Origin: Halomicrobium urmianum
GTDB lineage: Archaea > Halobacteriota > Halobacteria > Halobacteriales > Haloarculaceae
Direction of reading: 5' to 3'
DNA: 64,000 nucleotides
Assembly (NCBI RefSeq): GCF_020217425.1
Contig: NZ_CP084090.1
Span: 2,232,001 to 2,296,000, forward strand
The notes under the pieces: generated by a model
Told to the model about the DNA's origin: nothing
What the model saw: only the letters and a program-made list of their open reading frames with translations
Database searches by the model: none
Position numbers and translations under genes: made by a program
Shown here: positions 1 to 64,000 of the stretch, piece after piece
How the letters are laid out: the number at the start of each line of letters is the position of its first letter
Numbering within the stretch: position 1 is the first letter of the stretch

Positions 1-278
1 ATGTGCTGGACGGACGTGACGATGTCGGCCATCTCGTGTTGCACGCTCTGGAGTTCGTCGGCGATGCCCGAGACGTGGTGGTCGTGGACGACGACGATGG
101 TCCCGTGGTGAACGGCGTCGCCACCGGACTCCCACTCGTAGGCGGCGAAGAAGTCCCGGAGCGCGTCCCGGAACGCCTCCGACCGGCTGGCGTACTCCCA
201 GTCGTCGACGATGTCGTCGAGCCGGTCGACCATCGCCGGCGGTAAGGTCAGGCTGATGCGGTCGAGGTCGTCGCTCAT
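1..278 (-). CDS. nikR: Nickel-responsive regulator NikR (C-terminus outside window)
   Basis: About 92 N-terminal residues are visible, starting from an ATG at 278. The first 50 residues form a ribbon-helix-helix DNA-binding domain (RISLTLPPAMVDRLDDIV, then a helix in ASRSEAFRDALRDFF). The start of the ACT-like nickel-sensing domain follows, with the His-rich HDHHVSG segment that supplies nickel ligands in NikR. The family represses nickel uptake when nickel is plentiful. The gene is transcribed divergently from the nickel importer and lies next to urease, which fits this role. The other nickel ligands and the end of the gene lie outside the window. Confidence 0.93.
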   Translation of the reverse strand, partial: MSDDLDRISLTLPPAMVDRLDDIVDDWEYASRSEAFRDALRDFFAAYEWESGGDAVHHGTIVVVHDHHVSGIADELQSVQHEMADIVTSVQH

Positions 279-354
279 GGCCGCCGTACGGAAGCGGACG
301 GTAAAAGGAGTGGCTACCGACGCTCGGGGGACGCGCCCGGCGCTGCGAAGCCCG

Positions 355-384
355 AGTAATACTGCACTATCGAAAAGTATTATT
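355..384. promoter_or_regulatory. Candidate NikR operator overlapping the nikM TATA box
   Basis: Seven-base inverted arms TAATACT (357-363) and AGTATTA (376-382) are separated by 12 bases. The arms extend to 8 of 9 matches if 355 and 384 are counted. The right arm forms the AT-rich TATA region 25-31 bases before the nikM ATG at 409, so occupancy would block transcription of a leaderless mRNA. It sits in the intergenic region between divergent nikR and nikM. Assigning it to NikR is inference. Confidence 0.6.
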
Positions 385-408
385 GGCGGGCGCGGGGACG
401 GGACGGAC

Positions 409-1047
409 ATGCACATTCCGGACGGCTACCTGGACCTCTCGATCGCGCTGCTGGTCGGCGCGCTCTCGGTCGCGGTCCTGAGCTACGCTGCCAGGCGCAT
501 CAACGGCGAGATTACCGATGCGCGCGCCCCGATGCTCGGCGTCGTCGCGGCGGGGATCTTCGCGGCACAGATGCTGGACTGGCCGATCCCGGGCGGGACC
601 AGCGCCCACTTCGTCGGCGGCGCGTTCGCCGGCATCCTGCTGGGCCCGCACCTCGGGGCGCTCTGTGTGGCGACGGTCGTCACCATCCAGGCGCTAGTCT
701 TCGGCGACGGCGGCCTCGTCGCGCTGGGGGCCAACGTGTTCAACATGGCCGTCGTCGAGGTGTACCTCGGCTACGCCGTCTACCGGCTGCTGGCCCCCTA
801 CGGCGAGTTTCGGGCGGCCTTCGCCGCCGGCTGGCTCGGCATCACGGCCGGTGCCGTGGCCGCGGCGCTGCAACTCGGGCTCTCCTCTGCCTTCCAGTAC
901 GAGGTGGTGACGACGCTGTCGATCATGGGCGTCGGCCACCTCGTCCTGGGCCTGATCGAGGGCGGGATCACCGCCGTCGTCTACCGCTACCTCGCGGAGG
1001 CTCGGCCGGACCTGCGGCCCGACGCCGCGCCCGAGGTGAGCGCCTGA
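409..1047 (+). CDS. nikM: Energy-coupling factor nickel transporter, substrate-binding membrane subunit NikM/CbiM
   Basis: 212-residue integral membrane protein of the CbiM/NikM family, the S-component that binds and translocates Ni2+ or Co2+. The ATG at 409 gives the diagnostic N-terminus MHIPDGYLD, in which Met1-His2 forms part of the metal site in this family. Several hydrophobic segments follow. The start overlaps nothing and lies about 27 bases after a TATA-like element, consistent with a leaderless transcript. Nickel rather than cobalt is inferred from adjacent nikR and urease. It forms an operon with nikN, nikQ and nikO; the stop overlaps the nikN start. Confidence 0.93.
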   Translation: MHIPDGYLDLSIALLVGALSVAVLSYAARRINGEITDARAPMLGVVAAGIFAAQMLDWPIPGGTSAHFVGGAFAGILLGPHLGALCVATVVTIQALVFGDGGLVALGANVFNMAVVEVYLGYAVYRLLAPYGEFRAAFAAGWLGITAGAVAAALQLGLSSAFQYEVVTTLSIMGVGHLVLGLIEGGITAVVYRYLAEARPDLRPDAAPEVSA

Positions 1048-1346
1048 TGGCGCCCGACTGGCTCCCCCGCGCGCTGGCGGTCCTGCTCGTGCTGGCACTG
1101 CTCGCGCCGGTCTTCGCCTGGGCGGCCGGGCAGGTCGGCTACGCCGAGCCCCTGGAGAACGCCGCCGAGGCGACCGGCGCGACCGAACACGCAGAGAGCC
1201 TCCACGAGGGCCTGTTCCCCGACTACGGCGTCCCCGGCATGGACGCCTCCTCCGGCACGTTCGTCTCGGCCGTCGTCGGGACGGCGCTGACGCTCGCGGC
1301 CGCCGCCGGGATCGGCCGCCTGCTGGCCGACGACGACCCGAGCTAA
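1047..1346 (+). CDS. nikN: PDGLE-domain subunit NikN/CbiN of the nickel ECF transporter
   Basis: 99-residue small membrane protein with two hydrophobic helices (residues about 7-27 and 70-92). They flank an extracytoplasmic loop containing FPDYGVPGMD, a variant of the PDGLE motif of CbiN/NikN proteins. These subunits support metal loading of NikM/CbiM. Its ATG overlaps the nikM stop by one base and nikQ starts two bases after its stop, so expression is coupled. The divergent motif makes the family call slightly less certain than for nikM. Confidence 0.85.
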   Translation: MAPDWLPRALAVLLVLALLAPVFAWAAGQVGYAEPLENAAEATGATEHAESLHEGLFPDYGVPGMDASSGTFVSAVVGTALTLAAAAGIGRLLADDDPS

Positions 1347-1347
1347 C

Positions 1348-2139
1348 ATGTCGCGTGACCTGCTGGATCGCACCGTCGCGACGGTGGCCGACCGCGCCCG
1401 GTGGTTCCTGCTCGTCGAGGACGTCCCCGACCGCGACGGCTTCCTGCAGGCCGTCTCGCCGGGCGTCAAGCTCGCCGGGACGGTCGCGCTGGTCGCCGTC
1501 GCCGCCACCCGCCGGACGCTGCCGCCCGCCATCGCTCTGGCGGCGCTGTCGGCCGCGCTGGCGCTGGCCTCCCGGGTGCCCGCCCGGACCTTCCTCGGCC
1601 GCCTGTCCGGCCCGCCGGCGTTCGCGCTGGTCGTCGTCGCCCCCCAGGCCGTCCTGATGGGCGGCCCGCCGCTGTCCGGGACGCCCCTGTCGGCCGCCGG
1701 CGTCGAGTACGTCGCCGTCTTCGCCGTCCGGGTCGCCGCCTGCGTCGGGCTCCTCTCGGCGCTGCTGTTGACGACCCGCTTCGCCGATCTGCTGGCCGCG
1801 CTGCGCCGCCTGCGGGCCCCGCCCATCTCGGTCGCGCTGCTGTCGATCACCCACCGGTACCTGCTGGTGACCTTCGGCGAACTCGGCCGGATGGTCCGGG
1901 CGCGCCGCGGGCGGACGCTCGCCGAGCCCGACGCCCGGCGCACGTGGCGGGACTCGGGCAACTTCGTCGGCACCTTCCTGCTGCGGACGCTCGAGCGCGG
2001 CGAGCGCGTCCAGCGGGCGGCCCGCGCCCGCGGCGGCACCGGGACGCCGCCGCTCCGACAGCGCGACCCGCTCGGCCTCCCCGACGCCGCCTTCGCCGCG
2101 GTGGTCGTCGTCGCCGTCTCGGTGGTGGTCGTGGCGTGA
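1348..2139 (+). CDS. nikQ: ECF transporter transmembrane component NikQ/CbiQ
   Basis: 263-residue membrane protein of the CbiQ/EcfT family, which couples ATPase movement to the substrate-binding subunit. Hydrophobic segments occupy residues about 30-150. The later cytoplasmic part contains the Arg/Gly-rich coupling-helix signatures seen as MVRARRGRTL and RAARARGG, the family's ARG-type motifs. A final hydrophobic segment lies at the C-terminus. It is third of four genes in the nickel import operon, and its stop overlaps the GTG start of nikO by four bases. Confidence 0.9.
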   Translation: MSRDLLDRTVATVADRARWFLLVEDVPDRDGFLQAVSPGVKLAGTVALVAVAATRRTLPPAIALAALSAALALASRVPARTFLGRLSGPPAFALVVVAPQAVLMGGPPLSGTPLSAAGVEYVAVFAVRVAACVGLLSALLLTTRFADLLAALRRLRAPPISVALLSITHRYLLVTFGELGRMVRARRGRTLAEPDARRTWRDSGNFVGTFLLRTLERGERVQRAARARGGTGTPPLRQRDPLGLPDAAFAAVVVVAVSVVVVA

Positions 2140-2921
2140 CCGCCGTCGAGGCGACGGGGCTGCGCTACGCCTACCCCGACGGGACCCTCGCCGTCGACGG
2201 AATCGACGTGACCGTCGACGACGGCGAGCGGGTCGCCCTGCTTGGCCCCAACGGGGCCGGCAAGTCGACGCTGCTCCAGCTGCTCGGCGGCCTCGTCGAG
2301 CCAGACGACGGGACGGTCCGGTACTTCGGCGAGACGACCGACGCCGACGCCGTCCGCGACCGGGTGAGCGTCCTCACGCAGGACCCCGCCGACTACCTGT
2401 TCAACCCGACCGTCCGCGAGGACCTGGCCTACGGGCCGGCCCAGCTCGACGTCCCCCGCGAGGAGGTTGACCGCCGGATCGAGCGCCTGGCCGACCGGCT
2501 GGACCTCGACGGCCTCCTCTCGAAGCCGCCCTTCCGGCTCAGCGGGGGCGAACAGCGCCGGGCCGCGCTGGCCAGCGCCCTCGCCGTCGAGCCGGACCTC
2601 CTCCTGCTCGACGAGCCGGTGAGCAACGTCGACGCGGCCAACCGCGAGGCGGTGCTCGCCCTGCTGGACGAACTGGCCGCCGAGGGCGTGACGCTCGTCG
2701 TCTCGACGCCGGACACCGAACTCGTCCCGCGCGTCGCCGACCGGGTGTCCCTGCTGGCCGCCGACGGGACGGTCGTCGCCGAGGGATCGACCCGAGAGGT
2801 GCTGACCGACGCGGACCTGCTGCGGGCCTGCGATCTCCGTCCGCCCCAGGTCGTGCGGCTGTTCGCCGACCGCGAGGACGTCCCCCTGACCGTCGACGAG
2901 GCGGCCGAGCGGCTGGACTGA
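2136..2921 (+). CDS. nikO: ECF transporter ATP-binding protein NikO/CbiO
   Basis: 261-residue ABC ATPase that powers the NikMNQO importer. It shows the Walker A sequence GPNGAGKST near residue 40, a Q-loop region at LTQDPADYLF, the signature LSGGEQRRAALA, Walker B LLLLDEP and the switch-region Asp/Thr in VVSTPD. The GTG start at 2136 overlaps the nikQ stop (GTGA). It keeps the glycine- and histidine-type CbiO architecture except that the usual H-loop histidine appears as Pro-Asp (STPD), which deserves a check. It ends the nickel operon 259 bases before ureB. Confidence 0.92.
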   Translation: MTAVEATGLRYAYPDGTLAVDGIDVTVDDGERVALLGPNGAGKSTLLQLLGGLVEPDDGTVRYFGETTDADAVRDRVSVLTQDPADYLFNPTVREDLAYGPAQLDVPREEVDRRIERLADRLDLDGLLSKPPFRLSGGEQRRAALASALAVEPDLLLLDEPVSNVDAANREAVLALLDELAAEGVTLVVSTPDTELVPRVADRVSLLAADGTVVAEGSTREVLTDADLLRACDLRPPQVVRLFADREDVPLTVDEAAERLD

Positions 2922-3030
2922 CGGTCGGCGACTCGCCGGCCTGCCGCTCAGTAACTCGCCAGCCCGCGAGCCGCGACTGGACGGTCAGCGACCGACGGCG
3001 TCGACCCAGCGGCATTTTTGACCGATTGTC

Positions 3031-3096
3031 TACTATAGCGGCGTGAAAACCTCATTAGTGAGGTATTATGGCGGCGCTATCGCGGTAATTGCGCCG
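3031..3096. promoter_or_regulatory. Urease operon upstream control region with repeats
   Basis: Perfect 16-base dyad ACCTCA-TTAG-TGAGGT lies at 3049-3064. A second dyad CGGCGC/GCGCCG lies at 3072-3077 and 3091-3096. A 13-base near-direct repeat (TACTATAGCGGCG at 3031, TATTATGGCGGCG at 3064) matches at 11 of 13 positions. GTATTATGGCGG here resembles GTATTATTGGCGG in front of nikM (377-389), suggesting shared nickel-dependent control. The element is about 110 bases from the ureB ATG, implying a leader RNA or a second promoter nearer the gene. Confidence 0.5.
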
Positions 3097-3180
3097 AGCA
3101 GTATCGGTTTATCCCGAGTGTCCAAACCTGTCGGCGTATGTTGGACGAACGGTCGCGTCTATCGCGGGGCGTGGTACGGC

Positions 3181-3624
3181 ATGAGTGAGGAGCTCGTCCC
3201 GGGCGAGGTGGTGCCCGGCGAAGGAACGGTGACGCTCAACGAGGGCCGGGAAACGACCGAGGTGACGGTCGGCAACGCCGGCGACCGGCCGGTGCAGGTC
3301 GGCTCGCACTTCCACTTCTTCGAGGTCAACGCGGCCCTGTCGTTCGACCGCGAGGCCGCCTTCGGGATGCGACTGAACGTCCCGGCCGGGACGGCGGTCC
3401 GGTTCGAGCCGGGCGAGCGACAGACCGTCGAACTGGTCGCCATCGGCGGCGAGCGCCGCGCCCACGGGATGAACGGGCTGGTCAACGGCAGCGTCGGCGG
3501 CGAGGGCGGCGAGGCGCTGGAGCGGGCCCGCGAGGCCGGCTTCGGCGATACGGGGACGAGCGAACAAGCGGGAGCGGACGAGGAAGCGGGCGCCAGCGGC
3601 GACCCGGAGGTGATCGAGGAATGA
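3181..3624 (+). CDS. ureB: Urease subunit beta
   Basis: 147-residue urease beta chain. The ATG at 3181 is chosen because homology begins at [17 protein letters not shown]; the upstream in-frame extension to 3043 is Arg/Gly-rich and unlike the family. The hallmark [13 protein letters not shown] lies near residue 38 and the core ends near residue 105. An extra acidic, Ala/Gly-rich C-terminal tail (about residues 115-147) exceeds the usual beta-chain length, a common haloarchaeal embellishment. It structurally supports the alpha subunit. Its stop overlaps the ureC ATG by four bases. Confidence 0.95.
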
Positions 3625-5378
3625 CCCGGGAGATCGACCGCGAGGCCTACGCCGAGCTGTACGGCCCCACCGAGGGCGACAGGGTTCGGCTGGGAGACAC
3701 CGAGCTGTTCGCCGAGGTCGAGCGGGACCTCCGGACGCACGGCGACGAGGCGGTCTTCGGCGGCGGGAAGACCCTCCGCGACGGCCTCGGGATGGCGCCC
3801 GACGTCACCCAGGAAGAGGGCGCGCTGGACTGGGTGATCACGAACGCGACGATAATCGACCCCGTCCTGGGGATCGTCGCGGCGGACATCGGCGTCCGCA
3901 ACGGCGAGATCGCCGGGATCGGTAAGGCCGGCAACCCGGATACGATGGTCGGCGTCGACATGGTCGTCGGTCCGTCGACGGACGTCTACCCCGCCGAGGG
4001 GGAGATCGCCACCGCGGGCGGGCTGGACATCCACGTCCACTGGAACTCCGCCCAGCTCCACGAGCACGCGCTGGCCTCGGGGATCACGACGATGCTCGGC
4101 GGCGGGTACGGCGGCGGCGCGACGACCTGCACGACCGGTCCGGAGAACGTCAAGCGCCACCTGCAGGCCGCCGAGGAGTGGCCGGTCAACGTCGGCTTCT
4201 ACGGCAAGGGCAACGCCTCCGATCCCGAGCCGCTGCGCGAGCAGATCGAGGCCGGTGCCTGCACCCTCAAGCTCCACGAGGACTGGGGGTCGATGCCGGA
4301 GGCCATCGACACCTGCCTCGACGTCGCCGAGGAGGAGGACGTGCAGGTGTGCATGCACACCGACACGCTCAACGAGGCCGGCTTCGTCGAGAACACCTTC
4401 GACGCCGTGGACGGCCGGACGATGCACCTGTTCCACATCGAGGGCGCGGGCGGGGGCCACGCGCCGGACATCGTGGAGATGGTCGGCGAGCCCAACATGC
4501 TACCCTCCTCGACCAACCCCTCGATGCCGTACACGGACAACACGTTCGACGAGCACCTGGACATGGTGATGGTCTGCCACCACCTGAACCCGGACGTCCC
4601 CGAGGACGTCGCCTTCGCCGAGTCCCGTGTCCGGGCCGAGACCATCGCAGCGGAGGACGTCCTCCACGACGAGGGGGCCATCTCGATGCTGACCACCGAC
4701 TCCCAGGCGATGGGGCGGATGGCCGAGCTGATCCCCCGCACCTGGCAGACCGCCTCGAAGATGAAGGCTCAGCGCGGGCTCCTCCCCGAGGACGCTGACG
4801 AGCGAAGCTCGTCGAGCTCTCGTTCGTCTCCGACTCACGAGAACGAAGGAACCGGCGCGGACAACCACCGCATCAAGCGGTACCTCGCGAAGTACACGAT
4901 CAACCCCGCGATCTCCGCCGGCATCGACGATTACGTCGGGACGCTCGAACCAGGAAAGATCGCCGACGTCGTGCTGTGGGACCCGGCGTTCTTCGGGATC
5001 AAGCCCGCGATGACGTTCAAGGGCGGCTTCCCGGTCCACTCGGAGATGGGCGAGGCCAACGGCTCGCTGATGACCTGCGAGCCGATCCGCCAGCGCGAGC
5101 GGGCGGGCGCCGTCGGCAAGGCCGCCCAGGGCCTCTCGTTGACGTTCGTCTCCCCGGCGGCCGCCGAGGCCGGCGTCGGCGAGGACTACGGCCTCGACTC
5201 CCGCGTCGTCCCCGTCGAGGGCGCTCGCACGCCCGGCAAGGACGACATGCTGTACAACGACTACTGCCCCGACGACGTGGAGGTCGATCCGGAGACCTTC
5301 GAGGTCCGCGTCGACGGCGAGCACGTCACCTGCGAACCGTCCTCCGAGATCCCCCTGGCACAGCGGTACATGCTCTGA
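3621..5378 (+). CDS. ureC: Urease subunit alpha (catalytic)
   Basis: 585-residue catalytic chain that hydrolyses urea at a dinickel centre. Ligands are readable: His138 and His140 in GGLDIHVHW, Lys217 (to be carbamylated) in CTLKLHEDW, His246 in CMHTDTLNE, His272 in [10 protein letters not shown] and Asp360 in TTDSQAMG. The flap catalytic His lies in MVCHHLNPD. It is about 18 residues longer than bacterial UreC because of a Ser-rich, low-complexity insertion near residues 393-412, encoded by hairpin-forming DNA (4797-4843). The active-site residues are intact, so the enzyme is expected to be functional. Gene order is ureB-ureC-ureA. Confidence 0.97.
4797..4843. repeat. Hairpin DNA inserted in frame within ureC
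   Basis: Perfect hairpin GACGAGC-GAA-GCTCGTC lies at 4797-4813, followed by TCTCGT (4818-4823) pairing with ACGAGA (4838-4843). It encodes the Ser/Arg-rich loop absent from bacterial UreC sequences, so it looks like a short palindromic element accommodated in a surface loop. The core contains GCGAAGC, known to form an exceptionally stable DNA mini-hairpin. Confidence 0.6.
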
Positions 5379-5380
5379 CC

Positions 5381-5737
5381 ATGAAGCTCACGCCCAAGGA
5401 AGAGGAGCGACTCACGATCTTCACGGCTGCAGAGGTCGCGCGGCGCCGCGAGGAGCGCGGCGTCCTGCTGAACCACCCCGAGGCGGTCGCGTACGTCAGC
5501 GACTGGTGCATCGAGCGGGCCCGCGAGGGCCGGTCCGTCGCGGAGATCCGCGCCGGCGCGTCCCAGCTGCTGGGCCGCGACGACGTCATGGAAGGGGTCC
5601 CCGAGATGGTCGACGTGATCCAGGTCGAGCCTGTCTTCCCCGACGGGACGAAGCTCGTGACCGTCCACGACCCCATCCGATCGGACAGCGTCGGCGGGAC
5701 CGACGAAGCGTCTCCCGATCGCGGCGAGGAAGCATGA
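5381..5737 (+). CDS. ureA: Urease subunit gamma
   Basis: 118-residue gamma chain starting [18 protein letters not shown]. It contains the family segment [13 protein letters not shown] and the later [20 protein letters not shown]. The C-terminus carries a short acidic tail beyond the usual 100 residues. It starts two bases after the ureC stop and its stop overlaps the ureG ATG (ATGA). Placing the gamma gene after alpha, rather than first, is typical of haloarchaeal clusters and differs from bacterial ureABC order. Confidence 0.96.
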
Positions 5738-6357
5738 GTCCGACCCACCGCGACGTGGCCACCGTCGGCGTCGGCGGCCCCGTCGGCTCGGGCAAGACCT
5801 CGCTGCTGACGGAGCTGGTCCCGCGGCTGCGCGAGGAGGGGCTGTACGTGGGCGTCATCGCCAACGACATCCTCACCCGGGAGGACGCCGAGCGGCTGCG
5901 CGAGCGGTTCGCCGGCGTCGTCCCCGAGGACCTCGTCGCCAGCGTCGAGACGGGCGCCTGCCCGCACACCGGCATCCGCGAGGACCCGTCGATGAACCTC
6001 CAGCAGATCGACGCCTTCCTCGCGGACTACCCCGACCTGGACCTCGTGCTGATCGAGAGCGGCGGGGACAACCTCGCGGCCACGTTCAACCCCGAACTGG
6101 CCGACTACTCGCTGTACGTCATCAGCGTCGCCGAGGGGGAGGACATTCCCCGCAAGCGCGGGCCGGGCGTCGTCGACTGCGACCTGCTCGTCGTCAACAA
6201 GACCGACCTCGCGCCCCACGTCGGCGCGGACCTCGCCGTCATCGAAGAGGACGCCGCCGAGGTGCGCGACGGCCCCGTCACGTTCACCGACTGCAAGTCC
6301 GGCGAGGGGATCGACGCGGTGCGGGAGCACGTCAGCGAGGGGGTGCTGTTCGCCTGA
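5734..6357 (+). CDS. ureG: Urease accessory GTPase UreG
   Basis: 207-residue SIMIBI-class GTPase that delivers nickel to apo-urease with UreF, UreD and UreE. The P-loop GPVGSGKTS lies near residue 17, followed by a Walker B-like ESGGDN. The metal-binding CPH motif is in TGACPHTGI, and the guanine-specificity motif NKTD is near residue 150. Length is normal. It overlaps ureA by four bases and ureD by one base. Confidence 0.97.
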
Positions 6358-7310
6358 TGGCCGCCGACGCCCCGGACGCCGACGGGGAGGCGCTGGACGC
6401 CCCCGACGCGGGCGGAGAGTCCGATGCCCCGCACCCGGCCTTCGAGCCGTACGCGGCCGAGCCCGTCCCGCAGGCCGCGGTGGGTGTCCCGGGCAAGGAC
6501 GGGACGCTGGAGCTCACCTTCGCCAGCAACGAAGGCGGGACGAAACTCGTCCGCGACTACGCGACGGTGCCCTTCCACGTCTCGGGGACGCTCGGCCACG
6601 ACCCCCACCCCGACGCATCGACGGTGTTCGTCCAGTCGCCCACCGGCGGCGTCGCGCAGGGGGATCGCCACGACGTCGACGTCGCGGTCCGCGAGGACGC
6701 CGTCGCCCACGTCTCGACGCAGAGTTCGACCAGGGTGCTCACGATGGAGCGCAACTACGCGGCCGCGGACGCGACCCTCTCCGTGGGCTCCGGCGGGCAC
6801 CTCGACTACGTCCCGGAGCCGACCATCCTCCACGCCGACGCTCGGTACTACCAGAACACGACGGTCGAACTCGACCGGGACGCCACGGCCGTCGTGGCCG
6901 ACGTGGTCGTGCCCGGACGGCTCGCCCGCGGGGAGCGATTCGAGTTCGAGCGGTACCTCTCGCGGGTGCGCGCAGAGGGTCCCGACGGCCTCCTGTTCGA
7001 GGACGCGACCCACCTCACGCCCGCCGAGTCCGACCCGCGAGCGCCCGGCGTCCTCGGCGAGTACGAGGTCTACGGAACGCTGTTCGTCGTCGACCCGGAC
7101 GGCGACGCGGTGGACAGCGACGCCCTCCACGACGCCGTCGCCGATCGCGAGGCCCGCGCCGGCGCGACCCGACTGCCCAACGACGCCGGCGTCGCCGTGC
7201 GGGCGCTGGGCGACCGGGCAGAGACGGTGACGGACGCGCTACACGCTGCGTGGGACCGCGCGCGCCGCGAACTGATCGACGCGCCGGCGCCGGAGGGGCG
7301 GAAGTACTGA
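6357..7310 (+). CDS. ureD: Urease accessory protein UreD/UreH
   Basis: 317-residue UreD, the scaffold that binds urease and channels nickel from UreG. Recognisable family segments are FVQSPTGGVAQGDRHD, VSTQSSTRVL and YVPEPTILHADARYYQNT. Residues 1-40 form an acidic Ala/Asp/Pro-rich lead-in not seen in bacterial UreD, so an internal start is possible, but the first ATG overlaps the ureG stop and is preferred. The stop overlaps the ureE start by one base. Confidence 0.93.
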   Translation: MAADAPDADGEALDAPDAGGESDAPHPAFEPYAAEPVPQAAVGVPGKDGTLELTFASNEGGTKLVRDYATVPFHVSGTLGHDPHPDASTVFVQSPTGGVAQGDRHDVDVAVREDAVAHVSTQSSTRVLTMERNYAAADATLSVGSGGHLDYVPEPTILHADARYYQNTTVELDRDATAVVADVVVPGRLARGERFEFERYLSRVRAEGPDGLLFEDATHLTPAESDPRAPGVLGEYEVYGTLFVVDPDGDAVDSDALHDAVADREARAGATRLPNDAGVAVRALGDRAETVTDALHAAWDRARRELIDAPAPEGRKY

Positions 7311-7915
7311 TGCTCGTCGCCGACGCCTACCTCGGCCACCGCGAGGACCCCGACGTGGCCGAGCGACTGGCCGACGCCGACCCCGCACGGGTCGTCCTCT
7401 CGGACGTCGACCGCCGGCGCTCGCGCGTGCGGACGGAGACCGAGAACGGCCGCGACCTGGGCGTCGTCGTCGGCCGCGAACTCGCCGACGGCGACGTCCT
7501 CGAGACCGAGTCCGGCGAGTTCGTCGTCGTCGAACTGGCCGCCGTCGAGGCGCTCGTCGTCGAGTTCGAGGACGCCGACGTCTCGACCACGGCCGCGCTC
7601 GCACTCGGCCACGCCGCCGGTAACCGCCACTGGGACTTGGCCGTCCGCGGGGGCGAGGCGCTGTTTCCGCTGGCCGACTCCGCCGACCGGATGGAGGCCG
7701 CCCTGGCCGACCACCTGCCGGAGGACGTCGCCGTTCGCACCGAGCGCGTCCCGCCCACGACGTTCGACGACGGCGGCGCGCACGCGGGCGGTCACGACCA
7801 CTCGTACGGGGACGGAGACGGCCACTCGCACGACCGCGGCGGCGGTCACAGCCACTCTCACGGCCACGCCCACGACCACGGCATCCGCACCGTCGACGGG
7901 GGTGACGACGCGTGA
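7310..7915 (+). CDS. ureE: Urease nickel metallochaperone UreE
   Basis: 201-residue protein with a UreE-type N-terminal domain and a C-terminal domain ending in a histidine-rich tail (about residues 160-195, roughly twelve His in HAGGHDHSYG- and HSHSHGHAHDHG-like runs). Such tails store or buffer nickel in the family. Its position between ureD and ureF supports the call even though the N-terminal half is divergent. The ATG overlaps the ureD stop and the stop overlaps the GTG start of ureF. Confidence 0.9.
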   Translation: MLVADAYLGHREDPDVAERLADADPARVVLSDVDRRRSRVRTETENGRDLGVVVGRELADGDVLETESGEFVVVELAAVEALVVEFEDADVSTTAALALGHAAGNRHWDLAVRGGEALFPLADSADRMEAALADHLPEDVAVRTERVPPTTFDDGGAHAGGHDHSYGDGDGHSHDRGGGHSHSHGHAHDHGIRTVDGGDDA

Positions 7916-8598
7916 GCGACGACGCCGCCGAACTAGAGGCGTTCCGCCTCGCCGACTCGTTCCTGCCAGTCGGGACCTACACCGTCTCCTACGGGCTGGA
8001 GCAGTTCGTCCAGGACGGGCGCGTCGAGGATGCCGAGGACCTCGGAGACCTGCTTTCGACGTACCTCCGCCGGCAGGTCGGGGCGTCGGAACTGGTCGCG
8101 CTGCGGGCGGCCCACGCCGCGGCGCGCGAGGGGGACCTGGAGGGGATCTGCGCGGCCGACCGCCGGCTCGACGCGGCGACCCTGGCCGCCGAGTTCCGCG
8201 AGAGCGCCCGCCAGTCCGGCGACCGACTTCTCTCGCTCCAGCGGGAGCTCCGGGACGAGCCGCTGCTGGACGAGTACGCCGAGCGAGTCGACGACGGCGA
8301 CGCGCCGGGCACCTACGCGGTCGCGCTGGGCGTCGCGACGGGGCTCGCCGGCGTCGACGAGCGGCGGGCGTGCCTGCTGTGCTGTCACGGATTCGTCACC
8401 GGACTGCTCGGAGCCGCCCAGCGCCTGCTGTCGCTCGGCCACACCGACGCCCAGCGGATCCTCGACGACTGCAAGCCGGCGATGGCGGCCGCCGTCGACG
8501 ACAGCGCCGGCCGGTCGCTCGACGACGTGACGCCGTTCGCGCCGCTGGTGGACGTGCTCTCGGCCGACATGAGCGGGCCGACAGACGGCTGTTCCTGA
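7912..8598 (+). CDS. ureF: Urease accessory protein UreF
   Basis: 228-residue all-helical UreF, which bridges UreD and UreG and acts on UreG GTPase behaviour during urease maturation. The N-terminal FRLADSFLPVGTYTVSYGLE matches the family's conserved start, with Tyr/Thr in place of the bacterial Gly/Phe. The GTG at 7912 overlaps the ureE stop by four bases. It is last in the ureBCAGDEF operon; the next gene converges 33 bases downstream. Confidence 0.93.
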   Translation: MSDDAAELEAFRLADSFLPVGTYTVSYGLEQFVQDGRVEDAEDLGDLLSTYLRRQVGASELVALRAAHAAAREGDLEGICAADRRLDAATLAAEFRESARQSGDRLLSLQRELRDEPLLDEYAERVDDGDAPGTYAVALGVATGLAGVDERRACLLCCHGFVTGLLGAAQRLLSLGHTDAQRILDDCKPAMAAAVDDSAGRSLDDVTPFAPLVDVLSADMSGPTDGCS

Positions 8599-8631
8599 GC
8601 TAGATCGTCCCCGAAGTAGTCGGACCCCGGA

Positions 8632-9633
8632 TCAGGCCGTCTCCAGGTCGATGTCGACGGCGAAGTAGTCCAGCACGAGGACGACGGCCGCGCCGACGGC
8701 GGCCGCGGCGGCGAACGCGACGATCGTGTCCGTCGTCCACGCGATGCCGCGCGTGCCGATCCGGTCGACGGGCGCCCGGAGCGCGCCGACGACCAGCGCC
8801 ACGAGGAAGGAAAGCGTCGCGCCGCGATTGGCGTCGAGCGCGCGCCGCACCACGCGCGCGATGGTGAACAGCCCGACCAGCCCGCCGAGGACGAAGGTCA
8901 CGACGACGGTGCCGTGGTCGACGAGGTCGGCGGTCGCGCCGCCGGTCACCGCAGCGCCGAGGGCGTCGATGAACGCGTGTAGCGTCTCGGACATCCGCGT
9001 GTACTGGCCGAGTATCACGAGGATGAGCGCGCCGGAGAGCCCGGGGAGGATCATCGCGCTGACCGCCAGCGCGCCCCCGACGAAGACCAGCGCGAGCCCG
9101 CCGCCGCCGAGGAGGCTGGCCTGTCCGGCGGCGACGAACGCCGCGGCGAACCCGGCGACGGCGGCGGCGATCTCGTCGGCCCGCCGAATGCTGATCGCAC
9201 GCAGCAGGATCACGGCGGAGGCGCCGATGAGCCCGAAGAAGACGCCGAACAGGAGGACCGGATACCGCTCGTCGGCCCAGTCGACGACCCCCGTCACCGT
9301 GACCAGCGCGGCGACGATACCGACCAGCAGCGCGAGCAGGAACCAGCCGTCGACCTCGTCGAAGATCCCGATCGCCCGGTCGACGTCGATCCCGCCGTCG
9401 ACCGGCGCGAGCGCTCGCAGGAATCCCCCGACGCGACTTGGCGTGACGGCCGAGACGCCGGCGATCAGGCGCTCGTAGACGCCCGCGATGAGGGCGATGG
9501 TGCCGCCGGAGACGCCCGGGACGGCGTCGGCCGTCCCCATGCACAGGCCGACGAGGAAGGTGGTCAGCCACTCACGCAGGGGCGGTACCGACTCGCTCAG
9601 GCTCAACGTTCGCTCGCCGTCGGCCGTGGTCAT
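8632..9633 (-). CDS. DUF368 family polytopic membrane protein
   Basis: 333-residue protein with about eight to nine membrane segments. It shows the DUF368 signature MGTADAVPGVSGGTIALIAG near residues 32-51 and a second family-like segment SAMILPGLSGALILVILG near 190, which suggests an internal duplication. DUF368 proteins have been linked in bacteria and archaea to export or recycling of polyprenyl-phosphate lipid carriers; that role here is inference. It converges on ureF and its 5' end faces the divergent M20 peptidase gene. Confidence 0.88.
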   Translation of the reverse strand: MTTADGERTLSLSESVPPLREWLTTFLVGLCMGTADAVPGVSGGTIALIAGVYERLIAGVSAVTPSRVGGFLRALAPVDGGIDVDRAIGIFDEVDGWFLLALLVGIVAALVTVTGVVDWADERYPVLLFGVFFGLIGASAVILLRAISIRRADEIAAAVAGFAAAFVAAGQASLLGGGGLALVFVGGALAVSAMILPGLSGALILVILGQYTRMSETLHAFIDALGAAVTGGATADLVDHGTVVVTFVLGGLVGLFTIARVVRRALDANRGATLSFLVALVVGALRAPVDRIGTRGIAWTTDTIVAFAAAAAVGAAVVLVLDYFAVDIDLETA

Positions 9634-9748
9634 TACCTCACCGTACTGCTATCGGCGTCATGGTTCTTGTGGAGTCGGGGGCGTGCGTCCGGCGGACGCG
9701 GCCTGCCAGTCCGGACAGCCTTTAGTCGACGCCGCCCGCCCTGGGAGT

Positions 9749-10843
9749 ATGGACGTCGCGGACCTGACGCGGGAACTGGTCGCGATTCCCAGCCACGACG
9801 ACGAGACGGCCGCCGGCGACTACGTGGAGGAGTGGCTCCGGGAGCACACCGACGCCGCTGTCGAGCGCGACGAGCACGGCAACGTCTTCGCGCGCAGGGG
9901 CGCGGGCGAGGCGTCGCTCGCGCTCGCCGGCCACCACGACGTGGTCCCGCCCGACGCGTCCCAGGTCGTGGGCGGTTCAGTCGAGCCCGAGAGCGACTAC
10001 GTCCTGGAGGAGCGCGACGGCCGCCTCTACGGCCGCGGCACGGCCGACATGAAGGGCTGTCTGGCGGCGGCGATGTGCGCGTTCCGCGACGCCGACCCCG
10101 ACGACCTGGACTGCGAACTCGTCTTCGCCTCCTTCGTCGAGGAGGAGGACGGGGCACTGGGCTCGGAGAAGGCCGTCGAGGACGGGTTCGCACCCGACTA
10201 CGCCGTCGTCGGCGAGGGATCGACGGGCTACTCCGCCGCGGGCGTCACAGACGTCGCCGTCGCCCACAAGGGCCGGCGCGGGAGCACGATCACCGCCCGC
10301 GGGACCGCCGCCCACGCCAGCGAGGCCGAGGAAGGCGAGAACGCCGTCTACGCCGCGACCGACGCGATCGAACTCCTCCGCGAGATGGAGGTCCCCGAGA
10401 CGGAGGTGCTGGGCCACGAACTCGAGGGCAGCGTCGTCGTCACCGAGATCGAGGGCGGATCGGCCTGGAACGTCGTCCCCGAGCGCTGCGAGATCACCGT
10501 CGACGAGCGGACGGTCCCCGGCGAGCGCGCGCCCCTGGAGTGGGTCGAGACCTACGAGGCCGTCGAGTGGACGGTCGATCAGGACCTCGAACCGATGGCC
10601 TGCGGCGACGCCGACTTCGCCGAGCTCGCGCTGGACGTCGCCGCCGCGGAACAGGCCGGCGATCCCGAGCACGTCGTCAAGCCCCACGCGACCGACGCGG
10701 GCAACCTCGCCGAGGCCGGCACCGACTGCCTGGTGATCGGCGCGGCCGAGCCGGGGGAGGCTCACACCGCCGACGAGTCCGTCTCGATGGACGTCCTCGA
10801 CCGGTGTTTCCGGATCTACCGGGGAATCGCGGAGTCGCTGTGA
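9749..10843 (+). CDS. M20 family metallopeptidase/deacylase (ArgE/DapE-like)
   Basis: 364-residue zinc amidohydrolase. Metal and catalytic signatures are LAGHHDVVPPD, GRGTADMKGCLAAA, the Glu pair in VEEEDGALGS, and a late His in GEAHTADE. The dimerisation domain lies between roughly residues 165 and 265. The ATG at 9749 places the protein directly at homology (MDVADLTRELVAIPS). The substrate is unknown; acetyl-amino-acid deacetylation or succinyl-diaminopimelate hydrolysis are both possible. It stands alone, followed by an M32 peptidase gene 80 bases downstream. Confidence 0.85.
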   Translation: MDVADLTRELVAIPSHDDETAAGDYVEEWLREHTDAAVERDEHGNVFARRGAGEASLALAGHHDVVPPDASQVVGGSVEPESDYVLEERDGRLYGRGTADMKGCLAAAMCAFRDADPDDLDCELVFASFVEEEDGALGSEKAVEDGFAPDYAVVGEGSTGYSAAGVTDVAVAHKGRRGSTITARGTAAHASEAEEGENAVYAATDAIELLREMEVPETEVLGHELEGSVVVTEIEGGSAWNVVPERCEITVDERTVPGERAPLEWVETYEAVEWTVDQDLEPMACGDADFAELALDVAAAEQAGDPEHVVKPHATDAGNLAEAGTDCLVIGAAEPGEAHTADESVSMDVLDRCFRIYRGIAESL

Positions 10844-10923
10844 GCCGGCGGCGCGGCGGCGGTCGGCCGGAGTCGGTCACCGGTAACGCGGGGTTTTAGC
10901 CGGGCCCGGCCGTCCCGTGGGAC

Positions 10924-12420
10924 ATGGCCACGCAGGAGGCGACTGACGTCTACGAGGAGTTCGAGGACCACGTCCGGCGGCTGACCTACGTCGGCGACGC
11001 GGCCGGGATCCTCCAGTGGGACCAGGAGGTCATGATGCCCGAAGGGGGAACGCCGGCCCGCTCGAAGCAGACGTCGGCGCTGTCGACGCTGAAACACGAC
11101 CTGCTCACCGACGACCGGCTGGGCGAGTGGCTCGACGAACTGGAGGGCAACGACCTCGACCCCGAGCGCGAGGCGGTCGTCCGGGAGGTCCGCCGGGACC
11201 ACGAGCGGGCGGTGCGCGTCCCGAGCGACCTCGTCGAGCGCATCTCGGAGACCACGTCCAACGCCCTGCCCGTCTGGAAGCAGGCCCGCGAAGCGGACGA
11301 CTTCGACGCCTTCGCCGACACGCTCGAGGAGATCGTCCAGCTCAAGCGCGAGTACGCGGAGGCCATCGATCCCGACCGGGACCCGTACGAGGTGCTGTTC
11401 GAGGACTACGAGCCGTACCTCGGCCTCGACACGGCCGAGCGCGTGCTGGAGCGGCTGCGGGACGAGCTGGTGCCGCTGATCGACGACATCCAGGACAGCG
11501 ACGTCGAACTGGCCGACCCGTTCTCCGGGAGCTACGACGAGGGCGCCCAGGAGGAACTGGTCCGTGAGGCGCTCGACTACCTCGGCTACGACTGGGACCG
11601 CGGCCGCCTCGACACGGCGCCGCATCCCTTCTCCTCGGGGACGCAGTTCGACGCCCGCGTCACCACGCGGTTCGACCCCGAGGACCCGCTGGACGCGCTG
11701 GGGTCGACGATCCACGAGTTCGGCCACGCCACCTACACGCAGGGGCTCCCGCGCGAGGAGTACGGCACGCCGCTGGGCGACTCGCGCGACCTCTCGGTCC
11801 ACGAGTCCCAGTCGCGGCTCTGGGAGAACCACGTCGGCCGGTCGCAGCCCTTCTTCGAGGGCTTCGCGCCGACGATCGAGGACCGCCTCGGCGTCTCGGC
11901 CGACCCGCGTGCGCTCTACGAGGCCGCCAACACCGTCCACCCTGACAACCTGATCCGGGTCGAGGCCGACGAGCTGACCTACCACATGCACATCGTCCTG
12001 CGGTTCGAGATCGAGCGCGACCTGATCCACGGGGACCTCGACGTCGCGGAGGTGCCGCAGGTGTGGAACGACAGGATGGAGGAGTACCTCGGAGTGCGCC
12101 CGGACACGGACGCCGAGGGCTGCCTGCAGGACATCCACTGGACCCACGGCTCGTTCGGCTACTTCCCGACCTACTCGCTCGGATCGGTGCTGGCCGCGCA
12201 GCTGTTCGCCGCGGCGGCAGACGAGTTGGACGACGTCGACGGGCGGGTCCGCGACGGCGAGTTCGACCCGCTCCGGGAGTGGCTCGTCGAGAACGTCCAC
12301 CGCCACGGCGCCCGGTACACCACCGACGAACTGATCCGCGAGGCCACCGGCGAGGACTTCACGGCGGACTACTTCCTCGACTACGCCGACGGGAAGTACC
12401 GGTCGCTGTACGACGCCTGA
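10924..12420 (+). CDS. M32 family carboxypeptidase
   Basis: 498-residue cytoplasmic metallocarboxypeptidase of the thermostable carboxypeptidase Taq family. The zinc site HEFGH is in STIHEFGHATYTQGL (about residue 260). The third ligand and active-site helix follow in VHESQSRLWENHVGRS. Near the C-terminus HWTHGSFGYFPTYSLGS is the family's substrate-binding segment. Length matches the family. It shares orientation with the upstream M20 gene but is probably transcribed separately. Confidence 0.94.
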   Translation: MATQEATDVYEEFEDHVRRLTYVGDAAGILQWDQEVMMPEGGTPARSKQTSALSTLKHDLLTDDRLGEWLDELEGNDLDPEREAVVREVRRDHERAVRVPSDLVERISETTSNALPVWKQAREADDFDAFADTLEEIVQLKREYAEAIDPDRDPYEVLFEDYEPYLGLDTAERVLERLRDELVPLIDDIQDSDVELADPFSGSYDEGAQEELVREALDYLGYDWDRGRLDTAPHPFSSGTQFDARVTTRFDPEDPLDALGSTIHEFGHATYTQGLPREEYGTPLGDSRDLSVHESQSRLWENHVGRSQPFFEGFAPTIEDRLGVSADPRALYEAANTVHPDNLIRVEADELTYHMHIVLRFEIERDLIHGDLDVAEVPQVWNDRMEEYLGVRPDTDAEGCLQDIHWTHGSFGYFPTYSLGSVLAAQLFAAAADELDDVDGRVRDGEFDPLREWLVENVHRHGARYTTDELIREATGEDFTADYFLDYADGKYRSLYDA

Positions 12421-12485
12421 CGCCGGCCATCGCCGACCGCCTGCGGCGCCCCCAGTTCTCGCGTCTGATACTGTTAGGTACTGGG

Positions 12486-12492
12486 TTTTATA
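12486..12492 (+). promoter_or_regulatory. TATA box for the soluble transducer gene
   Basis: TTTTATA lies 28-34 bases before the ATG at 12520, the spacing expected for a leaderless haloarchaeal transcript. Confidence 0.6.
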
Positions 12493-12519
12493 CGGTTCAC
12501 CCGGAAGCCGGGCACACCA

Positions 12520-13485
12520 ATGGCCGACAGCGAACTGGGGACCGACGGGCTGGCCGACGACCGCGCGGACGACGCCCTCCGGGAGAGCGTCGAACAGGAC
12601 ATCGACGAACGGGCGGGCTACGACAGCGAGGCGGCGAGCGAGATCCAGACCTCGATCGCGGAGCTCCAGGCCTCCTCCGAGGACATCGCGGCGGAGACGG
12701 CCGACATCCGCGAACTGGCCGCCGAGCAGTACGACGGCATGACCCGGGTCGCAGAGGAGGTGTCGAACCTCTCGGCAGCCGTCGAGGAGATCGCCTCCTC
12801 CTCCGAGCAGGTCTCCGCCGCCAGCGAACAGGCCCGCGAACTCGCCGAGACGGGCCAGGCCAACACCGAGGACGTCCACGACGCGATGGAGTCCATTCAG
12901 GCGGCCGCCGAGAGCGTCGCCAGCGACGTCCGGACCATTCAGGACGGCGTCGGGGAGATCGACGAGATCGTCGAGGTGATCAACGACATCGCCGATCAGA
13001 CCAACATGCTGGCGCTGAACGCCTCGATCGAGGCCGCCCGCGCAGGCGAGGCCGGAGAGGGCTTCGCCGTCGTCGCCGACGAGGTCAAGAGCCTCGCCGA
13101 GCAGGCCCAGTCCGAGGCCGGCGAGATAGAGGAGATGGTCGGCCGCATCCAGGGTGACACCGAGAACGCCGTCGAGAGCCTGGAAGAGTCCAACGAGGTG
13201 ATCGAGACCGGCATCGAGTCGGTCTCGGAGTCAGTGAACATCCTCGACGAGATCGAGGACGCCGTCCGCGAGGTCAACGACGGCATCGAGGAGGTCGCCA
13301 CGGCCACCGACCAGCAGGCCGCCTCCACCGAGGAGGTCGCCAGCATGGTCGACCAGGCCACCGACGCCGCCGAGGACATCGCCGAGTCCACTGCTGAAAT
13401 CGCGGACGAGGTCGACGACCAGACGCGCCAGATCAGCGACGTCAACCACGCCGTCGACGACCTCGTGGCCGACTGGCAGGGCTAA
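12520..13485 (+). CDS. Soluble methyl-accepting chemotaxis-type transducer
   Basis: 321-residue, highly acidic, almost entirely coiled-coil protein with no membrane segment and no recognisable sensor domain. The conserved hairpin tip is clear: [20 protein letters not shown] followed by [20 protein letters not shown], the site that contacts CheA/CheW. Haloarchaeal Htr proteins of this class may sense cytoplasmic cues. The N-terminal 45 residues are low-complexity Asp/Glu. A leaderless start is supported by a TATA box. No chemotaxis genes are nearby. Confidence 0.88.
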
Positions 13486-13544
13486 TCGAGCGCGCCGGAG
13501 CGGCAGAGAAAGCGAGCGTCAGATCGACTGACGCGGCAGGTGTG

Positions 13545-14348
13545 CTACTCCTCGACCGGTTCGAGCAGGAGCCGTTTGTTCTCCTGTGCGATCTCGTCCC
13601 AGCTCACCGAGCCCTGCTCCTGGATGTTCTCGGGGGCCAGCGCCTCGTCGCTCAGGACCAGTCCCGACGTGTACTCGGGCGGGCGGGCCTCCTCGCCGCC
13701 GGGTGCCTCGCCGATCGGGTTCGCGCCCGGGCCGCTGGCCTCGCCGACGACGATACGGCCCGACATGCCGAACACCTCGTGGGGAGCGCAGGTGAAGTCG
13801 TGGACGCCCTCCTCCTCGAAGGTGTACAGCCAGTAGTCCCCGGCCGCGAGGATCGGCGAGGAGAACGGCGGCACGCCGTCGGGGACGCGCTGGGTGTAGC
13901 CGAACGCGGGGTGGAAGGCGTTGACGTTGTGGTGGGGCGTCGCCACGTTGAACTTGACCGTGTCCCCGGGCTCGATGGCCAGCCCCGTCGGTTCGAAGTA
14001 GAACTCCGGGAGGTCGCCGCGTCCCTCGACGAACGTGAACTCGAGGTTGATCGTGTGGTCGGGCTCCACCGGCGGCTCCTCGTCGGACGAGGTCCCGACG
14101 TACCCGAATCGCGATCCGATCTCCGGTTCGTCAGCGGTCTGTGTGCTCTGAGTCATCGTGTCCGTCTCCGCGTCGGTCTGGGTGCTGGTCGCCGTCGCGC
14201 CGGACCCGCCGCTGTCGCCGAGGCAACCGGCGACGGCGGCCGCTCCGGCGGTGCCGATCGTCGCGATGAGGTCCCGTCGCCTCGTCGCGAGCGACGCGAG
14301 GTCGGGGCAGTCCGCCCCGTCCGTCGGATCCGTTCCGTCTTCAGTCAT
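13545..14348 (-). CDS. Halocyanin-like blue-copper lipoprotein
   Basis: 267-residue secreted protein. A twin-arginine stretch (ATRRRDLIATIG) precedes a lipobox ending AVAGC, so it is probably Tat-exported and lipid-anchored. A Thr/Asp-rich linker follows. The plastocyanin/azurin-type copper domain has ligands His in ATPHHNVNA and Cys/His/Met in DFTCAPHEVFGM. The extra C-terminal 60 residues are acidic and of unknown role. It is a likely extracytoplasmic electron carrier. Upstream DNA is AT-rich and shared with divergent ubaA. Confidence 0.87.
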   Translation of the reverse strand: MTEDGTDPTDGADCPDLASLATRRRDLIATIGTAGAAAVAGCLGDSGGSGATATSTQTDAETDTMTQSTQTADEPEIGSRFGYVGTSSDEEPPVEPDHTINLEFTFVEGRGDLPEFYFEPTGLAIEPGDTVKFNVATPHHNVNAFHPAFGYTQRVPDGVPPFSSPILAAGDYWLYTFEEEGVHDFTCAPHEVFGMSGRIVVGEASGPGANPIGEAPGGEEARPPEYTSGLVLSDEALAPENIQEQGSVSWDEIAQENKRLLLEPVEE

Positions 14349-14537
14349 CCGCTCGGTCGATGAATTCCCTCCTACAAAGGAATTTCTAAAGCCGTAAGCT
14401 TAACCGAACATATTACGTCCCGTATTTTAATATTTCATTACACTTTTTATAGCCGTTAGGGTGCGTGACGGAGCACTACGATTTGTTCGGGTCAGGACAG
14501 TCGCGCCGCTTTTGGCGTTCGGTCGCCAGACTCCGGT
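14349..14537. promoter_or_regulatory. AT-rich divergent promoter region (halocyanin / ubaA)
   Basis: Unusually AT-rich between two GC-rich genes, with several TATA-like stretches. CTTTTTATAG near 14445-14454 points toward ubaA. GCTTTAGAAATTCC, read on the minus strand near 14380-14393, points toward the halocyanin gene. Exact start sites cannot be fixed from sequence alone. Confidence 0.5.
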
Positions 14538-15347
14538 ATGGCCGACCTCGACCCGGAGCAACTCGACCGCTACTCGCGCCACGTCATCATGGACGACGTG
14601 GGGCCGGAGGGGCAGGCGGCGCTGCTGGACGCGCGGGTGCTCGTCGTCGGCGCCGGCGGTCTGGGTGCGCCCGTCCTCCAGTACCTCGCCGCCGCCGGCG
14701 TGGGGACGCTGGGAATCGTCGACGACGACGTCGTCGAGCGCTCGAACCTCCAGCGCCAGGTGATCCACGGCGACGCCGACGTGGGCCGCCCGAAGGTCGA
14801 CAGCGCCCGCGAGTTCGTCGCGGACCTGAACCCAGACGTGACTGTCGAGACCCACGAGGCGCGCCTGGACGCCGACAACGCCGACGACCTGATCGCCGAC
14901 TACGACCTCGTGGTCGACGCCTCCGACAACTTCGCCACGCGCTTTCTGGTCAGCGACGCCTGCACGCTCGCCGGCGTTCCCTTCTCCCACGGCGCCATCT
15001 ACCGCTTCGAGGGCCAGGTCACCACCTTCTCCGGCGACGGCCCCTGCTACCGCTGCCTGTTTCCCGAGGCGCCGCCTGAGGGCGCCGTCCCGGACTGCGC
15101 CGAGGCGGGCGTGCTGGGCGTGCTTCCCGGCACGATCGGCAACATTCAGGCGACGGAGGTCGTGAAACTGATCCTCGGCGAGGGCGAGACGCTGGAGGGC
15201 CGCCTGCTGGTCTACGACGCCTCCGGGATGTCATTCGAGGAAGTGCCCGTCGCGCCGCGGTCGGACTGCCCGGTCTGCGGCGACGAGCCCGCTATCGACG
15301 CCGTCGCCGAGGCGTCCTACGAGGGGCGCTGCTCGCTGTCCGATTGA
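14538..15347 (+). CDS. ubaA: E1-like ubiquitin/SAMP-activating enzyme UbaA (ThiF/MoeB/HesA family)
   Basis: 269-residue adenylyltransferase. The nucleotide site GAGGLGAPVLQYLAAAG is near residue 37, followed by VERSNLQRQ. The active-site Cys is in PDCAEAGVLG. Paired Cys motifs CYRC and CPVC would bind zinc. In haloarchaea this single E1 activates SAMPs for protein conjugation, tRNA thiolation and molybdopterin synthesis. ncsA, which uses that sulfur relay, lies at 54.5 kb. Its last 31 bases overlap the end of the convergent cobalamin-binding-like gene. Confidence 0.92.
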   Translation: MADLDPEQLDRYSRHVIMDDVGPEGQAALLDARVLVVGAGGLGAPVLQYLAAAGVGTLGIVDDDVVERSNLQRQVIHGDADVGRPKVDSAREFVADLNPDVTVETHEARLDADNADDLIADYDLVVDASDNFATRFLVSDACTLAGVPFSHGAIYRFEGQVTTFSGDGPCYRCLFPEAPPEGAVPDCAEAGVLGVLPGTIGNIQATEVVKLILGEGETLEGRLLVYDASGMSFEEVPVAPRSDCPVCGDEPAIDAVAEASYEGRCSLSD

Positions 15348-16279
15348 CGGTTCGTTTTACGCTTCGATTCCGCTTCCGCCGTCGCCAGCCGCTCGACCAC
15401 GCCGTCGGGCGGCGACTCGAACAGGTCCGGGTGGACGATCCCGGCGAGGGACTCCAGCGTGTCGACCAGCCGCGGGCCCGACCGGTTGACGTAGTGGTGG
15501 CCGTCCATCAGATAGACCCGCCCCTCCCGCACCGCAGTCAGGTCGTCCCACCCCGGCCGCTCCGTGAGGTCGGTCAGGTTCTCGCGGGTCTGTTCGAGGT
15601 CGAACCCGCAGGGCGCGACGGCGAGCACGTCGGGGTCGTACTCCCGTACCTCGTCCCACCCGCGCGGGCGCGAGTGCGCGCCCGTCGACTCCATGCCGTA
15701 CTCGCCGCCGGCCAGGTCGACCATCTCCGGGACCCAGTGGCCGGCGACCATCACTGGATCGATCCAGTCCAGCACCGCCGCGCTCGGGCGCTCCTCGGCC
15801 GCCGCCGCCCGCGCCTCGACGGCGTCGACCCGCTCTCGCAGGTCGGCCACCAGTTCGGCCGCCCGCTCCGCTCGGTCCACGGCGTCGCCGATCCGCCGGA
15901 TCGACGCGAACAGGTCGTCGAGACTGTGGACATCGAGCGTCAGCACTGCCGCGTCGAGCCCCAGGTCGTCGACGGCCTGCTCGACCACGACCTCGTCGAC
16001 CGCGCAGACGTCGCAGACCCCCTGCGTGACGATCAGGTCCGGATCCAGCTCGGCCAGCCGGTCCTCGTGGATGCCGTAGACCCCCTCGCCGCGCTCCGCC
16101 TCGGCCACCTGCTCGTTGATCTCGGCGCTTCCCGCGTCGGGGTCGATCCGGGCGTAGTTGACCGCCGGCAGGTCCGCCGCCTCGGGCGGGTGGTCGCACT
16201 CGTGAGACGTTCCCACGGGCTCGACGCCGAGGGCGTAAACGATCTCCGTGGCCGAGGGCAGAAGCGTGACGACGCGCAT
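15317..16279 (-). CDS. Cobalamin-binding-like (BtuF/TroA-fold) protein without signal peptide
   Basis: 320-residue protein of the periplasmic-binding fold used by BtuF. Family signals include VVTLLPSATEIVYALG at the very N-terminus, the substrate-loop region DPDLIVTQGVCDVCAVDE and VMVAGHWVPEMVDLAGG. There is no leader or lipobox, so it probably stays in the cytoplasm, which is odd for a transporter component; a cobamide or metal-chelate chaperone is possible. The C-terminal tail is Lys/Arg-rich. It overlaps the 3' end of ubaA by 31 bases in convergent orientation. Confidence 0.8.
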   Translation of the reverse strand: MRVVTLLPSATEIVYALGVEPVGTSHECDHPPEAADLPAVNYARIDPDAGSAEINEQVAEAERGEGVYGIHEDRLAELDPDLIVTQGVCDVCAVDEVVVEQAVDDLGLDAAVLTLDVHSLDDLFASIRRIGDAVDRAERAAELVADLRERVDAVEARAAAAEERPSAAVLDWIDPVMVAGHWVPEMVDLAGGEYGMESTGAHSRPRGWDEVREYDPDVLAVAPCGFDLEQTRENLTDLTERPGWDDLTAVREGRVYLMDGHHYVNRSGPRLVDTLESLAGIVHPDLFESPPDGVVERLATAEAESKRKTNRQSDSEQRPS

Positions 16280-16465
16280 ACCCCCGCTTGTCCCCGTGTC
16301 TCCGTAAACGCAGCGGGGCGGGAAAGCGGTCCTACCCGAGGTGCCGCGCCCGAGAGCGGTCCCGCGCTCGATCGCTGACCTGTTTGCGTCGGCGGCTCTC
16401 GTAACGCTGCTCGGAGTACCGAGCTTTCCGGACGCGGCCGACCGCGCCGGCGAGCATCGCCTCGA

Positions 16466-16759
16466 TTAGCGCCCGAACCGGCGCTTGATCGCGTCGAACA
16501 GCGACGCCTCGTCGTCGGTCTCGTCGGGCCCGACGACCCGTTCCTCCGGAAGGATGACGGTCCGCTCCGTCTCGTTGGTCACCTCGATCAGGTCGTCCTC
16601 CTTCAGGTTCGCGAGGGCGTCCTCCAGCGAGTCGATGTCGACGTCGACGTGGGACCGGAGCTCGAGGACCGTCAGTCCCTCCTCCGGCCGGTCGGCGAGC
16701 GCGTCGAGGATGGCGACCTCCGTGTCCGGCCGGTCGCGGAACTCCGCCTTCGCTTTCAT
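16466..16759 (-). CDS. Small winged-helix-like haloarchaeal protein (DUF6432-like)
   Basis: 97-residue acidic protein conserved in haloarchaea. It has a compact helix-turn-helix-like pattern (AILDALADRPEEGLTVLELR, then VDIDSLEDALANLKEDDLI), followed by a beta pair and an acidic tail ending IKRRFGR. The ATG at 16759 is preferred over upstream in-frame GTG codons because the extension is Arg-rich. The role is unknown; DNA binding is inference from the fold pattern. Confidence 0.75.
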   Translation of the reverse strand: MKAKAEFRDRPDTEVAILDALADRPEEGLTVLELRSHVDVDIDSLEDALANLKEDDLIEVTNETERTVILPEERVVGPDETDDEASLFDAIKRRFGR

Positions 16760-16915
16760 ACGTGTCACGTACTCTCGGCCCACTCTTGTGCTTGTCCCTC
16801 GGGTCGGGGAGTAAGTGCGCCGCGCGCTGGATCCGCCCGACGGCGCGACCGCGTTCCCGCCGTCCACCCGTCCCAAGCAGTAGGCTTATGTGCGGTAGGG
16901 AGCCATCACGTGACA

Positions 16916-17860
16916 ATGAGTCTCAAGTGTTCCGTCCTCGGTCACTCGTTCGGCGAGACGGAGGTCGAGCGAGACCGGGAGGAGCAGGGCAGCGAGGTGG
17001 TCATCACGATCCGCGAGGTCGAGACCTGCGAGCGGTGCGGGACCGAGCGCACCGTCTCGGAGAACAAGGAGGTCACCGCCATCGAGACGCCGGACGACGG
17101 CGTCGTCGGCGGCCCGGCCGACGACGCGGACGAGCCGGCGGACGCGAGCGCGGCGACGGACGACGGCGGCGAGACGGCCGGGGCGGAGTCGGACGAGGCG
17201 GCCGTCGACGAACCGACCGACGACGGGGCGGCGGAGATCGTCGACGGCGAGCCGGCCGACGAGTCCGGCGGCGACGGGGACGCCGAACCCGCGGTCGCCG
17301 CCGACGCCGCGGCTGAGGCCAGCGGTTCCGACGGCGACGCCGCGGACCCGGACGCCGCGCCCGGCGGTGCGTCCGCCGCCGACGCCCCCGACCCCGACCA
17401 GGGCGCGGAGATTATCGACGCCGAGGACGACGAGCCCGTCGAGCCCGTCGACGACGAACTCGCAGACCCCTCGGTGGGCGAGCCCGAGCCGTCGGACGAG
17501 CCCGAGCCCGACCCGGCCGAGGCCGACGACGCGGTGTTCATCGACGACGCGGACGACGAGGACGACGATCGGGACGACCGCGCACCCGGCGAGTGGCCCG
17601 ACGAGGGCGACGAGGACGACGGGGGCGACGGGGAGTGGACGCCGGACGTCGGGACGGGGGAGCCGGCCGAGGGCCCCGAGATTCGCAACTCCAGCGGCGT
17701 GTCCGTGACGGTGCCCGAGGGGCAGTTCCGGTGTCCGGAATGCGACTACACCACGCCCGTCGAATCGTCGTCGCTGCGGGCCGGTGACTTCTGTCCGGAG
17801 TGTCACCGCGGGAGCCTGGTCAACGAGCCGGTCCCGGAGGACGGAACGCGAAAAGAGTAA
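16916..17860 (+). CDS. Zinc-ribbon protein with long acidic hinge (DUF7093-like)
   Basis: 314 residues. The N-terminal domain carries Cys in LKCSVLGHSFGE and in TCERCGTERTV. A roughly 190-residue Asp/Glu/Ala/Pro-rich disordered hinge follows. The C-terminal ribbon has paired Cys motifs FRCPECDYTT and DFCPECHRG. A GTG-rich start region is avoided by using the ATG at 16916. The two small zinc modules tethered by an acidic linker suggest a protein- or nucleic-acid-contacting adaptor; function is unknown. A DUF5611-like gene follows 26 bases later on the same strand. Confidence 0.8.
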   Translation: MSLKCSVLGHSFGETEVERDREEQGSEVVITIREVETCERCGTERTVSENKEVTAIETPDDGVVGGPADDADEPADASAATDDGGETAGAESDEAAVDEPTDDGAAEIVDGEPADESGGDGDAEPAVAADAAAEASGSDGDAADPDAAPGGASAADAPDPDQGAEIIDAEDDEPVEPVDDELADPSVGEPEPSDEPEPDPAEADDAVFIDDADDEDDDRDDRAPGEWPDEGDEDDGGDGEWTPDVGTGEPAEGPEIRNSSGVSVTVPEGQFRCPECDYTTPVESSSLRAGDFCPECHRGSLVNEPVPEDGTRKE

Positions 17861-17886
17861 GGCTGGTCCCCTGCAACCCATCGCTC

Positions 17887-18279
17887 ATGCGAGAGTACAA
17901 GATGCGCCGGGGCGAGCACCTCGAGGACCGCGTCCCAGACATGGAGGCGTTCATCGAGGAGTACTTCGGGGAGATCACGGGGACCGAGGAGTACAACGAC
18001 ACGGAGCTGTTCGTCGTCGCCGATCCCGACAACCCCGCCTTCGATCGCGTCGTCGCTGGAACCGTCGAGTACAGCAGCAAGAAGGACAAGCTCGCGCTGG
18101 ACATCGAGGAACGTCCCGCCGAGGAGGTCATCGCCGAAGGGCACGTCGAGGCCGCCGAGGACGCCGTCAACGCCAAGAACGACTTCCTCGAGGAGGCGAC
18201 CGGCCGCGACGCAAAGGCGCGCCGCGACTCGATGAAGCGCTCCGTCGAGGACGACGCCGAGACGCCGGACAACGTCTGA
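17887..18279 (+). CDS. DUF5611-like small acidic protein
   Basis: 130-residue acidic cytosolic protein beginning MREYKMRRGEHLEDRVPDME, with the conserved pattern FVVADPDNPAFDRVVAGTVE and SSKKDKLALDIEERPAE. This matches a small archaeal family of unknown function that I recognise as DUF5611. It has a long C-terminal helix and an acidic tail. It probably shares a transcript with the upstream zinc-ribbon gene. Confidence 0.78.
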   Translation: MREYKMRRGEHLEDRVPDMEAFIEEYFGEITGTEEYNDTELFVVADPDNPAFDRVVAGTVEYSSKKDKLALDIEERPAEEVIAEGHVEAAEDAVNAKNDFLEEATGRDAKARRDSMKRSVEDDAETPDNV

Positions 18280-18610
18280 TCGCCCGTCTTCTGCGGTACT
18301 CGTCACCCGCCACCAGCGTCAGCCTCAAATACGTGCATGACATACGGTCTCATACGCCACGGTCGGAGGCGGTCCGAAATGTCCGGCCACCCCGCGACGC
18401 CACAGAGTGGCGCGGACTCACGTCGACGCGCGGCCGGTCGGGCGGGTAGGACCGGCTGGCCGCGCCGTGTCGACGACGCCGTTTTCGCCCGTGACGTCTC
18501 ACTCCGTCGTATCGACTGGTTCGAGCGGCGTCGCTGCCGGTACCGGTGGCCAGTCGCCGGGCGTCGCCCGCGTGAAAAATGAGTCGGCGAGTCGTCGGCT
18601 TGCGGTCTCG
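18280..18610. other. Intergenic region without a recognisable gene
   Basis: 331 bases between convergent genes. Translations in all frames are Arg/Pro-rich shadows. No tRNA, hairpin or promoter is convincing. Confidence 0.5.
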
Positions 18611-19846
18611 TCAGTTCTCGTCGCGGGTGATCTCGTAGCCGAACTCGATGGTGTTCTCCGGCATGACGCGAGCGGTCCACTCGCCGCTCGCGGGGTCCTC
18701 GATCCGGTACGTGAACTGCTGTTCGGCGTTGCTGTCGGCGTAGTCGCCGTCGGTCCGGACTGCCCGGCGGTCGGCACCGAGACTGACGCGCCCGCTGTCG
18801 GCCCGTCGGACGCGCTCGGCGTCGACCTCGGTCCCGTTGGGCGCGACGAAGGTCACGTCGAAGCCCGGCTCCGGACCGTCGTTGCCGTCGGGACTCCGTG
18901 CCGTCAGCGTCAGCGTCGCGTTTTCGGTGCCCTCGACGACCTCGAAGTCGGTCTCGAAGGGCTCGGCGGGCTGCTCCCAGACCTCGACGGTCAGATCGAC
19001 GCGCTGCCAGTGGTCGCGGTCGTCGGGTCGGGCGGGGTCCTGGAGGCCGAGGTCGATCACCGCGTCGTAGCGCCCCCGGTCGGCGTCCTCGGGCGGCGCG
19101 ACGACGACCTCGATGGTCTCGGACTCGCCGGGTGCGACCTCGGCGGGGGCGTCGATGTCGAACCACGAGGCCTCGAGCGGCTGGAAGTCGCCGGCGTAGT
19201 GGATCCGATCGTTGGTCTCGATCTGCGGGTTCACCGGCACCGGCTGGTCACCGTCGTTCTCGACGACGATCTCGTGGACCGTCGTCTCGCCGGACTGGAC
19301 CTGCGCGGCCCCGTAGGATCCGGACGTGACGGTCACGGTCGGCTCTTCACGCACGTCCAGGCTCAGACTCGCGGTGTGGACCGGGTACGCCGGCTGCCCG
19401 GGGTAGTCGATCGTCTCGTTGTTGAACGCGATCGCGCCGCTGTACCGGCCCAGTTGCGCGTCCTCGGGGACCGCGACGGTCGCGTTGACCGTCAGCGTCT
19501 CTCCGGCGTCCAGGGACGTCTCGCCGGCGTCGATCGACACCCACTCCTCCTCGACGGGCCGCTGGCCCGCCTTCGGGACGTAGACGTGGGGATCGATCGT
19601 CACCGCCTCGTCCTCGCCGTTCTCGACGCTGACCTCGATGCTCTCGGACTCGCCGTGCTTGAGCGTCAGCGACCGGTACTGCTCGTCGACGTACAGCCGC
19701 GTGACGTTGCTCCCGTCGTCGGTCTGGGCGACTGCGGCGGTGGCGTTCCCCTCGATTCCGTGACTGTTCAACTGACCCGTCACGCCGACGGTCGCGGCCG
19801 GGAGAGCGACCGCGAACGCCAGCGCGAGTGCGAGCTTTCGTTGCAT
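18611..19846 (-). CDS. Secreted protein with NEW3/Ig-like repeats
   Basis: 411 residues. A Sec-type leader MQRKLALALAFAVALPAATV is followed by three or four beta-sandwich modules of about 95 residues. These show the pattern 'GESESIEVSVENGED', 'GRYSGAIAFNNETIDYPG', 'VVENDGDQPVPVNPQI' and 'GRYDAVIDLGLQDP', resembling NPCBM-associated NEW3 or COG1470 domains. There is no C-terminal anchor or PGF motif. Surface or envelope binding is plausible. It lies 160 bases after an ABC-2 exporter on the same strand, so it may be that exporter's partner or cargo. Confidence 0.72.
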   Translation of the reverse strand: MQRKLALALAFAVALPAATVGVTGQLNSHGIEGNATAAVAQTDDGSNVTRLYVDEQYRSLTLKHGESESIEVSVENGEDEAVTIDPHVYVPKAGQRPVEEEWVSIDAGETSLDAGETLTVNATVAVPEDAQLGRYSGAIAFNNETIDYPGQPAYPVHTASLSLDVREEPTVTVTSGSYGAAQVQSGETTVHEIVVENDGDQPVPVNPQIETNDRIHYAGDFQPLEASWFDIDAPAEVAPGESETIEVVVAPPEDADRGRYDAVIDLGLQDPARPDDRDHWQRVDLTVEVWEQPAEPFETDFEVVEGTENATLTLTARSPDGNDGPEPGFDVTFVAPNGTEVDAERVRRADSGRVSLGADRRAVRTDGDYADSNAEQQFTYRIEDPASGEWTARVMPENTIEFGYEITRDEN

Positions 19847-20007
19847 AGTTGTGGCTGTTCACCCCTCGACCATTGCTGGAGGGCAAGTGGGAGCGGGGGC
19901 TCGTCCGGTCGATGTCATGTCTAATACGAATACTTTCAGGTAGAGAATCAGGTGTGCGTCGGGTGCATTCCAGTCCCGGGCGGACCGACGGGTCTCCAGA
20001 GGGCGTC

Positions 20008-20802
20008 TCAGTCCACCAGGCCGTACCCGCGGCGGACGAGTTCCACGTCGATCAGGAGTACCGTGACGGTCAGTCCAGTCAGCACCGCTAGCGAGAGGTC
20101 CGGTGCGACGTCGACGGCGTCCGGTACGACTCCGTAGCGAACGCCGTTTACCATGTACACCATCGGGTTCAGGTAGGAGACGTCCCGGGCGAACCCCTCC
20201 AGGGCCTCCAGCGGGTAGAAGACCGCGCCGAAGAACACCAGCGGGCGGATGATGAACTGGTTCATGACGGTGAGATAGTCGAAGTCCTCCGCCCACAGGC
20301 CGCCGATGACGCCCAGGCTGGCGAACAGCACGGGGATGACGATCATGAAGGCCGCCAGGTAGAGCGGATTGGCGATCGTTATCGGCGCGAAGAGGGCGCC
20401 GATGACCCAGATGATCCCCGCCACGATCAGTCCCCGCAGCGCAGAGGAGAGGACGTAAGCCAGCACCATCTCGGTGTGTGAGAGCGGCGACGTGAGCACC
20501 TCGTGGATGTACTCGTTCCAGCGCCCGTGGAAGATGGAGAACGACGAGTTCTCGAAGGCGTTGGAGATGGTCCCGAGCACGACGAGGCCGGGCAGGATGA
20601 AGAGGATGTACGCCTGGCTCGGCGAGAGCCCCGTGCCTGCGAGGCCGACCCCCTCCAGATCGATCCGTCCGCCCAGCACGACGCCGAAGACGGTGAAGTA
20701 CAGCAGGTTGGTGATCATCGGCGGCAGGAACGTGTTCCGGGGCCGCCGGACGTACCGGAGGATCTCCCGCCGGAGCAGGGTGACGAATCCGGTGGCCCTC
20801 AT
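20008..20802 (-). CDS. ABC-2 type transporter permease
   Basis: 264-residue membrane protein with six helices. It has an N-terminal cytosolic leader (TLLRREILRYVRRPRNTF), the ABC-2 signature region around YILFILPGLVVLGTI and NPLYLAAFMIVIPVL, and the conserved exit motif YLNPMVYMVNGVRYG. It partners the ATPase encoded immediately upstream, whose stop overlaps this start by four bases (ATGA). The substrate is unknown; drug, polysaccharide or lipid export are all known for the family. Confidence 0.9.
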   Translation of the reverse strand: MRATGFVTLLRREILRYVRRPRNTFLPPMITNLLYFTVFGVVLGGRIDLEGVGLAGTGLSPSQAYILFILPGLVVLGTISNAFENSSFSIFHGRWNEYIHEVLTSPLSHTEMVLAYVLSSALRGLIVAGIIWVIGALFAPITIANPLYLAAFMIVIPVLFASLGVIGGLWAEDFDYLTVMNQFIIRPLVFFGAVFYPLEALEGFARDVSYLNPMVYMVNGVRYGVVPDAVDVAPDLSLAVLTGLTVTVLLIDVELVRRGYGLVD

Positions 20803-21773
20803 GCTTCGACCTCCGCCGCCTCTCGGTCGCCGTCGTCGGCCTCCTCACCGTCGTCGCCGGTGCGAGTCATGTCGACGAACACCTCCTCCAGCGACGCCCG
20901 GCGGATATCGAGCGAGGCCACGGTGTGGCCCGCTCGCTCCAGCTGGCGCATGACCGCCGGGGCAGCCTGGCTGCCGCCCGCGGCGGTCACCAGCAGGCGA
21001 TCGCCCTCCATCGTGACCCGGTGGATGCCGCCGACGTCCAGCGACGGCGCCGTCGCGGGCGGGTCGGCGAGCTCGAACTCCAGAGTGTCGGTGCCGCGGT
21101 CCCGGAGCTCCTCGGGCGTGGCCACCTCGACCTTGCTGCCCTCGTCCATGATGGCCACGCGGTCGCAGAGCCGCTCGGCCTCCTCGATGTAGTGGGTCGT
21201 CAGCAGGATCGTCGTCCCCTCGTCGTTGAGGTCGGTGATCAGCTCCCAGAGGTCCCGCCGCAGTTCCACGTCGACGCCGGCCGTGGGCTCGTCCAGGATG
21301 AGCAGGTCCGGGTCGGAGACCAGTGCCCGCGCGAGCATGAAGCGGCGCTTCATCCCGCCCGAGAGCCAGTCGAAGCGGGTGTCGCGCTTGTCCCAGATGC
21401 CGACCGTCTTCAGCGCGTCCTCGGCACGCTCGCGGGCCTCACCGCTGGGGACGCCGTGGTACCCGGCCTTGTGCTCCAGGACTTCGACGATCGGGAAGAA
21501 CCGATCGACGTTGTATTCCTGGGGCGCGAGGCCGATCCGGTCGCGGGCCTCGCGGTAGTCGTCCTCGACGTCGGCGCCGAAGACGGTCGCCTCGCCGCCG
21601 TCGGCGTGGACCAGCCCCACGAGCGCGTTGATGAACGTCGTCTTCCCGGCCCCGTTCGGGCCGAGCAGGCCGAAGAACTCGCCCGACTCGACGGTCAGCG
21701 ACAGCCCGTCGAGCGCCTGCACGTCGCCGTACGACTTCTGCAACTCCCTGGCACGGATAGCCGGCGCTGTCAT
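20799..21773 (-). CDS. ABC-2 type transporter ATP-binding protein
   Basis: 324-residue ATPase. Walker A is GPNGAGKTT near residue 38, the Q-loop is LAPQEYN, the signature is LSGGMKRRFMLA, Walker B is LLILDEP and the H-loop is TTHYIEEAE. After residue 215 a C-terminal regulatory extension of DrrA/CcmA type ends in an acidic tail. It is first of a two-gene operon with the ABC-2 permease. Confidence 0.93.
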   Translation of the reverse strand: MTAPAIRARELQKSYGDVQALDGLSLTVESGEFFGLLGPNGAGKTTFINALVGLVHADGGEATVFGADVEDDYREARDRIGLAPQEYNVDRFFPIVEVLEHKAGYHGVPSGEARERAEDALKTVGIWDKRDTRFDWLSGGMKRRFMLARALVSDPDLLILDEPTAGVDVELRRDLWELITDLNDEGTTILLTTHYIEEAERLCDRVAIMDEGSKVEVATPEELRDRGTDTLEFELADPPATAPSLDVGGIHRVTMEGDRLLVTAAGGSQAAPAVMRQLERAGHTVASLDIRRASLEEVFVDMTRTGDDGEEADDGDREAAEVEA

Positions 21774-21939
21774 CGGTATCGACTACCCGCGGACGCGGTT
21801 AAGAACACTGATACGGCTGTCGTAGCTGTTTTTCCGGTCGACCGACGCCGGGCTGTCGTGCCGGTACCGAACTACGAGAGCCCGTATAGAACCGCGGCGT
21901 CAGCGATGGATCCGCCCTTCGGATCCCCTGTGCGCCGGC

Positions 21940-22299
21940 TCAGCGACCGAGGCGCTCGCGGCTGATCGCCACGCCGGACGGCGTGATGATGAGCTGGTCG
22001 TCGTCCTTCTGGACGATGTCGCCGCCCACCTCGTCGGCCACCTGCTTGAGTTCGTCGCTGATGTGCTCCATCGTCCGGTCCTGCGTGCTGTGGCGGGTGA
22101 TGTCCGCGATGACGATGTCGCCGTCGTACACCGCGTCCTTGATGTCGATGACGTCGCCCTTCTCCCCGATGCGAGCGATCCGGACCTGGCGATCGGCCTC
22201 CCCGGCCGACGCGTCGAAGTCGTCGGCGTTCAGTTCGACGTAGTCCTCGGTCTGCCGGGACGGCCCCGAGTCCCCGAGGATTTTGCTCATCAATCCCAT
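21940..22299 (-). CDS. sepF: Cell-division protein SepF
   Basis: 119-residue archaeal SepF, the membrane anchor that links FtsZ to the envelope. The N-terminal amphipathic membrane-targeting sequence MGLMSKILG is followed by a variable linker. The SepF core follows (VRIARIGEKGDVIDIKDAVY, then GDIVIADITR and VGGDIVQKDDDQLIITPSG). A GGAGG lies three bases before the first ATG. The homologous start MGLMSKI favours this ATG over the next Met at residue 4. It is unlinked to ftsZ2 at 59.7 kb. Confidence 0.9.
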   Translation of the reverse strand: MGLMSKILGDSGPSRQTEDYVELNADDFDASAGEADRQVRIARIGEKGDVIDIKDAVYDGDIVIADITRHSTQDRTMEHISDELKQVADEVGGDIVQKDDDQLIITPSGVAISRERLGR

Positions 22300-22765
22300 G
22301 TTCCTCCAGCGGGCGGGAATCCGTATAGGCTTTACGTCAGACGCACCCCGCGGCGGCGGTCTGCCCGCGTGTACTGCGCCGCCGGCGGCGGTCCGGTCGG
22401 AGACCGGATCGCGTCGGACCTGCGGTCCGACGGCGTCTCGGCGGCCCTGTTTGGTAGTCGCCCGATACTCGATCGGACGGACTGGGGTCGCGACGCCGGA
22501 TCGCGATATGTCTCCGTGAATGGCATAAACGAGGCTGTACCGCAGTCCGATGCCGCTGACGCGGTACGACGACTGAAGACGGCGACGCGGCGGTCGCTCG
22601 CCGTAGCGACCGGGGAAACGGCGCGTTACCTGGTCGGGGCGAGCGGCCGCCGTCGAAAACGGTTCTGCCTTTTTAAGTCACGGCCGGGTCTCTGCGTTCG
22701 CCCGAACAGCGCGGCCGGAACGACTACCGCTTACTGTCGGCCGCGGCCGACCGAATCATCCAGAT
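22300..22765. other. Intergenic region with one promoter
   Basis: 466 bases between divergent sepF and the FemAB-like gene. TTTTAAG at 22671-22677 is a good TATA box for the plus strand and would give a leader of about 65 nucleotides. The remainder shows no gene or conserved RNA that I can recognise. Confidence 0.5.
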
Positions 22766-23848
22766 ATGACAGACGTAACCACGCGCACCGTTGGCACGAT
22801 CGACGACGTCAACGAGAACCAGCTCAACACGCTCGTCGAACAGGCCGAACAGGGCTCGATCTTTCACAGGCACGAGTGGCTCGCCGCCCACGAGGCGGCC
22901 ATCGACCACGACCCCTACCACGTCGTCGTGACGAAGGGGAACAACCCGGTGGCCTTCCTGCCGAACTTCGTCCGCGACGTTCCCGTGCCGACCGCCGTCG
23001 CCGAACGCGCCCTCGACGCCCTCGCGATCAGGATGGTCTCGCCCCCGAAGCCCGGCTACGGCGGGCCCGTCTTCGTCGGGAACGAGCGCGAGACCATCGA
23101 TCGGCTGTTCTCCCCGTCGAGAGACGGCCACGACGCCCGGTTTCTCCTCCACCGCATCCAGGGCTTCGACTCGGAGCTCGTCCGCTACAGCAAACAGCTC
23201 TACGCGATGGGGTACGAGCCCCGGATGCAGCAGTCGCTGCACTTCCTCTCGCTGCAGGACGACTGGGAGACGATCAGGGAGAACATGGACGCCGAGCGCC
23301 GGAAGGCGCTGCGCAAGGCCACCGATCAGGACCACGAGGTGACCGTCGCCCCGCTGGCGGACGACCTTGACCGCACCTACGAGATGTACGTCGCCAACAT
23401 GCACCGGATCGACGGGGAAATCCTCCCCCGGAAGTTCTTTCAGGAACTCGCGGACCGCATCGGCGACCGGGTCCAGGTGTTCAGGGCGTCCGTCGACGGA
23501 CGTGACGTCGGCCGGTACGTCCACGTCCTCGACGACGAGAGCGGCGTCCTCCACCACTGGCTGACGGCGATCGCCGACGAGTCCGACTTCCAGTACTACC
23601 CCTCGGAACTGCTCCACGGGCGTGCGATCCCGTGGGGGATCGAGCGGGGCTACGACCGGTACAGCTTCGGCATCTCCAGTCCCCACTTCGACGACTCCAT
23701 CTTCAGGTTCAAGGACAAGTTCGGGGCCACCGCGGAGCCGCTGTTCAGGTGGGAGAAGGGACTGCTGCCCGGGATGTGGCACGCCTACGACGCCGGGCGG
23801 GCGTGGTACCTGCGCAAGGACCTCGACGGCGACCTCGCCGAGGGGTGA
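22766..23848 (+). CDS. FemAB-like/GNAT-fold acyltransferase
   Basis: 360-residue cytosolic protein of the FemAB-type double-GNAT fold. Typical segments are GSIFHRHEWLAAHEAA, the central KALRKATDQDHEVTV, and the C-terminal YYPSELLHGRAIPWGIERGY and FKDKFGA. Bacterial relatives add amino acids to peptidoglycan precursors. Archaea lack murein, so the acceptor here may be a pseudo-peptide, lipid or envelope glycan; that is inference. It is often near polysaccharide genes in haloarchaea, but none is adjacent here. Confidence 0.82.
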   Translation: MTDVTTRTVGTIDDVNENQLNTLVEQAEQGSIFHRHEWLAAHEAAIDHDPYHVVVTKGNNPVAFLPNFVRDVPVPTAVAERALDALAIRMVSPPKPGYGGPVFVGNERETIDRLFSPSRDGHDARFLLHRIQGFDSELVRYSKQLYAMGYEPRMQQSLHFLSLQDDWETIRENMDAERRKALRKATDQDHEVTVAPLADDLDRTYEMYVANMHRIDGEILPRKFFQELADRIGDRVQVFRASVDGRDVGRYVHVLDDESGVLHHWLTAIADESDFQYYPSELLHGRAIPWGIERGYDRYSFGISSPHFDDSIFRFKDKFGATAEPLFRWEKGLLPGMWHAYDAGRAWYLRKDLDGDLAEG

Positions 23849-24015
23849 CCGCCCTCCCGGTCGCGATACCTGATCTGATTTGCGCGCCGTCGTTCCGCAC
23901 GGTCGACGGATCAGGACCGTTCACCGCCTCGATGACATCCTCCCCGGCGTGAGCAGAGCGGGACCGGAGGTCCGCTGGAAGCGGGCCGCAGGCCGGCGAC
24001 AGAGCGAACGAGAGC

Positions 24016-24038
24016 CCGGGAGAGCAAAGCTCTCCCGG
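24016..24038. terminator. Perfect ten-base-pair hairpin between convergent genes
   Basis: CCGGGAGAGC - AAA - GCTCTCCCGG. It lies after the FemAB-like gene and 28 bases before the stop of the convergent PUA gene, so it could terminate either transcript. A close relative of this stem occurs at 32278-32298. Confidence 0.55.
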
Positions 24039-24065
24039 TGGCGAACATTCGGTCGATAAGATCTC

Positions 24066-24596
24066 TCAGACGGTGAACTCGAAGAGGTCGTCGCCGACGT
24101 GGTGGATGGACTTCACGACCTTGCCGCTGTCGCCGACCATGTCGTCGCCGTCGGTCATGGCGCGGCCGACGGCGAGGAACTTCCCGTGAGCCTCTTCGTT
24201 GATCGCCACCAGATCGCCCTCATCGATGCCATCGTCGGCCTCGACGATGCCGGGCCGCATCACGTCGGCGCCGTCTGAGACGAACGAGACGGCGCCGGCG
24301 TCGACGGTGACGACGCCGCGCTCGGGCGGGTACTCGTTGGCGCCCTGGACCGTCAGGAACGGTTCCGTCTCGTCGGTCGCGGCTTCGCCGCTCCCACTCG
24401 AGGCGGCTCCCGCCTCGCCGCCCACGTACAGGACGAGGGGCTCCCCGTCCAGGAGGACGACGTTCCAGTCGCTGTCCTCGAACTCGACTTTCTCGTAGCT
24501 CTCGGCGTCCAGTTCGACTCCGAGGTGCTCCGCGACGGCGGTCTCGATCTCGTCGACCGCGTCGTCGCGGAGGTGGTGACGCGACTTGACGTCCAT
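24066..24596 (-). CDS. PUA-domain RNA-binding protein
   Basis: 176 residues. The start MDVKSRHHLRDDAVDEIETA at the ATG 24596 is characteristic. The N-terminal half holds a beta-rich pre-PUA domain with an acidic, Ser/Gly/Ala-rich insertion around residues 60-78. The C-terminal PUA domain includes GVVTVDAGAVSFVSDGADVM and GIDEGDLVAINEEAHGKFLA. Archaeal relatives resemble the Tma20/MCT-1 family that acts in translation, but the exact role is unknown. Confidence 0.85.
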   Translation of the reverse strand: MDVKSRHHLRDDAVDEIETAVAEHLGVELDAESYEKVEFEDSDWNVVLLDGEPLVLYVGGEAGAASSGSGEAATDETEPFLTVQGANEYPPERGVVTVDAGAVSFVSDGADVMRPGIVEADDGIDEGDLVAINEEAHGKFLAVGRAMTDGDDMVGDSGKVVKSIHHVGDDLFEFTV

Positions 24597-24867
24597 GCGC
24601 GAGGGGTGGACCGGCGGGGGGATAAATCGCCCGTTCGCCCGCGGCACCCCGCCCGTCCCCGGCCGCCGTCTGAACGTCCGTCCCGACGCTGGCCGGGGGA
24701 GCGGCGGTCTGCATACCGCGCGCTCGCGAACACGCGGTCCGAGAACGAGATGAGACGCACGCACCGATCGCCGGTACCGCCGACGAACCCGCTGGCGTCC
24801 CGGTCAGATCGGCCGGAGCGAGTACCTCGCGAAAAGCGCTAAGTGATAGTAGGACGAACGGTTAGCC

Positions 24868-25143
24868 ATGCTTGGCTCCCGGCGTTCCCGCGACGCCGTC
24901 ACCTGCATCGCATGCGGCGAGTCGGTCCCCCGGGCCAAGGCTCGCGAGTACGACAAGCACGGCGACCGATGGGATCGTCGCGACAAGGAGTTCGAGTACC
25001 TTTGCAAGCCCTGTCACGGCGAACTCACCCACCAGCCCCGCTCCGGCCTCGAGGACCTGCTCGCCGCCGTCGAGGACGAGGCCGACGACCGCGATGCCTT
25101 CCTCCATCGCTATCAGGAGTTCGTCGAGCAGCGCCAGGACTGA
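24868..25143 (+). CDS. Small haloarchaeal zinc-finger protein
   Basis: 91 residues with two Cys pairs, VTCIACGESV and YLCKPCHGEL, forming a single zinc ribbon, then an acidic helical tail. The conserved block AREYDKHGDRWDRRDKEFEY between the pairs is typical of a haloarchaeal family of unknown function (possibly DUF7562). A TATA-like TAAGTGATA about 27 bases before the ATG suggests a leaderless message. Confidence 0.75.
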   Translation: MLGSRRSRDAVTCIACGESVPRAKAREYDKHGDRWDRRDKEFEYLCKPCHGELTHQPRSGLEDLLAAVEDEADDRDAFLHRYQEFVEQRQD

Positions 25144-25277
25144 CGTCCCCGTTCCCTCTCCGGGTTTCGATCGCTTTCGTCGGGATACAGGGTAGTTACC
25201 AGTCCGTTACGGTTGCTCGCAAATTGAAACATTTAGGCGATTCCCTCAACCCCCAGGCTGGGTAATGGAGGGATACG

Positions 25278-26468
25278 ATGACCGTCACGCAGGCGGATCA
25301 GGGGCAGTCGATCGATCAGGTGATTGGGGCGATCGCGGACGAGCGGCGCCGCACGTGTCTCGCGGTTCTGGGGGACCGCGACGGCTCCGTTCCGGTCACG
25401 GACCTCGCCGCGGCGGTCGCGGCCCGGAGCAGCGGCGTCTCGCTGATCGAAGTGAGCGACGAACACCACCGGCAGGTACTGACCGACCTCGTCCACGCGC
25501 AGCTCCCGGCGCTGGCCGAGGCCGACCTCGTCGACTGGGACCGCGACGCGGGGGTCGTCGCGGCCGCCGACCACCCGGCGCTGACCGACGACGCCGTCGA
25601 GGAACTCCTGGCCGTCGACGAGGCGGGCTGGGACGAGGTCCTCTCCGCGCTGTCCGACGCCCGACGCCGCCGGGTGCTCGCCGTTATCGCCGCCGCCGGC
25701 GAGGCCGAGCGCGACGCACTCGTCCGGCGCGTCCTCGCCGGCGAGCGCGATTGCGAACCCGACGCGGTGTCCGACGACGACGTCTCCGACGCCGCCGTCG
25801 AGTTCCACCACGTCCACCTCCCGGTGCTCCAGCGGGCCGGCCTCCTCGCCTACGACGGCGACGCGGCCGAGTACCTGGGCCACCCCGCCCTCGACGTCGA
25901 CCGGCTCCCGCTGGCCGCGGACGCGCCCGGGGCGTGGGCCGACGACGCCGGCGACGCGACCGGCGACAGTGGGACCAGCGGCGACGCTGTTCGGACGATC
26001 GACGGCCGGGCAGACGTGATCGAGCGCGGCCAGCGCCTCATCGACGGGGCCGACGAGGAGCTGTTCCTGATGATCACAACCGACGGCCTCCTCGAAGAGG
26101 CCTGCGTCGAGAAGCTCCGGGCCGCCACCGACCGCGGGGTCGACGTCTACGTCGGCTCGCAGACGCCCGCCGTCCGCGACCTGGTCCGCGAGGAGGTGCC
26201 CGACGCGATGCTCTGGGAGCCCCAGCTGGACTGGATGAACTTCCCGCCCCGCCGCGAGCGGGTCGGCCACCTCGTGTTCGCCGACCGCGAGGCCGTCATG
26301 GTCGGGACGCTCGGCCGGGAGACCGACGACGGCGTCCGCCGCGAGACGGCCGTCACAGGCGAGGGGGCCGGCAACACGCTCGTGCTCCTGCTGCGGGAGC
26401 TGCTGGGCAGCCGGCTGGACCACCTCGACGAGCAGAGCCCGGATTTCCGCTCGCAGATTCCGCTGTGA
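25278..26468 (+). CDS. DUF7344-type winged-helix regulator with TrmB-like sensor domain
   Basis: 396 residues. Two tandem DUF7344-like winged-helix modules come first: IGAIADERRRTCLAVLGDRD at the N-terminus, and ALSDARRRRVLAVIAAAGEA near residue 118. Each ends in a 'HLPVLQRAGLLAYD'-like wing. Residues 240-380 form a phospholipase-D-like sensor domain of the TrmB C-terminal type (VIERGQRLIDGADEELFLMI, then LRAATDRGVDVYVGSQTP). It is probably a transcription regulator with a ligand-binding domain. GGAGGGAT precedes the ATG with good spacing. Confidence 0.8.
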   Translation: MTVTQADQGQSIDQVIGAIADERRRTCLAVLGDRDGSVPVTDLAAAVAARSSGVSLIEVSDEHHRQVLTDLVHAQLPALAEADLVDWDRDAGVVAAADHPALTDDAVEELLAVDEAGWDEVLSALSDARRRRVLAVIAAAGEAERDALVRRVLAGERDCEPDAVSDDDVSDAAVEFHHVHLPVLQRAGLLAYDGDAAEYLGHPALDVDRLPLAADAPGAWADDAGDATGDSGTSGDAVRTIDGRADVIERGQRLIDGADEELFLMITTDGLLEEACVEKLRAATDRGVDVYVGSQTPAVRDLVREEVPDAMLWEPQLDWMNFPPRRERVGHLVFADREAVMVGTLGRETDDGVRRETAVTGEGAGNTLVLLLRELLGSRLDHLDEQSPDFRSQIPL

Positions 26469-26689
26469 TCCCCTCGCGGACGGGCTATCCGGCTCGGCTC
26501 GCGTGACTACGCCGAGTGCGGCCGGTCCGCGCACGGGCGACTGATAGAACGCGACTGCCGACGCTTCTGCCGTCTGTCGCAGCGACGACGTGGCCGCCCG
26601 CACAGTCTGCTCTCCATTCGTCGATCCGACGGCAGCGGTCCGGGGTCACCGGAACGGGATCGGTGACAGTCCGGAGCCGCCGGGGTCGG

Positions 26690-29305
26690 TCACTGACCGG
26701 CGGAGCCGGGACAGCTCTCGACCGTTCCGCTCTGGGGGAGATCTCCCGATCCGCCGCCGTAGGTGCACGTCTCCCCGCCCGCGCCGACGACGGCACCGGT
26801 CACCTCGTAGGTGCTCGAGGACCACGTGGCTGCGACCGGTTCGCCGGGTTCCTTGAACTCGGTCGCCGTCACCGACGTCCCGGCCGAATCGCCCTCGGGG
26901 GCGAACGTGCTGCCGGTCCACTCCCAGCGTACGAAGGGCTCTCCCGACGGGCAGTCGCCGGATCCCGCCCCGCCGACTGACGGCGCGCCCTCGTCGGTCG
27001 TACAGAGGAGGACGTAGCTGATGGCGGCACGGTCGTCTTCAGTCGGGGTCTCGGGCGTATCGGTTGGCGTAGCGGGCGTGTCGGTTGGCGTCTCAGGCGT
27101 GTCTGTCGGAGTATCGGGTGTGTCAGTCGGAGTCTCAGGCGTATCGGTTGGCGTCTCAGGTGTGTCAGTCGGAGTATCGGGTGTGTCGGTTGGCGTGTCG
27201 GGGGTATCGGTTGGCGTCTCGGGCGTGTCTGTCGGAGTCTCAGGCGTATCGGTTGGCGTCTCAGGTGTGTCAGTCGGAGTATCGGGTGTGTCGGTTGGCG
27301 TGTCTGGGGTGTCCGGGGTGTCCGGAGTGTCAGGCGTGTCAGGCGTATCGGGCTTGTCCGGCGTATCGGGCTTGTCCGGCGTATCGGGCGTATCTGGAGT
27401 GTCAGGCGTATCTGGCGTTTCCGGTTCCTCGGTCGGGGTCTCGGGCTTTTCAGTCGGCGTTTCGGGTAGTTCGCCTGGCGTCTCCGGCTTCTCAGTAGGT
27501 GTCTCGGCCTCCTGGGTCTGCGTCGCGGGCTTCTCCGTGGGCGCCTCCGTCGGTGTTCCCTTCGGCGTCTCGGTCTCCGCCGCCGTCTCGTGGTCCGTCG
27601 GCGTGTCGGCCTCCGTTCTCGTCTCCGTCGGCGTGTCCGCCGCCGGCGTTGCGGTGTCCTCGGGGGTCTTCTCCCGCGTCTCGGTGTCCTTGGGAGTCCG
27701 TTCGGTCGTCTCGGTCTTCGTCGGCGTTTTCTCGGGCGTCTCGGTGTCCTTGGGCGTCCCGGTCCGCTCGCGCGTTTCGGTGTCTTTCTCCGTGGCGGTG
27801 TCTTCCGCGGCGCAGTCCCCGTGGACGACGTACGTGGCACCGGCGTCGGGGTGCGGGTCGTTGTACGGCGCACCGATGACGACGTCCTCGTCGCCGTCGC
27901 CGTTCAGGTCTTCGCCGTCCGCGACGGCGCGGCCCGCGCGGTCGCCGTCGGCCTCGCCGAGCAACGTCGCCTGTGCGTCGGCCAGGCTCCGGTTCGCTTC
28001 GTCCGTGCCGCCGGCGACGATGTACGCCGCTCCGGCGTTCGTCGCGGCGGCGTCGGAGCCGGGCGCACCGACCAGCAGGTCGTCGACGCCGTCACAGGTG
28101 ACGTCGCCGGAGCCCGCGGCCGACACGGAGTAGCCGGCCTCGTCGCCGGCGGCCTCGCCGGTCAGCCTCACGTCCGCGTCGGACAGCGAGTTGCTCCCTT
28201 CGGGGTCGCTCGATCCGAACACGACGTAGGCAGCGCCGGCGTCGGTCCCAGCGGCGTCGGCGCCGGGTGCACCGACGGCGTAGTCGTCGCGTCCGTCGTC
28301 GTCGTAGTCGAACTCGCCGGCGACCGATGCGCCCGCACGCTCGCCGCCGTCGCCCTCGTGTCGGGCGTCGGCGCCGGCCAAGTCGATCTGCCCGGACCGA
28401 TCAGCGACGCCGGAGAGCAGGTACGCCGCGCCCGCGTCGCCGTCGTATCCCGGCGCACCGATCAGTGCGTCACTGGCACCGTCGCCGCCGGTGTCACCGA
28501 CGAACGCGACCGACGTGCCAGCTTCGTCGCCGGGTGATTCCCCACTGTACCTCGCCGCGGCGTCACCCAGGGTATCGCCGGTCGACGGGTCGCTGACGTA
28601 GTACGCGGCCCCGACGGCTTCGTCCTGGCCGGGGGCACCGACGAGTAGCCCGGTGCCGTTCTCCGGGGTCGCGACGGCGAAGCCCGCCGACGCGCTCTCG
28701 CTCGTCCCCGCCAGCGCGTAGCCGGCGTCCGAGAGCGACTGCGTGCCGTCTGCGCTCCCGTCCGCCTCGACGACGTAGACGACCCCGGCGCTGGAGCCGG
28801 CAGCGGTGTCCCGACCGGGCGCACCGATCACGACCTCGTCGCCGTCCGTCCCGTCGACGTCGCCGACGGCGACCGACCAGCCTGCGGCGTCGCCGGTCGC
28901 TTCGCCGACGAACGTCGCGTCGGCGTCTGAGAGGGAGACGTCGCCCGCCTCGACTGGTCCGTAGAACAGGTACGCGGCACCGGCCAGGTCCTCGCTCAGG
29001 TCGCTCTGGGGCGCGCCGATCAGCAGGTCGGTTCGCCCGTCGTCGTTCACGTCACCCGTCGCGACCGACCAGCCCGACGTCTCGTTCGCGCGCTCGCCGA
29101 GCAGCGTCGTCTCGGCCGCGCCGAGACCGCGCTCCCCGCTGAGCGGCGCCGTCGCCTGATCGCTCTGGGACAGTGCCGGGTGACTCATTGCTGTCGCCCC
29201 GTCGGGCGAGGCCGGTGCCGTAGCGGGCGGTACGACGAACCCTGCGACGAGCCATCCTGTCACGACGATCGCGGCGATCGAGGCCAACTGACGATGTCGA
29301 GCCAT
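26690..29305 (-). CDS. Large secreted FG-GAP beta-propeller protein with Thr/Pro heptad stalk
   Basis: 871 residues. A Sec leader (about residues 1-32) is followed by seven FG-GAP/integrin-alpha repeats. Each has the form 'GxxAGxSVAxGDxDxDGxDDxxIGAP', with Asp-rich calcium loops (DVNDDGRTD, DYDDDGRDD, DLNGDGDED), consistent with a complete seven-bladed propeller. From about residue 500 to 755 there is a Thr/Pro/Glu/Asp stalk with 3- and 7-residue repeats (DTP, TDTPETP). The C-terminal 110-residue domain has four Cys, suggesting two disulfides. It is probably a surface adhesin or calcium-binding envelope protein. An out-of-frame GTG with an ideal Shine-Dalgarno lies just upstream. Confidence 0.88.
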   Translation of the reverse strand: MARHRQLASIAAIVVTGWLVAGFVVPPATAPASPDGATAMSHPALSQSDQATAPLSGERGLGAAETTLLGERANETSGWSVATGDVNDDGRTDLLIGAPQSDLSEDLAGAAYLFYGPVEAGDVSLSDADATFVGEATGDAAGWSVAVGDVDGTDGDEVVIGAPGRDTAAGSSAGVVYVVEADGSADGTQSLSDAGYALAGTSESASAGFAVATPENGTGLLVGAPGQDEAVGAAYYVSDPSTGDTLGDAAARYSGESPGDEAGTSVAFVGDTGGDGASDALIGAPGYDGDAGAAYLLSGVADRSGQIDLAGADARHEGDGGERAGASVAGEFDYDDDGRDDYAVGAPGADAAGTDAGAAYVVFGSSDPEGSNSLSDADVRLTGEAAGDEAGYSVSAAGSGDVTCDGVDDLLVGAPGSDAAATNAGAAYIVAGGTDEANRSLADAQATLLGEADGDRAGRAVADGEDLNGDGDEDVVIGAPYNDPHPDAGATYVVHGDCAAEDTATEKDTETRERTGTPKDTETPEKTPTKTETTERTPKDTETREKTPEDTATPAADTPTETRTEADTPTDHETAAETETPKGTPTEAPTEKPATQTQEAETPTEKPETPGELPETPTEKPETPTEEPETPDTPDTPDTPDTPDKPDTPDKPDTPDTPDTPDTPDTPDTPTDTPDTPTDTPETPTDTPETPTDTPETPTDTPDTPTDTPDTPTDTPETPTDTPETPTDTPDTPTDTPETPTDTPATPTDTPETPTEDDRAAISYVLLCTTDEGAPSVGGAGSGDCPSGEPFVRWEWTGSTFAPEGDSAGTSVTATEFKEPGEPVAATWSSSTYEVTGAVVGAGGETCTYGGGSGDLPQSGTVESCPGSAGQ
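27036..27545 (-). repeat. Coding minisatellite of the Thr/Pro stalk
   Basis: 21-base units encoding TDTP[ED]TP repeat about thirteen times at 27036-27305. 9-base units encoding DTP (with DKP variants) repeat at 27300-27425, and looser heptads TPTEKPE extend to about 27545. Units differ at silent and D/E positions in a patterned order, showing expansion by duplication of blocks of two to four units. Confidence 0.85.
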
Positions 29306-29699
29306 AGCGGTATCACCGTGTCTACCTCCTTTGTAATTTGAATGATATCTACGGCTATCGTTACCCTATCAGCCGTCGGTCTCGGCTCATTCGCCGATTT
29401 TTCGCCGCGCCGTTTCGTTACGGATCGGCTGTAATCACCCGCTTCACGGAACGCGGGCGTTACCGCCGGCGACGCCGTGTTACGGGCTCGTCGTCGCCGA
29501 ACCCGCAGACGGCGGCGAGTAAAAGACGGCCCTAGCCGGCGACGGGACCCGGTAGTGGAGTTCGGTACTCCGGAGGTCGCGGTTCTCAGCACAGCGTACT
29601 CGCGAGCGAGACCGACGCTCGGCCCCGAACCGCGACCGGATCCGTCGATCAGTCTGCGGCCGGCCGACCGCTTTTCCGGCCCGCGCCCCTATCGAGACC
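29306..29699. other. Divergent intergenic region with Shine-Dalgarno and small upstream frame
   Basis: 394 bases between the FG-GAP gene (minus) and the deacylase gene (plus). On the minus strand AGGAGGT lies at 29324-29330. It is seven bases before a GTG (29316) but 18 bases before the FG-GAP ATG. The rest shows only weakly AT-rich promoter-like DNA near 29325-29375. Confidence 0.5.
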
Positions 29700-30548
29700 A
29701 TGTTCGACGGGAACGTCTCTCCGGACGTGTCCGTGGTCGGTCCCGGCGACCACGACGATCCCGATGTGGCCGTCATGGTCAGTGTCCACGGCGACGAGTT
29801 CGCCGGCCCGCGCGCGGTCTACCGCTTCCTCGACGAGGATCCCGACCTCCAGCGTCCGGTCAAGTTCGTCGTCGCCAACCCGCCCGCGGCCGTCTCGGAC
29901 CTCCGGTACCTCGACGTCGACCTGAACCGCGTCGTCCCGGGCGATCCCGATTCAGAGGATCGCGAGCGCCGCCTCGCCGCACAGATCGTCGAAGAGATCG
30001 AGGGCTGCCTGACCCTCTCGATCCACACCACCCACGCCACGCCGGAGCCGCTGGCCTTCCTCCACGCCGGCTTTCCCGACGCTCTGGCGGCCGCCGCGGA
30101 CCTCCCGCTCGACCACGTCGTCGAGGAGGGCCGGGTCCTGGAGGGCGTGTTCGCCTCCCGCGGCGTGGTCTCCGTCGAGACCGGCATGGCCCGCTCGGAC
30201 GCCGCGACGAGCAACGCCCGGAAGATCGTCCGCGCGTTCCTGCGGCACGCCGACGCCCTCGAGGGCGAGCCCCGCGGCGCGGATCGGGAGACCCGCTACT
30301 ACGAGATCTACCAGATGGCGACGAAGCCGTCCAGTACCGACGACTACCGCCTCCTCGTGGAGAACTTCCGACCGGTCGAAGCCGGAGAGACCTACGCGGA
30401 GTACGAGGACCAGCGCCTCGTCGCCGAGGAGGACTTCGTTCCCGTGCTCATGTCGGTCCACGGCTATCCCGACATCTTCGGGTACAAGGGCCGCGAGGTC
30501 GGCCGGACTCTCGAAGCGGCGCGAGAGGCGTGGATCGATAACGAGTGA
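29700..30548 (+). CDS. Succinylglutamate desuccinylase/aspartoacylase family protein
   Basis: 282-residue M14-like zinc hydrolase. The zinc site is seen as MVSVHGDEFAGPRA (His and Glu) and SIHTTHAT (second His). The arginine-substrate segment is DLNRVVPGD, and the general acid Glu is in VVSVETGMARSD. These enzymes deacylate N-acyl amino acids; the substrate here is unknown. The C-terminal 90 residues form the beta-rich lid. It is a stand-alone gene. Confidence 0.88.
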   Translation: MFDGNVSPDVSVVGPGDHDDPDVAVMVSVHGDEFAGPRAVYRFLDEDPDLQRPVKFVVANPPAAVSDLRYLDVDLNRVVPGDPDSEDRERRLAAQIVEEIEGCLTLSIHTTHATPEPLAFLHAGFPDALAAAADLPLDHVVEEGRVLEGVFASRGVVSVETGMARSDAATSNARKIVRAFLRHADALEGEPRGADRETRYYEIYQMATKPSSTDDYRLLVENFRPVEAGETYAEYEDQRLVAEEDFVPVLMSVHGYPDIFGYKGREVGRTLEAAREAWIDNE

Positions 30549-30622
30549 GTTCACGCCCGTCGTGCCCCGTCCGTCGACGCCGTCCGAGACGTGCCTGCCC
30601 CCCGAGTGCAGCACCCGACGCC

Positions 30623-30733
30623 CTATTTGCGGGTGTGACGGGAGATCGTGAGCGTGTCGTAGACGACGAAGAGGGACGCGGGAACGGCCAGCGCCCAGCC
30701 GGCGTAGGCGATGTCCTCGCTGCGCTCGGACAT
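30623..30733 (-). CDS. Possible 36-residue membrane microprotein
   Basis: ATG at 30733 opens a 36-codon frame with a charged start (MSERSED), one hydrophobic helix (IAYAGWALAVPASLFVVYDT) and a basic end (SRHTRK), obeying positive-inside logic. Small haloarchaeal membrane proteins of this size are common. No family is recognised, and its N-terminus is encoded by a repeat-like GAGCGCAGCGAGG stretch, so it may be fortuitous. Confidence 0.4.
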   Translation of the reverse strand: MSERSEDIAYAGWALAVPASLFVVYDTLTISRHTRK

Positions 30734-30791
30734 CGTCTGGCTCACGGGTCGCTTCGCTCTCACGGCTCGCGCTGCTCGCCGTTCGAGCATT

Positions 30792-30812
30792 CGAGGTCGC
30801 TTCGCGACCTCG
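30792..30812. repeat. Perfect nine-base-pair hairpin upstream of the RNB gene
   Basis: CGAGGTCGC - TTC - GCGACCTCG. The complementary strand carries the GCGAAGC mini-hairpin core also seen in ureC. It is followed by GAGCGAT/ATCGCTC arms about 20 bases later, giving a run of structures in front of the exoribonuclease start. Confidence 0.6.
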
Positions 30813-30898
30813 CGCTCCCCGTTCGCCCGTTCGGAGCGATTCACTTCGTTCATCGCTCCTGCGACACGCCTAACTACCCACTCCTCATAGCCGCCGTC

Positions 30899-32212
30899 AT
30901 GAGCAACGAGGACGCACAGGCCCAGGCGGGGACGCCGGAGGGCCAGGGCCCCGTCGAGATCGACGAGGAGATGGCCCGTCACCTCGAGAACAAGCGCGAG
31001 GAGCTGTTCGAGAAGTTCGAGATCCCGGACGCGTTCCCGCCGGAGGTCATGGAGGAGGCCGAGGCACGCACCGAGGACGTCCAGGCGGAGATCCAGTCGG
31101 CGGTCGACGAGCGCCGGGACCTGCGGGACATGACGACCTGGACGACCGACCCCATCGACGCCCAGGACTTCGACGACGCCCTCTCGATCGAGGAGCGCGA
31201 CGAGGAGTACGTGCTGTGGGTCCACATCGCGGACGTGACTCACTACGTGAACCCCGACACCGCGATGTGGGACTCCGCCGTCGAGCGGGCGAACACGGTC
31301 TACCTCCCGGGGTATACGGTCCACATGCTGCCGCCGATCCTCGCCGAGACGGTCTGCTCGCTGGTGCCTAACGAGGACCGGCTGGCCCACACCGTCGAGA
31401 TGCACCTCGACAAGGAGAACCTCGGCTACGAGACCATCGACATCTACAAGTCCGTCATCCGGTCGGACGCCCGCCTGACCTACACCGAGGCCGAGAACAT
31501 ACTCGACGAGCCGGCGGCCGCCGACGACGTCCTCGAGGACACCGAGGTCGACCTGGCGGAGAAGACCGAACTCGTCTGGGAGCTGGCCGACGCGATGCAC
31601 GAGCAGCGCAAGGAGGAGGGCTCGCTCGTCCTCAACCCTCGCCGGGACCGCGCGCACACCATCATCGAGGAGTGCATGCTCAAGGCCAACAAGGCCGTCA
31701 CGCACGAGCTCATGTGGGACCGCGGCGTCGAGGCGATGTACCGCGTCCACCCCCAGCCCTCGCCGGAGGAGTGGAACGAGGCCCTTCAGGAAATCCAGGA
31801 GCTGGACGGCGTCTCCGTCCCGGGCGAGGCCTGGGACGACCCCCGCAAGGCCGTCAACGCCACGCTGGAGGAGGCCCCCGAGCGCCAGCTCGACAAGATC
31901 CAGTGGGCCGTCATGAAGGTGATGCCGCGCGCGAAGTACATGAACGACCCCTTCGGCGGCCACCACGCGCTCAACTTCGAGATCTACGGCCACTTTACCT
32001 CGCCCATCCGCCGCCTCTCGGACCTGATCAACCACTGGATCGTCCACACCAACGACGTCCCCGAGGACCTGATCGCCCTCTGCGACCGCGCCAGCGACAA
32101 GCAGCAGGACGCCGAACAGTGCGAGCGGGAGTACAAGCAGTTCCTCGAGGAGGTCGGACTCGACCCGTCGGCGGTCAACAACCGCGGGATAGAGGTCGTC
32201 GACGAGGCGTAG
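30899..32212 (+). CDS. rnr: RNB-domain exoribonuclease (RNase R/II family)
   Basis: 437-residue RNase II-type catalytic protein lacking the cold-shock and S1 domains of bacterial RNase R. RNB signatures are TTWTTDPIDAQDFDDALSIE (metal-binding Asp cluster), WVHIADVTHYV, FTSPIRRLSDLINHWI and an LPP-type segment in GYTVHMLPP. It degrades RNA 3' to 5'; in haloarchaea, which lack an exosome in some lineages, RNase R-like enzymes take this role. The ATG at 30899 is chosen because the acidic MSNEDAQAQ start is typical. Confidence 0.92.
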   Translation: MSNEDAQAQAGTPEGQGPVEIDEEMARHLENKREELFEKFEIPDAFPPEVMEEAEARTEDVQAEIQSAVDERRDLRDMTTWTTDPIDAQDFDDALSIEERDEEYVLWVHIADVTHYVNPDTAMWDSAVERANTVYLPGYTVHMLPPILAETVCSLVPNEDRLAHTVEMHLDKENLGYETIDIYKSVIRSDARLTYTEAENILDEPAAADDVLEDTEVDLAEKTELVWELADAMHEQRKEEGSLVLNPRRDRAHTIIEECMLKANKAVTHELMWDRGVEAMYRVHPQPSPEEWNEALQEIQELDGVSVPGEAWDDPRKAVNATLEEAPERQLDKIQWAVMKVMPRAKYMNDPFGGHHALNFEIYGHFTSPIRRLSDLINHWIVHTNDVPEDLIALCDRASDKQQDAEQCEREYKQFLEEVGLDPSAVNNRGIEVVDEA

Positions 32213-32226
32213 CCGAGTCGACTGCT

Positions 32227-32298
32227 CGACAGACGGAGTCTGTCGGTGTTATCGAGTCCGAATAGGACTCGATCGCTCGGGAGAGCTCTGCTCTCCCG
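32227..32298. terminator. Three consecutive hairpins after the RNB gene
   Basis: Stem 1 is CGACAGAC-GGA-GTCTGTCG (32227-32245), stem 2 is ATCGAGTCC-GAATA-GGACTCGAT (32251-32273) and stem 3 is CGGGAGAGC-TCT-GCTCTCCCG (32278-32298). All are perfect. They fill the gap between two convergent genes and could act as a bidirectional 3'-end signal. Confidence 0.6.
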
Positions 32299-32390
32299 GT
32301 GTCGTCGACTGAGAAGGGCCCGAGCGCAGCGAGGGGCCTCCTGTCGGGCGAGCGGTGACGCCGGGAACCGCGGGCCGGGCTGAATCGCCT

Positions 32391-32999
32391 TCAGGACTCG
32401 CCTTCTTCGGACGACTGCGCCCGCCCGCCCCGTGACGGCTGGCCCTGCCTGGACGGCCGTCCCAGCCCCCAAGCACCTCGCTCCTGACCGCCCTGTACCT
32501 GTTCGCGGGCGCGCTGTGCGGCCTGGGACTGCGCGAACGAGCCGGCGATGTCGGTGAGCCGCTCCAGCTGCTGGCGCTCGTCCGCGAGGTTGGCCTCCAG
32601 CAGCTGGGCCACCCGGTTCAGTCCGAGCACGTTGGCTATCCGGACCAGCTCCTCGTAGGCAGCGACCTCGTAGTGCTCGGCCCGCTGGCCGACGCCGACG
32701 TCGAACAGCGCGTGCATCTCGGCCGTCGGCTGACGCCGCCCCACGAAGCTCTCGTGCTCCGCGACGATGCCGTCGATCCCCTCGCAGCGGACGTCCGCCG
32801 GCTGCTGACCGATCGTGCCGAAGACTTCCTGCAGCCGGTTGACGTGCGTCTGCGTCTCGGCGCGGTGGGTCCGGAACGCCTGCCGTACCTCCTGGGTCGT
32901 CCACTCGCGGGACATGCGATCGAGCGCCTCCGCGAGCGCCAGTTCGGCGGCGTAGACGTCCTGCAGTTCGTGGACGAACAGCTCCTGGGGCGTTTGCAT
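32391..32999 (-). CDS. DUF892 (YciF-type) ferritin-like protein
   Basis: 202 residues. A four-helix bundle of the YciE/YciF family spans residues 1-160 (TPQELFVHELQDVYAAELAL, HRAETQTHVNRLQEVF, and 'AEHYEVAAYEELVRIA'), with Glu/His pairs suited to a diiron site. A Gln/Arg/Gly-rich tail follows. Relatives are stress-induced and are thought to be ferroxidases or oxidative-damage proteins. The ATG at 32999 (MQTPQELF) is preferred over an in-frame GTG five codons upstream. Confidence 0.87.
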   Translation of the reverse strand: MQTPQELFVHELQDVYAAELALAEALDRMSREWTTQEVRQAFRTHRAETQTHVNRLQEVFGTIGQQPADVRCEGIDGIVAEHESFVGRRQPTAEMHALFDVGVGQRAEHYEVAAYEELVRIANVLGLNRVAQLLEANLADERQQLERLTDIAGSFAQSQAAQRAREQVQGGQERGAWGLGRPSRQGQPSRGGRAQSSEEGES

Positions 33000-33156
33000 G
33001 CTGGTGTCACCCACTCGAACCGTGGGACCGGCCGCCGTAAGGCGTTCTTGCGGACCGGTGATCAGCTGCTGTGGAGTTATACCGTCGGCTGTAACGTCTC
33101 GAAAGGACTCGCCTCTCCGGGGTGGCGAGTATCTTCGTGCACTACAGCCGGCGGTG

Positions 33157-33507
33157 TTACTCGTCCCGCGCGTCGAGGTAGCGTTCCCCCCACTTCTCCA
33201 TGACGGTGACTACCAGTTCGAGCTGTTCGCCCCACTCGGTCAGGGAGTACTCCACCCTGACTGGCTTGTCGTCGAGTACCGTCCGCTCGACGAGGTCGCG
33301 CTCCTCCAGGTCGTCGAGGCTCTCGGAGAGCACCTTGTCGGAGATGCCGGTCACGCGTTCCTTCAGGTCGTTGAACCCCAGCGGTCCGGCCTCGAGCAGT
33401 TCGGCGACGATGAGCGGGTGCCACTTCTTCCCAAGAATGGTGGCTGTCGTGGTCAGCGGCCGGGAGGCCCCGACCCTGTTCGTCGTGTTGTCCCCCATCC
33501 CTTCCAT
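33157..33507 (-). CDS. HxlR family winged-helix transcriptional regulator
   Basis: 116 residues. The HxlR signature is ATILGKKWHPLIVAELLEAG followed by GFNDLKERVTGISDKVLSES and the wing VRVEYSLTEWGEQL. The family senses redox or small electrophiles and controls adjacent genes. The ATG at 33507 is chosen because AAATAAAAA (33531-33539) provides a TATA box 24-32 bases upstream for a leaderless message. A Met three codons later is the alternative. It is divergent from a small membrane-protein gene. Confidence 0.88.
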   Translation of the reverse strand: MEGMGDNTTNRVGASRPLTTTATILGKKWHPLIVAELLEAGPLGFNDLKERVTGISDKVLSESLDDLEERDLVERTVLDDKPVRVEYSLTEWGEQLELVVTVMEKWGERYLDARDE

Positions 33508-33530
33508 GCCTCGTTTCCGTCGCCCCAGCC

Positions 33531-33539
33531 AAATAAAAA
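33531..33539 (-). promoter_or_regulatory. TATA box for the HxlR gene
   Basis: TTTTTATTT on the minus strand is centred 28 bases before the ATG at 33507. It stands out from GC-rich flanks. Confidence 0.65.
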
Positions 33540-33754
33540 CCCCAGTTCGTTCGACGGCGGCGCTCACGACCGGATCCTCGGCTCGCCGGATCACTGGCCG
33601 ACCGGGCGGGGCCAGGGCGGCCTGAAATAATATACGTATTATACCAGTATGCTAGATGAAAAACCGAAATGACAATGAAGTATGTTCGGAAAACTGAACT
33701 CACGTAACATTTTAGTACGATCCCGTAGAAGTGACAGACAGGAGGTGAACACGT

Positions 33755-33979
33755 ATGGCGGTCAGCGACAAGGACGACCCGCAGTACGGCATCGACGGAC
33801 GACCGGGCCGGTTCTCCCGGTACGACCTCGTTCTGACCGTCATTCCGGTGGCGTTCCTGCTGGCGGGGCTGGCGAGCCAGGTCACGCCGCTCGCGCCGCA
33901 GACGCTGCTCGGCGTCGCAGCCCTGATCGGAGCGCTCGGCCTGGTCGACGTGCTGTTCATCAACCCGCCGCAGGCCTGA
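33755..33979 (+). CDS. Small two-helix membrane protein
   Basis: 74 residues. A polar N-terminus (DKDDPQYGIDGRPGRFSRYD) precedes two hydrophobic helices (VLTVIPVAFLLAGLA and LLGVAALIGALGLVDVLF). A strong Shine-Dalgarno GGAGGTGA lies six bases before the ATG. CATTTTAGTA near 33708-33717 is a likely TATA box, implying a short leader. Conserved small proteins of this layout are common in haloarchaea; function is unknown. It is divergent from the HxlR regulator and may be controlled by it. Confidence 0.75.
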   Translation: MAVSDKDDPQYGIDGRPGRFSRYDLVLTVIPVAFLLAGLASQVTPLAPQTLLGVAALIGALGLVDVLFINPPQA

Positions 33980-34308
33980 TCGGGTCAGTCGGCACCGGTC
34001 GTCAGTCCTCGCTGCTCCTGTCCCGATAGCCGCCGCTGTCTGCGGGGCCGTCGTCGACCGTCGCGTTCCGGATTGCCGGCGCGACACCTACGCTGTTGGC
34101 ACACTACTTATGGTGCTTCTGCGATATATGTAAATCATCCAATGACTATTCCGACGCCACCGGTCGACGGTCGAGATCGGCAGTCCGTTCCCCGGGGAGC
34201 CGTGCGCTCCCGCGCACACGCCCGCCAGCGCCGTTCCGACTCGCCGGCCCCGGCCGAACCGGGGCGGGGCCGATCGATCGCTCGACTGCCGCGGTCGCGC
34301 CCGTCGAG
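33980..34308. other. Intergenic region, no gene recognised
   Basis: 329 bases. An AT-rich patch (GATATATGTAAATC near 34121-34134) could be a promoter for the downstream phytoene synthase, with a leader of about 150 nucleotides. An in-frame extension upstream of the chosen start is Arg/Pro-rich and probably non-coding. Confidence 0.45.
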
Positions 34309-35265
34309 ATGGTAGACGCGGACTCGGTCAGGACGGCCAAGGCCGTCCAGCAGCGAACCGGCCGGACCTTCCACCTGGCGACGCGGCTCCTCCCGGAGCG
34401 GATCCGCCGTCCGACGTACGTGCTCTACGCGTTCTTCCGGGTCGCCGACGAGGTCGTCGACCGGACGGACGACACGCCGGCGTCCGTCCGGCGGGAGCGC
34501 CTCGAGCAGATCCGGTCAGCCGTGCTGGACGACGCCTCGACCGACGACCCGGTGATCGCGGCGTTCCGATCGCTGTGTGCCGACGGCGACGTCGACGACG
34601 AGGAGGTGGCCGTGTTCCTCGACGCGATGGAGAGCGACGTCGACCGGGCCCGCTACGACACCTTCGCCGACCTCCGGGAGTACATGCGCGGCTCGGCCGT
34701 CGCCGTCGGCAACATGATGATGACCGTCATGGACGTTCCCGACCCCGAGGCCGCACGGCCCCACGCCGCCGCCCTGGCTGAGGCCTTCCAGCTCACCAAC
34801 TTCCTCCGCGACGTCCGCGAGGACGTCCGTGACTACGGCCGGGTCTACCTGCCGCAGGAGACGCTGGCCGAGCACGGCGTCACGGAGGCGGACCTGGCCG
34901 ACGCGAACGTCACCGAGGGGTTCCGGGACGCGATGGCGGACGAGCTCTCGCGGGCCGAGCGGCTGTACCGCGAGGGGGTCGCCGGCATCCGCTATCTGCC
35001 GGCGGACTGCCGATTCGCCGTCCTCCTGTCGGCCACGCTGTACGCGGAGCACCACCGGCTCATCAGGGATCGCGACTACGACGTCCTGACCGCGACGCCG
35101 GAGCTGTCCCGCGGTCGCCGGCTTCGCGTCCTCGCCCGCACCTGGTGGCACTGGTGGCGCAGGCCGGACCCGGAAGCGGCCTTCTACGCGGCCAGCCCCG
35201 TTCCGGAGTGGTCGAGCGACACCGACCCGCCCGTCGGCGTCCCGGACCCCGGGCATCCGGTCTGA
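34309..35265 (+). CDS. crtB: Phytoene/squalene synthase
   Basis: 318-residue head-to-head prenyl synthase. The first Asp-rich motif is in YAFFRVADEVVDRTDD and the second in FQLTNFLRDVREDVRD, followed by GRVYLPQE. Start MVDADSVRTAKAVQQRTGRT is placed at the ATG 34309, where homology to haloarchaeal phytoene synthase begins. It condenses two geranylgeranyl diphosphates to phytoene, the first step to the C50 bacterioruberin pigments. No other carotenoid gene is in the window. The C-terminus is unusually Trp/Pro-rich. Confidence 0.9.
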   Translation: MVDADSVRTAKAVQQRTGRTFHLATRLLPERIRRPTYVLYAFFRVADEVVDRTDDTPASVRRERLEQIRSAVLDDASTDDPVIAAFRSLCADGDVDDEEVAVFLDAMESDVDRARYDTFADLREYMRGSAVAVGNMMMTVMDVPDPEAARPHAAALAEAFQLTNFLRDVREDVRDYGRVYLPQETLAEHGVTEADLADANVTEGFRDAMADELSRAERLYREGVAGIRYLPADCRFAVLLSATLYAEHHRLIRDRDYDVLTATPELSRGRRLRVLARTWWHWWRRPDPEAAFYAASPVPEWSSDTDPPVGVPDPGHPV

Positions 35266-35344
35266 CGGCGCTGCCGTCAGTGCGCTCCGCTCTGCCCGGG
35301 ACGGAGCAGCCGCTACGCGGTCGAAAACGGGAGAGAAGACCCGG

Positions 35345-35935
35345 TTACTTGCCGCGGCCGCGGTTGGCCGAGAGGCTCGGGCGGGTGTGCTCGCTGCCCG
35401 TACCCTTCTCGCTCAGGCCGCGGTTGCGGCGGCCGGCGCCGGTGATGCCGCGCAGCGCGCGCTCGGCCTGGTCGTCCTCGCAGATCCAGTTGAGGTCGTC
35501 GTCGTTCTGGATCGCGGGGTGTTCGGGGTCGACGAGGATGACCTCGTGCCACTTCTGGCGGCCGTCCTCGCCCACCCAGTAGCTGCTCAGCACGCGCAGG
35601 TTGGGGAACGTGCGGGTGGCCCGTTCCTCCGCGACGCGCTGGATGTCCTTGCGGCGAGTGACGCGGGTCACGCCCTGGCGCTTCGAGCGGCGCCCGGCCG
35701 TGAACCGCTCCTTGCGGGCCCCGCCCTTGCGGACGGAGACGCGCGCGACGACGATGCCCTGCTTGGCCTTGTAGCCGAGCGAGCGGGCCTTGTCGAGGCG
35801 GGTCGGGCGCTCGATGCGAACGACCGAGCCCTGGTCGCGCCAGTCTTGCTGTCGCTGCCACTGCAGTTCCGCGAGCTTGCCGTCGTCCGGGTCCTTCCAG
35901 GCGTCCCGGATGTACGAATATGCGCTCTTAGCCAT
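35345..35935 (-). CDS. rpl15e: Large-subunit ribosomal protein L15e
   Basis: 196-residue basic protein with the archaeal/eukaryotic L15e core: MAKSAYSYIRDAWKDPDD at the start, RDQGSVVRIERPTRLDKARS, YKAKQGIVVARVSVRKGG and RRGRRKD-like variants (VTRRKDIQRVAEERA). The ATG at 35935 matches the family; GGTGAT lies six bases upstream. A GTG four codons earlier is possible. It is a component of the 50S subunit. Confidence 0.97.
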   Translation of the reverse strand: MAKSAYSYIRDAWKDPDDGKLAELQWQRQQDWRDQGSVVRIERPTRLDKARSLGYKAKQGIVVARVSVRKGGARKERFTAGRRSKRQGVTRVTRRKDIQRVAEERATRTFPNLRVLSSYWVGEDGRQKWHEVILVDPEHPAIQNDDDLNWICEDDQAERALRGITGAGRRNRGLSEKGTGSEHTRPSLSANRGRGK

Positions 35936-37079
35936 GTGTATCACCACGGGCGTTTAGCGGTTCAAATCCCTCGGCGGCCGCGCCGCCTCCGTCGAGGCGC
36001 GAGGCCTCGCTGGATTCACATCCCGACCTGTACAGACAGGTGCCCGCTGGTGCCCGTCGCCCAGCGAGTTACCGGTTGTATCCGCGAAACGCCCTTAAGA
36101 GATTCGGACTCGCCTCGGCGTTCCCCGGCCCGCTACCGGGACCCCGCCAGGGGGACCCGTCATCGCGTCGGTTGCTCCATCGGTGGCGGCGTCGACACCG
36201 CGTCCTCGTCCGGACCCCCGGCGGGTTCAGCTACGAGTGCTCTGGCCGGTTTCATGGCAGTCCGCAAGCGCCGATATCGACTCAGTTAGACGTCGAACAA
36301 CCGTTCTCCGATTCAGCCGGTCGAGACCATCGACGTCCAATTCCGTATATCGATATTTGATTTATGCATGTCTATCCCGGTCTGTCTCGCCCTGGCCGAA
36401 CCGACGGACTCCCACGCCGTGGCGCCGTGACGGCCGTCTCGATGTCTGATCCGGCCGGTCGGTCCCGGCCGGCGACGCAGCGGACTAGCGACGAAGACAA
36501 CCACTGAACTACTCGACCCGTACTGCTAACCGGTTCCCCAGCAGCGGGGGATCGCTGGACCTGATGACCGGACAGTGAGACACACCGTATCCGTACCCTG
36601 GACGACCGACGCCGTACCGCCGGCCGCCCCCGAGCGTCCGTGCCGGGACGGTGAACGATGGTTGCGATGGAGCCCCATTTTCCACACCGAGTCCCTGGGG
36701 TCGAGCGTCGAAGACCCACCGCGAGGCCGGACCAGGATACGATTCCTACGCCCCCGAAGCGGCGTCTCCTCTCCGGATTCCCGCTGACTGCTGGCGGACT
36801 CCATCGTTACCTGGCCGCCGAACTCGCTCGACCTGCCCGAAACGGCGACCCGACTGCAACGGCTGCCGAGGCAGTCCTCGACGACTCCGGCGACGGGCCC
36901 CAGCCGTGCTGCCTGAGGCTCCGACGCCGGGCGTACCGTCGGGCTCGTTCGTTGCCCCCGTTCTGGGCTACCGTTCCGGCCGTTTGATATAGCGGACTGG
37001 AATTTACGCAAACGACGTCCGTTCCCGCAGCTATTGGGCTGATACAGTCAGCGACCGCGAGACCGGGGACGAGCGAGAA
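35936..37079. other. 1.1 kb stretch without a convincing gene
   Basis: The longest gene-poor interval in the window. Frames here are basic and Arg/Pro-rich rather than acidic and show no conserved motif. An AT-rich patch at 36340-36370 (TATATCGATATTTGATTTATG) resembles promoter DNA. Small hairpins occur around 36118-36165. No tRNA, SRP or RNase P signature was found. It may be decayed sequence or host an unannotated RNA. Confidence 0.5.
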
Positions 37080-37976
37080 TCAGACGAGGCCGTCGAAGTC
37101 GCCGGCCCGGAGTTCCTCGGCGACCCGATCGTCGTCGACGTCGCCCACCTGTCCGGGGTACTTCCGGCGGAAGTAACCCAGCAGGTTCTCCACGTCCCGG
37201 TCGAGGAGTTCGTCCGCGTTCTCGTGGTCGACGGGGACGGCCTGTGGCCAGTCGAACACCGTCACGCCGTCGCTGGCGACGAAGACGTTGTACTCGCTCA
37301 TGTCCGCGTGCACGAACCCCTCGGCGTAGGCCGTGGCCATCTCGTCGAGGATCAACTCCAGGACCGGAACGACCTGCTCGTCTTCCAGGGCCGTCCGGGA
37401 GAGCTCGACGCCGTCGATCTTCTCCATGACGATGGCGTGGCGGTTGGCGTCGATCGGCTGGGGGACGCTAACCGACGGGTACAGCGTCTCCAGGGCCTCG
37501 TACTCGCGCTCGGCGGCCTTGCGGGCGGTGTACTGCCAGGAGACGTGGTCCCTGTCGGCGGTGTACTCCCGCTCGCGGTTGACTTCCCGGAAGTTGGTGT
37601 ATCCCTCGCGGTGGAACTTCAGGGCCATCGGCTTGTAGGAGGCCACCTCGTAGACGTCGCTCTCCTTGCCCACCCCCAGGGGCGCGCCCACGCTCTCGAT
37701 GGTCTCGCGCTCGGCGAGGGTGTGCAGCGCCAGCGCGTCGTAGCCCTCGAAGGTGAGCTTGTACCCCTCGTACTGGATCGTCTTCCGTTCGAGCAGGCCG
37801 CGGTCCTGACAGCGGTCCAGCCGGTAGTCGACGTCCTCCGCGGTCAGCCGGGAGAACTCCGGGAGCTTCTCCCTGGCCACGTACTCCGAGAACCGCATCC
37901 CCTGCTCGACCCCGGAGAGGAGGTAGAAGTCCTCGTCCTCCAGGTCCGCCATCTCGGCGGCGACGTTCTGGACCAT
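37080..37976 (-). CDS. rio2: RIO2-type serine/threonine protein kinase
   Basis: 298 residues. The N-terminal winged helix (residues 1-85) is typical of RIO2. The kinase core follows, with nucleotide loop GVGKESDVYEV, the ATP lysine in MALKFHREGYTNF, catalytic loop FVHADMSEYNVFV and metal-binding Asp in VTVFDWPQAV. RIO2 acts in maturation of the small ribosomal subunit. Length and domain order are standard. Confidence 0.94.
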   Translation of the reverse strand: MVQNVAAEMADLEDEDFYLLSGVEQGMRFSEYVAREKLPEFSRLTAEDVDYRLDRCQDRGLLERKTIQYEGYKLTFEGYDALALHTLAERETIESVGAPLGVGKESDVYEVASYKPMALKFHREGYTNFREVNREREYTADRDHVSWQYTARKAAEREYEALETLYPSVSVPQPIDANRHAIVMEKIDGVELSRTALEDEQVVPVLELILDEMATAYAEGFVHADMSEYNVFVASDGVTVFDWPQAVPVDHENADELLDRDVENLLGYFRRKYPGQVGDVDDDRVAEELRAGDFDGLV

Positions 37977-38153
37977 CAGAGAGCCATAGTCGGCGGATTC
38001 GTATAAGTGCGACGCGTCAGGGCGCTATTTAGTGGTAAATCGCATGCTGCTATATCGAACACAGATCGGCACTGACACTGCTGTTCGATCCGGCCGTCGC
38101 CGTCCAGCATCGCCTGGAAACCCGCAACGCGCTTCACGGATCCCGGCAGCGAA

Positions 38154-38696
38154 TCAGTCCTGCCCCGTCTCGACGTCGACGTCCTCGAAGGTCTCGTCGA
38201 TGGGCTCGGTGAACCGGTCGCCGTTCTCCTCGTCGTGGCGCGGGAAGCCGGGCGCGTCGGCCTCGACGTGCAGGTCGTATGTCCCGTCGCCGGGCAGCGA
38301 GACGTTCACGCCGTAGTGGTACAGGCCGGGGTGCCAGACGAGTGGCACGTCGACGGGACCGACCGTCTCCTCGTCGCCCTCGAAGGTGACCTGCGGGTTC
38401 ATTCCCGGGAGGAACCGGCCGTCCGCCGAGCTCGCGACGACGACCTCGACGTGGCAGTTCTCGTCGTCGCCGGGTTCCCGCCAGTTCAGCTCGCCGTCCT
38501 CCACGTGGTACATCCCCTCGGCCTCCTCCTGGGCGAACCCGACGAGGCAGTCGCCGACTTCGCGGGTGTCGCCGGTGTGAGCGACCTCCTCGATCATGTA
38601 CTCGACGGCCGCCGTGAACGCGTCGCCGGCCTCGCGGGCGAGTTCGAGCTGGCGCTCGTCGGCCTCCTCGCTGGGCTGGAGCGGATCGGTGGACAT
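38154..38696 (-). CDS. Acidic cytosolic protein, possible Tp34/iron-transport-like beta-sandwich
   Basis: 180 residues, no signal peptide. After an acidic helical N-terminus (residues 1-60) there is a beta-rich domain with VWHPGLYHYGVNVSLPGDGT. This resembles the 'GPHYGxNVxLxGxGTY' stretch of Tp34-like iron/metal-binding proteins. Two His and several acidic residues could bind metal, but the family assignment is tentative. The promoter DNA just upstream (38701-38725) is AT-rich and shared with a divergent small zinc protein. Confidence 0.6.
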   Translation of the reverse strand: MSTDPLQPSEEADERQLELAREAGDAFTAAVEYMIEEVAHTGDTREVGDCLVGFAQEEAEGMYHVEDGELNWREPGDDENCHVEVVVASSADGRFLPGMNPQVTFEGDEETVGPVDVPLVWHPGLYHYGVNVSLPGDGTYDLHVEADAPGFPRHDEENGDRFTEPIDETFEDVDVETGQD

Positions 38697-38793
38697 GCGC
38701 TTATTATTAGCAATTCAACACGAATAAGCCCCCGCCCGAGCCACGAGAACCGCGGGACGGGACCGCCGTGGATTGAAGGGGCTGGTGGCCCGA

Positions 38794-39138
38794 GTGGATC
38801 ACGTGACCGTAGACGACGCTCCCGACGACCCCGGGAACGCCCCCACTGTGTCCTGCCGCCGCTGCGGGCGCGAGTGGGACCTCGGCGACGAACTGGACGC
38901 CGTCGGCAACAGCGCGTTCGAGCAGTTCGCGCTCGACCACCGGCGCCACACCGGCCACTTCCCCGACGGCATCGAGACGTGGCGAGCCGTCTGTCGTCAC
39001 TGCCCCGAACGGGCCGAACGGATCGAGGAGTCGGGCGTCCGCCGGTGGGCCCGGACGCACGCCCGTCACACCGACCACGCCGTGGAGATCGAGGGGGCCG
39101 ACGGCGAGTCGGCACTGATCGAGCCCGGGTCGGGGTAG
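38794..39138 (+). CDS. Small zinc-binding protein with repeated HxxHxxH motif
   Basis: 114 residues if the GTG at 38794 is used; TTG at 38773 and GTG at 38803 are alternatives. It has two Cys pairs (SCRRCGREW and VCRHCPER). Two similar helical segments carry HRRHTGH and HARHTDH, one before the second Cys pair and one after it. The pattern suggests an internally duplicated zinc module, each half pairing Cys and His ligands. No family name is recognised. It ends 73 bases before a convergent thioesterase gene. Confidence 0.65.
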   Translation: MDHVTVDDAPDDPGNAPTVSCRRCGREWDLGDELDAVGNSAFEQFALDHRRHTGHFPDGIETWRAVCRHCPERAERIEESGVRRWARTHARHTDHAVEIEGADGESALIEPGSG

Positions 39139-39211
39139 CAAATACCGTTATGTGGTCTCTGATGGTGTCTGACGGCATTTAATGGGGTGCAGTGGCCGAT
39201 GCCGAGAGCCG

Positions 39212-39634
39212 CTACTCCGCGTCGAGCCCCTCGAACTCGACGATGGCCTCGCGCCACCGATCGGGCAGCGGTCGGGACTCGGCGGCGGCCCGGTCGTAGG
39301 CGACCAGCGTGGTCTCGCCCGTCGCGACTACCGCCTCGTCGCGCAGTTCGTACTCGATCGTCACGCTCGACCGACCCAGCGCCGTCGTCTCCACGGTGAC
39401 CGTCACCGCGTCGACGGTCCGCAGCGGGCGCTCGAAGTCCAGTTCGAGTCCGGCCATGACCAGCCCGGTACCGTCGGCGGCCGGCGACAGCAGGTCCGCC
39501 GCCTCGTCGCCCAGCACCGCCTCGAGGTACGCGATACGGGCCTCCTCCATGTACGTGGCGTAGACGGCGTTGTTGACGTGCCCGTAGGTGTCCACGTCGG
39601 TGAACCGGACGTCGACGGTCGTCTCGAAGGTCAT
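39212..39634 (-). CDS. Acyl-CoA thioesterase, 4HBT hot-dog family
   Basis: 140-residue hot-dog fold protein. The signature FTDVDTYGHVNNAVYATYME contains the catalytic Asp region of 4-hydroxybenzoyl-CoA thioesterases, followed by the long core helix (RIAYLEAVLG). The substrate is unknown. It starts seven bases after the msrA stop, so the two are probably co-transcribed. Confidence 0.9.
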   Translation of the reverse strand: MTFETTVDVRFTDVDTYGHVNNAVYATYMEEARIAYLEAVLGDEAADLLSPAADGTGLVMAGLELDFERPLRTVDAVTVTVETTALGRSSVTIEYELRDEAVVATGETTLVAYDRAAAESRPLPDRWREAIVEFEGLDAE

Positions 39635-39641
39635 GCGGGCG

Positions 39642-40166
<525 letters not shown>

Positions 40167-40235
40167 GGACCGCGGTACGCGCTCTGGCGTCAAAAAGCGA
40201 CCGTCACGCCGTGTCGGTCGGGCCGCCGTGGGCAG

Positions 40236-41885
40236 TCAGCCCGCAGTCGACGTGGCCGTCCGCTCGGCGTCCGTCGCGGCCGGCGTCTCCGTTCCCCCGG
40301 CCTCGGTCGTCGCCGCGTCTTCCCCCTCGTCGTCGGCCTCCCGGAGCAGCCGGTCGAGGACGGCCAGGTCGTCCTCGAAGTCGCCGGAGAGCGCCGAGGC
40401 CTCCGCGCGGAAGTGCTCGGCGAACCGCGGGAGTCGCTCGTCGTACGGCGCCGTCACCCGGAGGTCGACCGACTGCTGCTCCCACTGGCCGAGTCCGCGG
40501 CGCTCGATAGCGTCGTCGGCCTCGACCGCCACGCCGCCCCGCTCGTGGGCGGCCCATGACCGCAGCAGGTAGGCGTAGTCGGTCAGCGCGACGGCCTTCC
40601 GGACGCCGGGGCTCTCGTAGTGCGGTGCCTCCCGGTCGGTCAGGTCGACCTCGCGGGTCGTCTCGTGGACCTCGCCGTCGGGGTCCTCGTAGCTGGCCGT
40701 CAGCGTCACCGTCGCGTCGGGCGCCGTGCGGTTCAGCTCCACGAGCATGACGCCGCCCTCGGTGCCGTTCTCGCTGGTCCGCGAGGGAAAGAGCGTGTTC
40801 ACGTGCAGCAGTTCTCCGGTCTCGGGGTCGTTGGGCGACCCGTAGACGGCCTCGACGTCGGCGCCGTCGCTCTCCACCTGCAGGCTCAGGTTGTACGCGA
40901 GCGGGGTCACCATGTAGTCGAAGCCCTCGGTCATCCGCTCGTCGAAGGCCGTCGGCGACTTCACCGAGTAGTAGTTCGCGCCCCGCACCGTCGCGATGGA
41001 TTCGGTCAGGTCGGCGTTGAAGTCGACGCCGGCGCCGACGAAGGTGGTGTGAATCCCCTCGCCGGCGCGCTCCTGCAGGCGGTCTTCGAGGCTCCGTCCG
41101 TCCGTGTCGCCGAGGTTCGGCATCGCGTCGGTCACGTAGACGACCCGCGCCGGGCGGGACTCGTTGGCCCGCTCGTCGAGCATCGCGTGGGCGGTCCGCA
41201 TCCCGGCGTCGAGGTTCGTGCCCCCGCCGGCGCGGACGTCCCGCAGTCGCTGGTCGACGCCCGAGCGCTCCAGTTCGTCGACCCGCGCGAGCCCCTGCAC
41301 CCGGCCGGCCGAGTCGTCGTAGGTGACGACGCCGAGTCGGTCCGCGCCGTTGAGCTCGTCGGTCATGCTGGCGACGGCGTCGGTCGCCGCGGTGATCTTC
41401 CGCCGGTCCGCGGCGGACTCGTCACCGTCGTAGTGGTACTCGGAGAACCCGCTATCCATCGATCCGGAGGTGTCCAGCACGACGACCACGTCCATGGGCT
41501 CGTGGTCGAAGCCCTCCGCCGAGATCCCGGAGTCGAGCCCCACGGTCAGGTAGTGTTCCGTCTCGTTCGAGAGCGGGTCCTCGACCACGCCCTGGCTGTA
41601 GGACGGGCAGAACCGCCGGTCGCAGTCGCTCTCGCCGGTGTCGAAGTAGTAGTCGTGGTACAGCCCCTCGTAGGTCATCGCCGACGGTCGCGGGACGTAC
41701 CCCTCCTCGACGTTGCGCCGGAAGGCGGTCGCGTCCTGCGCGCCGCCGACGGAGGCGCCCAGCGAGGCGCTCCTGCCGGACGACGCGGCGTCGCCGCCGG
41801 TGAGGCCGGCGCCGCCGCCGGCCCCGGAACAGCCCGCCGTTATCGTGAGCAGTGCCACGCAGACAGTCGCGAGCGCGGATCGCAT
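40236..41885 (-). CDS. VWA-domain surface lipoprotein
   Basis: 549 residues. The signal peptide ends in the lipobox ITAGC (ATG at 41885 preferred over an in-frame GTG five codons earlier). A Gly/Ser linker precedes a von Willebrand A domain with an intact MIDAS (VVVLDTSGSMDSG, later TNLDAGMRTAH and 'VTDAMPNLGDTDG'). A beta-rich domain and an acidic helical C-terminus with Thr/Ala/Glu low complexity follow. It resembles bacterial YfbK-like proteins. It is likely membrane-anchored outside the cell and binds a partner through Mg2+; the partner is unknown. Confidence 0.85.
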   Translation of the reverse strand: MRSALATVCVALLTITAGCSGAGGGAGLTGGDAASSGRSASLGASVGGAQDATAFRRNVEEGYVPRPSAMTYEGLYHDYYFDTGESDCDRRFCPSYSQGVVEDPLSNETEHYLTVGLDSGISAEGFDHEPMDVVVVLDTSGSMDSGFSEYHYDGDESAADRRKITAATDAVASMTDELNGADRLGVVTYDDSAGRVQGLARVDELERSGVDQRLRDVRAGGGTNLDAGMRTAHAMLDERANESRPARVVYVTDAMPNLGDTDGRSLEDRLQERAGEGIHTTFVGAGVDFNADLTESIATVRGANYYSVKSPTAFDERMTEGFDYMVTPLAYNLSLQVESDGADVEAVYGSPNDPETGELLHVNTLFPSRTSENGTEGGVMLVELNRTAPDATVTLTASYEDPDGEVHETTREVDLTDREAPHYESPGVRKAVALTDYAYLLRSWAAHERGGVAVEADDAIERRGLGQWEQQSVDLRVTAPYDERLPRFAEHFRAEASALSGDFEDDLAVLDRLLREADDEGEDAATTEAGGTETPAATDAERTATSTAG

Positions 41886-42018
41886 GCGAACTACTTGCAC
41901 GGTAATTGTAAATAGCGACGTCGATGGCTCTAACGGCGCTTTCAGTGAAACGGCTGTTTCAGTAACGCCCGCGCTTCACGCTCCGGGCGACGTCGGCGGG
42001 TCGGCGACGACCGGTGAG

Positions 42019-43650
42019 CTATCGGTCGACGTCGCCCATGATGACGTCGAGGCTACCGATGGCGGCGACGAGGTCGGCCAGGAACTCGCCCTCGGCGACG
42101 GTCTCCAGCGACTGGAGGTTCGAGAAGGAGGGGCCGCGGATCTTGAACCGCGCGGGCGTGTCCGTGCCGTCCGAGCGTATGTAGATTCCCAGTTCGCCCT
42201 TCGCCGTCTCGACGGCGCTGTAGATCTCCGCGTCGCGGTCGGGCCGCAGCGTCCGCGGAACGTCGGACTGGATCTCCCGCTCGTCTTCCGGCCAGTCGGA
42301 CAGCAGATCGACGCACTGCTGGACGATCCGGGCGGACTCCTCGACCTCGCGCAGGCGCACGAGCAACCGCGAGAAGTTGTCGCAGCCGTCCTCGGTGACG
42401 ACGTCCCACTCCAGTTCGTCGTAGTAGCCGTAGGGGTCGTCCCTGCGGAGGTCGTAGTCGACGCCCGAGCCGCGAGCGACCGGGCCGGTACACCCGTAGT
42501 CCTTCGCCACCTCCGACGGGAGGACGCCGGTGTCGACGGTCCGCTTCTGGAGGATCTCGTTGCCCGTGATGAGGTCGTGGTACTCGGCCATCTTCTCGGG
42601 GAGGCCGTCGAGGAACGCCCGGATCTTCCCGAGGAACGCCCCGCGGGGCTCGGGCAGGTCCCAGGCGACCCCGCCCAGCCGGAAGTAGTTGAACATCAGC
42701 CGCTGGCCAGTCAGGTCCTCCAGGATCGACTGGACGATCTCGCGGTCCCGGATTGCGTACATGAACGCGGCGCAGAACTCCCCCACGATGTCCAGCGCGA
42801 ACGTCCCGACGGCCAGGAAGTGCGACAGCATCCGGGAGAGCTCGGCGCTCATCGTTCGGACGACCTGCGCGTACTCCGGCACGTCGAGGTCGGCCAGCCG
42901 CTCGGCGGCGCGGGCGTAGGCCCACTCGTTGCAGAGGCCGGCCCCGCCCCAGTCCCAGCGGTCGGGGTAGGGCATGATCTGGTGGCGGTAGGTGCCCTGC
43001 TGGCACATCTGCTCCTCGCAGCGGTGGATGTAACCGATGTCGGGCTCGACGTCGACGATCTGCTCGCCGTCCAGCGACACCAGCAGGTGGAGTACCCCGT
43101 GCGTGCTGGGGTGGTGCGGTCCGATGTTCAGCAGCATCGTGTCCGAGCTGACCCGGGTGTCCTCGAAGACCTTCTGGTGCTCCCTGTACGGCACGATCTG
43201 CGGCTGGTCCTGGTCGTAGTCTTCCCTGAGGGGATGGCCCTGCCAGGTCTCCGGCAGGAGGATGCGCCGGAGGTCCGGGTGGCCCTCGTACTCGATTCCC
43301 AGCAGGTCGTAGGCCTCCCGCTCGTGCCAGACCGCCGTCTCGTAGACGGGCGCGGCGCTCTCGGAGACCGGGTCGCCCTTCGGCGTCGGGACGACCACGG
43401 AGACCTCGTCCGTCCGGTCCTCGTACGTCGCGAGGTGATAGATCGTCTCGAAGCGGTCGTCGTACTCCTGTGCGGTGACGCAGGTGCAGTGGTCGTACCC
43501 CTGCTCGCGCTTCAGCGCCGAGAGGACCGACTGGACCGCGTCGGCCCGGATCCTGATCGCCGGCGCGTTCAGGTGTTCCTCCCGCCCCAGGACCCCGTCG
43601 AGCCCCACCGTCACCGAGTCGGACGTGCCGTCGTGGATCGCCTGCTGCAT
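42019..43650 (-). CDS. nuoCD: Orphan fused NADH-dehydrogenase-type subunit CD (NuoCD-like)
   Basis: 543 residues from the ATG at 43650. The N-terminal 30-kDa (NuoC) module shows [21 protein letters not shown] and [20 protein letters not shown]. The 49-kDa (NuoD) module begins at [17 protein letters not shown] and contains [31 protein letters not shown] and [18 protein letters not shown]. It ends [11 protein letters not shown], as in haloarchaeal complex I-like enzymes. No other nuo gene is adjacent, which is abnormal for this subunit. Whether it replaces or duplicates the operon copy cannot be told here. Confidence 0.92.
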
Positions 43651-43713
43651 TGGCTTTCGTACGGATCCAGGCCCGCCACCCACCTCGCCGTGGTGCCTCA
43701 CCGACGAGGCGAA

Positions 43714-43719
43714 TTTAAG
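43714..43719 (+). promoter_or_regulatory. TATA box in the nuoCD / HTH-10 divergent region
   Basis: TTTAAG (within AATTTAAGT) is centred 26 bases before the GTG at 43743, giving a leaderless start. The near-symmetric sequence could also drive the divergent nuoCD-like gene. Confidence 0.6.
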
Positions 43720-43742
43720 TACCACCGGGGACACCCGGGACC

Positions 43743-44429
43743 GTGAAGTACGTCAGGCTCTCGCTCGACCACGACTCCGAGGCCAGACACCCCATGCACC
43801 AGTTCGTGGTCGACCACGAGGGGTTCGAGGCGTCGCGGCTGGTCGCCGCCTCGCCCGTGGTCGACGGCCTCCGGTCGGCCCTGTTCCACGTCCGCGGCGG
43901 CCCGATCGAGGACTACGAGGCCGCGCTCGACGGCGTCGCGTCGGTCACCGAGTACGCCGTCTCGCCGTGCCCCGACGACTCGTTCTACCTGTACACGCGC
44001 GACGAACTCTCCCCGGAGGGGCAGCGACTGGCCGACGCCTTCGCCACCGTCGGGCTGGTCCTGCTCTACCCCGTCGCCTACCGCGCGGACGGGACTATCC
44101 GCGTGAGCGTCGTCGGCCCGGGCGAGACGGTGCAGGCGGCACTGGCGGACCTGCCCGCCGGCGTCGCGCCCGACGTGCTGGAGGTCGGCGAGTACGGCCA
44201 CCGCCGGCTCGCCGACGGGGAGCGCCTCACCGACCGGCAGTTCGAGGCCGTCCGCGCGGCCGTCGACTGCGGCTACTACGGCGATCCCCGCGACGGGAGC
44301 GTCGCCGACGTGGCCGAGGAACTCGGCTGCGCGCCCGGTACCGCCGCCGAGCACCTGCGGCGCGCCGAGCGGCGGGTGATGGCCGCGCTGGTCGACGGGT
44401 CGCAATCGCTTTCGGGACCGATTCCGTAG
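43743..44429 (+). CDS. HTH-10 (bacterio-opsin activator-like) regulator
   Basis: 228 residues from a leaderless GTG. The N-terminal 150 residues form the sensor-like region common in this family ([20 protein letters not shown] and '[17 protein letters not shown]'). The C-terminal HTH-10 domain is [20 protein letters not shown] followed by [20 protein letters not shown]. It probably regulates nearby or distant genes in response to an unknown signal. It precedes a lipoate-ligase-like gene by eight bases and may share its transcript. Confidence 0.88.
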
Positions 44430-44437
44430 CCGGGCGC

Positions 44438-45247
44438 ATGACCGACCTGGCGGGACTGGACTGGCGCGTGATCGGGGCGGAGGCCCGCCCCGGCGCGGAG
44501 ACGATGGCGCTGGACGAGGTGGCGGCGGCGACGGCGGGCCAGGGCGGCCCCGCCACCGCCCGGGTGTACCAGTGGTCGCCCAGCACGCTCTCGCTGGGCT
44601 ACTCCCAGGACCCCGAGACCGTCGACTGGGACTACTGCGAGCGCGAGGGCGTCGACGTCGTCCGCCGGCCGACCGGCGGGGGCGCCATCTACCACGACGA
44701 GTTCGGCGACGTCTCCTACTCGATCGTCGTCCCGGCCGACGCCGTCCCCGGGGACCTCATGGCGTCGTACGAACTGCTCTGCCGGCCCGTGCTGGAGGCG
44801 TTCGCCGCCATGGGCGTCGAGGCCGACTTCGCGAGCGAGGAGCGCCCCGCCGTCTACGAACCCGCCTGCTACCTCCGGCCGCTGCACCCCGCACACGACG
44901 TCGTCGGACCGGACGGGCGCAAGATCAGCGGCAACGCCCAGTACCGCCGGCGCGACGCCGTGGTCCAGCACGGCTCGCTGACCTTTCGCCGTGACGCCGA
45001 CCGCCACACCGCCGTCTTCGACGCGGACCTCGACCCCGACGCCTTCCGCGACCGCGTGACTGCGATCGAGGCCCACGCCGACGGCTCTCGCGAGGCGGCC
45101 GTCGCGACGCTGACCGACACGCTGACCGACTGGGCCGGCGCGGACCCCGGCTCGTGGACCGACGACGAACTCGACCGGGCGGCCGCGCTGGTCGACGCCA
45201 AGTACGGGACCGACGCGTGGACGCGCGACGGCGAGGACCCGACCTGA
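44438..45247 (+). CDS. Lipoate-protein ligase A family protein
   Basis: 269-residue biotin/lipoate transferase fold. The lipoyl-AMP motif RRPTGGGAIYHDEFGDVSYS lies near residue 75 and the catalytic Lys is in DGRKISGNAQYRR. LplA-like enzymes attach lipoate to 2-oxoacid dehydrogenase and glycine-cleavage proteins; octanoyltransferase activity is also possible. No LplB partner is adjacent. It starts eight bases after the HTH-10 stop. Confidence 0.88.
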   Translation: MTDLAGLDWRVIGAEARPGAETMALDEVAAATAGQGGPATARVYQWSPSTLSLGYSQDPETVDWDYCEREGVDVVRRPTGGGAIYHDEFGDVSYSIVVPADAVPGDLMASYELLCRPVLEAFAAMGVEADFASEERPAVYEPACYLRPLHPAHDVVGPDGRKISGNAQYRRRDAVVQHGSLTFRRDADRHTAVFDADLDPDAFRDRVTAIEAHADGSREAAVATLTDTLTDWAGADPGSWTDDELDRAAALVDAKYGTDAWTRDGEDPT

Positions 45248-45327
45248 CGAAAGATTCTCACGAAGGCAACAAACGGTAGCGTCGACGGTCCGGAACCTCT
45301 TTGCCGGGTCGCCACAGAATCCAGCGC

Positions 45328-46158
45328 ATGCGCGTCGGAGCACACACGTCGATCGCTGGCGGGGCGTACAACGCGGTCGACGAGCAGGTCGAGTACGGCG
45401 GGACGTGCGGGCAGATCTTCAGCCACTCGCCGCAGGTCTGGCAGGACCCGAACATCGACGACGACGAGGCCGAGCAGTTCCGGGACCTGACCGACGACCA
45501 CGGCGTCGGCCCGTGGGTCATCCACTCCTCCTATCTCGTCAACCTCTGCACCCCCAAAGAGGACCTCCGCGAGAAGTCCATCGACTCCATGCAGAAGGAG
45601 GTCGACGCCGCCGACAAGCTCGGCGTCGAGTACGTCAACGTCCACCTGGGCGCCCACACCGGTGCGGGCGTCGACCAGGGGCTGGACAACGCCGCGAGCG
45701 CGCTGGACGAACTGGACATTCCCGACGGCGTCACCGTCCTCGTCGAGTCCGACGCCGGCAGCGGCACCAAGCTCGGCGGCGAGTTCGAGCACCTCGCCGA
45801 GGTCCTCGACCGCTCCGAGCAGGACCTGGAGGTCTGCCTCGACACCGCCCACATGTTCGCCGCGGGCTACGACCTCTCGACCCCCGGGGGCGTCGCGGAC
45901 ACCGTCGCCACCTTCGACGACGTTGTCGGGCTGGACAAGTTGGCCTGCGTCCACCTCAACGACTCCAAGCACGACTGTGGCACCAACAAGGACGAGCACG
46001 CCCACCTCGGCGAGGGGAAGATCGGCGAGGACGGGATGGAAGCCATCCTGACCCACGACGACCTCGCGGGCGTCCCCCTCGTGCTGGAGACGCCCACCGA
46101 GGACGGGAAGGGCTTCGCGTGGAACATCGAGCGGGCGAGAGAGCTGGGCGACTCGTAG
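45328..46158 (+). CDS. nfo: Endonuclease IV (AP endonuclease)
   Basis: 276-residue TIM-barrel DNA-repair nuclease that cuts at abasic sites. Metal ligands lie in [65 protein letters not shown] and [20 protein letters not shown]. The ATG at 45328 puts [12 protein letters not shown] at the N-terminus. The stop codon lies at the loop/stem boundary of a perfect 8-bp hairpin (46147-46165), and a second, diverged copy of the 3' end follows at 46201-46221. Confidence 0.95.
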
Positions 46159-46257
46159 AGTCGCCGAATGAGCGAGCGGGAGCGACCGCAGGGAGCGACA
46201 CGCGAGCTGGGCGGCGCGTAAGCGTCACCGGACAGGCGAGCGGGAGCGAGCGATCGA
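46138..46257 (+). repeat. Duplicated, diverged 3' end of nfo
   Basis: The last codons and downstream DNA of nfo (from 46138, encoding RELGDS-stop) recur 63 bases later (from 46201, encoding RELGGA-stop). Both are followed by similar GCGAGCGGGAGCGA-type DNA. The first copy also forms the hairpin GGCGACTC-GTA-GAGTCGCC at 46147-46165. Confidence 0.55.
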
Positions 46258-46258
46258 C

Positions 46259-46637
46259 CTATTCAGACCGGCCGACCGTTTCTCGGAGCCCGTCGACGCC
46301 GACGCCGAACGCGAGCCACCCCGCGATCAGCAGGGCCGTCGCAGTGAGAAGGAACGTTCTCGACCTGCGAGCGAGCCAGACCCACGACGAAGACCTGACC
46401 GACGAACAGCACCGCTACGGTGCCGACCACGAACAGCCAGACGTCCGCGACGGTCGCGTCGAGCCGGTCGGCACCTCCCCGGACGAACCGGACGGCGACG
46501 ACGGCGGCGGCGACCGTCCCGCCCAGCCACATGCGCACCTGCGTGAACGGATCGGGCGGGGCGAGCATCGGGGTGAGCCCGAACACGAGCGGCACCAGCG
46601 CGACGAAGGTCAAGAGGACGGCCAGCGAGTCTCTCAT
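46259..46637 (-). pseudogene. Frameshifted small membrane protein gene
   Basis: From the ATG at 46637 the frame encodes three hydrophobic helices (LAVLLTFVALVPLVFGL, WLGGTVAAAVVAVRFV and WLFVVGTVAVLFVGQVFVVG). It then turns into an Arg-rich tail with poor codon bias, ending at 46263. Shifting frame near 46350-46362 restores coding with strong GC3: ARRSRTFLLTATALLIAGWL, then AFGVGVDGLRETVG, ending at 46259. A single-base indel in the organism or in the sequence is the simplest reading. No family is recognised. A TTGTTTTCAC box about 27 bases upstream supports a leaderless start. Confidence 0.65.
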
Positions 46638-46840
46638 CGACGGTTCCGTGACGTCCATCGGTGAAAACAATGTCCGTCCACCGGCGAACTCGACCCCGGC
46701 CGCTCCGGAGCGGACGCGATCGAACGGTTCCCGGAACGACCCTCGACGCGGCGAAGACGGGCGAGGGGTCCCGCCGCTCTAGGTCGACGTTATTCCGATA
46801 ACCGGGACATATCCTTCCCCGCGAGTCACCAAGGGTAGGT

Positions 46841-47392
46841 ATGGTCGACGTCGTCGGACACCTCGGCATGGCGCTCGTGTGGCTCGCCCCCGCGTGGTTC
46901 TTCGTCGCGGAGGCCAGGACCGCGGTGACGTTCGTCGGCGCGGGCGTCTGGTTCGGGATGCTCCCCGACCTGGACCTCTACCTGCGGGGGATCTTCCCGA
47001 CGGTACAGCACCACGGCGTGCTCCACACCGTCCTCGCCGTGTCTCTGGTCGCCGCCGTCGCGGGCCCGATACTCGGATGGATCCTGAAGCGGACGCTGGA
47101 CGACAGCCGCTGGTTCTCGGAGCGCGCGGAGAACGACGCGTTCGCGCTCGGCTTCCTGGCCGTCTGGATCCCCGGGCTCGCGCACGTCTTCGCTGACATG
47201 CTGTCGGCCCCGGACATCGCCCAGGCGGTCGAGCCGTTCTGGCCGCTCTACCGGCAGTCGCTCGGCATCGACGTCGTCTGGTACAACAACCCCTGGTTCA
47301 ACTGGGGACTGCTGATCGCTGGCCTCGCGCTCAACCTCGCCCTGTACTGGCAGTACTCGCGGACCGCGTCGCCGGTGCCCGCCGGCCAGTAG
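46841..47392 (+). CDS. Membrane-bound metal-dependent hydrolase (YdjM/DUF457-like)
   Basis: 183 residues with four to five membrane helices. Family hallmarks are FGMLPDLDLYL (acidic metal site), HHGVLHTVLAV and IPGLAHVFADM, which provide the His/Asp cluster of the COG1988-type membrane hydrolases. In bacteria some act on lipids; the substrate here is unknown. It is a single-gene unit. Confidence 0.82.
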   Translation: MVDVVGHLGMALVWLAPAWFFVAEARTAVTFVGAGVWFGMLPDLDLYLRGIFPTVQHHGVLHTVLAVSLVAAVAGPILGWILKRTLDDSRWFSERAENDAFALGFLAVWIPGLAHVFADMLSAPDIAQAVEPFWPLYRQSLGIDVVWYNNPWFNWGLLIAGLALNLALYWQYSRTASPVPAGQ

Positions 47393-47407
47393 CGGCCCCG
47401 ACCGCTC

Positions 47408-47566
47408 TCACCCCGCGAACTCGACGCCGGTCACCTCGAAGCGCGCGCCGCCCTCGTCGCCCTCGATCACGCTGCCCTCCCAGCCGTGGGCGTCGACGGA
47501 GAGGCGGCCGCCGTCGGCGTTGATCTCCCAGGCGTCGCTGGCGGCGCGCTCGAGGGAGACGGCGCT
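47408..47566 (-). pseudogene. Histidine-kinase relic lacking its ATP-binding core
   Basis: The minus-strand frame ending at 47408 reads LERAASDAWEINADGGRLSV, a typical linker before the HATPase domain. It is joined directly to DAHGWEGSVIEGDEGGARFE and VTGVEFAG, the usual extreme C-terminus of haloarchaeal kinases. About 80 residues holding the N and G boxes are missing, and the N-terminal part is absent. It is therefore a deletion relic. Confidence 0.5.
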
Positions 47567-47569
47567 AGA

Positions 47570-48035
47570 GCAGGTCTTCGAGCACCCGATGAACGAAGCC
47601 GCCGGCGTCGTCTTTCGCCATCCCCTCCAGCGGACGCACGTGCCCGATACCTTCGCAGGTAATATCTGGCAACGGGCCTACGAGGCCTACGTGGCCGACC
47701 CGGACCCGCTGCCGGCGTCCTACGAGTCGGTCCCGCGGGCGGTGCTCAACGCAGTCCTCCACCTGCGCGAGAATCGGGGCCTGCGACCCGCCGTAGACGG
47801 GCGGTGTGTCGAGCGCTGCGAGCGAGCGACCGTCGCGGGCCCGGTCTGTCACGTCCGCCAGAGCTTCGTCTCGCCGGTGACGAGTTCGTCCTCCGTCGAG
47901 AACGGGCTCCACGTCCGGGTCGACGGCGAGATGATATCCGTCGGCGGATCCGGGGCCTTCGTCGAGGACGTCGAGGACGTCGAGGACGTCGAGACGACGC
48001 TCGAACCCGCCCGATCCGCGGTCGCGTCGGAGCGG
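47570..48035. other. Degenerate stretch with no intact gene
   Basis: A long plus-strand frame from 47520 has mixed composition. It looks coding-like only up to about 47800 and matches nothing I recognise. A 9-base unit GTCGAGGAC repeats three times plus six bases at 47961-47993. The region is probably remnant DNA. Confidence 0.45.
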
Positions 48036-48335
48036 TCACCGGGTCGGTTCGCGGCCCGCGGTGACCAGCAGCGAGTAGGCGATGACCGCGAACCCGACCG
48101 CTGTCAGCGCCGTCTCGACGACGAGCGCGGTGCCGGAGCCGACCGACAGGAGCTGGTCGGCGACGCCGGCCAGCAGCGACCCGAGCGTGACGACGCCGAA
48201 CCCGGTCGCGAGGTAGGCCAGCCCCTCGGATCGGGTCCGCAGGGCGGCCCGCGCGGCGAGGGCGGTAACGAGGCCGCCGAGCAGCAGCGTCGCGGTCTTG
48301 AAGCCGATGGCGACGGGTGGAATGGAGTCGATCAC
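48036..48335 (-). CDS. DUF7521-like small membrane protein
   Basis: 99 residues from a GTG at 48335. It has three hydrophobic helices (AIGFKTATLLLGGLVTALAA, GLAYLATGFGVVTLGSLLAG and TALVVETALTAVGFAVIAYS). It overlaps the upstream winged-helix gene by four bases, a pairing seen repeatedly in haloarchaea (ArsR-like regulator followed by a three-helix membrane protein). Function is unknown; it may be a membrane-sensing partner of the regulator. Confidence 0.75.
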   Translation of the reverse strand: MIDSIPPVAIGFKTATLLLGGLVTALAARAALRTRSEGLAYLATGFGVVTLGSLLAGVADQLLSVGSGTALVVETALTAVGFAVIAYSLLVTAGREPTR

Positions 48336-48694
48336 ACTTCTTCGCTGACCTCCTGCCAGAGCCGGGCGAGTCGTTCGTCGGGCGATTCCCGCTCGCGGAG
48401 GACCTCGACGTCGAAGGGCCGCTCGTCTTCGACCGCGACCCAGACCCCGGAGCAGTCGCGCTCGTAGGTCGTCACGTGGTGGCCGTCCGCGCGGACGCCG
48501 GTGGCCTCGGCGAGGAGGTCCGCTTCGGTGAGCCGCTCGAGCTTCCGGTAGGTCGAGGTCTGCGAGAGGTCGCAGGCGTCCGCGACCGCCTGGGCGGGCA
48601 GCGGCTCGTCGAGGGTCGCGAGGATGTCTCGACAATCGGGATCGGCCAGCGCCTCGAAGACCGCCTGTCGGTCCGCCGGTCCGTCGTCGGTCAC
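48332..48694 (-). CDS. ArsR-like winged-helix regulator
   Basis: 120 residues from the GTG at 48694 (upstream extension is Arg/Pro-rich). The HTH is FEALADPDCRDILATLDEPL, then AQAVADACDLSQTSTYRKLE and a wing GHHVTTYERD. The acidic C-terminal part probably dimerises. It is co-transcribed with the membrane protein immediately downstream. Confidence 0.82.
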   Translation of the reverse strand: MTDDGPADRQAVFEALADPDCRDILATLDEPLPAQAVADACDLSQTSTYRKLERLTEADLLAEATGVRADGHHVTTYERDCSGVWVAVEDERPFDVEVLRERESPDERLARLWQEVSEEV

Positions 48695-48968
48695 GGCGGA
48701 TCCCTCCCGGTCGTCTGCGGGGCCGAAGGGGCGGGGAGCGTCATGGTCTGGACTGGATGCGTTTCGTCGCAACGCTCCGGGCGGGCCGCCGTCATACTGT
48801 CGGTCTCGCCCGCGACGTGGCGGGCGAACGCCGCCCGCGTCCGGACGGTCGCAGTCCGTACCACCGGTTTCGTCTGTACGGCCCGACACATTAAGGGCGG
48901 CTGTCGCTTTTCAGATTCTGGAAAGCGGCGCCCGAATTATCCCGTCTGTGGGCGTAGCCCGAGCCGTA

Positions 48969-49892
48969 ATGGAGCCCTCCAGTACCCGCAGACGGCTGCT
49001 CAGATCCGCCGGCGTCGCCGGCGTCGTCGCGCTCGGCGGTTGCGTCTCAGGACGCGGCGCCGACAGTTCGGACCCGACCGAGACGGCGGCCGACGGGGCC
49101 GCGACGGACCAGACCGGAACGGCGACGGATCAGTGCGAAACGGCGACGGAGTACACGCCCGCCTCAGAGCTGTCCCCGCCCGAGTCGCTCGAAGAGTGGC
49201 TCGCGGACGCGAACGGCTACGGCGAACCGATCCGGGCGGCGCCGCCGGAGACGGAGATTCTGGTCGGCGACCCGACCGACGGCGGCCTCGCGTTCGATCC
49301 GCCGGTCGTGAAGATCCGCCCGACGACGACGGTCCGGTGGCGCTGGACCGGCCACGGCGGCCCGCGCAACGTGGTCGCGCTCGACGGCACGTTCGACAGC
49401 GGCCGGCCCAACGCCCAGCGGAACACCGGCTACCACCACGTCTTCACCGAACCCGGGACGTACGCCTTCGTCTCCGAGCCCCAGCGCGAAGCGGGGATGA
49501 TCGGTGCCGTGATCGTCACGAACACGCTCGACACCGGCAACGGGAAAGTCGACGAGTGGCTCTACGAGGTCGGCAACTCCGACGGGACCATCGCCGACCT
49601 GACAGACGCGGACGCCCCGACGGTGGCGGTCGGCGCCGAGGGCAACGGCGGCAACTTCGCCTTCGATCCGCCGGCTATCCGCGTCTCGACCGGGGCGACG
49701 GTCACCTGGGAGTGGACCGGCGAGGGCGGCGCCCACGACGTCGTCTTCGAGGACGCCGACGTCAGTTCCGGCGACGTCGTCGCCGACGCAGGCGAGACGT
49801 TCGAGCACGCGTTCGACGAACCCGGGACGTACCTGTACGTCTGTCGACCCCACGAGGGGATCGGCATGAGGGGCGCCGTCGTCGTGGAGTAG
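48969..49892 (+). CDS. Two-domain halocyanin-like lipoprotein with one degenerate copper site
   Basis: 307 residues. A Tat-like RRRLLRSAG and lipobox LGGC give a membrane-anchored extracellular protein. After a Thr/Asp linker, domain 1 (about residues 90-180) has the cupredoxin fold pattern, but the ligands are changed: GGPRNVV replaces GGAHNVV, and FVSEPQREAGM replaces YVCxPHxxxGM. Domain 2 (about 210-307) keeps all ligands: GGAHDVV and YVCRPHEGIGM. The protein should bind one copper, with domain 1 perhaps serving as a docking or spacer module. Confidence 0.87.
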   Translation: MEPSSTRRRLLRSAGVAGVVALGGCVSGRGADSSDPTETAADGAATDQTGTATDQCETATEYTPASELSPPESLEEWLADANGYGEPIRAAPPETEILVGDPTDGGLAFDPPVVKIRPTTTVRWRWTGHGGPRNVVALDGTFDSGRPNAQRNTGYHHVFTEPGTYAFVSEPQREAGMIGAVIVTNTLDTGNGKVDEWLYEVGNSDGTIADLTDADAPTVAVGAEGNGGNFAFDPPAIRVSTGATVTWEWTGEGGAHDVVFEDADVSSGDVVADAGETFEHAFDEPGTYLYVCRPHEGIGMRGAVVVE

Positions 49893-49933
49893 CTTCCGAC
49901 CGGCTTTTGACCACGGGCGCCCACGTCCGGGAC

Positions 49934-50725
49934 GTGCGGCAGTTCGACGCGGAGTATCTCGACCGGACGCGCACGGGCATGTGGGCCGACTCCCGCGAGG
50001 CGCTGGCGGACCTCGCGCTCGACGACTGCGAGCGCGTCCTGGACGTGGGCTGCGGGACGGGCGTGCTGACGCGGGTGCTCAGAGAGGAGACGCCCGGCGA
50101 GGTCGTCGGGCTCGACGCCGACGCCGACCTGCTCGCCGCCGTCGACCCGCCCGTCGTCCGGGGCGACGCCACTCGCCTGCCGCTCCGGGACGACGCCGTC
50201 GACCTGGTGGTCTGCCAGGCGCTGTTGATCAACCTCCCCGATCCGGCGGCGGCCCTGCGGGAGTTCGCGCGCGTCGCCGACGACCGGGTGGCCGTCGTCG
50301 AACCGGACAACGCTCAGGTGTGCGTCGAGTCGACGGTCGGGGCCGAACCCGCGCTGGCCCGGCGAGCCCGGGAACTCTACCTCGACGGCGTCGACACGGA
50401 CGTCTCGCTGGGCGCGAGCGCGGCCGACCTGTTCGAGCGCGTCGATCTCGATGTGGCGTCGACGCGGCGCTACGACCACGTTCGGACGACCGCGCCCCCC
50501 TACTCGGAGTCGGCCCTGGCGGCGGCCCGCCGGAAGGCCACCGGCGAGGGGCTCGACGACCGCCCGGAGGTCGCGACCGGTGCCGACGACGCGGCCGCCT
50601 ACGACGCCCTCCGCGAGGACTGGCGCGAGATGGGACGGACGGTGATCGACCAGATGCAGGACGGCGACTACGAGCGCCGCGAGACGGTCCCCTTCTACGT
50701 CACGGTCGGCCGCGTGCCTGAGTGA
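49934..50725 (+). CDS. Class I SAM-dependent methyltransferase
   Basis: 263 residues from a GTG at 49934; no ATG is available near the homology start (VRQFDAEYLDRTRTGMW). The SAM-binding motif I is VLDVGCGTGVLTRVLRE, motif II is VVGLDADADLL, and the post-motif is LPLRDDAVDLVVCQALLINL. The acceptor is unknown; the Tyr/Arg-rich C-terminal half is variable. It follows the halocyanin gene closely on the same strand. Confidence 0.85.
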   Translation: MRQFDAEYLDRTRTGMWADSREALADLALDDCERVLDVGCGTGVLTRVLREETPGEVVGLDADADLLAAVDPPVVRGDATRLPLRDDAVDLVVCQALLINLPDPAAALREFARVADDRVAVVEPDNAQVCVESTVGAEPALARRARELYLDGVDTDVSLGASAADLFERVDLDVASTRRYDHVRTTAPPYSESALAAARRKATGEGLDDRPEVATGADDAAAYDALREDWREMGRTVIDQMQDGDYERRETVPFYVTVGRVPE

Positions 50726-50772
50726 TCCGGCCGCCGGCCGCGCGTCGGAGTGATCGGACTGGCGACGGTGCG

Positions 50773-51423
50773 TCAGACCACGTCGCCGCGGACGGACGCG
50801 CCCTCCTGTTGCTCGCGGTAGGCGCGGACGGCGTCGGCGGCCGTCTCGGCCTCGTCCTCGTCCATGCCGAGCATCTCCAGCGCGCCCGACAGCGTCGGGA
50901 AGGCCAGTTCGCTCTCCCGGAGCTTGCGGAGCGCCTCGTCGCTGCGCTCGCCCTCCGCCCACAGGCAGACGCCCCGTGGGTCGAGGATCTGCTCGTAGTT
51001 CTCCCGCGCGCGAGCCCCGTCGAGGCGCTGGGTGACGTTGTCCTCGAAGGAGGCGTTGCACACCTCCAGGTGGATCGGCTCGCCGTCCTCAAGCAGGTGC
51101 GCGGCGAGGCACTTCTCCGGGGCGACGTGGCCGTTCGCGTTCGCGCGGACGTAGTCGGGGTGCTCCTCGGCCCACTCGGCGCGGACGGTGGCACCGATCC
51201 CCGCGACGCCGAGTTCCCGCTCGAACCGCTCGGGGTCGCCCTCGTCGCGCATGAGGATGTCCTTGGTGAGGTAGACGTCGACCCGCTCGACCGGGTCCAG
51301 CCCAAGCGCCACGTCGCCGAACACCCACACCTCGCGGACGGGAACGGGCATGGTCTCCCCGGCGACGGCGTCGACGATCGCCTCGACGCGGTCGATGGCC
51401 GCGTCGCGCGACAGTTCGGTCAT
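50773..51423 (-). CDS. DUF7095-like haloarchaeal protein
   Basis: 216-residue acidic cytosolic protein. An N-terminal helix (DAAIDRVEAIVDAVAGETMP) is followed by VREVWVFGDVALGLDPVERV and DVYLTKDILM, which resembles the GS/DxD region of minimal nucleotidyltransferases without clear catalytic aspartates. The rest (CLAAHLLEDGEPIHLEVC, then NYEQILDPRGVCLW) is conserved in a haloarchaeal family I recognise as DUF7095. Function is unknown. Confidence 0.75.
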   Translation of the reverse strand: MTELSRDAAIDRVEAIVDAVAGETMPVPVREVWVFGDVALGLDPVERVDVYLTKDILMRDEGDPERFERELGVAGIGATVRAEWAEEHPDYVRANANGHVAPEKCLAAHLLEDGEPIHLEVCNASFEDNVTQRLDGARARENYEQILDPRGVCLWAEGERSDEALRKLRESELAFPTLSGALEMLGMDEDEAETAADAVRAYREQQEGASVRGDVV

Positions 51424-51535
51424 CGGACGAGCCTACCGGCCGCGCGCCCAAAGACCCCTCGGACCGGCGGGCCGGCCGGGCCGTTTGTACGCCGCACGGC
51501 CACATTCATCATGTTTTACCGGGAAGGTAACGTAG

Positions 51536-53170
51536 ATGGAAGGTATGCGCCTCCGGACGCGGGTCCTCGCGGCACTCCTCGTGGTGGCCGTCGTGCTCTC
51601 GCTGGTCTCGCTGGCGGGATTCACGTTCTACCGGGACGAGGTCATCGCCCAGGGGGAGCGCGACCTGGTCACCACGGCGGAGTCGGTCGCCGACCGGCTC
51701 GACACGGTCCTCGATGAGAAGGAGGAGATGGTCTTCCTGTGGTCACACAGGCCGGGCATCGGCGACCACGGCTCGGCGTCCCAGCAGGTGGCACTGCGGA
51801 CGTTCGTCGCCACGACGGACTTCAGCGGGGCGTCGGTCATCGCGCGCAACGGCACCATGACCGCCATCGACGGGGTGGGCATCGAGCGGGAGGAGGACAT
51901 CGAGGGGCAGAACTTCAGTGATCGACAGTACTTCCAGCGGGCGATGCGCGGCGAGACGTACGTCAGCGATCCGGTGCGCGCCGAGAGCGACAACGTCGTC
52001 GTGACTGTCAGCGCGCCAATCGTCCGGGCGGAGCAGACGCTGGGGACCTTCAACGCGGCCTTCCACGTGCAACGGGGGGACCTCCCCCGGACGCTCGGGG
52101 TCGTGACCGACGAGACGGAGCACGTCGTCGTCGAGGCCGACGGGACCACCGTCTTCGAGACCGGCGACCCGCCGGCGGACGCCGCCATGCGGGCGACCGC
52201 TACCGTCGAGAACACGGGCTGGACGGTCGTCGCGACCAGCAGCGACGCCGCGCTGGCCGCGGAACTACGGACGGTCACGCTCCTGCAGCTCGGCACGCTC
52301 GCGGCGGTCGTGGTCTCGATCGCCGCCCTGGGCGGGTGGCTCTACCGCGAGTACGTCCACAACTTCGAGCGCCTGGTGGCGGGGTTCGGCGCGCTCGTCG
52401 TCGGCGACTACGGGACGACCGTCTCGCTGTCCGGGTCGACCGAGTGGCAGGAGGTCGGCGACCACTTCAACGAACTCAGCGAGACGCTGGCCCGCCGGCG
52501 CGTCGAGGTGGCCGTGCTCAATCGGGTGTTGCGGCACAACCTCCGGAACGCGATGACCGTCGTCACCGGGAACGCCGACTACCTCGCCGACCACGTCGAG
52601 GACGACCGACTGGCCGACGTCGCGATGCGGATCCGGGACCGCAGCGAATCGCTGCTCGCGCTCGCGGAGCGGGCGCGAACCGTCGAATCGACGCTGCGCG
52701 GCGGCGGGCGGGCGCCGCCGTCCCGTCCCGTGGCCGACGTCGTCGAGGAGACCGTCGCCGGTCTCCGCGAGGAGCACCCCGAGGCGACAATCACGGTCGA
52801 GCGGGCCCCGCCGGGCGTCGCGGTCCCCGGCGGCGACCTCGTCTCGGTCGCCGTCGACGAACTGGTCGCAAACGCCATCGACCACGGCGGCGGGACGGTC
52901 CGGATCGCCGCCGACGCGGACGAGGAGGCGGTCTCGATCGTCGTGGCCGACGACGGGCCGGGCATGCCCGTCGTCGAGCGGCGGATCCTCGAGGAGTCGT
53001 TCGTCGAGAGCTCCACCGAGCACGGCTCCGGGCTCGGCATGTGGATCGTCACCTGGATCGTCGACCGCCTCGACGGCGACGTGTCGGTCGACGTCGACGC
53101 CGGGACCACGATCACCGTGCGGCTCCCGCTCGCGGATGGGATCGATCGGAACGACGTCGCAATATCGTAA
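51536..53170 (+). CDS. Membrane sensor histidine kinase with Cache-like domain
   Basis: 544 residues. Membrane helix 1 (about 8-28), an extracytoplasmic Cache-like sensor (30-240; includes QNFSDRQYFQRAMRGETYVS, a typical dCache segment), helix 2 (about 245-270), a HAMP linker, then the H-box with His334 in LNRVLRHNLRNAMTVV. The ATPase has N-box VDELVANAIDHGG, G1 VADDGPGMP and G2 HGSGLGMWIV. The ATG nine bases downstream (MRLRTRVL) is an alternative start. No response regulator is adjacent, so its target is unknown. Confidence 0.9.
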   Translation: MEGMRLRTRVLAALLVVAVVLSLVSLAGFTFYRDEVIAQGERDLVTTAESVADRLDTVLDEKEEMVFLWSHRPGIGDHGSASQQVALRTFVATTDFSGASVIARNGTMTAIDGVGIEREEDIEGQNFSDRQYFQRAMRGETYVSDPVRAESDNVVVTVSAPIVRAEQTLGTFNAAFHVQRGDLPRTLGVVTDETEHVVVEADGTTVFETGDPPADAAMRATATVENTGWTVVATSSDAALAAELRTVTLLQLGTLAAVVVSIAALGGWLYREYVHNFERLVAGFGALVVGDYGTTVSLSGSTEWQEVGDHFNELSETLARRRVEVAVLNRVLRHNLRNAMTVVTGNADYLADHVEDDRLADVAMRIRDRSESLLALAERARTVESTLRGGGRAPPSRPVADVVEETVAGLREEHPEATITVERAPPGVAVPGGDLVSVAVDELVANAIDHGGGTVRIAADADEEAVSIVVADDGPGMPVVERRILEESFVESSTEHGSGLGMWIVTWIVDRLDGDVSVDVDAGTTITVRLPLADGIDRNDVAIS

Positions 53171-53202
53171 TCCATTCACACGGGCGCGCGCACGAGACGA
53201 CC

Positions 53203-53520
53203 ATGTCGTGGCTCCTCCTGCTCGTCGCCGGCCTGTTCGAGGCGATCTGGGCCATCGGCCTGGAGTACTCCGACGGGTTCACGCGGCCGGCGCCGACCGC
53301 TGTCACGCTGGTCGCGCTGGCCGTTAGCATGGTCCTGCTCGCGCGGGCCGTGCGCGACCTCCCCATCGGGACGGCCTACGCCGTGTGGACTGGCATCGGC
53401 GCGACGGCGACGGCGATCTACGGGCTCGTCGTCCTCGACGAACCGGCCGGCCCCGCGCGGCTGTTCTTCCTCGGCCTCGTCGTCGCGGGCATCGCCGGAC
53501 TCCACATGACGAGCACCTAA
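53203..53520 (+). CDS. sugE: Small multidrug resistance (SugE/Gdx-like) exporter
   Basis: 105-residue, four-helix SMR protein. The proton/substrate Glu is in LFEAIWAIGLEYSDGFTRPA, whose W-A-x-G-L-x-Y-S form fits the guanidinium-exporting SugE/Gdx subgroup rather than EmrE. The C-terminal helix ends in GIAGLHMTST. Its possible substrate, guanidinium, is inference from the subgroup. No guanidine riboswitch is seen upstream. It functions as a homodimer in the family. Confidence 0.88.
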   Translation: MSWLLLLVAGLFEAIWAIGLEYSDGFTRPAPTAVTLVALAVSMVLLARAVRDLPIGTAYAVWTGIGATATAIYGLVVLDEPAGPARLFFLGLVVAGIAGLHMTST

Positions 53521-53552
53521 CGCTTAGGTGGGCGGCACGAGTCCGGCGACGC

Positions 53553-53636
53553 ATGATCGACGGCGAGGTCCGGACCGACCTGCTTGCCGGGTTCGAGCAG
53601 CACGGGCGGTGGATCGAGTGGTACGGAACGGAATAG
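53553..53636 (+). CDS. Possible 27-residue micro-ORF
   Basis: ATG-initiated frame of 27 codons (MIDGEVRTDLLAGFEQHGRW...) with haloarchaeal codon bias, lying between the SMR gene and the hydrolase. It is acidic with two Trp near the end. It may be a genuine microprotein, a 3' remnant or a leader peptide; nothing is recognised. Confidence 0.3.
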   Translation: MIDGEVRTDLLAGFEQHGRWIEWYGTE

Positions 53637-53694
53637 CGGCGTTCGGAACGCGACGCGGAGCCACCCTTTTCTGCCGGGCGTCCCACCTCGTCGC

Positions 53695-54396
53695 ATGGAA
53701 TTCCGGACGTTCGGGGACGGCGGCGACCCGGACTGCCTGTTCGTCCTCGGCTGGGGGAACCGCCCGTCCCACGAGCCAGTGCGGTGGCTGATCGACCGAC
53801 TCGTCGGCGACGGATGGCGGGTCCACGCGGCGACGCTCCCGCCGCACGTCACCGACGTCCAGCGCCAGTGGGTCCGGCCCGTCGAGCGCTACGCGGCCGA
53901 CCTCGACCGGCCGGCTCTGCTGGGTCACAGCGCGGGCGGCCTGACCGCCGCCCACGCCGACGTCGACGCCCGCACGCGGACGTACCTCAGCCCATGGTGG
54001 GGCGAACCGCCCGCCAGGCAGAACCCCGTCGTCGACCTGCTGGCGCGCGTCCCCGGCGACTACCGGTTCCTGCCCAGCGGCATCGACGACGGCTCGCTCC
54101 TCGGCGTCCACGCCACCGAGCGCCAGCTCCGGGAGGGACCGGACCGCGTCTCGCCGGCGTTCCTGCGAGCGACGCGCCGGGCGCACCGGACGCTACCGCG
54201 GATCGGCGACGGCGCGCTCGTCTTCTGCTCGCTGACCGATCGGATCGTCTCGACCCGCGCTATCGGTGAGCGCGTCCCCGCAGACCGGACCGTCCTCTAC
54301 GACGGCGGCCACGAACTGTTCTCCTCCCGGTCCCGCGAGGAGCACCTGCCGACGCTGCTGGCCGCGCTGGAGCAGGGGGTCGCGGCCCTCGACTAG
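53695..54396 (+). CDS. Alpha/beta hydrolase
   Basis: 233 residues. The oxyanion strand is FVLGWGNRPSHE and the nucleophile elbow is LLGHSAGGLTAAH. The acid is in VFCSLTDRIVS and the catalytic His in LYDGGHELFSSRS, completing a Ser-Asp-His triad. There is no signal peptide. The substrate is unknown; the haloarchaeal family is small and uncharacterised. The ATG at 53695 gives the expected short N-terminus. Confidence 0.87.
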   Translation: MEFRTFGDGGDPDCLFVLGWGNRPSHEPVRWLIDRLVGDGWRVHAATLPPHVTDVQRQWVRPVERYAADLDRPALLGHSAGGLTAAHADVDARTRTYLSPWWGEPPARQNPVVDLLARVPGDYRFLPSGIDDGSLLGVHATERQLREGPDRVSPAFLRATRRAHRTLPRIGDGALVFCSLTDRIVSTRAIGERVPADRTVLYDGGHELFSSRSREEHLPTLLAALEQGVAALD

Positions 54397-54461
54397 ACGT
54401 GGCCCTGCGTCGGGCACAGAGCGAAACCCTCACCCCCGCCCGCGCGTAACGCCGACCAACG

Positions 54462-55451
54462 ATGGCGGACTGTGACAAGTGCGGCGCGCCCGCCGCCATG
54501 CACGCCGCGTACTCGGGGCTGCACCTCTGCGAGGACCACCTCTGCCGGTCGGTCGAGGAGCGGGTCCGCCGCCGCGTCCGCGAGGACAACCTGGTCCCGC
54601 GGGACGCGACGCCCGAGGACCCCGAGACGTGGGTGATCGGGCTCTCCGGGGGCAAGGACAGCGTCGTCCTCACGCAGATCCTCCAGGAGACCTTCGCCGA
54701 GGATCCCCGAATCGAACTCGTCGCCCTGTCGATCCACGAGGGCATCGAGGGGTACCGCGACAGGTCGCTGGACGCGTGTGAGGAACTGACCGACGACCTG
54801 GGGATTCGCCACGAGGTCGTCGCCTACGAGGACGAGTTCGACGTCCGGATGGACGACGTCGTCGAGGACGACCCGGAGGGCATGGCCGCCTGTGCCTACT
54901 GCGGGGTCTTCCGGCGCGACGTCCTCTCCCGCTACGCGGAGGACCTGGACGCCGACAAGCTCCTGACCGGGCACAACCTCGACGACGAGGCCGAGACGGC
55001 CCTGATGAACGTCCTAGAGGGCGACGTCGACCAGATGGCCAAGCACTTCGACGCCTCGCTGGGCCCCTTCGCGGGCGGGGACGCGGAGCGGACCCGCGCT
55101 GAACAGGACCACCACATTCCACGCGCGAAGCCCCTGCGGGACGTCCCCGAGAAGGAAGTCGCCCTCTACGCCCGCTTCCGGGACCTCCCCGCGCACATCA
55201 CCGAGTGTCCCCACGCCGAGGAGGCCTACCGCGGCGAGATACAGGAGCTGATGCTCGGTCTGGAGGAGAACCACCCCGGGACGCGCCACTCGATCATGGC
55301 CGGCTACGAGAAGCTCGCCGCGCTCGCCGCCGCCGAGTACGGCGGCGACGCCGACGACCGCGAGTTCGGCGAGTGCGACCGCTGCGGGGCGCCGACGGCG
55401 AGAGAGCTGTGCCGGAAGTGTTCGTTGCTCGACGCACTCGAAGCGGTTTAG
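54462..55451 (+). CDS. ncsA: tRNA 2-thiolation enzyme NcsA
   Basis: 329-residue N-type ATP pyrophosphatase that thiolates the wobble uridine of tRNA, using sulfur relayed by SAMP proteins activated by UbaA. The N-terminal zinc ribbon starts CDKCGAPAAMHAAYSG with CEDH. The PP-loop is GLSGGKDSVVL. Cluster or catalytic Cys lie in AACAYCGVFRRDVLSRYA and ITECPHAEEAYRGEIQ. The C-terminal ribbon has CDRCGAPTARELCRKC. The gene ends LLDALEAV-stop; a diverged second copy of that end follows downstream. Confidence 0.92.
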   Translation: MADCDKCGAPAAMHAAYSGLHLCEDHLCRSVEERVRRRVREDNLVPRDATPEDPETWVIGLSGGKDSVVLTQILQETFAEDPRIELVALSIHEGIEGYRDRSLDACEELTDDLGIRHEVVAYEDEFDVRMDDVVEDDPEGMAACAYCGVFRRDVLSRYAEDLDADKLLTGHNLDDEAETALMNVLEGDVDQMAKHFDASLGPFAGGDAERTRAEQDHHIPRAKPLRDVPEKEVALYARFRDLPAHITECPHAEEAYRGEIQELMLGLEENHPGTRHSIMAGYEKLAALAAAEYGGDADDREFGECDRCGAPTARELCRKCSLLDALEAV

Positions 55452-55541
55452 CGCGAGAGCGTTGAGCAGCGAACATCGCGAACTGTTGGACGCACTGGAG
55501 GCCGTGTAGGCCGAGAGCGTCGAGAAGCGACCGTCGTGAGC
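55426..55541 (+). repeat. Imperfect tandem duplication of the ncsA 3' end
   Basis: Two 58-base units (55426-55483 and 55484-55541) match at about 44 of 58 positions. Each encodes LDALEAV-stop in the same register; all differences within those codons are synonymous. Only the first copy is the functional end of ncsA. Confidence 0.75.
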
Positions 55542-55644
55542 GACTGACGCACAGCGGCTCGGGGGCACTAACCCGATCGGTCTCGTCCTTCACTCGGCGA
55601 GCGACGCGAGCCGGAAGTCGGAAGACACGTACCGTGGTCCGTAG

Positions 55645-56217
55645 TCACGCCTCGTCGTCGTCGGTCGGGTGACCGAGTGCGACGTCGAAGGCGTCGGCGT
55701 CGTCGAGGTCGCAGGCGAGACGGTCGATGCGCTCTCTGAGGTCGGCCAGTCGGCTCTGGACGCGGACGCGGTCCGCCGCGTCGCCCCCGTCCGACAGGTC
55801 GGCGTAGTGCTCAGCGAGCCCGTAGTAGCGATCGAGCAGCCGGTCGTATCGGGCGCGGCGGTGGAGGCGCTCGACGGTCTCCCGGAGGTCGGGCGCTGCG
55901 ACCGGCGTCTCCAGACGTGCGTCGAGGCGGTCGTCGGCCGCTGCGTCCGCGGCGACCAGGCCAGCGACCTCGAAGTGCAGCCCCTGCTCGTCGCGGTGAC
56001 GGAGCGCGGCGTCCAGTGTATCGGTTTCCACGCCGCCGACGACGAGGACGGAGACGTCCCGGTCGAGGCTGGCGCTCTGTTCCCGCTCGTCGCGAGCGGT
56101 CCGGACCGGCCACTCTTCGCGGAGCGCGGCCGTGATCCGTCGACTCCGGTCGGGGTCGGCGACGGAGACGAGGACGACGTCGGAGGTCGACGTCACGGTG
56201 AAGGTCGTCTTGCTCAT
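55645..56217 (-). CDS. HalX-domain protein with degenerate receiver
   Basis: 190 residues. Residues 10-105 follow the response-regulator fold (VVLVSVADPDRSRRITAALR at the N-terminus, 'VAGLVAADAAADDRLDA' later). The phosphoacceptor region reads DVSVLVVGGVETDTLD, with Gly where the acceptor Asp belongs. Residues 115-180 form the HalX domain (ARYDRLLDRYYGLAEHYADL, then LADLRERIDRLACDLDDADA). It is thus a pseudo-receiver, probably an adaptor rather than a phosphorelay output. It sits beside the DUF7504-like gene. Confidence 0.8.
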   Translation of the reverse strand: MSKTTFTVTSTSDVVLVSVADPDRSRRITAALREEWPVRTARDEREQSASLDRDVSVLVVGGVETDTLDAALRHRDEQGLHFEVAGLVAADAAADDRLDARLETPVAAPDLRETVERLHRRARYDRLLDRYYGLAEHYADLSDGGDAADRVRVQSRLADLRERIDRLACDLDDADAFDVALGHPTDDDEA

Positions 56218-56308
56218 GGTTTCGGTAGCACCCGTCCGGCCGGCTGTCGGTGGCCACCCGGCGCGTCGATTCGTCCGTCCGTGCGTCTGCTGGCGTCTGG
56301 CACGTCAC

Positions 56309-56902
56309 TCACGCTCGAGGGCAGTCTCCGTCGTTGCACTCGACGACCACGTCGAACAGCGTCGAGAACAGGGCGATCGTTTCCTCGTCGTGCGCGGCGC
56401 TATCGATGTGGAAGTGTGCTCGAGCGCCTTCCGCCTGCACGCGGGACACGAGCACGTGGAGGAACTTGAACGCGGTATCTCTGTCGACGTACTCCAGGAG
56501 ATCGGTGATCGAGTCGAAGCAGACCGCCGTCTCCGGGCCGGACTCGATCTGCTCTACGATCGTCATACCGAAGCTGTCGAGTGGCGTCACGTCGTCGACG
56601 CGCTCGACGGTCGATAGTTCCAATTTGCCCGCCGTTCCCGCCTGGGCGGCCGCGGACCGCGATGCGCCGTTCACTGAAACGAAGGCGTACGACGGAGCAG
56701 TTCCCACGTCTGCTCGCCACGTCGAGTGCTTGCTCTCCGGCGAGTCCGCGATCGTGACCCCGACCACCCGGTCCGGGTCCGTCTCTCCCGCCCGCAGTAC
56801 ATCGCAGCACAACTCGTCGTGCGCGTCGTCGAGTGCTGGCGTGACGACGAGCACGTTCGACGCGTCGGCGACTGCCGAGCTTCCGTCGAAGTCCTCGGTC
56901 AT
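56309..56902 (-). CDS. DUF7504-like RecA/KaiC-fold protein without P-loop
   Basis: 197 residues with the alternating beta/alpha pattern of a degenerate RecA/KaiC ATPase: first strand NVLVVTPALDDAHDELCCDV, a Walker-B-like strand ETAVCFDSITDLLEYVDRD, and the following FKFLHVLVSRVQAEGARAHF-type helix-strand. There is no GxxxxGK[ST]. This matches a haloarchaeal family often beside HalOD/HalX regulators. It may bind signals or act as an anti-regulator. The promoter lies in the AT-rich island upstream. Confidence 0.78.
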   Translation of the reverse strand: MTEDFDGSSAVADASNVLVVTPALDDAHDELCCDVLRAGETDPDRVVGVTIADSPESKHSTWRADVGTAPSYAFVSVNGASRSAAAQAGTAGKLELSTVERVDDVTPLDSFGMTIVEQIESGPETAVCFDSITDLLEYVDRDTAFKFLHVLVSRVQAEGARAHFHIDSAAHDEETIALFSTLFDVVVECNDGDCPRA

Positions 56903-56944
56903 ACAATGGGTCGTCTGCCTAATCGCGGTACGGTTGGTCCGGCC

Positions 56945-57090
56945 ATCGAGTTACAGATCTAAACTGTCCGCGGATATTTTTATCGATTGGCCCGATATTC
57001 TGCCATCTTATTATCAGCGAACGTGTTATTACATCGTTAATCCATCTGCGTTAAATATCATAATTATCTAATTAATTTTATAGTTCCCGG
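56945..57090. promoter_or_regulatory. AT-rich promoter island between DUF7504-like and DUF7503-like genes
   Basis: About 145 bases of mostly A/T in an otherwise GC-rich chromosome. A clear TATA box TTTTATA (57076-57082) lies 29-35 bases before the ATG at 57111. Other TATA-like stretches face the divergent DUF7504-like gene. The composition marks the strongest compositional break in the window. Confidence 0.65.
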
Positions 57091-57110
57091 CCCTGTTTCT
57101 ACGAGTGCGT

Positions 57111-57245
57111 ATGAGCCAGACGATGTCTGTCAAGGAACGGATCGCATCGCACCCGAAGCTGATCGGTATGCTGTTCACGACGCTGCTGTTCCTCTCGAAG
57201 GCGGGCGCAGCGGCGGCGGGCAAAACCAACTACGCCGGTCCCTGA
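57111..57245 (+). CDS. 44-residue single-helix membrane peptide (DUF7503-like)
   Basis: ATG at 57111, 44 codons. A short polar start (MSQTMSVKERIASHPK) is followed by a hydrophobic helix (LIGMLFTTLLFLSKAG), then a small-residue segment AAAAGKTNYAGP. The pattern 'ASHPKLIGMLFTTLLFLSKA' fits a haloarchaeal family of tiny membrane proteins I recognise as DUF7503. A leaderless promoter is clear. It converges on the CHAT protease gene (182 bases apart). It could be an inner-membrane effector, a pore-former or a peptide processed at the Ala cluster; these are hypotheses. Confidence 0.7.
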   Translation: MSQTMSVKERIASHPKLIGMLFTTLLFLSKAGAAAAGKTNYAGP

Positions 57246-57427
57246 CGACTCCTTGGACGCCTGATCGTATTGAGAACGATATCCCGCTACTGTACTCAAC
57301 CACGGTGGGATTAACTCCAGAAGTGCTTCTCGCTGGAATCATCCGTTCTGTCTACTGACAATCGGTAGAGCGGACACTGTACTCGCACTCTCTCTACACA
57401 AAGCCGAGAGTGGTTGGTCTCGGAGCT

Positions 57428-59542
57428 TCACAGCGCTTCTATCGGTACGTCGTCACTCCAGTAGAGCGTACCGTCGACGACCACAGGGAATACCTGTGTC
57501 TGCAGAAGCTCCCTGAGTTCTGACTCAGAGAGCGAATACGTGTCGAGTTCACCGGAATTGAGATAATACTTGGTTACGCCAGAGACGTGAGGACGCGTAA
57601 TTGCCCCAAGCTGGTAATGCTTTGACGGATATCCCGTGATCGAGACGCTGTGTTCGTTCTGCTCCCCTGTACGCACCGTCGCCGAGAACGGTGAACCCGT
57701 TCTGCTCTCTACGGGAGTCATGTTACCGTCACCGACGACCATGTACCGCTGGGCGAGGCGGTTCCGTTTTTCGAGCAGATCGAGCATCGAGAGCAGCGAG
57801 AACCCCTGGTTCAGGAACCGGGCGATACTCATACCGATCTCCGTGGCGGTGGGATTCAGGACGTCGGTCAGGGTGACGATGCCACCGAGAGCGCCGGCGT
57901 CGACGAGAGCGCGACCCTGCTCGTAGGACTGGCAGGCGTTGAGCAGAAAGGCGTTCACGTCGACCTGGTCGAGCGTTCGGGCGTCGAGGTGGCCGTCGAC
58001 GCACCGTAGCCCCTCCTCGTCGGCGTGGCCGATGTAGTGGAGGAAGTCCGCTTCCCGTTCGAGGAGGGCGGCCAGCTCCGCGGTAGTGAGCTGATCGTAC
58101 GTGCTGATGTCGAACTCCAGCCACTCGCGGGCCCCGTAGGTCCCCTCGACGGCGTTCTCCTCGTCCATCTCGGGGTCGTTGCAGACGACGCGCACGCGGA
58201 TCTGGCGCTCGGGGTCCGACTCGAAGTCGAGGCGCCGGTAGTACTCGTCGACGGACATCTTGCTGGCACCGATCGGGACCCCGTCGCCGACGTACGTCTG
58301 CTCGATGCTGTCCGCCGGCTCGGGCGTGAACACGTTCCCGTCCAGCGAGCCACCCGAACCTCCCGCGTCGCGGCGGCCCGTGGACCGCCAGACGGCTCCG
58401 CGCTCGCCGCCGAACACCGACTTCACCGCCGGGGACAGCGACTCCGTCGACTGGCCCGCCGCGGCAGGGTCGTCGGGACAGCGGATCACGGCGAGTTCGT
58501 CGGCGAGGAACGGGAGGACGGGGACCGACTCCGGGTCCGGGACGACGTCGGCGGTCAGTTTCCACTTCGGAACGGCCGGAGCGACGTCGTCGTACGGGAC
58601 GTCCAGGTAGCGCCCGACCCGCGCACCGATCGGGAGCTCGTACAGCCGCTCGAAGTCGAGGTCGACGGCCGCTTCGACGAGCGCTCGCTCGTGTAACGGG
58701 ACGTCGTACAGCCCCTCGGTACGGGTCACGCAGTCGAGCAGGAACGTCTGCTTCAGGACGCGCTCGACGGTCGCCTCGAACCCGTCGCCCCGGTCGAGCG
58801 CGAACGGCTCGCCGTCGGCGATCAGGATCGGCTCGTCGCCGATCTCGACGGTCGCGCCGAGGTAGTAGGCCAGCGGCGCGATCGGGAAGAGGCGGTCGAA
58901 GGCCGGCGGGACCTCGATCGCGACGTCCGCGTCGGGCGGCTCGATGCCGTCCGGCACCGACAGGCCGTCGCCGACCTCGACGAGCGGCGGGTGGCCGCGG
59001 AGCGTCGGGAAGGATCGCTCGCAGCTCGTCGTCTTGAGCGCCGATCCCAGGTGCGACAGCGCCGCTGCGACCGACCCGGGATCGCTCGCCGTCTCGATGG
59101 TCGCCGCCGGGTGTTCGTGCAGGGACCGGACCCCGACGCGGACTGCGGCGGCGCCGGGAAAGGAGAGCGACACCCCGTCGTCGCCGGGCTCGAAGGCGAC
59201 CCCGCCGGTCACGTGCAGGTACAGCTTCATCTTGGCCGACGAGATCTCGAGATAGTACTCCCCGGGGTCCACGCTCGTCCGCTCGCCGCTGGTGCAGTCG
59301 GCGACGATGTTCATGTCCGCGTCGCGTACGAGCGCGCCGACCTGGTAGAGCGTCTCGAGTCGACTGACGGGAATCGATGCGGCCGTGTCGACGGGCGGTT
59401 CGAAGGCAGACGGGTCGATCGGCTCCGGTTCCACCGCTCGCGGCGTCAGCAGCGTGAACTGCACGCCCTCGATCGGGTCGGTGAGCCTGATACCGCGAGG
59501 TCCGCTGGTCGATCGGATGGCAGGTGAGCGGTGCGTTGTCAT
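57428..59542 (-). CDS. CHAT-domain caspase-like protease
   Basis: 704 residues from the ATG at 59542. The N-terminal half (1-430) is an acidic beta-rich region with no known domain, including a possible substrate- or ligand-binding beta-sandwich (YYLEISSAKMKLYLHVTGG). The CHAT peptidase occupies about residues 430-640; the catalytic dyad is His506 in LHYIGHADEEG and Cys537 in LLNACQSYEQGRA. The C-terminal about 110 residues are encoded by DNA of lower GC than the rest. CHAT proteases act in archaeal and bacterial defence and cell-death pathways; a role here with the neighbouring small membrane peptide is inference. Confidence 0.85.
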   Translation of the reverse strand: MTTHRSPAIRSTSGPRGIRLTDPIEGVQFTLLTPRAVEPEPIDPSAFEPPVDTAASIPVSRLETLYQVGALVRDADMNIVADCTSGERTSVDPGEYYLEISSAKMKLYLHVTGGVAFEPGDDGVSLSFPGAAAVRVGVRSLHEHPAATIETASDPGSVAAALSHLGSALKTTSCERSFPTLRGHPPLVEVGDGLSVPDGIEPPDADVAIEVPPAFDRLFPIAPLAYYLGATVEIGDEPILIADGEPFALDRGDGFEATVERVLKQTFLLDCVTRTEGLYDVPLHERALVEAAVDLDFERLYELPIGARVGRYLDVPYDDVAPAVPKWKLTADVVPDPESVPVLPFLADELAVIRCPDDPAAAGQSTESLSPAVKSVFGGERGAVWRSTGRRDAGGSGGSLDGNVFTPEPADSIEQTYVGDGVPIGASKMSVDEYYRRLDFESDPERQIRVRVVCNDPEMDEENAVEGTYGAREWLEFDISTYDQLTTAELAALLEREADFLHYIGHADEEGLRCVDGHLDARTLDQVDVNAFLLNACQSYEQGRALVDAGALGGIVTLTDVLNPTATEIGMSIARFLNQGFSLLSMLDLLEKRNRLAQRYMVVGDGNMTPVESRTGSPFSATVRTGEQNEHSVSITGYPSKHYQLGAITRPHVSGVTKYYLNSGELDTYSLSESELRELLQTQVFPVVVDGTLYWSDDVPIEAL

Positions 59543-59704
59543 TGTCTGGTCGTCCCGCGTCCGGCCGACGCTCGGGACCGGAGCGATCGGCAGACCGCCC
59601 TGTGTCAGCGTGGACGGGACGCAGGCGAAAAAGCGCTTTCGCAGTCGACGATCAGAAGGCAAGCCGCGGTGACTGACTCGACAGGCGATCGCGGTCGCCG
59701 ACCG

Positions 59705-60904
59705 TCAGTCGTTCGTCCGGATGACGTCGAGGCCGTTGTTCTTGTCGTCGGCGTCGCGGCCGCCGTCGGTGTGGCCGTACGCGCCCTGATCGTCGAACTC
59801 CTCGACGTTCTGGCTGGCGTCGAAGGTGGACTCGTCGTCGACTTCCTGGATGGCCTGGCGGGACTTGTCGGCCTGCTTCTGGGTCGAGGGGCCCAGTACC
59901 TGGGCGGACTGGACGCCGGTCATGATCGCCATGACGCGGACCTTGCCCTTGTACTCCTCCTGGATGCGCGCGCCCCAGATGACGTTGGCGCTGGCCTCCA
60001 GGCGCTCGGTGATGTTCTGGGCGATGCCCTCGGCCTCCTTCAGCGTGAGGTCGGGACCGCCGGTGATGTGGACCAGACCGCCGCTGGCGCCGCGGTAGTC
60101 GACGTCCAGCAGCGGGTGGTTCATGGCGTCCTTGACGACCTCCTCGGTCTTGTTCTTGTCCTGGGTCTCGCCGACGAGCATCACCGCGACCCCACCCTGA
60201 TTCATGATGGAGGTCATGTCGGCGTAGTCCAGGTTGATGAGGCTGGGCTGGGTGATGGTCTCCGAGATGCCCTTGACCGTCTCGGCGATGATCTGGTCCA
60301 TCACCGAGAAGGCCTTGCCGATCGGCAGGTTCGGCACGTAGTCGAGCAGGCGGTTGTTGTCCAGCACGATGATCGAGTCGGCCTCGTTGCGGAGTCGCTC
60401 GAGGCCCTCCTCGGCCTTCACCGTGCGGGCGCGCTCGACGTTGAACGGCGTCGAGACCATGCCGACCACGATGGCGCCCTGCTCCTTGGCGATCTTCGAG
60501 ACGACGGGCGCGGCGCCGGTACCGGTGCCGCCACCCATGCCGGCGGTGACGAACACCAGGTCGGCGTCGCCCAGGACGTCCTTGATCGTGCCCTGGGCCA
60601 TCTCGGTGGCGCGCTCGCCCATCGAGGGGTCGCCGCCAGCGCCGAGCCCGTTGGTCAGGGACTTGCCGACGAGGATCTTCGTGTCGGCCTCGATCATCTT
60701 GAGGTGCTGCTTGTCGGTGTTGATCGCGACCGTGTCGGCGCCCTCGACGCCGATGTTGTACAGGCGGTTGACGGTGTTGTTACCAGCGCCGCCGCAGCCG
60801 ACGATGACGATGCGGGGATCGCCGAACCCGTCGACGTCCTCGTCGTCGAGCGCCTGCTGCTCGGCCTCGTCGCGTTCGAGGGCCTCCTTGACGATGTCCT
60901 GCAT
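59705..60904 (-). CDS. ftsZ2: Cell-division tubulin homologue FtsZ2
   Basis: 399 residues from the ATG at 60904 (MQDIVKEAL), three bases after the cdrS stop; an upstream GTG would overlap cdrS. GTP-binding tubulin signature [14 protein letters not shown] is near residue 120, and the T7 catalytic loop region is [13 protein letters not shown]. The sequence [20 protein letters not shown] fits haloarchaeal FtsZ2, the paralogue needed for constriction. The acidic C-terminal tail ends [10 protein letters not shown]. It is the second gene of the cdrS-ftsZ2 operon. Confidence 0.94.
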
Positions 60905-60906
60905 CG

Positions 60907-61095
60907 TCAGGCCCTCGCCCACGTACGGCGCTTGCGCTTTTCGGACGGACGGTCCTGCCCGCCTTCCTGCTCGGCGAGCATCTCCCGTACCGCGGCCCGG
61001 ATGGCCTCGCTACGGTTGGGGTACTCCCCCGTTTCGACCATTCGTTCGACCTCTTCGATCTGCTGTTTTGGAATCCGCAGTGTCACACGCTCCAT
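60907..61095 (-). CDS. cdrS: Ribbon-helix-helix cell-division regulator CdrS
   Basis: 62-residue ribbon-helix-helix protein: strand [18 protein letters not shown], then helix [16 protein letters not shown] and a basic Arg/Lys tail. In haloarchaea the short RHH gene directly before ftsZ2 is CdrS, a regulator of cell division. Here the order, spacing (two bases between cdrS stop and ftsZ2 start) and co-orientation match. The leader between the promoter and the start carries two GTAAGAC-type sites and a perfect dyad. Confidence 0.9.
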
Positions 61096-61198
61096 GTTTC
61101 GTTCCCCGGTAAGACGGCCTGCGTTTACACGTGAGATCGGCCGGGTGTGCGGCCAAACCGCGGGACGGCGGCGATCTCATCGCCGCGCGCCGCGGGGT

Positions 61199-61249
61199 GT
61201 AAGACGACCGTCTTACGCACCAGTTACCACATGGGCATATCGTATAAAA
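61199..61249 (-). promoter_or_regulatory. cdrS-ftsZ2 promoter with GTAAGAC dyad
   Basis: TATAAAA at 61243-61249 (TTTTATA on the minus strand) predicts transcription starting near 61220. Immediately downstream lies GTAAGAC-GACC-GTCTTAC (61199-61216), a perfect 7+4+7 dyad over the initial transcribed region. Its position suits repression or autoregulation. Confidence 0.65.
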
Positions 61250-61318
61250 CTTCTGGCGAGCGTATGACGTACATGCGTTTACCGACGTAAACGCACTCTC
61301 GCGACTGTTTTCACCGTC

Positions 61319-61936
61319 TTACGGACTGTCGAGGACGTCCGCTGCGGGGGTGCGGCGGCCGCAACTGGGACAGAACGCCCAGTCCGACCGGAGCTCGTCG
61401 CCGCATTCGCAGAAGACACGCCGGGCGGCCTTCTCGCCGCAGTTCGGGCAGTACACGTGGTCTCCCGTCACGTTTTCGCCGCACTGGGGGCACGTCTTAC
61501 GTCCGCTCGGAGCGCCGTCGTCGCCGCTGTGCTCGTCCGTCTTACGATCATCCGCCGCGTGTGACGCGTCGCGGCGGGCCTCGCGCGCGCTCTCGTCGAC
61601 GCCGGCGTCCGACGTCGCGTTCGCCGCGTCGAGGGAGATGTTGACGTTCACGTCGCGGCCACCGCGGCCGTCGCGCCGGTCGAGGTGTTCGTTTACGCGG
61701 TCCCGGATGATCGCGTCGACGCGGTCGACGAGCAGATCGTCGATGCTGTCGTCCCCGCCGGCGTTCACGTTCCCGCTGGCGTCGGCGTCCGCACCGGCAT
61801 CTCTCGCCGGAGGGGTACCGTCGCTCTCGCCGAGGAACTCCCGGAGCGCCCGACGCATGACCTCGCTCTTGGAGTCGTCGAACTCCTCGAGCCGGTCGAC
61901 GAGGTCGTCGTCGGCGCGGAACGTGATCTTGCTCAT
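61319..61936 (-). CDS. cdrL: Ribbon-helix-helix plus zinc-ribbon regulator CdrL
   Basis: 205 residues. The RHH domain is SKITFRADDDLVDRLEEFDD then SKSEVMRRALREFLG. A low-complexity Asp/Gly linker follows, and a second helical segment is DDLLVDRVDAIIRDRVNEHL. The C-terminus has two zinc ribbons with four Cys pairs (CPQCG, CPNCG, CECGD, CPSCG). The position upstream of cdrS-ftsZ2 and the domain order match CdrL, which controls that operon. A 16-base palindrome sits just in front of its start codon. Confidence 0.88.
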   Translation of the reverse strand: MSKITFRADDDLVDRLEEFDDSKSEVMRRALREFLGESDGTPPARDAGADADASGNVNAGGDDSIDDLLVDRVDAIIRDRVNEHLDRRDGRGGRDVNVNISLDAANATSDAGVDESAREARRDASHAADDRKTDEHSGDDGAPSGRKTCPQCGENVTGDHVYCPNCGEKAARRVFCECGDELRSDWAFCPSCGRRTPAADVLDSP

Positions 61937-61937
61937 C

Positions 61938-61953
61938 CGACTCGTACGAGTCG
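61938..61953. promoter_or_regulatory. 16-base perfect palindrome at the cdrL start
   Basis: CGACTCGTACGAGTCG is a perfect self-complementary sequence whose near edge is two bases from the ATG (61936). GATTGAAATAC near 61965-61975 is TATA-like, so the palindrome would cover the transcription start of a leaderless message. It is a candidate autoregulatory site. Confidence 0.55.
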
Positions 61954-62051
61954 TTGCAGGCCGGGTATTTCAATCTTGCCGACCTGCGTCTGACGCCTGT
62001 CTGACCGGGGCTTCGGCCCGGTGGCCCGTAGCGCGACGGCGGCCGGGGGCC

Positions 62052-62762
62052 TCACCTGGTCCGCGAGATGGGTTCGGGGTTGGCCTCGTGCCACTCCTCA
62101 CAGAACGCCGCGATCTCCGCGACGCCCGCGTCGGGGTCGACGTCGACGGGGACCTCGCGGCGGGTCCTGCTCTCCAGTTCCGCGTCGCCGGCGCGGCTCT
62201 CCTCGTTGGGCTCCTCGGCAGTGAGGTACGCCTCTTCCACGACGGCGACCGGCTGGCCGGTCTGGGTGCGGCGGGACTCGTCGGTGTGCACCTCGAACTC
62301 CCGCTCCAGCGTGTGGACGCGACCGTCGTCGTCGCGGTAGGTGTACGAACCGAAAAAGCCCACGTCGGCGTCGGCCGACTCCGCGAGGTTCCGCCGCTGG
62401 AATTCCCGGTCGATGACGTTCGTCCCCGGATGGTCGCTGGTGTCCATGTGGTCGTGAGCGAAGTCGGAGAGCCACGTCCACCCGTGCTCCTCGCCGAACT
62501 CGGCGACGGCGTCCCCGAGCGTCTCGTTCTCGTCCAGGTCGCGCCGCTCCGCCTCGTCGACTGTCGCGTGTCCGGCGTCCTCGTCGACTTCGGCCCGGTA
62601 GACGGCGTGATCGTCCGGGTCGTACACGCGCGGGTTGCCGAAGCCGGCGCCGCCGCCGACGCCGATCCACTCGAAGTCGTCCCGGCGCTGGCCCTGATAG
62701 ACGATCGGGTAGTCCCGGTAGTGAGTCGTCTCCTCGTCCTCCGGCGTCTGGTTGTCGGACAT
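62052..62762 (-). CDS. Acidic haloarchaeal protein of unknown function
   Basis: 236-residue strongly acidic cytosolic protein. It begins MSDNQTPEDEETTHYRDYPI and contains GVGGGAGFGNPRVYDPDDHA, HDHMDTSDHPGTNVIDRE and a C-terminal segment VAEIAAFCEEWHEANPEP. There is no signal or membrane segment. I do not recognise a family. Codon usage is typical of the genome. Confidence 0.7.
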   Translation of the reverse strand: MSDNQTPEDEETTHYRDYPIVYQGQRRDDFEWIGVGGGAGFGNPRVYDPDDHAVYRAEVDEDAGHATVDEAERRDLDENETLGDAVAEFGEEHGWTWLSDFAHDHMDTSDHPGTNVIDREFQRRNLAESADADVGFFGSYTYRDDDGRVHTLEREFEVHTDESRRTQTGQPVAVVEEAYLTAEEPNEESRAGDAELESRTRREVPVDVDPDAGVAEIAAFCEEWHEANPEPISRTR

Positions 62763-62986
62763 GGAGTACTACACCTAGTAACCGGGTGTCCTTCAGAAAG
62801 CGGACGCATATACGTTCTAACGTCGGCTTACTTGCCATGAACGCGCTACGCTGACGATCGAGTGGACTCTCGTGCGCGGACGTGAGATCGTATCACACCG
62901 GCGCTATCGGCCGTTCTACCCCGCCGCCGTCGGTCGGAATGATAACCGTTAAGTTCGACAACCCCGCTACGTTCGAGTGCAACTGA

Positions 62987-63060
62987 CCGCCCTTAGCTCA
63001 GACTGGTAGAGCAGTCGACTGTAGATCGACTTGTCCCCCGTTCAAATCGGGGAGGGCGGA
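62987..63060 (+). tRNA. tRNA-Tyr (GTA)
   Basis: Acceptor CCGCCCT (62987-62993) pairs with AGGGCGG (63053-63059), discriminator A at 63060. The D-arm GCTC/GAGC, anticodon stem GTCGA/TCGAC with loop CTGTAGA (anticodon GTA at 63021-63023), and T-arm CCCCG-TTCAAAT-CGGGG are all intact. No intron and no encoded CCA. Confidence 0.96.
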
Positions 63061-63193
63061 CTTTTCCTGCGAACGAAGTGAGCAGTGAAAAGTCTCCGTG
63101 ACACGATTTGAACACGCCAGTCGCAGCCCCGCGCAGCGACCGGAGGGAGCGAGCAGGAACGTCTGGCATCTGTTCAAATCGGGGAGGGCGGAC
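63040..63193 (+). repeat. Direct duplication of the tRNA-Tyr 3' end
   Basis: The 22-base sequence from the T-loop to one base past the discriminator (63040-63061) recurs exactly at 63172-63193. The 110-base interval also carries CGATTTGAAC (63104-63113), the inverse complement of GTTCAAATCG. This is the signature of tRNA-targeted integration or a recombination scar. Confidence 0.8.
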
Positions 63194-63214
63194 AGGGCGC
63201 CCCTCCGCCACGAG

Positions 63215-64000
63215 TCACCGTGCGTACGCGTCGAAGGGGTTGTCCTGCGTCAACCGCGTCACAGTCCCCTCGCCGACGCGCTCCCGGAGCTTCGGGAGGA
63301 AGGTCTCGGGGAGGTAGGTGTAGGGCCGCTGCTGGCCGCCGCCGGGTTCGGAGGGGTCGTACCAGCCGCGGTCCTGGCTGAGGAGGAGGCGGTCGCGGTG
63401 GCCGGCGTCGAGCATGCGCTCGATCAGGTCGAGGTATCGCTCGTCGTCCTGGTCGTCGCCGCCGATCCAGTCGTACTCGACGTAGGCGCCGCGGTCGGCG
63501 ACCGCCTCGTGATGGTCGGCGTCGTCGGCCTGCGCGTGGATCCAGATGAACCGGTCGGCGTCGTAGCCGGCGTCCTCGATCACGTCGAGTTGCTGGTGGA
63601 CGACGCCGCCGTGGAGCGTGTGGATCCCGATGGCGGCGCCCGTGTCAGCACCGGCGCGGGCGGCCGCACGCAGGATCTTCGCCTCGTCGGCGGAGAGGCC
63701 GGTGGGATCGTCGTCGTCGGTGCTGACCTTGATCCAGGCCGCGCGCACGCCGGTGTCCTCGACCCCTTCGGTCAGTTCGGACAGCAGCCACTCGTAGAGG
63801 TCGTCCTCGCTGGCCTCGCGGGCCCAGTCGGGGATCTTCGGCTCCTGGTAGATCCCGGTCGGGACGACGACGGGGAACTCCGCGGCCTCCGAGACCGCGA
63901 GATCGACGTCGACCCGGCGGCCGACGCCCTCCGGCGTGGCCTCGACAAGCGCCGTGACGCCCGCCGCCCGCGCGCGCTCGATCTCGGGCGCCATCACGTC
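63215..64000 (-). CDS. Phosphotriesterase-family metal hydrolase (N-terminus outside window)
   Basis: The 260 C-terminal residues are visible; the gene runs off the right edge. The metal-site segments are GAAIGIHTLHGG and FIWIHAQADDADHHE, then LLLSQDRGWYDPSEPGG with the catalytic Asp. The sequence resembles the amidohydrolase superfamily's phosphotriesterase/lactonase branch. The substrate is unknown, with organophosphate or lactone activity only inferred. Confidence 0.87.
   Translation of the reverse strand, partial: DVMAPEIERARAAGVTALVEATPEGVGRRVDVDLAVSEAAEFPVVVPTGIYQEPKIPDWAREASEDDLYEWLLSELTEGVEDTGVRAAWIKVSTDDDDPTGLSADEAKILRAAARAGADTGAAIGIHTLHGGVVHQQLDVIEDAGYDADRFIWIHAQADDADHHEAVADRGAYVEYDWIGGDDQDDERYLDLIERMLDAGHRDRLLLSQDRGWYDPSEPGGGQQRPYTYLPETFLPKLRERVGEGTVTRLTQDNPFDAYAR

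Follow-up and report, generated by a model that had tools for sequence, protein, structure and literature searches.

How does a housekeeping gene come to have two consecutive 3' ends? The ncsA gene of Halomicrobium urmianum poses this question, as it is followed downstream, in its own orientation and as expected of a displaced 3' end, by a second version of its last codons. We analysed this locus within a stretch of 64,000 nucleotides of the chromosome (the window; NZ_CP084090.1, positions 2,232,001 to 2,296,000), against the rest of the genome and against other genomes of the Haloarculaceae. The product of the gene is the NcsA/Ncs6 tRNA thiolation protein: its full-length match to the NCBIfam equivalog NF047749.1 ('tRNA 2-thiolation protein NcsA') scores 622 bits, above the curated cut-off of 500.

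A second, synonymous 3' end directly behind ncsA

The second end (unit 2) adjoins the first (unit 1) at a confirmed spacing of 58 bases, takes up 55483-55540 with its flank and spells LLDALEAV-stop with the codons CTG TTG GAC GCA CTG GAG GCC GTG TAG (Table 1). The two units differ at 15 of 58 positions, 7 of the 27 coding ones and 8 of the 31 in the flank; an earlier note on this DNA, made from the sequence alone, thus had the unit length and spacing right and the number of differences (about 14) slightly low. The seven coding differences change six of the nine codons and all of them are synonymous, as that note had also claimed, for a stretch that proved to be one codon longer than the LDALEAV-stop it named. 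The longest run of bases identical between the units is 9, only the 31-base flank of unit 1 separates the two coding ends, and no third copy of the ncsA end was found. With the repeats near 27-28 kb set aside, units 1 and 2 rank near the top of the short-range 58-mer repeats in the window. No short-period repeats in this DNA are stronger than those at 27040-27400, many of which are offset by a multiple of 21 bases and which probably lie inside a coding region.

Table 1. Features at the 3' end of ncsA (positions in the window)
Feature	Position	Strand	Remarks
ncsA, tRNA 2-thiolation protein, 329 aa	54462-55451	+	C-terminal end CRKCSLLDALEAV-TAG
Stop-spanning palindrome	55418-55476	+	Coding end pairs with flank; -40 kcal/mol as RNA, z -5.8
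Unit 1: nine final ncsA codons (55425-55451) and 31-base 3' flank	55425-55482	+	
Unit 1 flank arm	55452-55482	-	Reads RCSLLNALA in reverse, resembling the inverted end of ncsA (KCSLLDALE)
Unit 2, extra ncsA 3' end, LLDALEAV-stop	55483-55509	+	+1 frame relative to ncsA
Unit 2 flank	55510-55540	+	23/31 bases match unit 1 flank; weak palindrome, z -1.5; reverse reading holds SLLDAL

Pattern counts in this genome and in 146 genomes of the family rule out that the second end arose by chance. A degenerate 27-mer for LLDALEAV-stop (TAG) has two matches in the 4.25-Mb genome, compared to none for the reversed-pattern control, and among 146 Haloarculaceae genomes there are 41 with the D form of this 27-mer and 5 with its E form, two copies being present in the window genome only. 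A longer pattern of 33 bases, which covered end and flank and allowed at most 3 mismatches, matched one of the 146 genomes, that of the window, and matched it twice.

Coding divergence and duplication followed by drift

We compared two models over the 58 bases, one in which both units were coding while they diverged and one in which a duplication left unit 2 unconstrained. The both-coding model was favoured by a likelihood ratio of 25-50 under one rate for coding part and flank, and by a ratio of about 200-1800 when the flank rate was free. Drift was simulated at five levels, 8000 times each, and at least 7 differences without any amino-acid change were obtained 0, 0, 0, 0 and 1 times; neither at ncsA nor in the class of gene ends described below do the differences fall regardless of codon phase. 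The argument of the earlier note that a slip duplication followed by drift would not keep the protein is supported by these runs, of which at most 1 in 8000 per drift level reproduced the pattern.

A local tandem duplication of 58 bases with subsequent drift, the all-synonymous pattern at ncsA being a matter of luck, is therefore unlikely in our estimate, and there are observations that it would explain well. The coding part and the flank differ at an equal rate (7/27 and 8/31), as unselected DNA would, and both units have the codon GCA and the stop TAG, which are rare among the ncsA ends of relatives. Recent identical tandem copies are present at aspS of the congener G003 and elsewhere, and one gene end of G003 (C2 221933-222457 and downstream; L246 around 1932) carries a 41-base tandem array with six extra copies of its end EM(A/S)IRLA-stop. 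Against these observations stand the likelihood ratio of 25-50 or more, the simulations and the same synonymous excess throughout the class. Local duplication is unlikely for the diverged copies only, as identical extra ends elsewhere show that it does happen.

The origin that we consider probable is that unit 2 is the displaced 3' end of a diverged ncsA allele, and that end-of-gene recombination placed the two ends one behind the other. The differences between the units would be synonymous because both ends closed working genes while they diverged. That both units had once been selected as coding was already proposed in the earlier note, and the likelihood ratios and simulations support this, as do the class-wide synonymous signature and a discordant aspS end presented below.

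ncsA ends in related genomes

Neither unit together with its flank occurs in any of the 145 other genomes of the family, so that no donor allele was found for ncsA; nor is there a close relative of the window strain among the 146 family genomes, which include six sampled congeners (G001-G006). Over the 27 coding bases, a stretch too short to settle a tree, units 1 and 2 are separated by 7 differences, whereas the nearest congeners (G005, G006) are 4 differences away from unit 1 and 5 from unit 2. Among 19 distinct ncsA ends that encode LLDALEAV, none of the 171 pairs combines at least 7/27 differences with at least 23/31 flank matches, and alleles of two species would thus not normally look like units 1 and 2.

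Replacement of the whole gene by the allele of a divergent relative, as the earlier note had it, is not supported: the identities of ncsA to its congeners are not clearly discordant from those of the neighbouring genes, and the direction of replacement is likewise unsupported. Inspection of 110 ncsA loci including that of the window revealed no other convincing second 3' end, a 20/27 match at L023 being not above its shuffles, and the pattern went unmatched in viral contigs. In G001 and G003 (L004 and L003), whose ncsA genes are 98.7% identical, unrelated flanks begin in the last codons (GTG TAA and GTC TGA), and on the 3' side of the G003 gene some 390 extra bases lie ahead of the next conserved gene.

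Second 3' ends at other genes

We scanned 1451 genes (simple ORF calls) in 1.66 Mb of this chromosome by comparing, with nucleotides only, the last 27 bases of each gene to the 300 bases downstream that lie outside predicted genes. At a threshold of at least 20 matches, second 3' ends were detected at 8 of the 1451 genes, compared to 0-1 for mismatched pairs of upstream and downstream sequences (8 and 6 controls). The same scan conducted on the first 27 bases found no second 5' end at any of the 1451 genes; long N-terminal matches, considered as duplicated 5' ends, look like neighbouring paralogues. Seven of the eight second ends are codon-like, those of ncsA, aspS, argF, aroA, a dUTPase-like protein that is below its family cut-off, and a 344-aa and a 662-aa protein without NCBIfam match. 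Together these seven ends have 21 synonymous and 9 other codon differences (p = 7e-7 versus the 26% expected), while the eighth match, WRGTASAA (20/27), has 0 synonymous and 4 other ones. A protein-level scan added ileS, purH (with two extra copies) and a gene of the dehydratase family; its matches at 1500208 and 2060613 were not counted in the class, as they resemble tandem paralogues. The rate is lower elsewhere: a single positive among 506 genes near other ncsA loci and another among 328 genes in 400 kb of G003, and none among 113 and 52 genes of 20-kb stretches.

Extra ends recur in relatives. They are present at 12 of 27 aspS loci, at 7 of 24 argF loci (9 with two seen in other comparisons) and, for the 344-aa gene, in 5 of 24 genomes (two of which are listed twice, making 26 loci), the window genome included in each case; these rates are not genome-wide ones since the three genes were chosen as positives in the window genome. 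At 25 of 75 such loci, from the relatives and the window genome, 30 copies with at least 19/27 matches display 73 synonymous and 26 other codon differences. The synonymous share expected for single random changes is 26% (p = 8e-23, a value that is too small since related copies were counted as independent), and nine of the 30 copies have at least three codon changes and zero amino-acid change. Three of the 30 are identical to the gene end, which indicates that fresh local duplication occurs too.

The frames into which these copies are offset also bear on whether unit 2 is used. The +1 frame, in which unit 2 lies, is open from the ncsA stop to the unit 2 stop, so that a +1 frameshift at GTT TAG C could append a peptide with a second LLDALEAV end. 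We give this reading very little credence, as the extra ends of other genes are spread over all three frames (11/11/8 for the 30 copies) and are thus not read through one frameshift, and as none of the other ncsA loci among the 110 has a convincing second end.

The sequences between gene and extra end bear on a further explanation, namely that the extra ends are traces of a mobile element or of site-specific integration at gene 3' ends, with the element since lost at ncsA. The spacers of argF, ileS, the dUTPase-like gene and the 344-aa gene indeed hold a repeated element (CTTTTTCGCCCACGTTTTT ... AAAAAGGTGG), and integrases classically leave displaced gene ends behind (Islander; available text of PMC4383910). 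We nonetheless consider this origin decidedly unlikely. The spacers of aspS, aroA and purH are without the element, and the sites are many different genes. At ncsA, too, the element is absent, the spacer consisting only of the 31-base flank, and the attL/attR arrangement of an integrase between repeats with an identical core is not seen, no identical stretch between the units being longer than 9 bases. The intergenic element, in which CTTTTTCGCCCACGTTTTT is followed by a palindrome with GAGCGNAGCGAG and by AAAAAGGTGG, occurs at gene ends in several haloarchaea, where its right end often abuts a stop codon or the displaced end of a gene (L286/L287; G000 gene ends at 1571269, 1613433, 1716718 and 2159874 of C1). 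Its left motif is present 12 times in the 1.66 Mb, 11 of these being intergenic.

A palindrome across the ncsA stop codon

The coding end of ncsA pairs with its own flank in a palindrome that spans the stop codon (Table 1). When the stop-spanning palindromes of the 1451 gene ends (1.66 Mb) are ranked by z-score, ncsA comes second and aspS third (chance 1e-4). The last paired base of the ncsA hairpin is 55476, and unit 2 starts seven bases on, at 55483. It is only the extremes of stop-spanning hairpins that coincide with stacked ends, since such hairpins are in general not commoner than intragenic ones (z < -3 in 2.6% versus 3.2%). The strongest stop-spanning palindrome of the 1451, at G000 C1 1910538 on the minus strand, has a flank that repeats the coding end in inverted form, and a direct second end was not seen there; as a genome-wide class, inverted end copies show a weak excess only.

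The strength of the unit 1 hairpin (-40 kcal/mol, z -5.8) would befit a selected RNA signal for 3' end formation, in which case unit 2 would be a second, decaying copy of the signal and no gene end. This is highly improbable: unit 2 folds weakly (z -1.5) and its changes are at codon-synonymous sites, and a comparable hairpin is absent from the other ncsA loci (best z -2.8 among 109). The hairpin was also rejected as an intrinsic terminator, as no T run follows it (bases from 55477, CGCGAACTG). A search of Rfam gave one sub-threshold match, to the c-di-GMP-II-GAG riboswitch at window positions 55566-55671 on the minus strand (24.3 bits versus a gathering threshold of 40), which is probably due to chance.

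Gene ends that disagree with their genes

We also compared gene bodies, last codons and flanks between congeners. The aspS gene of the window genome is 90% identical to that of G005, but identity falls to 72% over its final 39 bases and to 15% over the initial 40 bases of the flank; the corresponding values versus G002 are 86%, 90% and 80%. The end of aspS in the window genome therefore matches another congener than the body of the gene does. Flank modules of aspS are common to different genera and families, with 77% identity over 137 bases between G002 and G009 and 83.5% over 97 bases between G009 and G039. In argF of G001 versus G003, 60-base bins are 93-100% identical except for the bin with the last ~55 bases (88%), and the extra copy of the G003 argF end carries G001 codons at several places within that last bin. 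In G005, aspS itself ends much as it does in the sister G006, and the divergence is in the extra copy; this argues that 'the old native end left behind', the course proposed for ncsA in the earlier note, is not a general rule.

Discussion

The second end of ncsA is best explained by joined ends of diverged alleles, and we infer the steps of breakage and repair that could have joined them. Recombination at the end of a gene would involve homologous pairing on the gene side and an illegitimate junction, with short or no homology, on the far side, and because of the latter a second end with its own flank would be added rather than exchanged. What set this off would probably have been a break, and its repair, at the strong stop-spanning palindrome of ncsA. 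Possible break sites include the stop palindromes of ncsA and aspS and the repeated intergenic elements of argF, ileS, the dUTPase-like gene and the 344-aa gene. As for the likeness of the two flanks, each might have been re-templated from its own coding end, as a palindromic image of it; this is a conjecture.

Parts of this scheme resemble known systems, as described in the available text of the sources cited. Homology-facilitated illegitimate recombination has been invoked to account for the orphan immunity genes and displaced 3' ends at Rhs and type VI secretion loci (PMC5361080). There as here, the 5' part is constant, a new 3' end stands in front, old ends are stacked downstream and one-sided homology is proposed; the genes there encode variable toxins, whereas those described here are housekeeping genes in which the same end protein is kept and only the last few to ~40 codons are repeated. 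Islander genomic islands (PMC4383910) likewise leave direct repeats behind, one being the restored end of the gene and the other its displaced fragment, but here no island or integrase lies between the copies, the ncsA spacer is 31 bases and the copies are 26% diverged. Template switching at quasipalindromes and inverted-repeat arms (PMC8604942, PMC7202029) is similar in that short stretches are rewritten or duplicated in connection with a palindrome, yet alone it does not yield direct copies whose divergence is synonymous only. Finally, haloarchaeal PATEs and other transposase-free mobile repeats (PMC3119063) are comparable as non-coding palindromic elements of intergenic DNA, but are described there as being without target duplications. 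Our search on haloarchaeal gene remnants, palindromes and duplicated ends, which covered the available text of mostly open literature with subscription journals largely outside it, returned no report of stacked housekeeping-gene ends.

Exchange of DNA between haloarchaeal species is stated in the available text of PMC4500145. It is conceivable, if doubtful, that end-of-gene exchange is recurrent in haloarchaea, with stacked synonymous 3' ends serving as a reservoir for swapping the last codons and flank of a gene, both within the cell and between species or families, and leaving behind a datable record of alleles. If this were true, haloarchaeal housekeeping genes would carry fossils of earlier or foreign alleles after their stop codons. 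These would offer a direct and countable record of recombination between lineages and would mark the 3' ends of genes as hot spots for junctions, and they would be a warning that the last codons of a gene may have a different history from the rest of it.

Follow-up and report, generated by a model that had tools for sequence, protein, structure and literature searches.

Six copies of the heptamer GTAAGAC, in one orientation or the other (GTCTTAC), are gathered around the genes cdrS and cdrL of the haloarchaeon Halomicrobium urmianum, and they raise the question of whether they form a regulatory site and which protein would read it. In our literature search no paper on GTAAGAC in archaeal promoters was found; CdrL is known to bind at one genomic place, and no target sequence for it was found in that search. 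The matter touches the open question of how the expression of archaeal division genes is timed. Here we surveyed the repeats in the window (the whole stretch of 64 kb that was analysed), in the genome of the species and at the corresponding loci of other archaea. With good confidence, we consider the heptamers to be a conserved operator array for the ribbon-helix-helix (RHH) Cdr regulators on the cdrS-ftsZ2 promoter, whose action and readers we infer.

The heptamer cluster and its surroundings

The genes stand on the minus strand in the order cdrL, promoter, cdrS, ftsZ2 (Table 1), and the start of ftsZ2 was placed at the ATG of MQDIV by comparison with relatives. All six copies lie exactly where the original prediction had put them, and the window holds no other. 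Two of them (61199-61205 and 61210-61216) form the perfect dyad GTAAGACG-AC-CGTCTTAC, which the cdrS strand reads as GTAAGACG-GT-CGTCTTAC. Further details of the prediction were reproduced as well: one heptamer lies just before the cdrS ATG, its end 13 bases away, another includes the stop codon TAA of cdrL, and both copies inside cdrL are in-frame codons for Arg-Lys-Thr (CGT AAG ACN). The predicted six did not include the degenerate box C, which precedes box D by 52 bp and the TATA-like element by some 20 bp, and the CdrS-type box before cdrL (Table 1) was likewise no part of the prediction. The heptamer over the cdrL stop recurs at one other locus only (L075).

Table 1. Features of the cdrL-cdrS-ftsZ2 locus in window coordinates.
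Feature	Position	Strand	Basis
ftsZ2, same operon as cdrS	59705..60904	-	Pfam tubulin/FtsZ, FtsZ_C
cdrS, RHH regulator, 62 aa	60907..61095	-	NCBIfam CdrS equivalog above cutoff; Pfam RHH_1
Box G, GTCTTAC on cdrS strand	61109..61115	-	box at -20 to -29 in 89/91 loci
Core dyad, boxes D and E, two RHH-type half-sites 11 bp apart	61199..61216	-	sequence
TATA-like element TTTTATAC, cdrS-ftsZ2 promoter	61242..61249	-	sequence; constant distance to dyad
Box C, degenerate; GTCATAC on cdrS strand (GTATGAC forward)	61262..61268	-	conserved position
Heptamer over cdrL stop	61316..61322	-	sequence; differs from class-wide box C position
cdrL: RHH domain, variable linker, double zinc ribbon	61319..61936	-	Pfam; alignment
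Box B, in cdrL	61494..61500	-	Arg146-Lys147-Thr148, just before first zinc-ribbon Cys
Box A, in cdrL variable linker	61539..61545	-	Arg131-Lys132-Thr133
CdrS-type box GTCAGACAGGCGTCAGAC, upstream of cdrL TATA	61988..62005	-	perfect match in genome scan

A genome-wide motif count, run as a check, excluded a high frequency of the heptamer: the 4.25 Mb genome has 47 copies, about one per 100 kb outside the locus. With the 41 other genomic copies as background, 0.0042 copies are expected in the 437 bp of the cluster, in agreement with the earlier estimate of well below one, and the probability of six or more is 8e-18, or about 8e-14 when corrected for the number of windows. Avoidance of GTAAGAC elsewhere in the genome was not seen against an order-5 model. 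That chance or codon effects produced the repeats has a practically negligible probability. A dinucleotide shuffle of the whole 64 kb window does give 2.9 heptamers on average, but this figure understates the case for a cluster because the shuffle ignores clustering; the cluster probability of about 1e-13 speaks against chance, and the conservation across the class, given below, refutes it. A second close pair of heptamers in the genome (C1:741573 and 741650), near an isopentenyl-diphosphate isomerase-like gene, was set aside, there being no dyad at that place.

Some other features of the region are recorded here in their own right. A perfect dyad, CGTTTAC-CGAC-GTAAACG, stands at 61276-61293, after the cdrL stop and before box C, and may be a terminator or a further site; enrichment of GTAAACG was seen upstream of cdrS at 46 of 110 loci. 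The sequence AGGGGAA is conserved across cdrS loci between box G and the cdrS ATG (about 61096-61108 of the window); it resembles the BRE of ftsZ1 promoters and a weak second promoter is possible. The 3′ end of tRNA-Tyr (62987-63061) seems to be repeated about 130 bp downstream (about 63170-63195), as after integration of an element.

Conservation and layout of the array in Halobacteria

Conservation of the heptamer upstream of cdrS-ftsZ2 in other haloarchaea was run as a check of the prediction and was borne out at 110 of 110 loci. When all 7-mers upstream of cdrS were counted at the 110 loci, GTAAGAC was the most enriched, with 442 copies against 1.58 expected, and the general form GTA-W-GAC occurred 492 times as against 14 for GTC-W-GAC. 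The palindrome, searched with a centre of 3-6 bases and with a reversed-pattern control that stayed near zero, is present in 280 of 292 Halobacteria genomes and in 74 of 77 genera, with a single copy in 279 genomes and two copies in one. Wherever coordinates were compared, in 80 genomes, the palindrome is located 104-149 bp upstream of cdrS, and outside Halobacteria it was met in 3 of about 310 genomes, which is the chance level. The second dyad of the one genome with two (G240, L224) is near a transposase-like ORF and was taken as chance or mobile.

One of the 12 genomes without the palindrome (G230) has no detected cdrS, and the other 11 retain clusters of boxes. Six of these belong to family f9 and have a 2-base dyad centre (L084, L086-L090); in the remaining five the boxes are kept, with one half-site changed or with different spacing. 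The zinc ribbon of CdrL looks divergent in L084, the sole f9 CdrL that was aligned. As a separate observation, some f8 genomes have cdrS inside a longer open frame, 381-599 aa in length (G157:C1:1789771, G236:C144:7457, G253:C160:14887, G209:C2:26097), which is perhaps a CdrS-FtsZ2 fusion.

The boxes hold regular places. Relative to the cdrS ATG of 80 named loci from across the Halobacteria they stand at about -455 (A), -410 (B), -180 (C), -125/-114 (D/E), -60 (F) and -25 (G); two loci whose contig begins at cdrS (L022, L024) and one with an N-masked promoter (L041) were left out of this judgement. The start of D is 11 bp from that of E in 66 of 83 loci, and the TATA-like element starts 32-33 bp before D in 75 of 82. 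In archaeal promoters such a TATA spacing would place D and E on the transcription start. Since the spacing between TATA and palindrome is fixed, the dyad should overlap the predicted transcription start of cdrS-ftsZ2. At 87 of 103 loci box C reads GTA[A/T]GAC on one strand or the other, and its commonest distance upstream of D is exactly 52 bp; the swapping of its orientation between genera fits a symmetric reader. The array has the build of an RHH operator, namely symmetric GT-NNN-AC half-sites repeated at helical spacing, 11 bp from D to E, on a promoter with a fixed TATA. In the Natrialbaceae loci L045, L048, L054, L058, L059, L065, L066, L069 and L074 a GTCTGAC of the CdrS type, described below, was seen in the cdrS leader between boxes F and G.

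Selection acts on the DNA itself rather than on protein or RNA, as seen at box A and in variant dyads. Box A falls in the hypervariable linker of CdrL, and all genes with this box read it in one and the same frame. According to genus, the first of its codons is CGT, AGT or GGT, giving Arg, Ser or Gly, and GTAAGAC is unchanged; the DNA is constant while the residue varies, which argues for selection at the DNA level. Where CdrL has Arg-Lys-Thr, 62 of 68 instances are encoded as the heptamer and 5 of the other 6 as its one-base variant CGTAAAAC, as compared with a CGT share of about 16% among other Arg codons. It appears that some amino acids of the regulator CdrL are set by regulatory DNA within its gene.

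It is very improbable that the boxes act as RNA, in the form of leader hairpins controlling mRNA stability or translation. In favour of it, complementarity is shared among boxes D, E, F and G, all of them within the predicted leader, but A, B and C are outside the predicted transcript and the F-G spacing is loose (26-38). Moreover, at four of the seven loci without the exact dyad (L047, L081, L082, L085) the GT-NNN-AC half-sites are kept and perfect complementarity is lost, which speaks against a hairpin. In the comparison of box sequences, compensatory changes that keep the pairing were not found, the boxes being nearly invariant.

The conservation, the single palindrome per genome, the TATA phasing and the constraint on DNA in the coding region together give strong support to an operator, and this part of the original prediction stood. 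At the level of sequence the heptamers are confirmed as a real and deeply conserved putative operator array. In the proposed mechanism each box, a 7-bp near-palindrome GTA-W-GAC, is taken as the footprint of one RHH dimer. The core dyad, two boxes set one helical turn (11 bp) apart on the predicted transcription start, would be filled cooperatively by RHH dimers and initiation would be blocked. The outlying boxes (C just upstream of TATA, F in the leader of most species, G before the ATG, A and B in the 3′ part of cdrL) would raise local occupancy, and C may alternatively allow activation.

CdrS-type boxes and the candidate readers

A different box is found at other promoters of the division genes. 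Haloarchaeal ftsZ1 promoters have GTC[A/T]GAC just before BRE/TATA, and GTAAGAC is absent from them in 14 of 14 genomes. The ftsZ1 promoter is a published target of CdrS (PMC8406309). When Haloferax marisrubri was scanned with GTC-W-GAC-N4-GTC-W-GAC, hisB and ftsZ1 came out, each of them a published CdrS target, and the GTC-W-GAC pair was therefore taken as the CdrS-type box. The cdrS array, having GTA-W-GAC, does not share the box that the CdrS regulon has at ftsZ1. Among 28 cdrS-ftsZ loci of other Halobacteriota, which have no detectable cdrL, GTC[A/T]GAC occurs in the cdrS leader of 27, and 22 dyads with the 11-bp step are present at these loci against 0.02 expected; GTATGAC is a minor box type in such leaders. 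Arrays of this kind in cdrL-less relatives make it probable that CdrS autoregulation through such an array is the ancestral state; the array of the haloarchaea, of similar layout, was probably recoded from GTC-W-GAC to GTA-W-GAC.

Probably the boxes are the sites, so far missing, at which the division regulators CdrL and/or CdrS bind. For the two readers named in the original prediction the support is indirect: CdrL is favoured by its ChIP peak at this promoter but does not hold as the sole reader, and the case for CdrS is weakened by the ChIP list of Hfx. volcanii and by the difference from the ftsZ1 box. By ChIP-seq in Hbt. salinarum the cdrS promoter was the only reproducible site of CdrL (PMC7439475), for which one palindrome per genome offers an explanation. 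The 18 CdrS sites of the Hfx. volcanii ChIP-seq do not include the cdrS promoter (PMC8406309). In Hbt. salinarum the expression of ftsZ2 falls when cdrS is lost, and the published cdrL deletion strain had second-site mutations.

That CdrL alone reads the boxes, and CdrS never does, we rate as improbable. The unique ChIP-seq site matching one dyad per genome and the cdrS promoter missed by the CdrS ChIP would agree with it, as would the failure to find either CdrL or the GTAAGAC array beyond Halobacteria. The two mark the same clade, and their co-occurrence is hence not independent evidence. An operator of CdrL only would be present only alongside CdrL, and this is contradicted by the genomes. 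By profile search, 281 of the 292 Halobacteria genomes have a CdrL ortholog; the 11 others, from at least five lineages, contradict the published claim that all sequenced Halobacteria encode CdrL, and all 10 of them that have cdrS keep the exact dyad. With G136 and G261 excluded, the cdrL-less loci were inspected individually (L221, L222, L223, L181, L182, L242, L243, L244): they have an intact cdrS-ftsZ2 and no cdrL, the next gene upstream is usually tRNA-Tyr, and GTAAGAC has not reverted to GTC[A/T]GAC. Matches inspected there as a hidden substitute for CdrL were VapB-like antitoxins, another small RHH protein, RNA polymerase zinc ribbons and one zinc-ribbon protein, none of them CdrL. On whether the losses in g14 and g50 were a single event, the protein tree gave 90/92 and the DNA tree was unresolved; G138 and G281 are close (8% at 4-fold sites), so the retention of the dyad there is not telling by itself. 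As the dyad is kept in 10 genomes without detectable CdrL, CdrL is not the sole reader.

CdrS would be the simplest second reader, in view of the fall of ftsZ2 in the cdrS deletion and of the occurrence of GTATGAC, as a minor type, among the boxes of CdrS-type arrays. It is doubtful that CdrS reads the boxes alone, by negative or positive autoregulation, with CdrL recruited through it. The same two points would favour it, together with the CdrS-type arrays of equal spacing in methanogen cdrS leaders and the nearly universal presence of cdrS in Halobacteria, but the absence of the cdrS promoter from the Hfx. volcanii CdrS ChIP counts against it, and so does the use of GTAAGAC at cdrS where other CdrS-type promoters of Halobacteria have GTC[A/T]GAC. 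This ChIP gap and the persistence of GTAAGAC without CdrL leave room for a third conserved protein, and the unlikeness of the boxes to the CdrS-type box points the same way; we give such a reader a low probability, since it would have to be assumed in addition to two RHH regulators that are encoded at the locus, one of them bound there in vivo. The preferred reading remains an array of GTA-W-GAC shared between CdrS and CdrL in Halobacteria, with CdrL as reader where it is present and CdrS as the ancestral, CdrL-independent one.

A putative feedback loop and comparison with known systems

The genome of Halomicrobium urmianum has five perfect CdrS-type dyads, including those before cdrL in the window (Table 1) and at ftsZ1. 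Perfect boxes were also observed before a GTPase gene (G000:C1:1637010, L228) and a bactofilin-like gene (G000:C1:2991536, L234), which makes these two genes candidate CdrS targets. With at most one mismatch, the CdrS-type box is present in 32 of 78 cdrL promoters against none of 524 control windows, and a single box of the GTATGAC type, centred on no fixed partner and placed about -14 relative to the cdrL ATG, was counted at 23 of 75 loci and in 1 of 525 controls. This suggests that CdrS acts on cdrL and that CdrL acts back on cdrS-ftsZ2, with the signs of both actions read from position only. In the sample most Natrialbaceae, and also Haladaptatus and Haloferax, lack the box or have it in a strongly degraded form, so the loop would not be universal. 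In the predicted loop the targets of CdrS are cdrL and ftsZ1, and the target of CdrL, alone or together with CdrS, is cdrS-ftsZ2. Only tentatively do we extend it to the model that CdrS drives cdrL and ftsZ1 through GTC-W-GAC, that CdrL with or without CdrS closes cdrS-ftsZ2 through GTA-W-GAC, and that the array was recoded when CdrL entered Halobacteria.

The survey offers an exact, class-wide candidate sequence for the CdrL site, a palindrome occurring once per genome in nearly all sampled genomes. The CdrS-type box before cdrL gives a testable feedback loop, and cdrL was lost in several lineages where the array was not.

Among known systems, the nearest is the CdrL-bound cdrS-ftsZ2 region of Darnell et al. 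2020 (PMC7439475), which is the same promoter and has a ChIP peak as unique in the genome as the dyad. The main text of that paper gives no motif; the sequence, the box layout and the species range are proposed here, and the array is also retained in genomes without CdrL. The CdrS box of Hfx. volcanii (Liao et al. 2021, PMC8406309) is likewise a symmetric motif with an RHH reader; its form GTC-W-GAC with an 11-bp step at ftsZ1 and hisB was derived here and not taken from the published logo. The cdrS promoter differs in having GTA-W-GAC and in lying outside the 18 published sites.

Among named proteins, NikR is one of the closest relatives of CdrS. The RHH operators of NikR, CopG, Arc and MetJ are short inverted half-sites contacted by the N-terminal beta strand. 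The cdrS array differs from these in spacing and box sequence and in being an array of six or seven boxes over about 430 bp, partly within a neighbouring gene. The aCcr1 protein of Sulfolobales, a weak NCBIfam match of both CdrS and CdrL, is also an RHH repressor of a division gene, but it belongs to another lineage and has other targets than the Cdr regulators.
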